39,767 bases of DNA from Eubacteriales bacterium (GTDB lineage: Bacteria > Bacillota > Clostridia > Lachnospirales > Lachnospiraceae): NCBI GenBank assembly GCA_030537135.1, contig JAUNOP010000022.1, positions 1 to 39,767 on the forward strand, read 5' to 3'. A program made the translations under genes and the position numbers. Positions 1 to 39,767 of this stretch are shown here, piece by piece. Position 1 is the stretch's first letter. The number at the start of each line of letters is the position of its first letter. The notes beneath the pieces were generated by a model. The model had not been told where the DNA came from. It was given only the letters and a program-made list of their open reading frames with translations, and made no database searches.

Positions 1-356
1 GCCTGATGGCCGGGGAAATTCTTTGCAGCATACTCCATTCCCAGGGCTTGCGCCTGTTCTCCGGTCAGGCCATGATCATCCTTATCCTTCGGGTCAAAGC
101 TTAAAATATAATGATGGGATTTGATGTCATCATAGTGCTGGTTCTTGTGATAACTGGCATTCAGCTTTTCGCACTCTTTGTCAAAAAGCATAGCTTCGCA
201 GTTAATGCCGTCTATGTAATATTCTTCCCTTAATATCATGCGCCCATTTTCGACCAGGATGGGCTTCATGGTAAACTCATCATGCTGGAACAGCATATAG
301 TCAATGATCTGACTATAATCAGCGTTTTTGCTTGCGATATGTTTTAACACTGCCAT
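1..356 (-). CDS. Relaxase / mobilisation nuclease, N-terminal part (runs off the window)
   Basis: An open minus-strand frame starts with ATG at 356 (MAVLKHIASKNADYSQ) and runs without a stop off the left end, giving 118 residues. The N-terminal Tyr-containing helix followed by a HHYILSFDP strand matches the start of MOBP-type relaxases (MobA/VirD2-like), which nick oriT and lead the strand during conjugative transfer. The catalytic His triad would lie further in and is not visible. The start overlaps the end of mobC by 38 bp, so the two are translationally coupled, the usual arrangement in Tn1549-like and small mobilisable elements. The family is fairly sure; whether the gene is complete cannot be seen. 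Confidence 0.8.
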   Translation of the reverse strand, partial: MAVLKHIASKNADYSQIIDYMLFQHDEFTMKPILVENGRMILREEYYIDGINCEAMLFDKECEKLNASYHKNQHYDDIKSHHYILSFDPKDKDDHGLTGEQAQALGMEYAAKNFPGHQ

Positions 357-720
357 GATAATTACCTGCCATTTCTGCAATCTCTTTTCTCATATCAAAA
401 ATCTGAGAGATACATTCATGTATTTCATCCTGCATTGTCTTTGACCGGATGCCACCCATGTGAAAATACCGTGCGATCTGGTTCAGGTTGTTCCCGATTT
501 TTCCAAGCTCTGCGGTCAGCTTTTGCAGCTCTGGAACATCAGCAACTACTTCATATTTGATGTTTACTGCTCCATTCAATAACTGTTTGCGGATGTAAGC
601 AGAACGTGATAAGCCTGCTTCATGAGAAACTTTGGTGATCAACTCAAACTCTGTATCTGACAGACGGAGGGTAATGTGGTGGGAGCGTTTTATTTCTGTA
701 TCTTTTTCTGGTCTTGCCAT
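319..720 (-). CDS. mobC: MobC-like relaxosome accessory protein
   Basis: A 133-residue protein. The N-terminal part (about residues 14-50) is a ribbon-helix-helix fold with a strand reading HHITLRLSDTEF and a following SRSAYIRK helix. A central GNNLNQIAR motif (about residues 76-84) is the hallmark of MobC/NikA accessory proteins. Such proteins bind oriT next to the nick site and help load the relaxase. The length is normal for the family. The gene lies directly upstream of, and overlaps, the relaxase. A roughly 400-bp non-coding gap on its 5' side holds the expected oriT. It appears intact. Confidence 0.85.
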   Translation of the reverse strand: MARPEKDTEIKRSHHITLRLSDTEFELITKVSHEAGLSRSAYIRKQLLNGAVNIKYEVVADVPELQKLTAELGKIGNNLNQIARYFHMGGIRSKTMQDEIHECISQIFDMRKEIAEMAGNYHGSVKTYRKQKR

Positions 721-882
721 AAGCTCTCCTTTACTTTGAATTTTTTATTTTATCCCGAATAATTGGGGATAAGAATGTTTTTATGCGTCAGCATACCCGG
801 CATACGCTGTATGACGCTGCGGACACAATTTTTGTGGAAGCCAAACAGCACAATCTCGTTGTGCAGCAACCGAGGGAATGGG

Positions 883-917
883 GGTGCTGGATGTCCAGTG
901 GACATCCGTTTAGCACC
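883..917. repeat. Interrupted inverted repeat upstream of mobC
   Basis: Arms GGTGCT (883-888) and GGATGTCC (889-896) pair with GGACATCC (900-907) and AGCACC (912-917), leaving a 3-base loop and a 4-base bulge. This makes a strong hairpin in the non-coding gap upstream of mobC. Such structures are common in oriT regions, but a regulatory role for mobC is equally possible. Confidence 0.6.
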
Positions 918-959
918 GACCGGAGCGGGAGCGGAGACCGGAATCCCCATCAAGATATG

Positions 960-1025
960 CCAAGTGCGCAAAAAACCATGAAATGGGGTTTTTGTGTCAC
1001 ATAGGCGAATCTTGCCCTAGAAAAG
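960..1025 (-). other. Candidate origin of transfer (oriT)
   Basis: The 721-1130 gap between the divergent mobC and the plus-strand genes has no convincing gene. It contains an inverted repeat, AAAAACC (971-977) and GGTTTTT (987-993), and next to it a TGCGCACTT sequence read on the minus strand (about 961-969). An inverted repeat beside a short GC-rich core is the usual form of MOBP oriT sites, and the position just upstream of mobC-relaxase is where oriT is expected. The exact nick position cannot be assigned from sequence alone. Confidence 0.4.
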
Positions 1026-1176
1026 AATTTCCCTCTCATATATCCCTATCGGGAAAAACAGAAAAACAAGCCAGCCATAAAAATTGACATAACAGCTTGT
1101 TTTCCAGTCACCGGCGGAAGGGATAAGTGAATGGAATATGTTTATAAAGCACAAAACAGATTGGAGGGGAATGGTA

Positions 1177-1329
1177 ATGCGTGCAGATTATCCATTAAAT
1201 TTATTGAGGGATATTCCAGTAGGGCAGATTTTATCAGACGATCAAATGAAGGGACTGGAATATGCCCTGGAACAACTGACAGAGCGGGAACAGATTGTGC
1301 TGGAATACCGCTATGTAAAAGGAGAATGA
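1177..1329 (+). pseudogene. Truncated sigma-70-like helix-turn-helix protein
   Basis: ATG at 1177 follows a GGAGGGG ribosome site and encodes 50 residues. The end, LEQLTEREQIVLEYRY, is the first helix of a sigma region 4 domain, as in small sigma-like proteins of integrative elements. The recognition helix that should follow is missing. The frame stops at 1329, and one or two bases later the sequence continues as the C-terminal part of ParA. A deletion therefore probably removed the end of this gene together with the start of parA. It is unlikely to be functional. Confidence 0.6.
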
Positions 1330-1330
1330 A

Positions 1331-1579
1331 AGACTCCAGATTGCAGGTATTCTGTTGACAATGTGTGACGCCAGAACGAATCTCTGCAAGGTGATCACGG
1401 AGCAAGTGATGGAGGCGTTTGAAGGACAGATTCGGATCTTTGAAAGTGTGATTCCGAATACAGTCAAAGTGGGAGAGCCTATTTATTACAGTGAGCCGTT
1501 GGTGGAATATGCGCCGGGAAGCAAGGTATGTGAAATGTACCGGAGCCTGGCAAGGGAGGTGGCAGGTTATGAAGGCTAA
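1331..1579 (+). pseudogene. parA: parA/soj remnant (C-terminal part only)
   Basis: The frame from 1331 reads RLQIAGILLTMCDARTNLC and continues for about 80 residues to a stop at 1579. This matches the C-terminal third of ParA/Soj partition ATPases. The Walker A motif and the rest of the nucleotide-binding domain are absent, so this fragment cannot act as an ATPase. It abuts the truncated sigma-like gene without a gap, which points to an internal deletion. The parB start overlaps its end (ATG 1569-1571), the normal parAB coupling, so the 3' part keeps its original arrangement. Confidence 0.75.
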
Positions 1580-2548
1580 TAGCCCGAAGCGGAAGGTATT
1601 CCAGTACGCCTTGGATTTGCTGACAGAGGACATTGCAGTAGATAAGGCTGTGTCTGAAAATGGTATTCTGCAGATTGCCATAGATAAGATCACGCCGTTT
1701 CACGACCACCCTTTCCGGTTGTATGAGGGAGAACGCCTGGATGACATGGTGCAGAGTATCCGGGAGCATGGAGTTCTGAATCCGGTGATCGTAAGACGTA
1801 CAAAGGCGGGATTTGAGATGATGGCCGGACATAACCGGGCAAACGCTGCCAAACTGGCGGGATTGAAGGAGATTCCTGCTATAGTGAAGGATAAGCTGAC
1901 AGAGGAAGAGGCGTATGTCTATGTGATCGAGACGAACCTGATCCAGCGGTCCTTTACGGATCTCCTGCCGTCAGAAAAGGCGGCAGTGCTGAAGGAACGG
2001 CATGAGAAGATTTCCTGTCAGGGGAAACAGAATGACATTATGAAAGAGATTGCTGATCTGGAAGGAGCATCACAGAAATCAACTTGTGGTCACTGTGACC
2101 CTGTGACCACAAGTTAAGGAGCAGAGATAGCGTTGGGAAGGAATATGAACTGTCAGGAAGTTCTGCCTCCCGGCTGATGCGCCTGAATCATCTGATCCCG
2201 GAGTTTAAGGAGCAGGTGGATGATGGCGGGCTGCCCTTTATGGCGGCAGTCCATCTGTCCTATCTGAACGAAGAAGAGCAGAATTTGATCTGTCAGGTTG
2301 CAGAGCAGGAAGGTAAGAAGGTGCGGCCTAAGCAGGCGGAGCAGCTTCGGAAACAGACCGGGAAGATTGACCAGGAGACAGCAGAGACTGTGTTCCGATG
2401 CCCCGAGAAGTCCAGGGCTGAAAAGAAGACGATCAAGATATGGATCGACGCAGAAGTTTACAATGCGTATCTGGCGGATGTTGGAGAAGCAGATGCTTCT
2501 GAAATCATGGAGCAAGCATTGAAAATGTATTTTAGAAAGGCGGTGTAA
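1569..2548 (+). pseudogene. parB: parB partition protein, frameshifted
   Basis: From ATG 1569 the product starts MKANSPKRKVF and contains the ParB/Spo0J N-terminal signature (MVQSIREHGVLNPVIVR, MMAGHNRANAAKLAG, ETNLIQRSF). It stops early at 2117. The rest of ParB continues in another frame (VGKEYELSGSSASRLMRLN, then the C-terminal domain) to 2548. The cause is visible: CTGTGACC occurs twice in tandem (2093-2108). Removing one copy restores an open frame of exactly 324 codons including the stop. The DNA-binding HTH lies after the break, so the short product should not spread or bind parS normally. The downstream piece has no obvious start site of its own. Confidence 0.85.
2093..2108. repeat. 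8-bp tandem duplication breaking parB
   Basis: Two exact copies of CTGTGACC lie side by side (2093-2100 and 2101-2108). They sit between the arms of a perfect inverted repeat, AACTTGTGGTCAC (2081-2093) and GTGACCACAAGTT (2104-2116). Without the second copy the arms would flank a 3-base loop. The hairpin probably promoted replication slippage. Confidence 0.85.
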
Positions 2549-2549
2549 A

Positions 2550-2831
2550 GTGTTTTCAGAGAGGGAATTAAAGGGATTGGATCGAGGATATTTTAACATC
2601 ATTCTGGCAAATGACTATGATCTGACATTGATGAGCAAAAATACCGGACACTATTGGTATTTGCATAATCCGGAGTATCTAGAAGAAGGAACGGTGATCA
2701 TATTCCATCGCCATAACGGACAGCTGCCGTATCATCTGCACAGTAGAAGCAACACACTGAGTCAGGCGGTAAAGCATATCAAAGCTCATGATGCGTTCCA
2801 GTTGAACGGCCGGCGTCCGGTTCGCAGATGA
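2550..2831 (+). CDS. Conserved small protein of integrative elements, unknown function
   Basis: A 93-residue protein starting with GTG one base after the parB stop; the AGAAAGGCGG stretch just upstream can serve as ribosome site. Residues FNIILANDYDLTLMSKN and HYWYLHNPEY resemble small proteins commonly found after parB in Lachnospiraceae integrative elements. No catalytic motif or membrane segment is visible. It is rich in His and aromatic residues and ends in a basic tail (GRRPVRR). The reading frame is intact although parA and parB upstream are broken. Its function is unknown to me. Confidence 0.65.
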   Translation: MFSERELKGLDRGYFNIILANDYDLTLMSKNTGHYWYLHNPEYLEEGTVIIFHRHNGQLPYHLHSRSNTLSQAVKHIKAHDAFQLNGRRPVRR

Positions 2832-2944
2832 GGAAGTATTATCAGATAGCACTGCAGGAGATGCCTGTGGTGCTGTCTGACCTTATGCCTGATATCGAGA
2901 AAAGTAAGTCTTTAATTTCATATCTTGTTATCGTTTTTAGCTGA
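2828..2944 (+). CDS. Short ORF, probably the 5' end of a truncated element gene
   Basis: ATG at 2828 overlaps the previous stop (ATGA), which suggests coupled translation. The frame begins MRKYYQIALQEMPVVLSDL and ends after 38 residues. The first 27 residues look like ordinary protein, and the last 10 (SLISYLVIVF) look like read-through into unrelated DNA. I infer that the element gene is cut near 2910 and that the BREX segment begins just after. The family was not recognised. Confidence 0.4.
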   Translation: MRKYYQIALQEMPVVLSDLMPDIEKSKSLISYLVIVFS

Positions 2945-2975
2945 TGTTCATTCTTGAGAAACTAAAGACTATTCG

Positions 2976-3004
2976 TTGTGAAAATTGAGGAGCTGTGATA
3001 TACT
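2976..3004 (+). promoter_or_regulatory. Sigma-A promoter of the xre-BREX operon
   Basis: The -35 is TTGTGA (2976-2981), followed by 17 bp and the -10 TATACT (2999-3004) with an extended TG (TGATATACT). Transcription would start near 3011 and run through xre into brxA. No terminator is visible before brxL ends, so this is the likely promoter of the whole defence operon. Confidence 0.65.
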
Positions 3005-3069
3005 GACAATTGATTGGTAAATTAGTTCCTGTAAAAGAATTTGAAGATGACGGACATGAGGTGTACGGC

Positions 3070-3282
3070 ATGAAAATAAGCTATAAAAAATTATGGAAAC
3101 AGCTGATCGATGAAGATATGATGAAGAAAGATCTGCAGCAGAAAGCGGGGATCAGCTGGGCTACGATGACGAAAATGTCTAAGGGAGAAGTAGTGAGTAC
3201 GGAAGTGCTTATGAAGGTATGTCAGGTGCTGCATTGTAATGTAGGGGATATCATTGATTTTATTGAAGATGATCCGGAATAG
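3070..3282 (+). CDS. XRE-family transcriptional regulator, leader gene of the BREX operon
   Basis: I chose ATG 3070 because GAGGTG lies seven bases upstream and the protein then starts MKISYKKLWKQLID, as small Cro/CI-type regulators do. A TTG at 3010 would add 20 unlikely residues. The 70-residue product is one HTH domain: KKDLQQKAGISWATMTKMSKG forms helices 2-3, followed by EVLMKVCQVLHCNVGDI. It lies 70 bp upstream of brxA on the same strand. By position it may control the operon promoter, a role filled in some other BREX loci by the larger WYL-domain BrxR. This regulatory role is inference. Confidence 0.75.
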   Translation: MKISYKKLWKQLIDEDMMKKDLQQKAGISWATMTKMSKGEVVSTEVLMKVCQVLHCNVGDIIDFIEDDPE

Positions 3283-3351
3283 AGCAGGGATTTTTATGGG
3301 ACAGCAACCTTGTAATAATTAGAATGGGAATGTAAGGAAGGTAAGCAGCGG

Positions 3352-3972
3352 ATGGCAGGAAATCAGATGATAAGCCCATATAAGGGAAGCGGCCAGATCA
3401 CAAGGGAGAAATTTTTGTTTTATGAGATGCGGACTGCTGCAAGGCTGATGGAGAAAGGGTTAAGTGATTCGGATGTGGAGGAACGGATCGTGGAGGATAA
3501 TTTGTTCCAGTACCCCACAGAGAAATCCATTCGACAAATGGCTAAGACTTGTATTCGGCGTCTGCATGGCCTTCAGGACGAAAGCCTGATAGCGGCAATT
3601 GCGGCAATTCCGCAGGAGACAGCAAAGCAAATCTGCTTGTATGCGATGATGAAGCAGTATCGTTTGGTATGGGATTTTATGATCACGGTGATTGGTGAGA
3701 AATACCGGATGCAGAATTTTTCCTTCAGCCAGATGGATGTGAATGTGTTTTTCATGCAGCTTCAGGAACAGGATGATTATGTGGCTGGATGGAGTGAGAA
3801 TACGATGAAGAAAATCCGGCAGATTTTGATCCGAGTGCTTGTAGAAAATGAGTATCTGGATGACATCAAGGCAGACCACATTAATCCGGTATGGCTGAAT
3901 CTAGTGCTGGAGAATGCCATAAGAAGCAACAACGACGACAGAGCACTGGCGGCGTTCAACTGCTTCTCATAG
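3352..3972 (+). CDS. brxA: BREX protein BrxA (DUF1819)
   Basis: A 206-residue protein at the head of a canonical BREX-1 gene order. Features of the DUF1819 family are visible: an N-terminal FLFYEMRTAARLMEKGLSD region, a middle Tyr-rich helix (LYAMMKQYRLVWDFM), and a C-terminal winged-helix-like part ending in a conserved hydrophobic and basic stretch. Known BrxA proteins are small DNA-binding proteins required for defence in some systems. The length is normal. Its stop at 3970-3972 overlaps the ribosome site of brxB (AGGAGAG), so the two are coupled. An AAGGAAGG sequence upstream serves as ribosome site. Confidence 0.9.
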   Translation: MAGNQMISPYKGSGQITREKFLFYEMRTAARLMEKGLSDSDVEERIVEDNLFQYPTEKSIRQMAKTCIRRLHGLQDESLIAAIAAIPQETAKQICLYAMMKQYRLVWDFMITVIGEKYRMQNFSFSQMDVNVFFMQLQEQDDYVAGWSENTMKKIRQILIRVLVENEYLDDIKADHINPVWLNLVLENAIRSNNDDRALAAFNCFS

Positions 3973-3980
3973 GAGAGAAC

Positions 3981-4568
3981 ATGAACAATATAAACGAGAG
4001 ATTGGATAATCTGAAATTAGAGATACAAAAGCCTGAGTTTCTGGAAGGTAAGGGACTCAGCAATGAGGTGAATATTCGTATTTTCTGTTATGATGCCCAG
4101 GATGAAATGATTGTCCGGCATTTTACGGAGCAGCTGATTGTAGATCAGTCGCTGGAATGCCATTTGATTGAGAGAAATCTGTACAAGGTATTCTTGTCTA
4201 TCTGCGATGATAAGCGTATTACGGAAAAGGCGGTGCAGATGGAAGAAAAGAAAGGAAAAGAGTTCCTGTTCAATAATCTGCAGAAGTTTGCCAATAATAA
4301 GAGCTTTGTGGATAAGATGCAGTATGAACCGCATGAGCCGGGGGATGTGCTGCTTCTGACCGGCGTGGGGGAGGTTTTCCCGTTTATGAGGATCCATTCC
4401 CTTCTGGAAGCATTGCAGCCTGAGTTTCCGGATATCCCGATTCTGGTGATGTATCCGGGAACGTATGACGGAAGATTTGTGCGTTTGTTCGATAAGCTGG
4501 AGCCGAATCCATATTACCGCGCATTCAATATTATTGGAACTGATGGTTCTAATAATCATGTATTGTAG
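3981..4568 (+). CDS. brxB: BREX protein BrxB (DUF1788)
   Basis: ATG 3981 follows AGGAGAG by a normal distance. The 195-residue product starts MNNINERLDNLKLEIQKPEF and contains NEVNIRIFCYDAQDE, GDVLLLTGVGEVFPFMR and PILVMYPGTYDGRFVRLF, all typical of DUF1788. Its biochemical role is not established; it is one of the core BREX-1 genes and lies between brxA and brxC as usual. The gap to brxC is 13 bp with a TAGGAGG ribosome site. No defect is seen. Confidence 0.9.
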   Translation: MNNINERLDNLKLEIQKPEFLEGKGLSNEVNIRIFCYDAQDEMIVRHFTEQLIVDQSLECHLIERNLYKVFLSICDDKRITEKAVQMEEKKGKEFLFNNLQKFANNKSFVDKMQYEPHEPGDVLLLTGVGEVFPFMRIHSLLEALQPEFPDIPILVMYPGTYDGRFVRLFDKLEPNPYYRAFNIIGTDGSNNHVL

Positions 4569-4581
4569 GAGGTACTGACAA

Positions 4582-7500
4582 ATGAGAATACAGGAAATGT
4601 TTTATGACGATATCGACCGTAAGATCAATGGCGTCGTTAAGGTGGACCAAGATGCCGCTGATGTTCTGAAGCAGGAAGTGAAGGAATATGTCATCACGCG
4701 GGATATCCGTAAGCACATGATCACCTTCTTCAATAACTACACCGAATCTTTTCAGGAGCCGACAGCGGATGTGGGCGTGTGGATCTCCGGGTTCTTTGGA
4801 AGTGGTAAGTCTCATTTCCTGAAGATGCTGTCATACCTTCTGGAAAACAAGGAAGTGGATGGAAACAAGGTTGAGGATTATTTCCGTGAGAAGTTTGATG
4901 ATGAGGCGACTTTCATGCAGATTGCAAGCGCAATCCGCGGAGAGACCGACACGATCCTGTTTAACATAGATATCGAAGGATCTATCAATAAGGACAAAAC
5001 TGCTGTTCTACGTGTATTCGCGAAGATGTTTTACAACTATCTGGGCTTCTATGGCGAGAACTTAAAGTGTGCGAAGATGGAACAGTTTATTGATAAAAAG
5101 GGGAAGACGGAAGAGTTCCGCAGAGTGTTTGAAGAAAAGAACGGTTCACTGTGGGTAGAATCCCGGGATGCCTTCGCATTCTTCGAGGATGATGTGGTAG
5201 ATACTCTGGTTGAAGTATTGGGCATGAGCGAGACTGCCGCTCATAACTGGTTTGACGGCACGGAGACCATTGAGACTTCCATTGCTCAGCTTGTATCCGA
5301 GATGAAGGAATATGTGGATGCCAAGCCGAAGGATTTCAGACTGTTGTTTATGATTGATGAGATTGGCCAGTATGTGGGCGACAGCATTGATTTGCTGATG
5401 AACCTGCAGTCGCTTGTGGAGAAGATCGGAAGTGAATGCAATGGAAAGATCTGGGTGGTATGTACTGGACAGGAAGCAATCGATGAAATTATCAAGACCA
5501 GACAGGATCAGTTCTCACGTATCCAGGCGAGATTCAAGACCAGGCTGTCCCTGACGTCTTCCTCTGCAGATGAAGTGATCCAGAAGCGTATCCTCAGAAA
5601 GAAGGATGAGGTAACACCGCAGCTGGAACAGGTATATAATGAGAATGATTCCGTGCTGAGAAATCTGTTCAGTTTTAATTATTCTGCCGGTGATGCGGTT
5701 TTGGATATTAAAGGCTTTAATGGTTCAGGAGAGTTTGCAAGAGACTTCCCGTTTGTACCGTATCAGTTCATCATCATGCAGAAGGTATTTGCCGAGATCC
5801 GCAAGCACGGTAATTCTGGAAAGCATCTGTCTGGCGGTGAGCGTTCCATGCTGTCTGGATTCCAGGAAGCGGCACAGAAGATTGAGGATAAGGATGAGTT
5901 TGCGCTGGCGCCGTTCTATCTCTTCTATGATACGGTTCACACATTCCTTGACAGTTCTATCCGCCGGGTGATCGAGCGCTGCCAGAAGGCGGCTGACACG
6001 AATGCCGGCACCCGGCAGCAGGATGTGGCTGTGTTGAAGCTTTTATATCTGATTCGCTATATCGATGATATCAAGGCAAATCTGGATAATATCGTCATTC
6101 TGATGGCGGATGATATCCGCATGGATAAGATCATCATGAGGGAACAGGTGAGGGGATCTCTTAACCGTCTGATGAGCCAGAACTATATCGGCCGCACGGG
6201 CGATACTTATAACTTCCTGACGGATGAAGAACAGGATATTCAGAGAGAAATTAAGAATACACCGGTTGATACTGCTGCGATCGTGGAGCGCATCGCACAT
6301 ATGGTATTCGGCGATATCTATACAACAAAGAAGTTCCGCTATGGCAAGTATGATTTTGCCTTTGACCAGATGGTTGATAATACCACGGTCGGAGCGGTGA
6401 CAGGCGGCATGAGGCTGAAGATCATGACAGTGGCAGCGGATTCAGAGGAGAAGGCAGAGCTTCGTTTGATGACAGAATCCGCAGGCCAGTCTATTGTGGT
6501 ACTGGCTGATACGCCGTATTATGAATCACTGGAAAATGCAATGAAGATCCGCAAGTATGTGAAACAGAGGAATGTGGCTCAGCTTCCAAAGAGCGTAAGA
6601 GACATCATTGCGAATTACCAGAGTGAAGCCGATAAATATGAGCAATCCGCGCAGACGGATCTGGCGGAAGCCATAACCAATGCGCAGTTCTATGTGGACG
6701 GCGAGAAGATTGAGATCAAGGCGGCAGCTGTTTCCTCAAAGGAAGAGGATCTGGGGAAGAGAGATTATGAGATCAAAAAGGGCAAGGCGAAGAGTGTCAT
6801 TGACCAGGCCCTTGAGTATCTGGTATCCCATGTGTACAGTGATCTGGGTCTGATCGTGGAGAACGCTGAATCGGATGCGGATATCCTGGCGCTTCTGACC
6901 GGTGCCGTCACGATGCTTCCGGGAACGGAGCCGAACAGGGATGCTGCCGCCAAGGTGGAAGAATATCTGGAAATGCAGGATCGGAAGCATCTTCCGACTT
7001 CCATGGCGGATGTTCAGAAAAGATACCAGGCTATTCCCTATGGATGGCGTGAGATTGATATTGCGGCTGTCGTGGCTCTGCTGATTGTAAGGCAGAAAGT
7101 GACGATCAAGTATGCCGGTTCAACGGTGCAGCCAAACAACCCGAAGCTTCCGGACATGCTTAGGAAAAAGAGTGAGATCGGAAAGACGCAGATTTCCAAG
7201 AGACAGGTGGTATCCGCAACAAGGATGAAGGCGGTCAAAGATTTTCTGCGGGATTACTTCAACCTTATGGATGTGCCTGCAGATGAAGACGGCCTGATTC
7301 AGTTTATCATTGATAAGTTTGAAGGTTTGCAGAAGCACTATGAAGGACTTCTGACAAGATATGAGGGACACAAGTATCCGGACAGAAATGTGGTCAGCAA
7401 TGCCGTCACTATCGTGAAGGATGTGCTGTCGCAGCAGAAGGATAACGTGGCTCTGCTTGAGCGTGTCCTTCAGCGGGAAGACAATCTGTATGATGCGCAG

Positions 7501-8181
7501 GACGCTATGCAGAATGTGGAAGCCTTCTTTAAGACACAGATTTCTGTATTCGATACAGCGGTGAAGTTTGAGCAGGATCTGAGGAATGACCTGGACTATA
7601 TCAAAAAGGATGAAGAGGCAAATCAGGCGCTGAACATGATCCGCCTGATTATCATGATTCCTACCAATGGGAAGTATGATTACAAGAGGATCCCGGAATT
7701 GAATGCTCTGATGGCGAAGGTAAAGGCTTCCCATGATGCGATGCTGGAAGAGAAGCGTACAGAGCTTCTGGAAGTAGTCCGTCAGTGTATGGCGGAGATT
7801 CATCAGGCTTTAGACGGCGGTAATTCGACAGCCAAGACAATCAGCGATAAGGCTGATATGTACTATGGACAGCAGAAGGAAAAGATTGCGGAGACGACAA
7901 GCCTGGCACTGATGGAAGGATTCCCGATTCCGATGTGGAATTACCGGGATGATGCTGTTTCCAAGATCGAGTTTAGCAAGCGGCCTCCGAAGTCGGTAGC
8001 TCCGAAGCCCGTGAATCCTGTGAAGCCGGTTGCGAAGAAGACGTATAAGCCGATATTCCGTCAATCGCTTTTGAAGGCGGCAAGGCTGGAAAGCGATGCT
8101 GAGATCGATGCGTATGTGGACAAGCTGAGAGATCAATTGAAGACATTACTGAAGGGTTCAGACGGTATCGATCTTAAGTGA
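4582..8181 (+). CDS. brxC: BREX P-loop ATPase BrxC
   Basis: A 1199-residue protein, the normal size for BrxC/PglY. Walker A is GFFGSGKS at residues 70-77 and Walker B is LLFMIDEIG with D259-E260. A conserved FVPYQFIIMQ segment follows near residue 393. The long C-terminal half is largely helical with coiled-coil character and ends with a Pro/Lys-rich linker before a short terminal helix. BrxC is the large ATPase of BREX, thought to cooperate with PglX and PglZ in both methylation and exclusion. It is cytoplasmic with no membrane segment. It lies 13 bp after brxB and appears intact. Confidence 0.92.
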   Translation: MRIQEMFYDDIDRKINGVVKVDQDAADVLKQEVKEYVITRDIRKHMITFFNNYTESFQEPTADVGVWISGFFGSGKSHFLKMLSYLLENKEVDGNKVEDYFREKFDDEATFMQIASAIRGETDTILFNIDIEGSINKDKTAVLRVFAKMFYNYLGFYGENLKCAKMEQFIDKKGKTEEFRRVFEEKNGSLWVESRDAFAFFEDDVVDTLVEVLGMSETAAHNWFDGTETIETSIAQLVSEMKEYVDAKPKDFRLLFMIDEIGQYVGDSIDLLMNLQSLVEKIGSECNGKIWVVCTGQEAIDEIIKTRQDQFSRIQARFKTRLSLTSSSADEVIQKRILRKKDEVTPQLEQVYNENDSVLRNLFSFNYSAGDAVLDIKGFNGSGEFARDFPFVPYQFIIMQKVFAEIRKHGNSGKHLSGGERSMLSGFQEAAQKIEDKDEFALAPFYLFYDTVHTFLDSSIRRVIERCQKAADTNAGTRQQDVAVLKLLYLIRYIDDIKANLDNIVILMADDIRMDKIIMREQVRGSLNRLMSQNYIGRTGDTYNFLTDEEQDIQREIKNTPVDTAAIVERIAHMVFGDIYTTKKFRYGKYDFAFDQMVDNTTVGAVTGGMRLKIMTVAADSEEKAELRLMTESAGQSIVVLADTPYYESLENAMKIRKYVKQRNVAQLPKSVRDIIANYQSEADKYEQSAQTDLAEAITNAQFYVDGEKIEIKAAAVSSKEEDLGKRDYEIKKGKAKSVIDQALEYLVSHVYSDLGLIVENAESDADILALLTGAVTMLPGTEPNRDAAAKVEEYLEMQDRKHLPTSMADVQKRYQAIPYGWREIDIAAVVALLIVRQKVTIKYAGSTVQPNNPKLPDMLRKKSEIGKTQISKRQVVSATRMKAVKDFLRDYFNLMDVPADEDGLIQFIIDKFEGLQKHYEGLLTRYEGHKYPDRNVVSNAVTIVKDVLSQQKDNVALLERVLQREDNLYDAQDAMQNVEAFFKTQISVFDTAVKFEQDLRNDLDYIKKDEEANQALNMIRLIIMIPTNGKYDYKRIPELNALMAKVKASHDAMLEEKRTELLEVVRQCMAEIHQALDGGNSTAKTISDKADMYYGQQKEKIAETTSLALMEGFPIPMWNYRDDAVSKIEFSKRPPKSVAPKPVNPVKPVAKKTYKPIFRQSLLKAARLESDAEIDAYVDKLRDQLKTLLKGSDGIDLK

Positions 8182-8245
8182 GGCAGAAAATCTTTGATTT
8201 GTTTAACTGAACTTATGCGGAGTTAAGTAAAGGAAGAGTCAACTT

Positions 8246-11200
8246 ATGGATAAAAATGCGATAAAGAAATATGCGGTGTGGGCGCGTAAGGAGTTGATTA
8301 CGCGTGTCACACAGAAGGCAGAGCAATATGAGATTACGGAGAAGAAGACTACTCCTGCGGATGCGGATAGCATCGGCGGCAGGGTGCTTACTGCAGCAGA
8401 AAAGAAGCAGAGGCAGGCATTGATTGCAAAAATCAACCAGGATGGATTTGAACAGGTGATGGAAGAAGTTGCCTATACCTGGTTCAACCGTTTTACTGCG
8501 CTCAGGTTCATGGAAGCGAACAATTATCTGCCGAGCCATACCAGAGTTTTCACAAATGAGAACGGAGAGTTCAAGCCGCAGATTCTGGCGGATGCGATAC
8601 AGCTGGATCTGGAAGGCCTGAATATGGACAAGGTTTTTGCGCTGAAGGATGCAAATAAGACGGAAGAACTGTATAAGTATCTTCTGATCACTCAGTGTAA
8701 TGCTTTGTCCGGTATTTTGCCGCGCATGTTTCAGAAGATTGAGGATTATACGGAACTGCTTCTGCCGGATTATCTTCTCCGTGAGGGAAGTGTAATCGAG
8801 CAGATGATCGCATTGATTCCGGAAGAAGATTGGACGGATCAGGTTCAGATTATTGGATGGCTTTATCAATATTATAACAGCGAGAAAAAGGACGATGTTT
8901 TCGCAGCACTGAAAAAAAATGTGAAAATCACAAAAGAAAACATCCCAGCTGCAACCCAGCTGTTTACACCGGATTGGATTGTTCGCTATATGGTAGAGAA
9001 CAGCCTTGGCCGTCTGTGGCTGGAGGGACACCCGGATGTGAAGGAGCAGTTCCTGCCAACTGAGGAAGAACAGTCTGCCTATGCTGATGGAAATCGTGAC
9101 CTGGAAGATACCAAATGGCATTACTATCTGGAAGAAGCCGAGCAGGAGCCAGAAGTGCAGGCACAGCTCGCTGAGATTCGCAAGGAATACGCTGCACTGA
9201 CACCGGATCAGTTGAAAGTGATCGACCCATGTTCCGGTTCCGGTCATATTCTTGCGTATATGTTCGATGTACTGATGAAGATTTATGAATCTTACGGCTA
9301 TACCACTCGTGAAGCAGTGGCAAGCATTGTAGAGAACAATCTTTACGGTCTGGATATTGATGACCGTGCGGTACAGCTGGCATATTTTGCGGTAATGATG
9401 AAAGCCCGTCAGTATGACCGCCGCTTCTTCATTCGTGGCATTCAGCCCCATGTATATGCCATTGTGGAGAGTAATCATGTAGATAAATTCGCGGTGGATT
9501 ATTTCTGTAACGGCGATGCCAAGCTGAAAGCGGCTATGGATACCATTCTCAGCGAACTGCATGATGCGAAGGAATATGGTTCAATTCTGACTGTGACGCC
9601 ACAGGATTGGACCGCACTGTATGCTCGCTTTGCGGAGATTATGGAAGATATAAATATGTCCCGGGAAACAGCACTGAGAGAACTGTTGCCGCTGGTGCAG
9701 GTGGCGGAAGCATTGGCACAGAAATATGATGCAGTTGTGACGAATCCGCCGTATATGGGTGCATCGGGAATGTGTGGAAAGTTATCTTCTTTTGTGAAAA
9801 AAATATATCCAGATACGAAATCTGATATGAGTACAATTATGATGGAGCGAATGCTAGAAATGTGTACTGTTCATGGGTATATTTCTATGATTAATATTCC
9901 AGTATGGATGTTCTTGTCTAGTTATGAAAAAATGCGAAACATAATGCTTCATAATAATACGATAGTTAATTTGGTGCATCCAGGACGGGGAATTTTTGGA
10001 TCTGATTTTGGCACAACATCATTTGTTGTGTCTAAAACACATATTAAAAATTATGTGGGGAGATATCATCGGCTATTTGATAGCCAAGGCGAAGTTCATA
10101 GTGTAGAGGAACGTAGAAACGCATTTTTGCAAAGAAAAGGATTATATACTATTCAACAAGAAAATTTTTTTAAGATTCCTGGAATGCCGATAGCCTATTG
10201 GTTACATCATCAAATATATGAAATGTATGGAAATTATAAAACCATGGCAGAAATTGCTACTCCGAAAGTTGGCATGCAGACATCAAATAATGATAGATAT
10301 CTAAGATTATGGCATGAAGTAGATTTTTCTGAATTTAATGCTTCCAGTTATGGATTGAAGTGGATTAAATATTTGAAAGGTGGAGCTTACAGAAAATGGT
10401 ATGGTAATTTAGAATATCTTTTGTTTTATAATAAAACACCGGACTTTATTCTGCAGCAAAAAAATGCTAGGGTGTTAGATTTAGGTTTCCTGAAAAAGAA
10501 AAAATGCACATGGACAGATTTAACTATTAGTAAAAATAGTTTCCGTATTGCACCAGATGATACATTTTATGATATTTCTGGACATTGTTTTTTCCCGAAA
10601 GAAGAAGATCAATTATGGCTTTTGGGATATGCAAATACATTAATATTTGCAGAATTGCTTAAAGTATTTAATTCTACGATACATTGTCAAGTTGGAGATG
10701 TTGGGAAAATTATTGTACCAGATATCGGAGAACAAAAAAATAAAGTTTCTGTTCTGGCAGGAGAAAATGTTGAATTTTCAAAAAAAGATTGGGATTCCTT
10801 TGAAACCTCATGGGATTTCCGACGTCATCCACTGCTTCGCAAAGTTTCTACTATTGCCGAAGCCTTTGACCGGTGGCAGTCTGAATGTGATGTTCGTTTT
10901 AACCAACTGAAAGCCAATGAGGAAGAACTGAACCGTATCTTTATTGATATTTACGGCTTGCAGGATGATTTGACACCTGAAGTTGAGGATAAAGATGTCA
11001 CCGTTTGCAAGGCTGACCTTGGCAGAGATATTCGTTCCTTCATTTCCTATGCGGTTGGCTGTATGTTTGGTCGCTACTCTTTGGCTGTAGAGGGACTGGT
11101 ATATGCTGGTGGAGAATGGCCTCCTATGGATAAGGCAATTGGTGTAAGGGAGCTGTTATATCCGGAAGCTGATCCGAATATATGCAGCTGGATGGATGCG

Positions 11201-11797
11201 TATGGAGAATTTTGCCCGGATATTGATAACATTATTCCTATATGTGACGATGAATATTATGATGACGATATCGTCGGCCGTTTCGTAGAATTTGTGAAGA
11301 CAGTCTATGGCGAAGATACTCTGGACGAAAACCTGAAATTCATTGCCGATGTCCTGGGCGGCAAAGGCCAGCCGAAGGATGTGATTCGGAATTATTTCCT
11401 GAATGATTTTTACAAAGACCATTGCAAAATTTATCAGAAACGTCCGATCTACTGGCTCTTTGACAGCGGCAAGAAGAATGGTTTCAAGGCTCTGATCTAT
11501 ATGCATCGCTATCAGCCGGACACCATTGCTCGTATACGCACGGACTATGTCCATGAACAGCAGAGCCGCTACCGTACCGCTATTGTTGATTTGGAAAGGC
11601 AAATAAATGCTGCCCCCACTTCCGAAAGGGTGAAATTGAACAAGCAGCTTGCAAAGCTTCAGGCACAGGCAGAGGAAGTGCGGATTTATGAGGAAAAAAT
11701 CCATCACCTGGCCGATCAGTTCATTTCCATTGATCTGGACGATGGAGTAAAAAAGAATTATGCAATATTTGCAGATGTTCTGGCGAAGATTAAGTAG
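8246..11797 (+). CDS. pglX: BREX-1 adenine-specific DNA methyltransferase PglX
   Basis: A 1183-residue protein. The SAM-binding motif is DPCSGSG at residues 327-333 and the catalytic N6-adenine motif IV is NPPY at 500-503. PglX methylates one adenine of a non-palindromic site to mark self DNA, and the C-terminal half contains the target recognition region. Codons about 508-851 (nt 9765-10800) are visibly more AT-rich and Asn/Lys/Ile-rich than the flanks. This implies a swapped specificity segment that starts directly after motif IV. The frame is intact throughout, including an A8 run at 8912-8919. A 64-bp gap with a weak inverted repeat separates it from brxC. Confidence 0.92.
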   Translation: MDKNAIKKYAVWARKELITRVTQKAEQYEITEKKTTPADADSIGGRVLTAAEKKQRQALIAKINQDGFEQVMEEVAYTWFNRFTALRFMEANNYLPSHTRVFTNENGEFKPQILADAIQLDLEGLNMDKVFALKDANKTEELYKYLLITQCNALSGILPRMFQKIEDYTELLLPDYLLREGSVIEQMIALIPEEDWTDQVQIIGWLYQYYNSEKKDDVFAALKKNVKITKENIPAATQLFTPDWIVRYMVENSLGRLWLEGHPDVKEQFLPTEEEQSAYADGNRDLEDTKWHYYLEEAEQEPEVQAQLAEIRKEYAALTPDQLKVIDPCSGSGHILAYMFDVLMKIYESYGYTTREAVASIVENNLYGLDIDDRAVQLAYFAVMMKARQYDRRFFIRGIQPHVYAIVESNHVDKFAVDYFCNGDAKLKAAMDTILSELHDAKEYGSILTVTPQDWTALYARFAEIMEDINMSRETALRELLPLVQVAEALAQKYDAVVTNPPYMGASGMCGKLSSFVKKIYPDTKSDMSTIMMERMLEMCTVHGYISMINIPVWMFLSSYEKMRNIMLHNNTIVNLVHPGRGIFGSDFGTTSFVVSKTHIKNYVGRYHRLFDSQGEVHSVEERRNAFLQRKGLYTIQQENFFKIPGMPIAYWLHHQIYEMYGNYKTMAEIATPKVGMQTSNNDRYLRLWHEVDFSEFNASSYGLKWIKYLKGGAYRKWYGNLEYLLFYNKTPDFILQQKNARVLDLGFLKKKKCTWTDLTISKNSFRIAPDDTFYDISGHCFFPKEEDQLWLLGYANTLIFAELLKVFNSTIHCQVGDVGKIIVPDIGEQKNKVSVLAGENVEFSKKDWDSFETSWDFRRHPLLRKVSTIAEAFDRWQSECDVRFNQLKANEEELNRIFIDIYGLQDDLTPEVEDKDVTVCKADLGRDIRSFISYAVGCMFGRYSLAVEGLVYAGGEWPPMDKAIGVRELLYPEADPNICSWMDAYGEFCPDIDNIIPICDDEYYDDDIVGRFVEFVKTVYGEDTLDENLKFIADVLGGKGQPKDVIRNYFLNDFYKDHCKIYQKRPIYWLFDSGKKNGFKALIYMHRYQPDTIARIRTDYVHEQQSRYRTAIVDLERQINAAPTSERVKLNKQLAKLQAQAEEVRIYEEKIHHLADQFISIDLDDGVKKNYAIFADVLAKIK

Positions 11798-11811
11798 GGA
11801 GGCTGCAGCGG

Positions 11812-12888
11812 ATGGATAAAAAAGAATGGATAACTGTTGATCACGCTTTTCTGGAAAATGTGTCTGAGATACTGACTCAGGCAAAAAAGAATGCCAAAAC
11901 AGCAGTTAACTTATCAATGGTGTATGCTTATTTTGAGATTGGCAGGAAGATTATTGAGGAGGAGCAAAACGGGAAAAGCCGTGCAGCTTATGGTACGCAG
12001 CTGTTGAAAGAACTCTCTGCTTATTTGACGGGAAAACACGGAAAGGGATATTCGGTTGGTAATTTAAAGAATATCAGGCAGTTTTATAGGGTCTACGTTA
12101 ATGACCAAATTGGCGAAACAGTGTTTAGCCAATTCAAAAATCTGCCCACAGTCAGTACCGGACGGAGATTTTACTTGAGTTGGTCTCATTATTTGAAGCT
12201 CATGCGCATTTCAAATATTGAGGAGAGACATTTTTACGAGATAGAATCTGTGAAAAACGGTTGGAGTCTGACCGAATTAAAGCGGCAATACAACAGTGCC
12301 TTGTACGAACGGTTGGCTCTTAGCAAGGATAAAGCTGAGGTATATCGTCTCGCTTTGGAAGGGCAAACGGTTGAAAAACCGCAGGACGCAGTGAAGGATC
12401 CCTATGTCCTGGAGTTCTTAGGGCTGCCGGAACTTCCATCTTATTCAGAAACTGAGCTGGAGAGCCGCATTATAGATCATTTACAACAGTTTCTTTTAGA
12501 GCTGGGTACAGGCTTTGCCTTTATAGGAAGGCAGGTGCGGTTTACGTTTGATGAAGAACACTTTATTGTCGATCTGGTTTTTTATAATCGGCTGTTGCGC
12601 TGCTTTGTCCTTTTTGACCTGAAGATTGGAGAATTGAAGCATCAGGATATCGGACAGATGCAGATGTATGTTCACTACTATGACCGTGAAGTAAAGTTGC
12701 CGGAGGAAAATCCTACCATAGGTATCATACTCTGCAGGGACAAGAATAATGCTGTTGTAAAAATGACGTTGCCAGAAGATAACGAGCAGATTTTTGCCAG
12801 TAAATATGAGACAGTATTGCCAAGCAAAGAAGAATTGCAAAAGCTTCTCCAGGAACACATTTCGGAAGAAGACAAGGAGGCGTTATGA
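11812..12888 (+). CDS. DUF1016 (YhcG-like) PD-(D/E)XK nuclease-family protein inside the BREX operon
   Basis: A 358-residue protein. The N-terminal part (about residues 1-170) is the DUF1016 N-domain: a helical region with VYAYFEIGRKIIEEEQ, GYSVGNLKNIRQFY, and WSHYLKLMRI. The C-terminal part carries a nuclease fold with FIVDLVFYN (D254) and FDLKIG (D269, K271), fitting a PD-(D/E)XK active site. Family members occur beside type I restriction and other defence genes, and their role is unclear. The start is 14 bp after pglX, and the end overlaps pglZ by 4 bp (ATGA), so it is translated as part of the operon. It is not a core BREX gene, so it may add a cutting or accessory function; that is inference. 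Confidence 0.85.
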   Translation: MDKKEWITVDHAFLENVSEILTQAKKNAKTAVNLSMVYAYFEIGRKIIEEEQNGKSRAAYGTQLLKELSAYLTGKHGKGYSVGNLKNIRQFYRVYVNDQIGETVFSQFKNLPTVSTGRRFYLSWSHYLKLMRISNIEERHFYEIESVKNGWSLTELKRQYNSALYERLALSKDKAEVYRLALEGQTVEKPQDAVKDPYVLEFLGLPELPSYSETELESRIIDHLQQFLLELGTGFAFIGRQVRFTFDEEHFIVDLVFYNRLLRCFVLFDLKIGELKHQDIGQMQMYVHYYDREVKLPEENPTIGIILCRDKNNAVVKMTLPEDNEQIFASKYETVLPSKEELQKLLQEHISEEDKEAL

Positions 12889-15482
12889 TGGATGAGGAGA
12901 GAATTAGTCAGGAATTGAATCAGCGTTTTGCCGCGCCGCTTCCAGAGTTCTACAAACGCCGTATTATATTCTGGTATGACGAAGATGGAGAGTTCCGTGA
13001 GAGGCTGGATGAGGTTGCGCTGAATAATGCAAAACTGATCGCATTGACCGGAACCAATAACTTTGCGGTGAAAAAACTTCTGTCGGTGGATGATACCATG
13101 AACAATTATCTGGTATATTGTCCTCTGCCCTATGAGAAGTCGGAGGATAACTGGCTTCTGGATATAGAAATGTACAGCGAAGAATTCCGGGCGGATCTGA
13201 TCGCTATCTGGATGAAAGAGCTGGGAATTCCATCAACGCATGCGATGCGTAAACAGGTGAAGGACTACCGAAAGTTTTTCAAAGCAAAGGTGCGCAGAGA
13301 TAAAATTGCAAGCCAGAATAAGGTGCCAAGCGTTCCAGCTCAGCTGCATATGGCTGTGATGGGTGCTTTGGGCGGTATTAAAGATGTCACGCCGGCGGCG
13401 ATCATCAAGGAAGTGCTGAAGGCCGGTATGGACACCGACACGAATGATTTGTATCAGGAGTTTGTAAACTATGGTGCGGATAAGGTTTTTTGGAGCATGG
13501 TGAAGCAGGGATCAGGTTACGTTTCTGAGCAGCCAGATATCGCAATGCTGGCAACGCATATACTTCTGACAGCGACCACAAGGACGATGAGGCTGGAATA
13601 TCTGGCGGGACTGGACGGGTTCATTTCCTCGCCGCACCAGGCGTTTTGCTTTGATTTTATTTCTGACTGGCTTCATGCTGAAGATTGGGAACAGCTTATA
13701 GAGATCGCAAAATCTGTGGAGGATGAACTGAAGCTGCCGCAGCGGTTCATGAAGCTGGAGGTCAGTGATTTGGTAGATACGGAAGCCTTTCCGTGTCTGG
13801 ATGAAGTGATCCTGATCAAGCTGATGACAGAGATCGGAGATCATATCATTGATGTAGATGTGATCAAGCGGACAGTAGAGAAACGCCGGACATGCGTGAA
13901 CTATGAGCCATTCAAAGACTATTACGAGGGAATCCTGCAGGTGGCGAACATGCAGGCATTCTATAAAGAGCATTCAACAGGCTTCCATTCTGCTGAAGCG
14001 AAGAAGGTCTGGAAGGAATATACTTCCGAGTATTACAAGATGGATACTTATTACCGTCTGTTCCATAAGAGTTACGGGGAAAGCCTGAAGGCATACAATT
14101 TCGATCTGCACGACCTGTTCCGTTCTGTCATGGAGAAGGTGGAAGGTCTGTATAAGAACTGGTTTCTGGGACAGCTTGGCGGTAACTGGTCTGCCGTTTG
14201 TTCTGAGGAACTGGCGAAGCACGGCAGGATTCTGGAGGTACCGCAGCAGACGGATTTCTACAGGAATCATATTGACAATGCGGATAACAGGGTGTTTGTG
14301 GTTATTTCTGACGCCCTGCGGTACGAAGCGGCTGCTTCCCTTGCGGAACAGTTAAGACGCGAGACACAGGCGGATGTGAAGCTTCAGGATGTCCAGGGGA
14401 TTTTCCCGACCATTACAAAGTTTGGTATGGCTGCTTTGCTTCCCCATAAGGAGCTGGAGGTGGAGCAACACGGAGATGTGCTGAAGGTTATGGCTGACGG
14501 TGTGCCGACAGATGCCGGATACCGGGATAAGATACTGAAGTCCGCGAAGGCAAATAGTGTGGTACTCAAATATAATGATCTGGTTAATGCGAAAAGGGCT
14601 GAACGGAGTGCAATGGTGAAAGGAATGGAAGTGGTGTACATCTACTACGATACCATTGATGAGGCAAGCCATACAGCGGATACTATGGTGTTTCCGGCTT
14701 GCGATGACGCAATCCAGGAATTAAAGAACCTGACAAAGATCATCTGCAATGATTTCGGGGCAACTCATATCCTGTTCACGGCAGATCACGGTTTTCTTTA
14801 TACCTATAGCCCAATGACTGAGGATGACAAGATTGATAAGACCGGATTTGTCAATCGTATTGTGGAGTACGGCAGACGGTTTGCAATCATGGCGAAGGGT
14901 TCTGACCCGGATTATTTGCAAAAGGTTCAGTTTTTGGGCGGATCATCCGAGTATGATGCTTTTGCACCGAAGGAAAATGTAAGAATTAAGATGAACGGTA
15001 GCGGGCTTAATTTCGTGCATGGTGGTATCAGCCTGCAGGAAATGGTGGTGCCTGTCATTGATTATCATTTTCTGAGAAACCAGTACAAGCAGTATCAGCG
15101 GAATCAGAAGAAGTATGATACAAAGCCAGTGGAGGTTAGCCTTCTGTCGGCCACGCATAAAGTCAGCAATATGATCTTCTCACTGAACTTCTATCAGAAG
15201 GAGCCAGTGGGGGACAATCGTGAGGCAGCGACCTATCAGCTGTACTTTACGGACAGCAATGGAAAGCAGATCAGTGACATTGCAAAAATCATTGCGGATA
15301 AGACCAGTGACAACGGACAGGAGAGGACATTCCGGTGTAGCTTCAATCTGAAGTCGCTGAAGTATGACAACAAGGAAATTTATTATCTCGTGATCGCAGA
15401 CGCAGATGGCATGGTCGTATCCAGGGAAGAGTTCCAGATAGATATTGCCTTTGCGGTGGATGAATTTGATTTCTTTAGTTAA
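12885..15482 (+). CDS. pglZ: BREX-1 alkaline-phosphatase-fold protein PglZ
   Basis: An 865-residue protein starting at ATG 12885, overlapping the previous stop, with GGAGG upstream. Metal-binding motifs of the PglZ domain are visible: VFVVISDALRYEAA with D476, DEASHTAD with H596, and FTADHGF with D634-H635. These match the alkaline phosphatase superfamily core. The N-terminal region (about 1-380) is the family's helical domain, and a beta-rich C-terminal domain follows. PglZ is essential in BREX systems, where it is thought to interact with PglX and BrxB; its natural substrate is not settled. The length is normal and the gene appears intact. Confidence 0.92.
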   Translation: MMDEERISQELNQRFAAPLPEFYKRRIIFWYDEDGEFRERLDEVALNNAKLIALTGTNNFAVKKLLSVDDTMNNYLVYCPLPYEKSEDNWLLDIEMYSEEFRADLIAIWMKELGIPSTHAMRKQVKDYRKFFKAKVRRDKIASQNKVPSVPAQLHMAVMGALGGIKDVTPAAIIKEVLKAGMDTDTNDLYQEFVNYGADKVFWSMVKQGSGYVSEQPDIAMLATHILLTATTRTMRLEYLAGLDGFISSPHQAFCFDFISDWLHAEDWEQLIEIAKSVEDELKLPQRFMKLEVSDLVDTEAFPCLDEVILIKLMTEIGDHIIDVDVIKRTVEKRRTCVNYEPFKDYYEGILQVANMQAFYKEHSTGFHSAEAKKVWKEYTSEYYKMDTYYRLFHKSYGESLKAYNFDLHDLFRSVMEKVEGLYKNWFLGQLGGNWSAVCSEELAKHGRILEVPQQTDFYRNHIDNADNRVFVVISDALRYEAAASLAEQLRRETQADVKLQDVQGIFPTITKFGMAALLPHKELEVEQHGDVLKVMADGVPTDAGYRDKILKSAKANSVVLKYNDLVNAKRAERSAMVKGMEVVYIYYDTIDEASHTADTMVFPACDDAIQELKNLTKIICNDFGATHILFTADHGFLYTYSPMTEDDKIDKTGFVNRIVEYGRRFAIMAKGSDPDYLQKVQFLGGSSEYDAFAPKENVRIKMNGSGLNFVHGGISLQEMVVPVIDYHFLRNQYKQYQRNQKKYDTKPVEVSLLSATHKVSNMIFSLNFYQKEPVGDNREAATYQLYFTDSNGKQISDIAKIIADKTSDNGQERTFRCSFNLKSLKYDNKEIYYLVIADADGMVVSREEFQIDIAFAVDEFDFFS

Positions 15483-15500
15483 GGCGGAAAGAGAGAATAT

Positions 15501-17567
15501 ATGGAGTCTATCGATGATGGCGCAGTAAATAAGCGTGAGGAAATAAAGAATAAGCTCCGAGAGAGTTTTGATGGGAAGATTGTCCGGAAGGATCTGACGA
15601 AGAAGATCAAGGAAGGGGCAAACGTGCCGGTGTACGTGCTGGAGTTCCTTCTTGGTCAGTATTGCAGTTCCGATGACGATTCCATCATTGAGCAGGGCGT
15701 CCAGAATGTGAAGCGCATCCTGGCGGATAACTTTGTCCGCCCGGATGAATCCCAGAAGGTTCTCTCAAAGCTCAGGAAAAGGGGAAGTTATACCGTTATC
15801 GATATGATCACGGCACGCCTGGATATGAAGCGGAATCTTTATATCGCCAGCTTCTCCAACCTTGGGATTACGAATGTCCTTCTGGAAGACGAGTATCCGG
15901 AGAAGTATGACCGGCTGCTTTGTGGTGGTATATGGTGCATTGTGCAGCTGGATTATGAATATGTGGAAGAGGAAAAGAAGAATGGGATGCCGGTTCAGAT
16001 CCGGAAGCTGACTTCAATCCAGATGCCGCATGTGGAGATCGAAGAACTGAAGGAAGGACGCAAGCAGTTTACAGAGGATGAGTGGCTGGATATCATGATG
16101 CGTTCGATCGGTATGGAGCCGGACACTTTGTCTGAACGTGAGAAGTGGCTGCTTCTTTTGCGTATGGTTCCGTTAGTCGAGAATAATTTCAATCTATGTG
16201 AACTGGGTCCGAGATCCACTGGTAAATCTCATCTGTATAAGGAGATATCGCCAAACAGTATTCTGGTATCCGGCGGGCAGACCACGGTGGCCAATCTTTT
16301 TTATAACATGGGAAGAAAGACTATTGGCCTTGTGGGTATGTGGGATGTGGTTGCTTTTGATGAGGTGGCCGGCATTAATTTTAAAGACAAAGACGGGATC
16401 CAGATTATGAAGGACTATATGGCGTCCGGATCCTTTGCCAGGGGCAAGGAAGAAAAGGCTGCTTCCGCGTCAATGGTATTTGTAGGCAACATCAATCAAA
16501 GTGTGGATGTGTTGCTGAAGACATCCAGTCTGTTTGATCCATTTCCGCCGGAGATGGGAACCGATACGGCCTTCCTTGATCGTATGCATTGTTATATTCC
16601 GGGATGGGAGATTCCGAAGTTTAGGCCGGAACATTTTACAAATGACTATGGTTTCATCACGGATTATCTGGCAGAGTTCCTGCGGGAGCTGAGAAAAGAA
16701 CAGTATGGAGATGCTTTGGATGGGTATTTCCGTTTGGGACGAAACCTGAATCAGAGAGATACGATTGCGGTTCGGAAGATGGTGGGCGGTCTTGTAAAGC
16801 TCATGTATCCGGATGGCAAATATACAAAAGAGCAGTTGGAAGAGATCCTGAAGATTTCTCTGGAAATGCGCCGGCGTGTCAAGGAGCAGCTGAAGAAGCT
16901 GGGTGGCATGGAATTCTATGATGTAAACTTTTCTTATATTGATCTGGAAGACATGTCAGAGCATTATGTATCAGTACCGGAGCAAGGCGGCGGCAAGCTG
17001 ATTCCGGAAGGAATGTGCAATCCGGGGCAGGTTTATACCGTAGCCCAGGGGAAGTCTGGGATGATCGGAGTATTTCGCCTGGAAGGACAGATACTTCCGG
17101 GGAATGGCAAGATGGAGCGGACAGGATTGGGTTCTGACCGTGATGCGAAAGAATCTTCCAATACGGCTTTCAATTATCTGAAGGCGAACGGCAACAGGAT
17201 CAGCGGATCTATTAGCACGACAACAAAGGATTATATCATCAATTATCAGGATCTGCAGGGAATTGGTATGACTGGGAAGCTGGCTCTGCCGACGTTGATT
17301 GCACTGTGTTCCATCGCTTTGGGGATATCGGTGCAGAGTTCCACAGCGATCCTTGGTGAGATCAGTATCAGCGGCACGCTGATCAAAGTGGATAACCTGG
17401 CGGATACGCTGCAGGTATGTCTTGACAGTGGTGCAAAGAAGGTGCTTCTGCCGCAGACATCATTTGTGGATTTTGTGACTGTGCCGCCGGAACTGATGAG
17501 TGCATTTCAGTTAATTCCGTACCAGAGTGCAGAAGATGCGGTGTTTAAGGCACTGGGAGTTGAGTAA
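15501..17567 (+). CDS. brxL: BREX Lon-like AAA+ protein BrxL
   Basis: A 688-residue protein. Walker A is GPRSTGKSH (from residue 236, K242-S243) and Walker B is VAFDEVAG (D287-E288). The C-terminal domain (about 560-688) is Lon-protease-like, with [18 protein letters not shown] and a terminal FKALGVE typical of BrxL. By eye, the positions of the Lon Ser-Lys dyad are not conserved: IGMTG stands where Lon has GPSAG, and LADTL where Lon has LKEKL. This suggests no peptidase activity and fits a DNA-binding AAA+ role. It is the last core gene, 18 bp after pglZ, with an AGGCGGAAAGAGAG ribosome site region. Confidence 0.92.
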
Positions 17568-17670
17568 GGATATGCAATACTTGTTTGTGAAGAGTTCAGT
17601 TGCCTTGAATTTCACATGAACAGGGACACGATCAACTGGATTCTGAAAAACTGAATACAGGAGGTCGCAT

Positions 17671-18048
17671 ATGGGAAAATTACCAAAATTCACACATGAG
17701 AATGGCATTGATTATGTTCTGGTTGGTAATTACTATTTACCTATGATCCGGCTATCGGAGGAAAAGCGTCCTATTGGACGCTGGGGGCAGATGCACAGGA
17801 ACTATTTAAAAGAGCGCCATCCTGCACTTTACAGCAGTCTGCTTTTATCAGGAAAACTTAGTACATATCTCGTCAATCTGGATGAACAGGCAGAGAGCAG
17901 GCTGGAGATTATTATCAGTCAAATGAAAGTGGCTGAAGGTGTGACAGAAGAACTGAAAGCTACGGATCAGCTTCGATGGATTCAAATGATGAGTAGCATT
18001 TGCAACAGAGCGGAAGAAATTATAAAATATGAAATGATTTATGTGTGA
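17671..18048 (+). CDS. tnpV: TnpV-like transposon protein
   Basis: A 125-residue protein with an AGGAGGTCGCAT ribosome site before ATG 17671. The segments [48 protein letters not shown] and [15 protein letters not shown] match the TnpV family first named in the clostridial transposon Tn4451. Its function is unknown, and it does not look like a recombinase. It lies 103 bp after brxL on the same strand and marks the point where the defence operon gives way to transposon DNA. It appears full length. Confidence 0.8.
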
Positions 18049-18067
18049 TGAAGGGACGTGAAGCAGA

Positions 18068-18424
18068 ATGGCTATAAGCAAAGAGGAAGATAGAAGATGT
18101 GCGCAGATAGCAGAGCTTTTCAGCCCATTTCTGGAAGAAATTGGAGACTGGTGTATCGTGCGGAGCGAAAGGTTCGGGTATATTGTACTTTGCTATTATA
18201 TGAACGGCAGATTTGAGGATAACAATGTATTTGACAATGCGAAAGATATGTTTGATTTCCTTCTGGATCAATGGCAGTTTCGGTGGCTTTATGCGAAAGG
18301 AAAAGAAAACAGGGTGGTGGAATACGAAGATTATGAAAAAAATTTGACGGTAAGACAGCGTGAGGAACGGAAAATTGTTTTATCAAAGTATTTACAAGAA
18401 TATGAGACAATTATGAAACAATAA
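18068..18424 (+). CDS. Hypothetical protein downstream of tnpV
   Basis: A 118-residue acidic and aromatic-rich protein. I do not recognise a family. It starts MAISKEEDRRCAQIAELFS, 19 bp after tnpV, with a weak GAAGGGACGTGAAG ribosome region. The core has alternating strands (DWCIVRSERFGYIVLCYY) then a helix (DNAKDMFDFLLDQW), and a charged C-terminal helix. No membrane segment, metal motif or HTH is visible. Position next to tnpV suggests it is transposon cargo, though it could also have travelled with the BREX genes. An intact frame with plausible composition supports a real gene. Confidence 0.55.
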   Translation: MAISKEEDRRCAQIAELFSPFLEEIGDWCIVRSERFGYIVLCYYMNGRFEDNNVFDNAKDMFDFLLDQWQFRWLYAKGKENRVVEYEDYEKNLTVRQREERKIVLSKYLQEYETIMKQ

Positions 18425-18620
18425 GTACGAAATAATTTTAAAATCTTAATGTTAATATTTGTTGATAGGTAAACATGTGAAAGCAGGGGCAGAAATCCCA
18501 ATGAGGAGGTTTTGCTCCTACTAAAACATTTCCAGAGTTTAGCGATTTATCAAATGTTCCTGATGTGCTGGTTGTATTATTCGAGCAAAAGAATTATAAT
18601 AAGCAGTACGGAGGTGCATT
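18425..18620 (+). other. Intergenic stretch with a possible gene remnant
   Basis: There is no complete gene. An open frame running into the next gene reads FPEFSDLSNVPDVLVVLFEQ, then KNYNKQYGGALWT. It looks protein-like and may be the 3' end of a lost gene. A small hairpin (AGGAG and CTCCT around 18503-18520) is also present. No clear promoter was found. Confidence 0.3.
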
Positions 18621-18809
18621 ATGGACTATATGACTTTGAAAGAAGCAAGCGAAAAATGGGGAGTAACCCCACGATGGATAAACTATTATTGTGCAGCAGG
18701 GCGCATTCCCGGCGCTATGAAGGTGGCAACAATCTGGCTTGTACCAAAGGATGCGGAAAAGCCGGTTGACGGGCGGACAAAACAGGGAAAGGAGCTAAAG
18801 TATGAGTAA
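18621..18809 (+). CDS. Small helix-turn-helix DNA-binding protein
   Basis: A 62-residue protein with an ideal GGAGGTG ribosome site before ATG 18621. MDYMTLKEASEKWGVTPRWI is a MerR/excisionase-type winged HTH start, followed by NYYCAAGRIPGA and a basic tail (GRTKQGKELKYE). Such proteins are frequent in Lachnospiraceae mobile elements, and their targets are unknown. Its end overlaps the next start by 8 bp. A second copy of the first 16-18 codons, with the same ribosome site, occurs on the minus strand at 37735, so this gene belongs to a repeated family in the genome. Confidence 0.75.
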   Translation: MDYMTLKEASEKWGVTPRWINYYCAAGRIPGAMKVATIWLVPKDAEKPVDGRTKQGKELKYE

Positions 18810-20571
18810 GTCAGAACTATGCCTGGCAAATAATGTAGAAGAACCCCCTGTTTATTATGTTCGCTTCTCGACAGATAACGGTATAGCGAAGCGCATCAAT
18901 GACATTAAGGAAAGCTATGGATTGACAGATGAAATGGTTGACGAGAATACCGCTCTTCTTGCAATGAAGGGAGCCAGCAGTAATGGGTATGCACAGGCTC
19001 TGTATCCTCTTGCCGCTATCTTGTTTGTGCTAATTGTGCTGGCGGGCGTTTTTATGATTTCGAGCAGCATGAACAGCAATGTTGCTCAGAGAACGCAGTT
19101 TTTTGGAATGATGCGCTGTATCGGAATGAGCAAACAGCAGGTAATCCGTTATGTAAGGCTGGAAGCATTGAACTGGTGTAAGACCGCCATTCCCATAGGC
19201 ATTATCCTTGGTGTCGCAGTAACATGGATTGCGTGTTTTGGAGTGAAATACGGAATCGGGGGAGAATTTGCGGAAATTCCTCTTTTTTATGTCAGTGCGT
19301 CTGGAATCGTACTTGGCGTAGCGGTAGGTATTTTGACAGTTCTTCTTGCAGCCCATTCTCCTGCAAAGCGTGCTGCAAAAGTATCTCCTGCAACAGCGGT
19401 ATCTGGAAATGCACAAAATGGAACAAAGACAGGCCACACAAAGATTATTGGCGGCATAAAAATTGATACAGCACTGGGAATCAGCCACGCAGTATCAGCA
19501 AGAAAAAATCTGATCCTTATGACTGGCTCCTTTGCATTGAGTATTATTTTGTTTTTCGGGTTTTCAGTAGGACTTGACTTTGCAGAGGCGCTTATACCGT
19601 CCACAAGATCATGGCAGCCGGATTTTTCTATTATAAGCGATGATGAAACAAATTCCGTAGACAAAGATTTGGCGGCTGAATTAAGCAAAGTGGAGGGTAT
19701 CACCCAGGTTTATGGAAATATGGCATCTCTTGATGTCCCGGCTGTTTCTGAAAAGGGTGTGAGCGAAATTACATTGGTTTCCTATGAGAAATATATGCTT
19801 CAATGCGCTGAAGAAAATCAGGTGAGCGGAGATGTGTCAAAGCTATCCGGAGACAGCAACTATGTATTAACTATTTATGATGCGAGAAATCCTCTGGAAA
19901 GCGGGGATAAGGTACAGGTGAATGGAACGGAACTTGAAGTTGCGGGAGCGGTATCGGAAGGACTGTTCGAAGACGATATTACACTGATTTGCACGGAAGA
20001 AACCTTTGAACGCCTGATAGGAGATTCGGGCTATGCGTTATTGAATGTCCAGATTGCAGATAATGCGGATAAGAACAAGGTTATTTCATCCATGCGGAGT
20101 CTGATGAGTGAAAATTACAGCCTGGCCGATTACTATGATACCAATAAAGACAACAATGCGGAGTTTTGGGGCTTCCGGTTGGCGGTCTATATATTCCTTG
20201 CCATCATTATCCTGATGGCCGCATTGAATATCATTAACAGCACATCTATGAGTGTGGCGGCAAAAACAAAGCAGTATGGCGCTATGCGTGCGGTTGGGAT
20301 GGATGGCCGGCAGCTTACAAAGATGATTGTGGCAGAAGTCTTTACCTATGCCATTTCTGGCTGCGTGATAGGCTGTGTGATAGGGTTGCTTCTGAATAAG
20401 ACGATTTTTGAAGCGTTTATTACTGCGTATTACGGAGAAATGTGGCATGTTCCAGTAGGCAAAATGATAGTGATTCTTCTGATAATTTTTGCTTCAGCGG
20501 TTGTGGCTGTATATGGACCGGCAAAGCGGATGCGCAACATGGCGATTACAGATACGATTAATGACTTGTAA
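18802..20571 (+). pseudogene. FtsX/MacB-like ABC transporter permease, N-terminally truncated and chimeric
   Basis: The frame encodes 589 residues. The first ~14 (MSKSELCLANNVEE) look unrelated, after which it matches the middle of an FtsX-type permease. The pattern is a membrane segment near residues 66-90, the conserved QRTQFFGMMRCIGMSK, two more segments at about 130-190, one near 238-260, a large extracellular domain, and three final segments with AAKTKQYGAMRAVGMD. The first membrane helix and about 200 residues of extracellular domain are missing. No ABC ATPase is adjacent. A ribosome site (AAAGGAG) allows translation, but a working transporter is unlikely. It was probably formed by deletion behind the HTH gene. 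Confidence 0.7.
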
Positions 20572-20587
20572 TTGGAATATTAGATAA

Positions 20588-20972
20588 AAGCTGCGGTACA
20601 GTGGGCTTCACCGGGGAAATGCGGGAGCCGATTGACAAGGCGTATTATATCTGCCAGACGTATAACCGGCTGGGGAAGAACGCCTGCACCAGCCATAAGA
20701 TTAAGGCGAGGGATCTATACAACCTTGTGCTGAAGGACATCCAGGATTTGGCGGCGATGGTGCGCCAGTCTGACGAGCAGGAAAACGATGTGAAAACTTT
20801 TATCGGGGAAATCCGGAAGTACGCCACAATCCAGGAACTGGACGAAGCGGTGCTGAACCGGCTTATCAGCCGCATTGTGGTGGGTGAGGTTCAGAAGATA
20901 GACGGGCAGAAATACCAGGAAGTCAGGATTATTTATAACTTTGTCGGTGAGATACCGGATATGACAGAATAG
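20588..20972 (+). pseudogene. Large serine recombinase remnant (C-terminal end)
   Basis: The frame reads DKSCGTVGFTGEMREPIDKA, then YYICQTYNRLGKNACTSHKI, and ends at 20972. This is the zinc-ribbon and DUF4368 tail of large serine recombinases of transposons such as the Tn4451/Tn5397 type. The catalytic N-terminal domain with the nucleophilic serine is absent, so it is inactive. The frame begins only 16 bp after the permease stop, so the two are joined by an old recombination event. A strong terminator follows. Confidence 0.8.
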
Positions 20973-20979
20973 ATGTGTG

Positions 20980-21013
20980 ATAACCTCTCCCTTTGCCGGG
21001 AGGGGTTATTTTA
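20980..21013 (+). terminator. Rho-independent terminator after the recombinase remnant
   Basis: ATAACCTCTCCC (20980-20991) pairs with GGGAGGGGTTAT (20998-21009) around a short loop, followed by TTTT. A strong stem just past the stop codon at 20972. Confidence 0.8.
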
Positions 21014-21069
21014 TGCCCGGAACGGGCAAAAGGGCAGCTATCTGTTAGGATAACTGCCTGACAGGGTAG

Positions 21070-21174
21070 CTATTTCTTTTTCCGGCGTTTGAATTTTGCT
21101 GCAATTTTATTGATCCACGGGTCAAGGAGCAATTCTATGATACCACCTATAAATTCTATTAAGAAGTCAGCCAT
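21070..21174 (-). CDS. Small hydrophobic/amphipathic protein (34 residues)
   Basis: On the minus strand AGGAGG lies ten bases before ATG 21174. The 34-residue product begins MADFLIEFIGGIIELLLDP and ends with a very basic tail (KFKRRKKK). It is a single hydrophobic or amphipathic helix followed by positive charges, so membrane-associated by appearance. Tiny proteins of this kind recur in Lachnospiraceae, and I know of no proven function. The good ribosome site and the coherent composition support a real gene. A type I toxin-like role is possible but unsupported. Confidence 0.5.
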   Translation of the reverse strand: MADFLIEFIGGIIELLLDPWINKIAAKFKRRKKK

Positions 21175-21267
21175 GAGTAATGCGCCTCCTGTTTTAAATT
21201 TACATTTTTGTATCTATATCCCATTATGTAGTAACTCTACATAATCTACAAGACGGTCATAACTTAT

Positions 21268-21421
21268 AAAGGAATATCTGAAACAGGCCTACAGGCTTGA
21301 CCAGAAAATTAACAGTGACATTGCGGAGGCTGCGAAATTGAGAAGCATGGCTTCCTGTGTCGGTTCTCCCGGATTTGAAGAACATTACAATCCGAACCGC
21401 CTTACAGAAGCCAGAAACTAA
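21268..21421 (+). pseudogene. Phage DUF1492-type protein remnant
   Basis: The frame reads KEYLKQAYRLDQKINSDIAE and later SPGFEEHYNPNRLTEARN before a stop at 21419. This matches the N-terminal half of DUF1492 proteins, sigma-like regulators of late phage genes. No start codon is available (a stop lies three codons upstream), and the C-terminal HTH is missing. Directly after it, in another frame, HNH endonuclease sequence begins, so a deletion fused two neighbouring phage genes. Confidence 0.6.
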
Positions 21422-21678
21422 ACAAAGGTACGGAAGATTGTGGCAAAGAATTCGCAACAGGTACATGCATGCACACACACCCTTTTTGTGAGAAGTGTCT
21501 GGAAGAAGGCAGACTTACCGAAGCGAAGCAGGGGCATCATATAATGCCGCTGGCAGAAGGCGGCGACCACAGCGATGAAAATCTGATGTCCCTTTGTTCT
21601 TCGTGTCATGCAAAAATCCATGCCAAACGTGGTGACAGGTGGCATGGCAAAAGCCACTCGCAGAGGAGTGGCTTTTAA
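21422..21678 (+). pseudogene. Phage HNH endonuclease remnant
   Basis: The frame from 21422 reads RYGRLWQRIRNRYMHAH, the standard start of phage HNH nucleases, and then breaks. After a shift it continues HPFCEKCLEEGR, HHIMPLAEGGDH and LCSSCHAKIHAKRG to 21678. These are the zinc Cys pairs and the HNH core. The break lies in a CA run at 21472-21480, and removing four bases (two CA units) restores one frame. The 5' end is also lost. In phages this gene usually precedes the small terminase, whose remnant follows after the toxin-antitoxin module. Confidence 0.7.
21649..21676 (-). terminator. Terminator of the phd-doc operon
   Basis: AAAAGCCACTC (21649-21659) and GAGTGGCTTTT (21666-21676) form a perfect 11-bp stem with a 6-base loop. 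The doc stop codon lies at its edge. The symmetric A/T-rich ends could terminate transcription from both strands. Confidence 0.75.
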
Positions 21679-22052
21679 AACTGATGTGAAAGAATCCAGC
21701 GAAGCAGGTGTTCTGCGTCAATCTCTCCGGCGGCAAGCTGGAGAATTACATCGGAGAGTTCTGTCTGAGAATGCTGCAATTCCACACCATTGAGCGCTAA
21801 AAATACCAACATAACATGTGCGCCGATTCGTTTGTTTCCATCCACGAAGGGGTGGTTTTTAACAAGACCAAAGCAGAGTCTCGCAGCTTTTTGCTGCAGT
21901 GATGGATACACATCTTCTCCGCCAAATGTCTGGAACGGTGCACTTAGTGCAGAATCGAGCATTCCCTCATCGCGCAGACCGAATGAGCCGCCAGTTTCGG
22001 CAATCAGCTGGTCATGGATAAGAAGTACCTGTGATTTGGATAATCGTATCAT
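21675..22052 (-). CDS. doc: Doc-family toxin (death on curing, Fic fold)
   Basis: A 125-residue protein with the Doc motif HPFVDGNKR at residues 67-75. His67 and the Asp/Asn/Lys following are the catalytic residues of Fic/Doc proteins. Doc phosphorylates elongation factor EF-Tu and stops translation; its partner Phd neutralises it. The N-terminus (SKSQVLLIHDQLIAETGG) and GLRDEGMLDSAL are typical of the family. The start overlaps the antitoxin stop by 4 bp (ATGA), the usual coupling. Length is normal and no defect is seen, so the module is probably active, unlike the phage genes around it. Confidence 0.9.
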   Translation of the reverse strand: MIRLSKSQVLLIHDQLIAETGGSFGLRDEGMLDSALSAPFQTFGGEDVYPSLQQKAARLCFGLVKNHPFVDGNKRIGAHVMLVFLALNGVELQHSQTELSDVILQLAAGEIDAEHLLRWILSHQF

Positions 22053-22291
22053 TTGGCAAGTACCTCATAAGCCTGACGGTTTTTCTCAATCAAGCGGCGG
22101 GAAATAGACATGACATCTTCATCAGCAGCAAGTTGCTCCTGTTCAGCGGATGAAAATTCCATAACCAAATAACGTGGAACATTATTTTTCAGGATGACTA
22201 CTGCGCCGCTCTCATCAACAAGGCGAGCTACCTTGGAGAAGTTCTGGTTTGCTTCAGTAATGGAAATCAGATTGTTTGTATTAATGTTCAT
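22049..22291 (-). CDS. phd: Phd/YefM-family antitoxin
   Basis: An 80-residue protein starting MNINTNNLISITEANQNFSK, the DNA-binding N-terminal domain of Phd/YefM antitoxins, with a GAGGAGG ribosome site. The charged C-terminal region (ISRRLIEKNRQAYEVLAK) would wrap the toxin. Phd-type proteins neutralise Doc and repress their own promoter. It is first in the operon and coupled to doc. An inverted repeat over the -35 region provides a likely operator. Confidence 0.9.
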   Translation of the reverse strand: MNINTNNLISITEANQNFSKVARLVDESGAVVILKNNVPRYLVMEFSSAEQEQLAADEDVMSISRRLIEKNRQAYEVLAK

Positions 22292-22323
22292 AGGAAAACC
22301 TCCTCGTTGCTTTCGTTACTTTT

Positions 22324-22358
22324 ATTATATCCGAAAATAGGAGAAATTCAACCTATTT
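22324..22358 (-). promoter_or_regulatory. phd-doc promoter with overlapping operator
   Basis: Read on the minus strand, -35 TTGAAT (22346-22351) and -10 TATAAT (22324-22329) are 16 bp apart. The inverted repeat AAATAGG (22335-22341) and CCTATTT (22352-22358), with a 10-bp spacer containing the -35, is the likely Phd binding site for autorepression. Confidence 0.7.
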
Positions 22359-22493
22359 CTTGCTATTTTTGTGATTGGAGGGGCGGTCAAAATCTCTACG
22401 GCTCTGCCCCGTGGGAACGGCGCGGGGTCGCATGTGCAAATTTTCATATTCAAACGGGGTATTAACCGGGTGTACAGATTGGAGGTGAAATAT

Positions 22494-23446
22494 GTGGCAA
22501 AGGACGGTACCAACAGAGGCGGTCCCAGACCGGGAACCGGATCAAAGCGGAAACCGCTTCTGGACAAGATACAGGACGGCACTGCCAAGGGAACCTTGGT
22601 GATGCCGGATGATCTCCCGGGGTCTACGGATATTCAGGGAGAGGATGTCCCTCCGGTCAGGGAATACCTGACGGCAAAGCAGAATCCCGGTGAGGAGAAT
22701 TCCTTCCGGCAGCTGCGACTAAACCAGTGGGTGAAGCAGTCCGTGCGGTGGATGCCCATGGATAAATGGGATGCCTGTGGCTTCCCTGTATCTGAGGATG
22801 ACTTAAAAGGTCGTGTCTGCTATGTCGGTCTGGACTTGTCCTCCACCACGGAATCACAGCCTTTGTGCTGGTGTTCCCTCCGCTGGATGAGACGGAGAAA
22901 TACTATGTGCTGCCATATTTCTGGATACCAGAGGAGACGGTGGACTTAAGAGTCAAGCGTGACCATGTTCCCTATGACCTGTGGGAGCGTCAGGGAATCC
23001 TGATGACCACGGAAGGGAACGTAGTGCATTACGGCTTTATTGAGAAGTTCATTGAGCAGCTTGGAGAACAATACAACATCCGGGAAATCGCCTTTGACCG
23101 CTGGGGTGCGGTACAGATGGTGCAGAACCTGGAAGGAATGGGCTTTACCGTAGTTCCCTTTGGACAGGGCTTTAAGGATATGTCCCCTCCTACCAAAGAA
23201 CTGATGAAGCGGACTTTGGAGCAGCGCATTGCCCACGGCGGACATTCGGTTCTTCGGTGGATGATGGACAACATCTTCATACGCACGGATCCGGCAGGAA
23301 ACATCAAGGCAGACAAAGAGAAATCAACAGAAAAGATTGACGGTGCAGTGGCGATCATCATGGCTCTTGACAGAGCCATCCGCTGCGGCAACGACACCAG
23401 TGCTTCGGCTTATGACAGCCGGGCATTTTATTCATATAATTTTTGA
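22494..23446 (+). pseudogene. Phage terminase remnant: small-subunit start fused to large-subunit end
   Basis: GTG 22494 has a GGAGGTG ribosome site and starts like a P27-type small terminase (AKDGTNRGGPRPGTGSKRK). Near 22680, after REYLTAKQ, the frame passes straight into large terminase sequence (LRLNQWVKQSVRWMPMDKW, then YVGLDLSSTT of the nuclease domain). The rest of the small subunit and the whole ATPase domain of the large subunit are missing. One base is lost near 22850, where DITAFVL would be expected. The large-subunit frame resumes and runs to 23446 with HYGFIEKFIEQLG and FDRWGAVQMVQNLEG. It is a dead prophage remnant. Confidence 0.8.
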
Positions 23447-23454
23447 AAAGGGTA

Positions 23455-23485
23455 TTGACTCTGACGTTGTGTAATAGTTTATGCT
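23455..23485 (+). promoter_or_regulatory. MerR-type promoter with a 19-bp spacer
   Basis: TTGACT (23455-23460) and TATGCT (23480-23485) are separated by 19 bp, the over-long spacing that MerR-family activators correct by twisting DNA. The downstream gene is a MerR protein, so autoregulation is likely. Confidence 0.65.
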
Positions 23486-23515
23486 ATGGTTACCACAGGA
23501 AAAGAGGTGCTCAGA

Positions 23516-23896
23516 ATGATGACGGTACATGAGGTCAGCCAAATATCCGGAGTAAGTATCCGCGCTCCTCATCATTACGACAATATAGGACTTTTACCGG
23601 CCACAAAAGTCACAGACGCCGGATACCGCATGTATGACGATACGGCACTGGAGCGGCTGCAGCAGATACTATTTTTTAAGGAACTGCAATTTTCTCTGAA
23701 AGATATCAAGGCAATCTTGGACAGCCCTGATTTCGACAGAAACAAAGCTCTGGAACAGCAGATTCACTTGCTGGAGCTTCGCAGGGAGCATCTGGACAAT
23801 CTGATTGATCTTGCACGTGGAATTAAGATGATTGGAGTGAAACATGTGAGACAAATGAGTTTTGAAGCATTTGATACAAGAAAGCTCGATGAATAA
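23516..23896 (+). CDS. MerR-family regulator, C-terminally truncated (TipAL-like)
   Basis: ATG 23516 (GAGGTG upstream) gives 126 residues. The winged HTH is MMTVHEVSQISGVSIR with HHYDNIGLL, followed by GYRMYDDTALERLQQILFF and the dimerisation helix. This is the TipAL/SkgA type, whose full proteins of about 250 residues carry a drug-binding TipAS domain. Here the frame ends at MSFEAFDTRKLDE, just where that domain begins, because the DNA switches to portal-gene sequence. The DNA-binding half and promoter remain, so it may still bind its own promoter. It interrupts what was terminase followed by portal. Confidence 0.75.
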   Translation: MMTVHEVSQISGVSIRAPHHYDNIGLLPATKVTDAGYRMYDDTALERLQQILFFKELQFSLKDIKAILDSPDFDRNKALEQQIHLLELRREHLDNLIDLARGIKMIGVKHVRQMSFEAFDTRKLDE

Positions 23897-24035
23897 ATGA
23901 AGGTTCCGCCATGCAGATGACGGCAGTGTACTCCTTGTGCGTATCCTGGCAGAGGCGGTGGCAGGGCTTCCCCTGCATCTATACCGCTATAAGGAGGACG
24001 GCAGTAAGGAGAAGGCATTCTCTCATCCGCTGTAG
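23896..24035 (+). pseudogene. Phage portal protein fragment
   Basis: The frame reads NEGSAMQMTAVYS, then after a one-base loss near 23933 VRILAEAVAGLPLHLYRYKE and ends HPL before a stop at 24033. This is the N-terminal region of HK97-type portal proteins. No start and no C-terminal two thirds are present. Confidence 0.65.
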
Positions 24036-24298
24036 GTTCCGATGTTGAAGTGGGTAGCGACAAGCACCTGGTACTCGTCGCCCCACGAGTGTTCCGCCCC
24101 CTTTTAGCAAGGGACTATATGATAACATACAGAACAAGCGTTCGCCAATACTTTTTAATATAGCCACCGTATACGTGGGTGGGATAGGAATAGTTTACCC
24201 GAAGGGGAGGAAATCACGCACGCTGGCGGCTCAACTGAAACAGTTTCCCAACAGGCTTTTTATTGGAAGATTTAAAACTTTTATTTGTATTGTACTCC
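24036..24298. other. Junk-like junction region without a convincing gene
   Basis: No intact gene on either strand. A short minus-strand frame (about 24035-24104) reads WGDEYQVLVATHFN, which resembles the strand before the His motif of relaxases, but it is too short to be sure. The rest resembles nothing I recognise. The segment separates prophage debris from the solute-binding protein gene. Confidence 0.4.
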
Positions 24299-24327
24299 TT
24301 GCCAAAAGGGCTTGCTTATTCTATAAT
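24299..24327 (+). promoter_or_regulatory. Promoter of the solute-binding protein / hybrid kinase genes
   Basis: TTGCCA (24299-24304), 17 bp, TATAAT (24322-24327). Near-consensus sigma-A promoter located 115 bp before the lipoprotein start. Confidence 0.7.
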
Positions 24328-24344
24328 ATTACAATAAAGGACAA

Positions 24345-24440
24345 ATGAGAACTCCTGTGCCGCCGGAATGCCTGCGTAAGTACGCCGATACCTGGATAAA
24401 AAGAGACCGGCGTGCTTGGGGGAATAAAAAAGGAGAATAA
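24345..24440 (+). CDS. Possible 31-residue leader ORF
   Basis: ATG 24345 follows AAAGGAC and starts 18 bp after the promoter -10. The frame encodes 31 residues (MRTPVPPECLRKYADTW and a basic tail) and ends one base before the lipoprotein start region. It has no recognised family. It may be a leader peptide or chance. Confidence 0.25.
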   Translation: MRTPVPPECLRKYADTWIKRDRRAWGNKKGE

Positions 24441-24441
24441 G

Positions 24442-25764
24442 ATGATGAAGAAAATGATCGTCCTTGTACTGATATCCGTGCTTTGCTGCGTGCTGTTTGT
24501 GGGGTGTGCGCAGAAAAAAGAGTCCGTGGAAATCAATATCAGTGTCCCGATTCTTACAATGGACTGCGCGGCATATCCGGATTGCGGCGTTTCCAATGAG
24601 TTTATTCAGGCGGCATGGGACAAATTTGCCGTTCAATATGAAAAATACGATGTTACCCTGAAGAATAACCGCGTGAATGTGTTTGACCAGACGGATTATA
24701 CCGCCAATATCTCTGACGCTTATGGCACAGAGCGGGCGCCGGATATGACCTTTGGCGGATATTTTGCCATCTCCGGATATATCTATGACGGCCATGTCAT
24801 CCCCCTGGATGAGATGATCACAGAGTCTATCAGGGCTGATTTCAGCGAGGCTACATGGAAACTCTCCCAGGGGTCTAACGGGAAAACATATCTGATGCCG
24901 TTTTATTCCCTTGAAAATATCCTGTGCTATAACAAAGCGCTTTTCCGCCGGTGCGGTCTTGAGGCATATATTTCTGACGAAGGAGCTATTCAGGGGTGGA
25001 GTTTGGAGGAGTGGGAGGTCATTCTCTCCGCTCTGAGGGAAAACCTGCCTGAAAACCATTATCCTATGATGATGTACGCCAAGAACGAGCAGGGCGATAC
25101 CCATACGATGATTCAGCTCCGCTGCCAGGGTTCAGACTTTTTTGGGCCGGATGGGCTTTTCCACTTAAATACAGAAGAGGGGATCGCCGGACTTCAGTGG
25201 CTGAAGGATAATTATGATAAGGGGTATTATCCCAGCGGTTGTGAGGATCTTGAGATCAGCGACTGCAGCCAGCTGTTTGTAAATGGGCAGATCGCTATTT
25301 ATATCTGGAACTCTTCTCTTATTTCAAGTCTGGAAGACCTGGATCTGGGATATGTGAATTTCCCCGGCGTAGATGCAAACGGTGTGAACAGCAACTGGAT
25401 CACCGGGTTTATGGCATTTGATAATGGCGATGAAAAGAAAACCGAGGTTGTGAAGGATTTTTTGAAATTCATTTACGAGACGCCGGAACTTATGGATTAT
25501 TCCACCAGTGGCCTGCCCTGCTCCAAGAGCGTGATGGATCGCTGGGGCGATCAGCTGCCCATGGCGGAGGCGCTTTCTGCCAATGACGCCTATTCTGTTG
25601 ACTTTACCGCCAACAATCCCAACTGGGCAGGCGTCAGGCAGGCCTTCTGGCCTCATATCCATGCGCTGCTGACTGGGCAGGAAACTGCGGCGGAGGCTGC
25701 CGCGGGGCTGGATGCCGACTGTAACACCGCGATTACATCCGTTTCCAGAACACTGCATGACTGA
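24442..25764 (+). CDS. Extracellular solute-binding lipoprotein (ABC-type, sugar-binding family)
   Basis: ATG 24442 was chosen for its AAGGAG ribosome site; the product is 440 residues. A lipoprotein signal (MMKKMIVLVLISVLCCVLFVGC) ends in a lipobox Cys at residue 22. The mature part has the family-1 solute-binding pattern: APDMTFGGYFAISGYI, LDEMI, LMPFYSLENILCYNKALF, LRCQGSDFFGPDG, and a C-terminal helix with ETPELMDYSTSGLPCSK. It would be anchored outside the membrane and bind a sugar or similar solute. No permease genes follow. The next gene, 44 bp on, is a membrane hybrid kinase, so the protein may present ligand to that sensor rather than import it. Confidence 0.85.
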   Translation: MMKKMIVLVLISVLCCVLFVGCAQKKESVEINISVPILTMDCAAYPDCGVSNEFIQAAWDKFAVQYEKYDVTLKNNRVNVFDQTDYTANISDAYGTERAPDMTFGGYFAISGYIYDGHVIPLDEMITESIRADFSEATWKLSQGSNGKTYLMPFYSLENILCYNKALFRRCGLEAYISDEGAIQGWSLEEWEVILSALRENLPENHYPMMMYAKNEQGDTHTMIQLRCQGSDFFGPDGLFHLNTEEGIAGLQWLKDNYDKGYYPSGCEDLEISDCSQLFVNGQIAIYIWNSSLISSLEDLDLGYVNFPGVDANGVNSNWITGFMAFDNGDEKKTEVVKDFLKFIYETPELMDYSTSGLPCSKSVMDRWGDQLPMAEALSANDAYSVDFTANNPNWAGVRQAFWPHIHALLTGQETAAEAAAGLDADCNTAITSVSRTLHD

Positions 25765-25808
25765 TAGATACATGCTGGTGGAGATCATTTCGCCAAGGGA
25801 GATTTATA

Positions 25809-28442
25809 ATGACTAAAACGAAAGAAGGGCCTGCTAAAAGAAGGGTATCAGGCAGCTTATATCTCATTGTAATGGTATGTGCGGCTTTGCTGGCGCTTGT
25901 ATTTTCCTCTGTTATTTCCGCGGTCACGGACAGGATCGTGGAGGCAAATGTCGCCTCCATGGAAGAACTGATGAAGCATGATGTGAACAGCATTTACAAC
26001 AGTTTGAATTTACGTTGGTCTGAAATGGAGGCAGTGGCGGAGAGGATTGCGGAGGCGGGTTATACAACCTCGGAAGAGGCTATATCTGCGCTGAAAGAGC
26101 GGCTGGGTTATGTCAGCTCCGCAGAGTATCTGATGTATGTTGATTCTGATGGCATCGTGTATCGAAATTCAGGGCTTGTGGCAAAGGATGCGTACCTGCC
26201 AGTACTTTGCTCGGAACATACCGGCAGGTTTGCGGCACGTTATAACGATACGTCCAGTGCCTGGATGGAGACACGCAGAGAGATGCTGGTGCTGGGCGTA
26301 CCTGTAGACCTCGATGTCGGAGAGATCCATTTTGACTGGCTTCTGTGCAGGCTGAATATTTCAACGCTGGAAAATGAATTGAAAATCGACAGCTATAATT
26401 CCGAGGGCTTTAGCTCGGTGATTGACAAGGAGGGTAACTATATCGTCAATGTCAGCTCAAGCCACAGCCTTCTGATCTATGATAATTTTTTCGAGGATTT
26501 AAAAGATGCGAAGTTCGAGGGCGGCACATCAATTGACGCCCTTTGCGCATCTGTTTCCGCTACCGCAGATGTGAAATCCGCCATATATACGCAGAATGGC
26601 AGGGAAAGCGTTATGATCATTGGCGAATTGGATTTCGCATCCTGGTATTTTATCACCACGGTGCCGATGTCTGTTTTTGATACACAGACAAATGCGATTT
26701 TGCAATTATTTATGCTGCTGTTGGCGATCATTCTGATCATCGCCATCGCAGTATTTGTCCTGATTGTAAAACAGAGGCAACAGAATACCGCGCTGGAAAT
26801 GGAAAAAGAAAAACGGGAACAGGAGGCGGCATATAAGGAACAATTGCAGCAGGCCCTTGATATGGCACACGCCGCCAGTCGGGCGAAAACGGTTTTTTTA
26901 AATAATATGTCACACGATATCCGTACGCCTATGAACGCCATTATCGGATTTACAGATATCGCGGCAAAGTATTTGGATGACCCCGTAAAAACAAAGGAAT
27001 ATCTTGGGAAGATCGGCACCGCTTCCAAGCACTTGCTGTCGTTGATCAATGATGTCTTGGATATGAGCCGCATTGAATCCGGTAAAGTTACCATCCACGA
27101 GGACCAGGAGAATTTACCGGATATCATACATGGGCTGCATGATATCATTATGGCGGACATCAACAATAAAAATCAGGAGCTGTACATTAATACGGCTGGG
27201 GTCTCGGATGAGAATATCATCTGTGACCGGCTGAGGCTGAATCAGGTGCTGCTCAACCTCGTTTCCAACAGTGTGAAGTATACCGGACCCAACGGCACGA
27301 TATCCATTCAAATCTCGCAGTTGGGACGCGGCGAAAATGGATATGGGACCTATGAGTTCCGTGTGAAGGACAACGGGATCGGGATGGATGAGGAGTTTTT
27401 GAAAACCATATTCGACCCCTTTACAAGAGCAAAATCGACTACGGTTTCGGGCATCCAGGGCACGGGACTCGGCATGGCAATCACAAAGAATCTTGTCGAT
27501 ATGATGGGCGGCACCATTCAAGTCGAGTCTGAGGAAGGCGTCGGAACAGAGTTCATTGTCACGCTGCCGTTCAAAATATATGGAAAATCCGAGGATGATC
27601 GCACGATACGCTCTTTGGAGGGGTTACGTGCGCTTGTGGTGGATGACGATTTAAACGCGTGTCAGAGCGTGGCCTCCATGCTGCGCCAGATAGGGATGCG
27701 CCCTGAATGGACCGCCTACGGTAAAGAAGCGGTTGTCCGCACACAGGAGGCGGTTACGATTGGAGACAGATTTGACCTATATATCATCGATTGGCTGATT
27801 CCTGACATGAACGGCATCGAAACCGCGCGGCAGATCCGCAAGGTCGTGGGTGATGACATTACCATTATTCTGCTGTCCGCTTATGATTATAGCGAGATCG
27901 AGACGGAGGCTAAAGAAGCGGGTATCACAGGTTTTATCAGCAAGCCGATTTTTATGACAGAGCTCTATCAAAAGCTTTCTTCCTGCTGCAAAGAAGAAGC
28001 GGGGGAGGTGACGCAAAGCAAAACGGAGGAAAAACCGGAAAACGCAGATTTCAGCGGCATTAGCATTCTGCTGGTGGAAGATAATGAATTGAACATGGAA
28101 ATTTCTATGTATATCCTTCAGGAAAACGGCATGATCGTTGATACGGCGGAGGATGGAACGATCGCTGTTGAGAAGGTAAAACATGCACAGCCCGGTCAAT
28201 ATGACTGCATTCTTATGGATATACAGATGCCGAATATGGATGGTTATGAAGCGACCAGACGGATCCGAAAGCTGCCAGACAAAGGCCTTGCGGAAATCCC
28301 GATCATAGCGATGACGGCGGACGCATTTGCGGAAGACAAGGAAAAGGCGCTGCAGACAGGGATGAATGCCCATGTTACAAAGCCGGTGGATGTCCAGCAG
28401 CTGAAGGAAGCGTTGAGAAATGTTTTGAGCGGTTCCTGTTGA
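25809..28442 (+). CDS. Membrane hybrid sensor histidine kinase with two receiver domains
   Basis: An 877-residue protein. A membrane segment lies at about residues 17-38, an extracellular sensor (Cache-like) to about 296, and a second segment at 297-320. The HisKA box NNMSHDIRTPMNAIIGF has H369. The ATPase domain shows NLVSNSVKYT, KDNGIGM and GTGLGMAI. The first receiver has D612-D614 and phospho-acceptor D661 (IIDWLIPDMNG), and the second has D758 and D804 (LMDIQMPNMDG). There is no output or HPt domain, so phosphate must pass to another protein. All key residues are present. It lies 44 bp after the binding lipoprotein, likely co-transcribed. Confidence 0.92.
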   Translation: MTKTKEGPAKRRVSGSLYLIVMVCAALLALVFSSVISAVTDRIVEANVASMEELMKHDVNSIYNSLNLRWSEMEAVAERIAEAGYTTSEEAISALKERLGYVSSAEYLMYVDSDGIVYRNSGLVAKDAYLPVLCSEHTGRFAARYNDTSSAWMETRREMLVLGVPVDLDVGEIHFDWLLCRLNISTLENELKIDSYNSEGFSSVIDKEGNYIVNVSSSHSLLIYDNFFEDLKDAKFEGGTSIDALCASVSATADVKSAIYTQNGRESVMIIGELDFASWYFITTVPMSVFDTQTNAILQLFMLLLAIILIIAIAVFVLIVKQRQQNTALEMEKEKREQEAAYKEQLQQALDMAHAASRAKTVFLNNMSHDIRTPMNAIIGFTDIAAKYLDDPVKTKEYLGKIGTASKHLLSLINDVLDMSRIESGKVTIHEDQENLPDIIHGLHDIIMADINNKNQELYINTAGVSDENIICDRLRLNQVLLNLVSNSVKYTGPNGTISIQISQLGRGENGYGTYEFRVKDNGIGMDEEFLKTIFDPFTRAKSTTVSGIQGTGLGMAITKNLVDMMGGTIQVESEEGVGTEFIVTLPFKIYGKSEDDRTIRSLEGLRALVVDDDLNACQSVASMLRQIGMRPEWTAYGKEAVVRTQEAVTIGDRFDLYIIDWLIPDMNGIETARQIRKVVGDDITIILLSAYDYSEIETEAKEAGITGFISKPIFMTELYQKLSSCCKEEAGEVTQSKTEEKPENADFSGISILLVEDNELNMEISMYILQENGMIVDTAEDGTIAVEKVKHAQPGQYDCILMDIQMPNMDGYEATRRIRKLPDKGLAEIPIIAMTADAFAEDKEKALQTGMNAHVTKPVDVQQLKEALRNVLSGSC

Positions 28443-28540
28443 CCACTGTGCCTGTTTATAATATCAATCGCTCACAGCTTAATCGCTTGCGACATAATGA
28501 GAATTTGCAAGTTAATATGATTAATATGTTATATAATATT

Positions 28541-28925
28541 TTACATTGTCAAATAGAGGATATAATGGAGCATATAGATGATGATAATATGTTTTAATAG
28601 GATTAAAGTTTTCTTGTTCTTCCATTTCTTGGGGATAGTTTTCTGTGCTTCATCTTCCAGCGTAGCCAACACTTTTATCTTGTCCTCTGTTGTGATGTCC
28701 AAGTATCGCATTGTTGTTTCCAACTGTTCATGCCCCAGAAGGAAACTCACCTGTACAACATTAATCCTCCAACCAGTGCGATACCTTCGCATGGCGAAAC
28801 TGATGAGCATGGGCATCAAGGGGAACATCCGGACACCTTTGGTGTGCTGCTTCTGCACATATTTTTATCCGCTTTGCCAGTGCGGGTTCTGAGAGCTTTG
28901 TGTATTTGCCACCTATCCGTGAATT
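28541..28925 (-). pseudogene. Tyrosine recombinase (integrase) remnant, C-terminal part
   Basis: On the minus strand, sequence from about 28925 reads GGKYTKLSEPALAKRIKICA and HAHQFRHAKVSHWLED, the Arg/His box of tyrosine recombinases. A stop appears in place of GINVVQ. After a shift it continues NVVQVSFLLGHEQLETTMRY and LDITTEDKIK to 28541, including the His and the catalytic Tyr region. The break fits loss of four bases (GGAA or similar). The 5' part is cut by the IS3 fragment. It is inactive. Confidence 0.75.
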
Positions 28926-28932
28926 GGATCTA

Positions 28933-29096
28933 TGTCAATACTTTAGACAAAAAAAGTTGAAAGATTATGTTGCTTTTTTTAGTTCCTCATCCTCCTTTTG
29001 CTGGGGTGTCATATAATCAACGACACTGTGAATCCGCCTGCGGTTATACCAGCTTTCTATATATTCAAAGATTGCCCTGGGAGCCTCTTTGAAATC
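28933..29096 (-). mobile_element. IS3-family insertion sequence fragment (end of transposase OrfB)
   Basis: The minus-strand frame 29096-28965 encodes PRAIFEYIESWYNRRRIHSV and YMTPQQKEDEELKKAT, the conserved C-terminus of IS3-family DDE transposases. Next to it, TGTCAATACTTTAGACA (28933-28949) looks like the element's terminal repeat. Everything upstream of codon ~43 from the end is missing, including the DDE residues D and D. The end lies inside the integrase remnant. Confidence 0.75.
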
Positions 29097-29105
29097 TTGA
29101 TAAGT

Positions 29106-29291
29106 ATGAAGTATAAAACACCTCGCCAGCCAAGAAACAAAATCAGCTGGATTCGCTATGTTACATTCGCTATTTCACTCATATTTGTTGCTGTACTGTT
29201 TTTTGCCCATGTGGGTCATAATATAGAAAAGATAATGTTTTGCAGAAAAAATGAAATCTATTCACAAGCAGGCAGGGATAGGAGCGAATGA
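29106..29291 (+). CDS. Small membrane ORF of unknown function
   Basis: ATG 29106 encodes 61 residues. A basic N-terminus (MKYKTPRQPRNK) is followed by one membrane segment (YVTFAISLIFVAVLFFAHV), then a polar tail. No strong ribosome site and no known family were seen. It starts right after the IS3 fragment and may be the remnant of a larger gene. Confidence 0.35.
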   Translation: MKYKTPRQPRNKISWIRYVTFAISLIFVAVLFFAHVGHNIEKIMFCRKNEIYSQAGRDRSE

Positions 29292-29658
29292 TAAGACTGT
29301 GGCAAGGTAATAAGAAGTTGTGTTACAAGGAGGCAGCAGCTCGCAGAGATTTTGCATCTTATTGCCTTAAAATGTATCTTACCTTCCGATGTATTGAAAA
29401 AATGGGGAAAAGTAGTAGAATATCACCATATTTTAATATAAAAGTCCCAGACAGCGGCTGAGCAGGTGGTCAAGCTTGCCCCTGCAAATGTTCAGACATT
29501 GAACGGGCTGACCTGTATGAGTAAGTAAGCCGACAGGCTGGATTCCTCATACAGGCGGCGATTACGGAAGTGCACAGCACGTAGTAATCGATTTTTATTT
29601 ATGGTGGTGATTTGCTGTCAGGCAAATCATGTCCGTTTAGGAAGGAAGGCTGAATATT
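29292..29658. other. Intergenic region with a small inverted repeat
   Basis: No gene was identified. GATTTGC (29609-29615) and GCAAATC (29622-29628) form a 7-bp hairpin 30 bp before the hydrolase start, which could act on its expression. The rest is AT-rich and has short protein-like scraps that I could not assign. Confidence 0.4.
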
Positions 29659-31032
29659 ATGGGTTTCATTTTGTTGATTTCAATGGTTGTCTGTGAAATA
29701 GTCCTTATACTTAGAACCTGCCTGAAAGACAAGGAAAAACAAAAATGGCGTAAAAACCGGATGATCATACGGATGATACAGATGGTGATTGTAATAACTG
29801 CCTTTGCATATCCGGCGGCACAAAAATGGCGGCCTGTGCCAATTTTATGCTGTCTTATTGTTCTTCTTCTCATTGCCGTATCAGCGGTGCTGATAAAAAG
29901 AAAGAAATCAGACGGGGAAAAGACAATAGGCGGTACGATTGTTTCCGGTTTTTGCAGCATTGTGCTGACTGGTATTTTTTTAGTCCCGGCATTTGTTTTT
30001 ACCGGATATAACGGGTTGCCGGTTACAGGGAAATACCAGGTGCAGGAAACATCTGCCATTCTGGTGGATCGTTCAAGGACAGACCCATTTGAACAGGATG
30101 GAAGCTTCAGGGAAGTGCCGGTATACATTTATTACCCGGAAACGGCAGAAGGAATATCAGACAGTTTGCCATTGGTAGTGTTTTCACATGGGGCGTTTGG
30201 ATACTATCAAAGTAATACTTCTACTTATATGGAACTTGCAAGCAACGGCTACGTGGTGGTTTCAATGGATCATCCCCACCATTCGTTATTTACACGGGAT
30301 ACGGCGGGGAACATGGTTTTGGTTGACCAGGGATTTATCAGGAGCGTTATGGAAATCGGAAACAGCACAGACCCCAATGCCAACGCAGAAGAAAAGCTGT
30401 CTCTGTATCAGGATTGGATGGAGCTTCGCACAACAGACATAGGGTTTGTTCTGGATGCGATTGAAGCAGCCAAGGCGGCGGGAGAAATGAGTGATGTATG
30501 GTTTCTGTCAGAGGAAAACCGCAACAGCATTTTGTCTGTCTTGGATAACATTGATATGCAGTCTGTCGGACTGATGGGACATTCTATGGGCGGCGCTGCC
30601 AGCGCTGCACTTGGACGGGAAAGGGATGATATATCAGCAGTCATTGATCTGGATGGTACCATGCTCGCTGAATATGTGGGCGCTGCAAATGGGCAATTTG
30701 CCATCAGCGATCAGCCCTACGAACTGCCGATTCTTGAATTTGTGAACTGGGAAACCCGAAATCAGCTGCAGGAATATCTGTCAGATGAGGAGGATTATCC
30801 CAATACCAAAGTAATGAAATATGCCAGGACAGGATTTTCTGTCATACTCCGTGATACGAAGCACATGGATTTTACAGATTTGCCTTTGCTCTCTCCCTTT
30901 ATCGGGAAGATGCTTGGCAGCGGTGAACGGGATAAAAAGGAAACGATGATGCTTGTCAATTCCATTGTGCTGGATTTTTTTGATTGTTATCTGAAAGGGG
31001 AAAGTGGGTTTTCCATTCAGGAGGTCTATTGA
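29659..31032 (+). CDS. Membrane-anchored alpha/beta hydrolase (PAF-acetylhydrolase-like)
   Basis: A 457-residue protein. Three hydrophobic segments lie at about residues 1-18, 37-80 and 93-115. They are followed by an extracytoplasmic hydrolase domain with PVYIYYPET, LPLVVFSHGAFG (oxyanion region), GLMGHSMGGA with nucleophile S309, LDGTM and DTKHMDF with likely catalytic H402. This resembles the platelet-activating-factor acetylhydrolase/dienelactone hydrolase group, and the substrate cannot be predicted. An AGGAAGG ribosome site precedes ATG 29659. It lies 54 bp upstream of a LytTR regulator gene on the same strand and may share its transcript. It appears complete. Confidence 0.8.
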   Translation: MGFILLISMVVCEIVLILRTCLKDKEKQKWRKNRMIIRMIQMVIVITAFAYPAAQKWRPVPILCCLIVLLLIAVSAVLIKRKKSDGEKTIGGTIVSGFCSIVLTGIFLVPAFVFTGYNGLPVTGKYQVQETSAILVDRSRTDPFEQDGSFREVPVYIYYPETAEGISDSLPLVVFSHGAFGYYQSNTSTYMELASNGYVVVSMDHPHHSLFTRDTAGNMVLVDQGFIRSVMEIGNSTDPNANAEEKLSLYQDWMELRTTDIGFVLDAIEAAKAAGEMSDVWFLSEENRNSILSVLDNIDMQSVGLMGHSMGGAASAALGRERDDISAVIDLDGTMLAEYVGAANGQFAISDQPYELPILEFVNWETRNQLQEYLSDEEDYPNTKVMKYARTGFSVILRDTKHMDFTDLPLLSPFIGKMLGSGERDKKETMMLVNSIVLDFFDCYLKGESGFSIQEVY

Positions 31033-31086
31033 AAAGGACTGCAGGAGCGTGGGGCAGTCCGCAGACCGGGAAAACAGCCTGCGAGA

Positions 31087-31551
31087 ATGAATATGGACGT
31101 TGAAATTGAGCAGATTGAGAAAGAAAAGGCGGAAATGGTATTGATCCGCTGCCATGAGATTCGGGAAGAAATCCGGGAGATTGCAGAATTTGTCCGGTCA
31201 GGACAGGGAAGGCTTTCCGGTATGATGAATGGGGCGCAGTATGAAATCGCGGTTTTTGATTTGTACTATATAGAATCGGTAGATGGAAGAACATACCTTT
31301 ATACACAGAAGAATGTCTATGAGACTTCCTATCGGCTTTATGAGCTTGAGAAGCTGCTGAAACCAAAACGGTTTCAGCGGATATCGAAATCCACGCTGGT
31401 GAATTTGATGAAGATTCAGTCCATACAGCCTGCTTTTAACGGAAGATTCATGATTCTGCTGAAGTCTGGGGAGAAAGTGATCATTTCAAGAAATTATGTG
31501 AAGGCGTTTAAGTGTGCCCTGAAAGGAGAAAAAGAAAATGACGGAATTTAA
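31087..31551 (+). CDS. LytTR-domain transcriptional regulator
   Basis: A 154-residue protein without receiver domain. The N-terminal ~45 residues are helical, and the C-terminal part is a LytTR DNA-binding domain: IAVFDLYYIESVDGRTYLYT, LLKPKRFQRISKSTLVNL, and FNGRFMILLKSGEKVIISR. LytTR proteins of this size paired with a DUF3021 membrane protein form a widespread regulatory unit in Firmicutes, in which the membrane protein restrains the regulator. The 3' end overlaps the DUF3021 gene by 14 bp, confirming the pair. The target is not shown by the sequence. Confidence 0.88.
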   Translation: MNMDVEIEQIEKEKAEMVLIRCHEIREEIREIAEFVRSGQGRLSGMMNGAQYEIAVFDLYYIESVDGRTYLYTQKNVYETSYRLYELEKLLKPKRFQRISKSTLVNLMKIQSIQPAFNGRFMILLKSGEKVIISRNYVKAFKCALKGEKENDGI

Positions 31552-31990
31552 ACAGTTCCTGATCAATAAACTCATTCTGTTTTTCATGCTTACCACATTG
31601 ATTCTGCTTGCGATTGCTTTTATTGGTTCTGCTTTTGATGGAGACGCCAGATTTGGTTATGATGCAATTCTGGCGCCGGTGGAATATGCTTTCCTTTGCG
31701 TGCTGCCTACCTTTGTGACCTATTCCAGACGGGAGCTGAAACCAAAGGAATTGCTCTTTCGAATTGTGTTGGAATTTTTGCTTATAGAAGCCATTGTTTT
31801 AGGGTGTGCCTTTTACAGCACGTTGATAGACACCACAAGAATATCAGTTGTGCTGACAATCGCCGGAAGTGTATTGGTCATTTTTCTGCTGGTGTATATA
31901 TTTGCATGGTTTAAGGACTCTATAGACTCCATGAAAATGACGCAGGCATTGGTGGAACTGCAAAAGCAGGCAGAGAATGAAAGTAAGTGA
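31538..31990 (+). CDS. DUF3021 membrane protein, partner of the LytTR regulator
   Basis: A 150-residue protein with four membrane segments (about residues 11-31, 43-62, 73-93 and 103-124) and a charged C-terminal tail (ALVELQKQAENESK). The fold and the pairing with LytTR are typical of DUF3021. AAAGGAG lies before ATG 31538, inside the end of the regulator gene. The two are co-translated. It is inferred to modulate the regulator at the membrane. Confidence 0.85.
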   Translation: MTEFKQFLINKLILFFMLTTLILLAIAFIGSAFDGDARFGYDAILAPVEYAFLCVLPTFVTYSRRELKPKELLFRIVLEFLLIEAIVLGCAFYSTLIDTTRISVVLTIAGSVLVIFLLVYIFAWFKDSIDSMKMTQALVELQKQAENESK

Positions 31991-32208
31991 TAAAGATAAA
32001 TCGGAAGTGTTTTGTATTGGCACTTTTATCAATTTTGGGGATGCTCAATAAATATAATCTTTCCGTTCGTTGAAAAACTAATCAGAAAGCAAAATTTATC
32101 GGAGGACAGATTATGAATTTATGAGTTGATTTTGAAAGATAAGATGAAATATTACGAAATTATCAAAAAATATACCATCAAAAAGAACAAATACCACAGC
32201 AAAAAGAT

Positions 32209-32237
32209 AGAGGGGCAAGATAATAAACTGCCCCTCT
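32209..32237 (-). terminator. Terminator downstream of the GNAT gene
   Basis: AGAGGGGCA (32209-32217) and TGCCCCTCT (32229-32237) form a 9-bp stem. On the minus strand it is followed by ATCTTTTT, so it ends the acetyltransferase transcript. It may also work for the convergent DUF3021 gene. The 32000-32208 stretch shows no gene. Confidence 0.75.
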
Positions 32238-32282
32238 TATGCATTTTCCAATAAGTCTGCCTTTTTGTAGGCTTATATTTCT

Positions 32283-33161
32283 TTAAACAGTCTTTTTCTC
32301 CCAAAAAGTCCAATGAACCAGAGGCTTGAAACCTATGTTTTTATAAAATGTATTACCACCGCCAGTCATGTGCGTTGCACCTAATGGTTTAAGCCTGCGA
32401 TAATGCTCTGAAAGTGCCGCTGCTGCCAAGCCTTTCTTTCGATACTTTGGAATAGTACATAGCGGTTCCATATAAGCGAGGTGATTTTCTGGAGTCCACC
32501 ACATACCTGCATAACAGACATACTCCCCCTCATCATTTTCAATGACAATCGAATCCTCTGGATGCATGTGAGGCGCCATTAACATATAGTACCCATGCTC
32601 GGCATCTCCATTCCAGAAACCTTCATCTTTTTCATGGTCAAAACCTTTCCAACAGCACTCTGCTATTTTTTCCACTGAAAGCCTTTTAGATTCCACGAAA
32701 TGAAATCCATCGGGCAATGAATAATTAAGTGATTGTTCAAAGTCGAAGACATTCTCTATATAGCCTGAAGATTGTTGAAAACCAGCTTTTGCTGCTGCTT
32801 CTTTAACTGCATTTTGTTCACCAAAAATCACAAATCTAAGATAACCATTCACACGTGGCATTGATGAAGCTGCATACGCGACCATCTCATCTGCCAACTT
32901 CTCATAGCCCGGACGCAAACTGAAATACACATCATTTATAGGATTTTCGTAAAAAACAAGACCTACTATGCGTCCATTATCCTCCCAGAGTTTCCAGCGA
33001 TGTACCAAGGATTTATCCATCCAATCACTAGAAAGCGCATACTCTAAAAATGGAGCAGGAACACCATTTCTCCAATCTTTTTCATAAATATCAATCATAA
33101 ATTGATATACATCCATAAAATCACATAAAACTCTAAAGTTTCTTGAAATTATTTTAGCCAT
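32283..33161 (-). CDS. GNAT-family N-acetyltransferase
   Basis: I chose ATG 33161 because GGAGG lies ahead of it; the product is 292 residues. The C-terminal half has the GNAT core: YVCYAGMWWTPENHLAYME, then the acetyl-CoA loop PLCTIPKYRKKGLAAAAL (R/Q-x-x-G-x-A type), HMTGGGNTFYKNIGFKP. The N-terminal half (VHRWKLWEDNGRIVGLVFYE) looks like a second, degenerate GNAT fold. It probably acetylates an amine on a small molecule, and the substrate is unknown. It has its own promoter (33193-33221) and terminator, so it is a stand-alone gene. Confidence 0.85.
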   Translation of the reverse strand: MAKIISRNFRVLCDFMDVYQFMIDIYEKDWRNGVPAPFLEYALSSDWMDKSLVHRWKLWEDNGRIVGLVFYENPINDVYFSLRPGYEKLADEMVAYAASSMPRVNGYLRFVIFGEQNAVKEAAAKAGFQQSSGYIENVFDFEQSLNYSLPDGFHFVESKRLSVEKIAECCWKGFDHEKDEGFWNGDAEHGYYMLMAPHMHPEDSIVIENDEGEYVCYAGMWWTPENHLAYMEPLCTIPKYRKKGLAAAALSEHYRRLKPLGATHMTGGGNTFYKNIGFKPLVHWTFWEKKTV

Positions 33162-33192
33162 AAATACATCCTCCTCATCCATAATATATGTT

Positions 33193-33221
33193 ATTATAAA
33201 ACAATACCATGTACAAGACAA
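33193..33221 (-). promoter_or_regulatory. Promoter of the GNAT gene
   Basis: On the minus strand TTGTCT (33216-33221), 17 bp, TATAAT (33193-33198). Located 32 bp before the start codon. Confidence 0.7.
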
Positions 33222-33251
33222 GCAGTAAGAATAGTTATAATCAATATTACC

Positions 33252-33410
33252 ACAAAAGGATGCCTGCTTACGCAGGCGTCCTTTATCCCTTGTAACGCTT
33301 AGAGGACAACGTTACCGCTATTCTTCCAAGACTCGCTGCTGGTGGTGTGGTTAGCACCTTACCAGACGGGATTTCCACCCGCTAAATATCATACCCTTCG
33401 CTGGGCGCGC
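33252..33410 (-). mobile_element. Group II intron fragment (5' part of domain I)
   Basis: Read on the minus strand from about 33410, GCGCGCCCAGCGAAGGGT is followed by GGTGGAAATCCCGTCTGGTA, AGGTGCTAACC and GCGAGTCTTGGAAG. This order of conserved blocks is what I recall from the 5' domain I of clostridial group II introns, and the start resembles the GTGCG 5' end. A stem at 33255-33284 (GGATGCCTGC with GCAGGCGTCC) would be part of the intron fold. The reverse transcriptase and the 3' domains are absent. Recognition is from memory, so moderately sure. Confidence 0.5.
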
Positions 33411-33509
33411 TAAAGCCAGTGGGATTGCGGTAGCCTTATTTCAAGTTTTATTTTATTTCTGGCTGAAAAATCCCCCATTTGACCAAGAATATTGCTGCAT
33501 CAAAATAGG

Positions 33510-35738
33510 TTAGGCAGATGCAGACTTATTAAATAAGCCCCATGTGCTGATAAAGTAACTAATTAAAAGGACGCATAAAATAGCCAACACAATCAAAAGC
33601 TGATGCACCAATCGCTGTACTCCGATATACACTGCAATCTGCATATGGAATCCTACAAACAAAAATACAAGGAACGCACCAGACAAGATAAGCGCCAGTA
33701 TAATCGGAACACCAAACCATACAGCTAATTGTTTCAAAATCAACTTTCGTATATGGGATTCTTCAACGCCCATATTTCTTAGAACCCGAAAACGATATTT
33801 GTATTTCCCGGAATCAGATAATTGCTGCAAAGCCAAGATAGTAAAACAGGTTACAAACAAAATGATTGCACTATATGTCAATCCAGTTTGCATAATGAAA
33901 ATGATGGCAGAATTATCATTAACCTCGATTGTCCGCATGGTAATGTTATAAGTTACAAGCGAATCAGTAAGACTTGAATTTTCAAAGCGTGATTTTAATT
34001 CTTGAGCAATATCGTAAGAAATTGTTTTATCCGCCATCATATATCGGAATGTATTGGCTGATGTCAGTTTATTACAAATGTGATCTGGTACAATATATAT
34101 CACACTTTGAAAATTATAAAAATTTTCACCTAACTCTACTGTGTGTGCAGAAATATCGGCAAGCTGTAAACCACCTCCATCGGTTTTAATGAACTTGTGA
34201 GCTTCAAGATACGCTGAAATTGAATCTTGAGGCGTTATGGAAAGCCACTGGGTTGTAAATTCATGATCTTGTAAAGAAATTTCTTCATAACCCGCCATCT
34301 TTAATAGATGGTTATAGTCAGACAGAGAAATTGCTGTGATGGGGGAGGCATTTTTCCTGCTATCCTCCAGTTGGTTATAAAAGTCAGTTTTGTTTACAAA
34401 ATATGTTTTAAAAGAGCAATCATCACGAACAGAAATATTTTTTTCAATAAAGGAATCGAGAAAACTATAATCCGTTACAGGAAGCTCTTTTTCGGACTGT
34501 ATGCCCATATAACCAGACTGCATACCAATGTAATCTGAGGAAATTTGTATGTCAAAAGGAACTCTTTTTTCCAAAAAACCTTGTGCCCATCCAACAAGAA
34601 GCGGTGTCACAAAAAATAATGCCATGGACAATGTAAGTGTCAGGCAAATCAAAGTCATTGAAAGCGTTTTCGATTTTAATTTAGATAATAACTGTCCAAA
34701 AAAGAACAGATTTTCTTCTTTATACTTCTGGCGTTCCTTGATAACCAATAAGTAATTACTAAACAAAACGAAAAATACACTCACTCCAAATACAACACAC
34801 CAAAACAGAAATCCCATATAAACATTAAAAGCACCTTTATCCATCGGCATTGCAAGGTACACTTTGAAAACCGGCAATATGGAAAGAATAATCAGTTCCA
34901 ACAAGCCGATACATTCAATCAAAAAGAGCTGCTTTACTGTATTTTGCTCTTTTCTTCTGAAGCCTTCCATTATATGCGTAATCAACATCAGAATTGGTAC
35001 AATAATGCTGAGTGCAGACCATATTTTGATTACCAGTTTAAATTCTCCATTAAAGTAGTAAGATAGGGTTCTGATATTATAAAAGGCAATCAGCAGATAA
35101 AAAACAAAATTTACCGGAAAGAGTTTGTATATCCATTTATGAGGATTTCCCAGTATATCATTTTTTCGATCTGCATTTAACATATCAATTATCTTTATTT
35201 TTCGTATGGTGCGAATCTGAAATAAACCAACGGCCGCAAAACATATACAGAAAAATAAAACCGTCAAAATGATTGTATCCGGAAAAAGCATAAAGGAAAA
35301 TTTAAACGGTTTATGATACATTTGAAGCAGCATAGCAGTAATGAATTGAGAAAACACACCGCCTAATCCTATCCCCACAATAAGCGAAAAAATTCCCATG
35401 ATTAGAGATTCTGCAAAGAAAAGCCGAGCTATTGTTGACTGCTCCATTCCAATAATACTCTGCACTGCAAATTCTCTTTTTCGCCGTTGTATCATAAAGT
35501 GATTTACATACTGCATAAGAAACATCAGCAATACAGTAATCAATAGAATTACATATTTTATTCCGTTACCTAATATATCTAAATTAAATTCTGCTCCGAT
35601 ATTCGGCTCATAATAACTGCTGGAAATGGAAAGAAAAGCATAAAACATAGATATACACGCTGTCAGGGTAACAATATATATCAAATAGTCTTTTGTAGAT
35701 CTCTTTACATTTTCAAGCGCTAATTTAGCGTACATCAT
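33510..35738 (-). CDS. bceB: BceB-type ABC transporter permease
   Basis: A 742-residue protein with the BceB layout: one N-terminal membrane segment, a cluster of about seven by residue 310, a large extracellular domain (about 385-610) between segments 8 and 9-10, and two final segments near 700-735. The start MMYAKLALENVKRSTKDYLI and QRRKREFAVQSIIGMEQ are typical. These permeases sense and remove antimicrobial peptides such as bacitracin or lantibiotics and signal to a BceS kinase. The start overlaps the ATPase gene by 14 bp. It is the last gene of the operon and appears intact. Confidence 0.88.
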   Translation of the reverse strand: MMYAKLALENVKRSTKDYLIYIVTLTACISMFYAFLSISSSYYEPNIGAEFNLDILGNGIKYVILLITVLLMFLMQYVNHFMIQRRKREFAVQSIIGMEQSTIARLFFAESLIMGIFSLIVGIGLGGVFSQFITAMLLQMYHKPFKFSFMLFPDTIILTVLFFCICFAAVGLFQIRTIRKIKIIDMLNADRKNDILGNPHKWIYKLFPVNFVFYLLIAFYNIRTLSYYFNGEFKLVIKIWSALSIIVPILMLITHIMEGFRRKEQNTVKQLFLIECIGLLELIILSILPVFKVYLAMPMDKGAFNVYMGFLFWCVVFGVSVFFVLFSNYLLVIKERQKYKEENLFFFGQLLSKLKSKTLSMTLICLTLTLSMALFFVTPLLVGWAQGFLEKRVPFDIQISSDYIGMQSGYMGIQSEKELPVTDYSFLDSFIEKNISVRDDCSFKTYFVNKTDFYNQLEDSRKNASPITAISLSDYNHLLKMAGYEEISLQDHEFTTQWLSITPQDSISAYLEAHKFIKTDGGGLQLADISAHTVELGENFYNFQSVIYIVPDHICNKLTSANTFRYMMADKTISYDIAQELKSRFENSSLTDSLVTYNITMRTIEVNDNSAIIFIMQTGLTYSAIILFVTCFTILALQQLSDSGKYKYRFRVLRNMGVEESHIRKLILKQLAVWFGVPIILALILSGAFLVFLFVGFHMQIAVYIGVQRLVHQLLIVLAILCVLLISYFISTWGLFNKSASA

Positions 35739-36492
35739 TCACGCCCCCTCCCATCATGGTAAGGACATCCAAAATTTTTTCAAAGAAAGCCCTGCGAGAA
35801 TCGCTGCCTTTGAGAATTTCCGTGAAGATTGCCCCATCCCTCAAAAAGAGAATACGATTGGCGTAGCTTGCCGAAAAAGCGTCGTGTGTCACCATCAGGA
35901 TTGTGGCTTCAAGATTTTTGTTGATACTCTGGATAGTAGAGAGCAGAGCTTGTGACGAGTGACTGTCTAATGCGCCTGTGGGTTCGTCTGCCAAAATCAG
36001 CTTAGGCTGGTTGATAATGGCTCTGGCACAGGCGCACCGCTGCTTCTGGCCGCCAGACACCTGATACGGGTATTTATCCAGAATATCCGTGATATTCAGC
36101 TTTCTGGCCATTTCCCGCACCCGTCCATCAATCTCGCCTGCGGGGACTTTATTGATAGCAAGCGCCAAAGCAATGTTTTCCGATATTGTCAGAGTATCCA
36201 GCAGGTTAAAATCTTGGAACACAAATCCAAGATTTTCCCGGCGAAACCGGGCAATCTGCTTTTCATTGATTTCTGTCACATCAGTTCCATCCAGATAGAT
36301 ATGTCCCGCGCTGACCGTATCAATGGTAGAAATGCAGTTGAGCAGGGTAGTCTTGCCGGAACCGGATGCTCCCATGATCCCTACAAATTCTCCCTCCTGA
36401 ACAGAAAAGCTGATGTCCTGAATTGCTTTTGTAACATTCCCGCCATTTCCGTAATATTTTTGGATATGCTCCAGTTTCAAAATTTCTTTCAT
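35725..36492 (-). CDS. bceA: BceA-type ABC transporter ATPase
   Basis: ATG 36492 (AGAGGTGATAAC upstream) gives 255 residues. Walker A is GASGSGKTT at 41-49, followed by the Q-loop FVFQDFNLLDTLT, signature VSGGQKQR, Walker B LILADEPTGALD and the switch His in MVTHD. All catalytic residues are present. The protein powers BceB for peptide resistance. It follows the kinase gene after a 101-bp gap that contains its own operator-promoter, as usual for bceAB. The start overlaps no neighbour, and the 3' end overlaps bceB. Confidence 0.9.
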   Translation of the reverse strand: MKEILKLEHIQKYYGNGGNVTKAIQDISFSVQEGEFVGIMGASGSGKTTLLNCISTIDTVSAGHIYLDGTDVTEINEKQIARFRRENLGFVFQDFNLLDTLTISENIALALAINKVPAGEIDGRVREMARKLNITDILDKYPYQVSGGQKQRCACARAIINQPKLILADEPTGALDSHSSQALLSTIQSINKNLEATILMVTHDAFSASYANRILFLRDGAIFTEILKGSDSRRAFFEKILDVLTMMGGGVNDVR

Positions 36493-36593
36493 TGTTATCA
36501 CCTCTGATCTCTATTGTAGGATAAGAGCAGCTTCATTTGTATCAAGTTTTCTTACAAAGTTCTAACAAAAATGTAAGAAGTGCAGAACAATTC
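36493..36593 (-). promoter_or_regulatory. bceAB promoter region with a perfect operator repeat
   Basis: TTCTTACA (36549-36556) and TGTAAGAA (36572-36579) are perfect 8-bp inverted arms with a 15-bp spacer, placed like the binding site of a BceR-type response regulator. Downstream on the minus strand are TTGATA (36539-36544 region) and TACAAT or TATCCT as weak -35/-10 elements, in keeping with an activator-dependent promoter. Confidence 0.65.
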
Positions 36594-37607
36594 TCAGCTC
36601 TGCACCTCGTGGATCAGACAGTTGATGTGAAAAGAAAGGGAAATGGCTGTGCCGTGCTCTGACGACTTTGCCGTAATGCCAATGCCCAGCTTTTCACAGA
36701 GCCGTTTGCACAGGTACAGACCGATCCCCGTGGACTGCTGGATCATGCGGCCATTCTGACCGGTAAATCCCTTTTCAAAGATACGGGGCAAATCGGATGC
36801 CGCAATCCCAATTCCATTATCCTCTACTACAAGTACAACCTGATCCTGCTGCCTATGGGTGGAAATGCGGAGAACCGGCTGCCCGGTACAATACTTGACT
36901 GCATTGACAATCAGTTGGTTTAGGATAAACCGCACCCATTTTTCATCAGAATACACAGTATCCTGCATTTCCACCACCTCCAGGCGCACGCCGCTCTGAA
37001 GCAGCAGATATTTGTTATCTGCAATCGCCTGATGCACGACTTGGGACATCGCCATTTCCCGGACAGAATAATCTTTCTCTGTATGCTCACTGCGGGCATA
37101 ATAAAGGGCCTGTTCGGTAAAACGGTTGGTCTTTTCCAGTTCCAGAAGAAGTTCTCTAGTCCAGTTTGTCCGGTGGTTTTCACATAGGAGCTTCATGGCA
37201 GTAATGGGAGTTTTGATCTCGTGAATCCATTGCTCAATGTATTCCTTGTACTCCAGGCGTTCCCGCTCGACCTCTCCAATCTGCTCCAGCATGGATTTCC
37301 CGGCCATCTTCAAAAGCTGATAGTAAACCTGATCCTCAGCCTGTTCTGGCAGCTCTATCACTTCGGAAATGAGGTATCGCTCTGAAAGTTGTTCCGCCAT
37401 ATCCAAAAGTTTTTTCATCTGCCGCTTCCGTTTCCAGTAAGTAAGACCAAGTCCTGCCAGCAAAATCAATGCCCACACGATCAGGATCAACAATACTGCG
37501 GAAACAGAATTGCCGCACACCAGCAGAAATACAGTGAGCGCAGCCATGCAAACAAGGTTTGTCAGCAGAAATGCCAGCCTGTTTTTCAAATATCGTCTGC
37601 CGTTCAT
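36594..37607 (-). CDS. bceS: BceS-type sensor histidine kinase
   Basis: A 337-residue intramembrane-sensing kinase. Two close membrane segments lie at about residues 10-29 and 34-56 with almost no extracellular loop, so it must sense through the BceAB transporter. The H-box is WIHEIKTPITAMKLL, and the ATPase motifs are NQLIVNAVKYC, VEDNGIGI and STGIGLYLCKRL. All are present. The ATG at 37607 overlaps the stop of the upstream chimeric mini-gene (ATGA). The response regulator that should precede it is missing except for its tail, so its partner must be elsewhere or absent. Confidence 0.9.
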   Translation of the reverse strand: MNGRRYLKNRLAFLLTNLVCMAALTVFLLVCGNSVSAVLLILIVWALILLAGLGLTYWKRKRQMKKLLDMAEQLSERYLISEVIELPEQAEDQVYYQLLKMAGKSMLEQIGEVERERLEYKEYIEQWIHEIKTPITAMKLLCENHRTNWTRELLLELEKTNRFTEQALYYARSEHTEKDYSVREMAMSQVVHQAIADNKYLLLQSGVRLEVVEMQDTVYSDEKWVRFILNQLIVNAVKYCTGQPVLRISTHRQQDQVVLVVEDNGIGIAASDLPRIFEKGFTGQNGRMIQQSTGIGLYLCKRLCEKLGIGITAKSSEHGTAISLSFHINCLIHEVQS

Positions 37608-37735
37608 ATCGTGTACTCCTGTTGGTGCTTTATTTTAATAAAATCCGTCAGGCCGATGCCTGCCAGCTCCTCCCGAATACGGTTGAGTGTCACGCCCCAT
37701 TTCTCGGCGGCCTCTTTTAATATCATATAGTCCAT
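37604..37735 (-). pseudogene. bceR: Chimera: start of an HTH protein fused to the end of BceR
   Basis: ATG 37735 with GGAGGTG gives 43 residues. The first ~17 (MDYMILKEAAEKWGVT) match the start of the small HTH gene at 18621. From about residue 19 the sequence RIREELAGIGLTDFIK and the last residues match the end of an OmpR/BceR winged-helix domain (RLRKKLxxIGLxDFIxTK type). The receiver domain and most of the DNA-binding domain are deleted, in frame. It cannot act as a response regulator, but it keeps translational coupling to the kinase gene and places it under a new promoter. Confidence 0.7.
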
Positions 37736-37755
37736 TTTGCACCTCCATAGGGTAT

Positions 37756-37784
37756 ATTATAGTTTTATATCTCGAACAATACAA
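37756..37784 (-). promoter_or_regulatory. Promoter driving the chimeric gene and bceS
   Basis: On the minus strand TTGTAT (37779-37784), 17 bp, TATAAT (37756-37761). A near-consensus promoter 20 bp before the start codon at 37735. It appears to have come with the HTH gene. Confidence 0.75.
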
Positions 37785-37905
37785 GAAACAGAATATGAAT
37801 TATAAAGTTTAATCTTTCTGCATATAGCAACATTTCATTGAGAAAATAAATCCCGCTTTTTGTATTCCCTCAAACAAAAGGCAGGCTGTGCCAGCCTACT
37901 GAAAC

Positions 37906-38983
37906 CTATTTTGACTTTGGCAGCATAAATTTTACCGAAAATCCTCCATAAGAATTATTGGTAATAACGGTTGTTCCACCATGAACAGATACGATTTGCC
38001 TGACAATAAGCAATCCCAAACCGTGCTGCTGCTGGGCTGTGTTCTCATCACAAAGCATATAATGAGGTGTTTTGTTGAGCTTTTCTATAAACTCGTCTGT
38101 TACTCCAACACCATCATCAGAAACTATTACAATACAATCATCATCATCAGCCGTGATGCCAACATAGATTTTGCAGCCCTGTTCATTATGATTGATACTG
38201 TTTTGAATGAGATTGCTAACCGCCCGTTTTAATAAGTCTTTATCAGCGTTTACAGGGCATACAGCTAAGGCTTCATCGGTTTGCCATTCAATCGGATATT
38301 TGTCCTCAATATCCATATTGATAAAATCGACAACGACTTGGCGAACAACAGCAATCAGATTTTGCTTTGCAAGGTTTATCGGCTGCATATTATATTCCAA
38401 TTTAGAAGCAAGATTAAGGTCATTGATTAAATTCTGCATACGCTTACTTTGCTTTACAATGACTTCTGCCTTTTGACGTTCTTCGGCAGTTAAATTTGCA
38501 TCGTCTTTTAGCTGGCCTGCGTAGCCCATAACCATAGACAGCGGAGTTCGAATGTCGTGGGAAACTCCTGCAATCCAATTTGCCCTTGCGGTTTCCTTTT
38601 TCAGCTTCTCCTGTAAAGGTGGGATAACCGCTTATATAACCACGGGTCAGGCTTGCAATATCTGAAAGCGTATAAGCTGTAGGTATGGCATCTGGTAAAT
38701 TATCGGTTTTCCAGACAACCTGTTTCGTGTCGTTATCAATAAAAATGCCTCATATATCGGCTTCCTTTAATTCAAGAGCCATTTCATCAGCCAGTACATA
38801 ATTTCCGCCCTCTGTCTGATGTAATGAAGTAACGACTTTTTCAGCAGTTTGCCACGGTTGGGCATTCGGCATCTGCTTTAATGTAAACATAACCAACAGG
38901 ACAATATTTAAGGTAATTAGCAAAATGGAGCTAAAAAGCAAAATGCCGACAAAACGGCGTATGAACTTTGGCAGACTTTTCAT
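37906..38983 (-). pseudogene. Sensor histidine kinase, broken by a stop codon and an internal deletion
   Basis: ATG 38983 (GGAGGT upstream, one base after the response regulator stop) starts MKSLPKFIRRFVGILL with a first membrane segment. A TGA at 38750-38752 interrupts the sensor domain at ADI-stop-GIFIDND, where related kinases have Trp. Near 38601-38612 the sensor sequence (YPTFTGEAE) jumps out of frame to KKETARANWIAGVSHDIRTP. The second membrane segment and HAMP-like linker, probably some 300 bp or more, are lost. The H-box and ATPase motifs (NLIQNSINHN, VSDDGVGV, GLGLLIVRQI) remain to 37906. A kinase core could still be made only by re-initiation at an internal ATG. Confidence 0.8.
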
Positions 38984-38984
38984 A

Positions 38985-39689
38985 TCACTTACCTCCGACA
39001 ATCAGCTTGTACCCTAATCCCTTGACCGTGATTAAGGATACGGGGCGTGAGGGATTTAATTCGATTTTTTCTCTGATGCGTCTTATATGAGCCATCAAAG
39101 AATTTTCATACCCAAAAGGGTTTTCACCCCACGCCGCTTCACACAGGACGTCTATGCTTACGATGCGGCCTGCATTGCGATACAGGACAGCCAGAATATC
39201 GTGTTCCTTAGCAGTCAGCGCCAGGTGTTCTCCGTTTTTAATGACCTGGGCACGGTCAAAGTCAATTTCGCTGCCTTGTAATTTTACAAGAGGATTTTCG
39301 TCCTTATAACTTCTGCGTAAGATTGCCATAATGCGGAATGTCAGCTCCTTTGGAAGAAAAGGCTTGACCACATAATCATCTGCACCAAGGCCAAAGCCTT
39401 TGAACTTATCCTCATCCTCTCCTCGGGCAGTTAAGAACAATATGGGATATTCATCCTTTTGCTTCAGCTGCTCCATCAGAGAGAACCCATTACCGTCTGG
39501 AAGCATTACATCAAGGATTGCAAGCTCTGGATGGAAACTGTCCGCCAGCTCAAGAGCTTCCCTGACATTTCGTGCAGCTGCTATGGAATGGAAGCCTTCC
39601 TCTTTTAGAATAGATACAACCATATCCAAAAGCTCCTGCTCATCATCTACGAGCAGCAAGCGTTTGTGCTTTAAATATTCAAAATCCAT
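38985..39689 (-). CDS. OmpR-family response regulator
   Basis: A 234-residue protein. The receiver domain has acidic D15-D16, phospho-acceptor D60 (LAILDVMLPDGNG), T in FLTARG and K in VVKPF. The winged-helix domain ends TVKGLGYKLIVGGK with the recognition region ENSLMAHIRRIREKI. All key residues are present. The kinase gene starts one base after its stop, so they formed a two-component pair resembling VanR-VanS types. With the kinase broken, the regulator may be phosphorylated by others or be silent. AAGGTG lies before ATG 39689. Its promoter is not clear in the last 78 bases, which contain a GC-rich palindrome (CCGCTAGCGCGG). Confidence 0.9.
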   Translation of the reverse strand: MDFEYLKHKRLLLVDDEQELLDMVVSILKEEGFHSIAAARNVREALELADSFHPELAILDVMLPDGNGFSLMEQLKQKDEYPILFLTARGEDEDKFKGFGLGADDYVVKPFLPKELTFRIMAILRRSYKDENPLVKLQGSEIDFDRAQVIKNGEHLALTAKEHDILAVLYRNAGRIVSIDVLCEAAWGENPFGYENSLMAHIRRIREKIELNPSRPVSLITVKGLGYKLIVGGK

Positions 39690-39767
39690 ATAGACACCTT
39701 CTTTCTGCTTCCCATTGTACCAAGCCGCTAGCGCGGCGGCTAGCCCTAAGTACGTGAAACCACCACT

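Follow-up and report, generated by a model that had tools for sequence, protein, structure and literature searches.

A predicted YhcG/DUF1016 nuclease at a recurrent position between pglX and pglZ of type I BREX operons

Introduction

The closest described systems to the one examined here are nucleases and other defence genes carried inside BREX and RM loci; the papers concerned are cited for those portions of their text that were available. A scan with PADLOC 2.0 and DefenseFinder found one or more genes between BREX components in ∼7000 of the ∼9000 genomes having pglZ and pglX together, BrxU and PARIS being the embedded genes named (PMC11341690). BrxU, a GmrSD-family type IV enzyme from the BREX-1 operon of E. 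fergusonii, is sufficient for defence alone (PMC8565348). BxaP, which is embedded in BREX and in type I RM loci, also works alone (PMC10799925), and DarTG2 has been located between hsdS and hsdR (PMC12255303). Among the auxiliary nucleases found in or beside BREX loci, PD-(D/E)XK REases are reported to be the commonest (PMC12839542).

The YhcG family, or DUF1016, has a motif given as E-D-E(I/L/V)K (PMC1189080), and E. coli YhcG has been linked to HsdMRS, McrABC and replication (PMC2672614). PADLOC-DB v2 lists the family as a candidate defence gene, PDC-S02, within a PDC candidate set built by guilt-by-embedding (PMC10855318, PMC12988326). PDC-S02 was present in 39 of 100 P. aeruginosa strains (PMC10855318) and occurred 2715 times in rumen genomes (PMC13356809).

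A DUF1016 gene lies inside a BREX operon in the stretch of DNA analysed here, 39,767 nucleotides from a Eubacteriales bacterium, referred to below as the window. Like BrxU, its product is an extra (predicted) nuclease inside a BREX-1 operon. However, BrxU is a DUF262/DUF1524 protein encoded between brxC and pglX whereas the DUF1016 protein is of the PD-(D/E)XK class and encoded between pglX and pglZ; a Pfam search at E 0.001 found neither DUF262 nor DUF1524 in it, only DUF1016_N and YhcG_C. BxaP is a different protein and, in type 3 BREX, is placed between PglXI and BrxHII. The auxiliary BREX nucleases of PMC12839542 belong to the same PD-(D/E)XK class, with YhcG absent from the main text of that paper as far as it was available, and in the available text of PMC8547009 BREX and DUF1016 are mentioned in unrelated places. 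Cargo in the slot and BREX-embedded PD-(D/E)XK nucleases are therefore already published, but the exact pairing of DUF1016 (or PDC-S02) with the pglX-pglZ position was not found in the papers and passages searched; the guilt-by-embedding preprint 10.1101/2024.01.29.577857 may describe it.

Materials and methods

BREX loci were drawn from a 299-genome family sample, a scan of named GTDB contigs and a phylum sample. The contig scan contributed the best 80 of 589 confirmed PglZ places and the phylum sample 20 of 26 further near-full-length PglZ places. Loci sharing an identical PglZ tail (200 aa) with another locus were removed as duplicates, and only those with pglX detected upstream of pglZ were counted, giving a set of 103 loci (including the best 80 of 589). 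Further samples of 148 genomes around L224 (Paludibacter, taken as Bacteroidota) and 282 genomes around L245 (Proteobacteria) were added, using the strongest PglZ matches only. These gave nine regions. Eight of them were BREX loci in which pglX precedes pglZ; in the ninth, L329, no BREX gene was detected. Because the sampling kept the best or strongest PglZ matches, the slot counts given below lean towards BREX loci like that of the window.

Results and discussion

The host operon and the position of the DUF1016 gene

The window contains a complete type I BREX operon (3352-17567, + strand) in the order brxA, brxB, brxC, pglX, DUF1016, pglZ, brxL. Pfam and PADLOC identify brxA (3352..3972), brxB (3891..4568), brxC (4582..8181, Walker A GFFGSGKS), the pglX methyltransferase gene (8246..11797, NPPY at aa 500), pglZ (12885..15482) and brxL (15501..17567, Walker A GPRSTGKS), all on the + strand. 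The real start of brxB is probably further in, since PADLOC aligns best from aa 31 onwards and the ORF as listed overlaps the end of brxA. No Rfam match at gathering thresholds was found inside the operon.

The pglX-pglZ slot (11798..12887, +) is occupied by a gene at 11812..12888 (+) encoding 358 aa from an ATG start. The earlier note had taken this for a nuclease-family gene of the DUF1016 type, and Pfam, PADLOC and the open reading frame all agree. Its start does follow the end of pglX at 11797 by a gap of 14 bp, as had been claimed. The 4-bp overlap with pglZ that had also been claimed holds if pglZ starts at the ATG at 12885 but shrinks to 1 nt if it starts at the ATG at 12888, which is more likely because homologous PglZ genes align with the latter. 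The same-strand packing of the gene within the operon is clear, and from it one would expect co-transcription with the BREX genes and production together with the core proteins, as the note had supposed.

The note started from the premise that no nuclease of core BREX-1 has been proven to cut. This is outdated, as PglZ has been demonstrated to be a metal-dependent nuclease (PMC12205998, available text). The PglZ of the window retains D476, T511, D634, H635 and H712, which are invariant in 11 PglZ proteins and presumably equate with the residues tested in E. fergusonii. There was thus no sign that DUF1016 compensates for a dead PglZ.

The product is a predicted PD-(D/E)XK nuclease

Both Pfam domains of the family score well above their cut-offs on the 358-aa protein: DUF1016_N (aa 17-167, 11860..12312, +) at 1.3e-38 and 132.6 bits against a cut-off of 32.8, and the nuclease domain YhcG_C (aa 191-346, 12382..12849, +) at 2.8e-60 and 203.2 bits against 32.5. 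Together with the presence of the E-D-(D/E)xK active site this places the protein in the YhcG/DUF1016 family. It is matched by 32 PADLOC models, with PDC-S02 accounting for 24 of the 25 among the matches listed, and the best PDC-S02 model covers aa 2-353 at 2e-140 and 466 bits.

The residues D254 and D269-x-K271 are present as the note had given them, accompanied in YhcG_C by E217 and Q282-x3-Y286. The note had allowed that the active site might vary freely in homologues. It does not: E217, D254 and K271 occur in 80/80 homologues, position 269 is D or E in 80/80, and the whole set E217, D254, D269-x-K271 and Q282-x3-Y286 is nearly invariant among them. Pairwise dN between DUF1016 genes is low, at 0.06-0.20. 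Two of the pairs gave dS values of 1.76 and 4.5 and in four more dS exceeded the computable range, a pattern expected under purifying selection.

The structural model contains the PD-(D/E)XK core, alpha-beta-beta-beta-alpha-beta, with the active site. The closest fold to the C-terminal domain is that of a repair endonuclease of the EndoMS/NucS type. The nuclease domain shares that fold, although Pfam at E 0.001 gave no match to NucS/DUF91. Next in fold similarity are Card1 and Can2, nucleases bound to cA4. The N-terminal domain is helical in the model, matches other folds weakly and has a weak resemblance to ParB/Noc DNA-binding domains. Sequence searches against solved structures with DUF1016 gave no convincing match. 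The protein is a predicted nuclease, which would cleave nucleic acid and may contribute to phage resistance.

Recurrence of DUF1016 between pglX and pglZ

In the family sample (299 genomes including that of the window) a DUF1016 match was found in 135 genomes and a PglZ match in 38. Across 111 BREX loci, including the best 80 of 589 from the contig scan, a full-length DUF1016 gene was found in the pglX-pglZ gap in six: the window, L191 (= L104), L209, L161 and L081 from the first 103 loci, and L330, with the order pglX-DUF1016-pglZ, from the eight added ones. The gene has the orientation of the operon in all six. The pglX-pglZ gap is the only one of the BREX gaps in which DUF1016 was seen in the 103 loci (best 80 of 589 included), and a further two of these, L192 and L208, have fragments of it there. 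The position thus recurs across lineages and is not limited to this strain, which was the outcome on which the note had made its proposal depend. The locus L209 was assembled with a split pglX frame and derives from a MAG titled Planctomycetia; mis-binning is possible because the L209 PglZ is 62% identical to that of the window.

A rough estimate assuming uniform placement (2900 genes per genome, 30 slots, 151 or 300 DUF1016 genes and the window itself counted) gives a chance of 3e-11 to 5e-10 for four such placements in the 299-genome family sample. On this rough estimate the recurrence of DUF1016 inside BREX exceeds chance.

Other occupants of the slot

Of the 103 loci (best 80 of 589 included), 67 had a same-strand ORF of at least 90 aa in the pglX-pglZ gap, 33 had a gap shorter than 100 bp and three were intermediate, to be compared with the ∼7000 of ∼9000 genomes filled between BREX components in the available text of PMC11341690. 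In the same set, again with the best 80 of 589 included, occupancy was lower elsewhere: brxC-pglX was filled in 20 of 86 loci and pglZ-brxL in 9 of 92, and brxA-brxB (0 of 53) and brxB-brxC (0 of 60) never. Named occupants of the pglX-pglZ slot include Schlafen AlbA_2 proteins, a TIR protein (SpbK), a Fic protein (SoFic), the Septu ATPase PtuA, a Tmn-like ATPase, DUF4357 and the pair PDC-M14A/B. The SpbK TIR, SoFic and Schlafen proteins resemble abortive-type effectors.

Several arrangements in the slot stand out. L081 has a double cargo (5136-10007, +), in which DUF1016 comes after a Tmn-like YobI ATPase of 1222 aa. The PDC-M14A/B pair is found in L153 (3283-4513, -), L155 and L171 and, judging by matching lengths, in L187, L221 and L254, and in several loci it precedes a Schlafen gene. 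A slot protein of ∼300 aa occurs in L144 (11316-12227, +), L146, L148 and L149, in three of the four just before a Schlafen gene. No Pfam or PADLOC match was obtained for the slot proteins of L144 (304 aa), L147 (462 aa) and L159 (475 aa), and no Pfam match for two slot proteins of L169.

The company of SpbK TIR, SoFic and Schlafen proteins, which look abortive-type, raises the idea that DUF1016 is a backup or suicide effector, inactive until a phage inhibits the methyltransferase system and then firing, as PARIS answers Ocr. Backup nucleases in BREX have been proposed by Rakesh and Krishnan (PMC12839542, available text), cA4-bound Card1 and Can2 rank directly after EndoMS in fold similarity, and BREX, type I RM and type III RM, all methylation-based, are among the hosts of DUF1016. 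However, many copies have no detected methyltransferase alongside, and we regard this explanation as distinctly unlikely.

BREX without DUF1016 and DUF1016 without BREX

The slot is empty, with 13-17 bp between pglX and pglZ, in the relatives L143, L178 and L179. The last of these, Clostridium sp. Marseille-P3244, has a slot of 17 bp and a BrxC 96% identical to that of the window, and no YhcG_C match was found anywhere in its genome (G695). L192 retains a fragment of DUF1016, 93% identical to the first 217 residues of the L191 protein, after which come a Schlafen gene and pglZ. In L208 ∼96 DUF1016 residues are left and pglX is likewise in pieces. Conversely, L073 has an intact DUF1016 gene and a full-length brxL while pglZ is reduced to its two ends and ∼8.8 kb of upstream sequence showed no brxA, brxB, brxC or pglX. 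Thus BREX can lack DUF1016, and DUF1016 can occur where no working BREX is left.

Comparison of the BREX operons of the window and L179 in 250-bp blocks gave 86-97% identity over 3000-9749 and 81-94% from 13000 on. Between these lies a divergent tract (9750..13000, +) that runs from PglX after NPPY through the slot and ends ∼100 bp into pglZ, and this suggests recombination around the slot. Within it, PglX falls to ∼50% nucleotide identity right after NPPY (window 9750-10749), the N-terminal half being at 89-95%. This split of PglX is seen in many close BREX pairs and is what exchange of the recognition half would produce.

The window-L179 pair by itself would suggest that DUF1016 and the specificity half of PglX move as one cassette, but clean linkage was not borne out. 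Among pairs with PglZ at least 75% identical, the mean identity of the PglX C-terminal half was 62.4% with the same kind of cargo (39 pairs), 56.4% with slot cargo absent in both (7 pairs) and 53.6% with different cargo (97 pairs), while mean PglZ identity also differed between these groups (89.7, 86.1 and 82.8, respectively). The PglX C-terminal half diverges in all three groups and, with PglZ identity differing too, the comparison does not establish a clean linkage.

Recombination of pglX-pglZ segments could also have carried DUF1016 along as a passive hitchhiker or as a DNA repair or replication nuclease, in either case with no role in defence. This would be consistent with the divergent tract, with the EndoMS/NucS-type repair endonuclease as the closest fold, and with the synthetic lethality of an E. 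coli yhcG deletion with dnaB, dnaN and parE alleles (PMC2672614, available text). Against it, placement inside BREX recurs beyond chance and DUF1016 is also found in RM loci, the slot otherwise holds largely defence-type genes and DUF1016 is under purifying selection. We consider this explanation very improbable.

Phylogeny and genomic contexts of DUF1016

On a tree of 80 DUF1016 rows the six BREX-linked copies (L073 included) require six changes, and on a tree of 93 rows, with L330 and 12 viral copies added, seven BREX-linked copies require seven changes; the trees were made by a quick method with long branches flagged, and the number of changes does not separate gain from loss. A single BREX-linked clade is rejected on the 93-row tree (AU p=0.00012). 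The seven copies show 25-57% pairwise identity, and separate acquisition is the simplest reading of a tree of this form.

The relatives of the BREX-linked copies are found in other contexts. At 80% identity, L033 is the sister of the window copy; it belongs to a type III RM locus, in which mod (N6_N4_Mtase) and res (ResIII) flank it. The genome of the window has a second DUF1016 gene, L039 (G000:C21:5088-6119, -), 58% identical to the first and lying between mod and res of another type III RM locus, the same place as in L033. The nearest relatives of L104 and L209 carry the context label other. L072, a 3-kb contig of uncertain context, provides the nearest relatives of both L081 and L161, and L078, the nearest relative of L073, adjoins a short brxL-like ORF; if L072 and L078 were relabelled as BREX they would form pairs with rows that the count includes anyway. 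The L072 contig (1-3004) has two different DUF1016 genes near-tandem, one nearest to L161 and the other to L081.

DUF1016 is located between mod and res in three of the four type III RM loci detected (L033, L039 and L101) and after res in the fourth, L046. It is directly before hsdR in two of the four type I RM loci detected (L043 and L075), the other two (L048 and L096) ending near a contig end. No BREX, type I RM or type III RM gene was detected within three genes of 66 of the 80 homologues, an over-count because one seed protein was used per RM subunit and some copies are at contig ends, so that RM contexts are under-counted. Pfam matches to neighbours of these 'other' rows include the housekeeping proteins FeoB, EF-G and melibiase; in L110 a Cas3 gene is directly downstream of DUF1016 and in L049 a type IIG-like methyltransferase gene is upstream.

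Relatives of DUF1016 were found in 461 of 72,556 plasmid records as against 15 of 50,697 phage records, and also on 17 viral contigs. On the question of a phage origin, the tree includes 12 of these 17, which require 11 changes; those left off were two with an in-frame stop, one partial copy and two near-copies.

The order pglX-DUF1016-pglZ, with its 14-bp gap and overlap of 1-4 nt, and the operon orientation shared by all six full-length cases would be accounted for if DUF1016 joined the BREX complex and cut unmethylated DNA recognised by PglX, adding to the activity of PglZ. The placements between mod and res in 3/4 type III and before hsdR in 2/4 type I RM loci point the same way. However, there is no BREX-specific DUF1016 clade, the 66/80 homologues away from BREX and RM genes (the over-count noted above) include several near housekeeping genes, fragments occur in two BREX loci and DUF1016 remains intact beside the BREX remnant of L073. 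A BREX-dependent effector is therefore unlikely.

The same places, pglX/pglZ in BREX, mod/res in type III RM and hsdM.../hsdR in type I RM, would also fit a more general proposal, that DUF1016 is a portable nuclease partner of N6-adenine methyltransferase systems, settling between the modification and cutting genes with the host mark sparing self DNA. We hold this proposal to be quite unlikely; if it were true, BREX would gain a true site-linked cutter.

A probable exchangeable accessory nuclease

The tree, together with the lack of DUF1016 in most of the loci examined, speaks against a fixed BREX subunit, and this reading was rejected. A core BREX-1 gene would be kept in most loci and inherited with BREX as one lineage, and DUF1016 shows neither behaviour. 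The earlier note had favoured a distinct functional BREX variant, and this is not upheld, as DUF1016 is missing from most of the loci examined, including that of a close relative, its BREX-linked copies lie apart on the tree and the slot is shared with many unrelated defence-type genes. What stands of the note is a conserved predicted nuclease at a recurrent operon position.

Given that related BREX loci have, lack or keep pieces of DUF1016 and that the family also occurs alone and in RM loci, the reading we prefer, with a probability of roughly 0.6, is that DUF1016 is a self-contained, exchangeable accessory anti-phage nuclease carried in the pglX-pglZ cargo slot and acting beside BREX. Such a nuclease would be co-expressed with BREX, its helical N-terminal domain would bind DNA and its EndoMS/NucS-like C-terminal PD-(D/E)XK domain would cut phage DNA, for which branched or replicating structures are plausible substrates. 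Acting beside BREX, it may cover phages that escape or block the methylation-based defence, as BrxU does.

An accessory of this kind fits the view that BREX operons are platforms for exchangeable defence cargo and not fixed machines. The six full-length copies, from different parts of the tree but in the same slot and with a close empty-slot BREX locus for comparison, amount to a repeated natural experiment, and they open a direct route to testing what YhcG/PDC-S02, often reported as a candidate defence gene, does.

Other features of the window

Downstream of BREX the window contains mobile-element debris. Pieces of a terminase large-subunit endonuclease are present in two overlapping frames (22371-23446, +), accompanied by a recombinase remnant (20601-20972) and TnpV (17671-18048). 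A Clostridiales-1 RNA (RF01699, 76.2 bits) is located further on at 29436-29600 (+).
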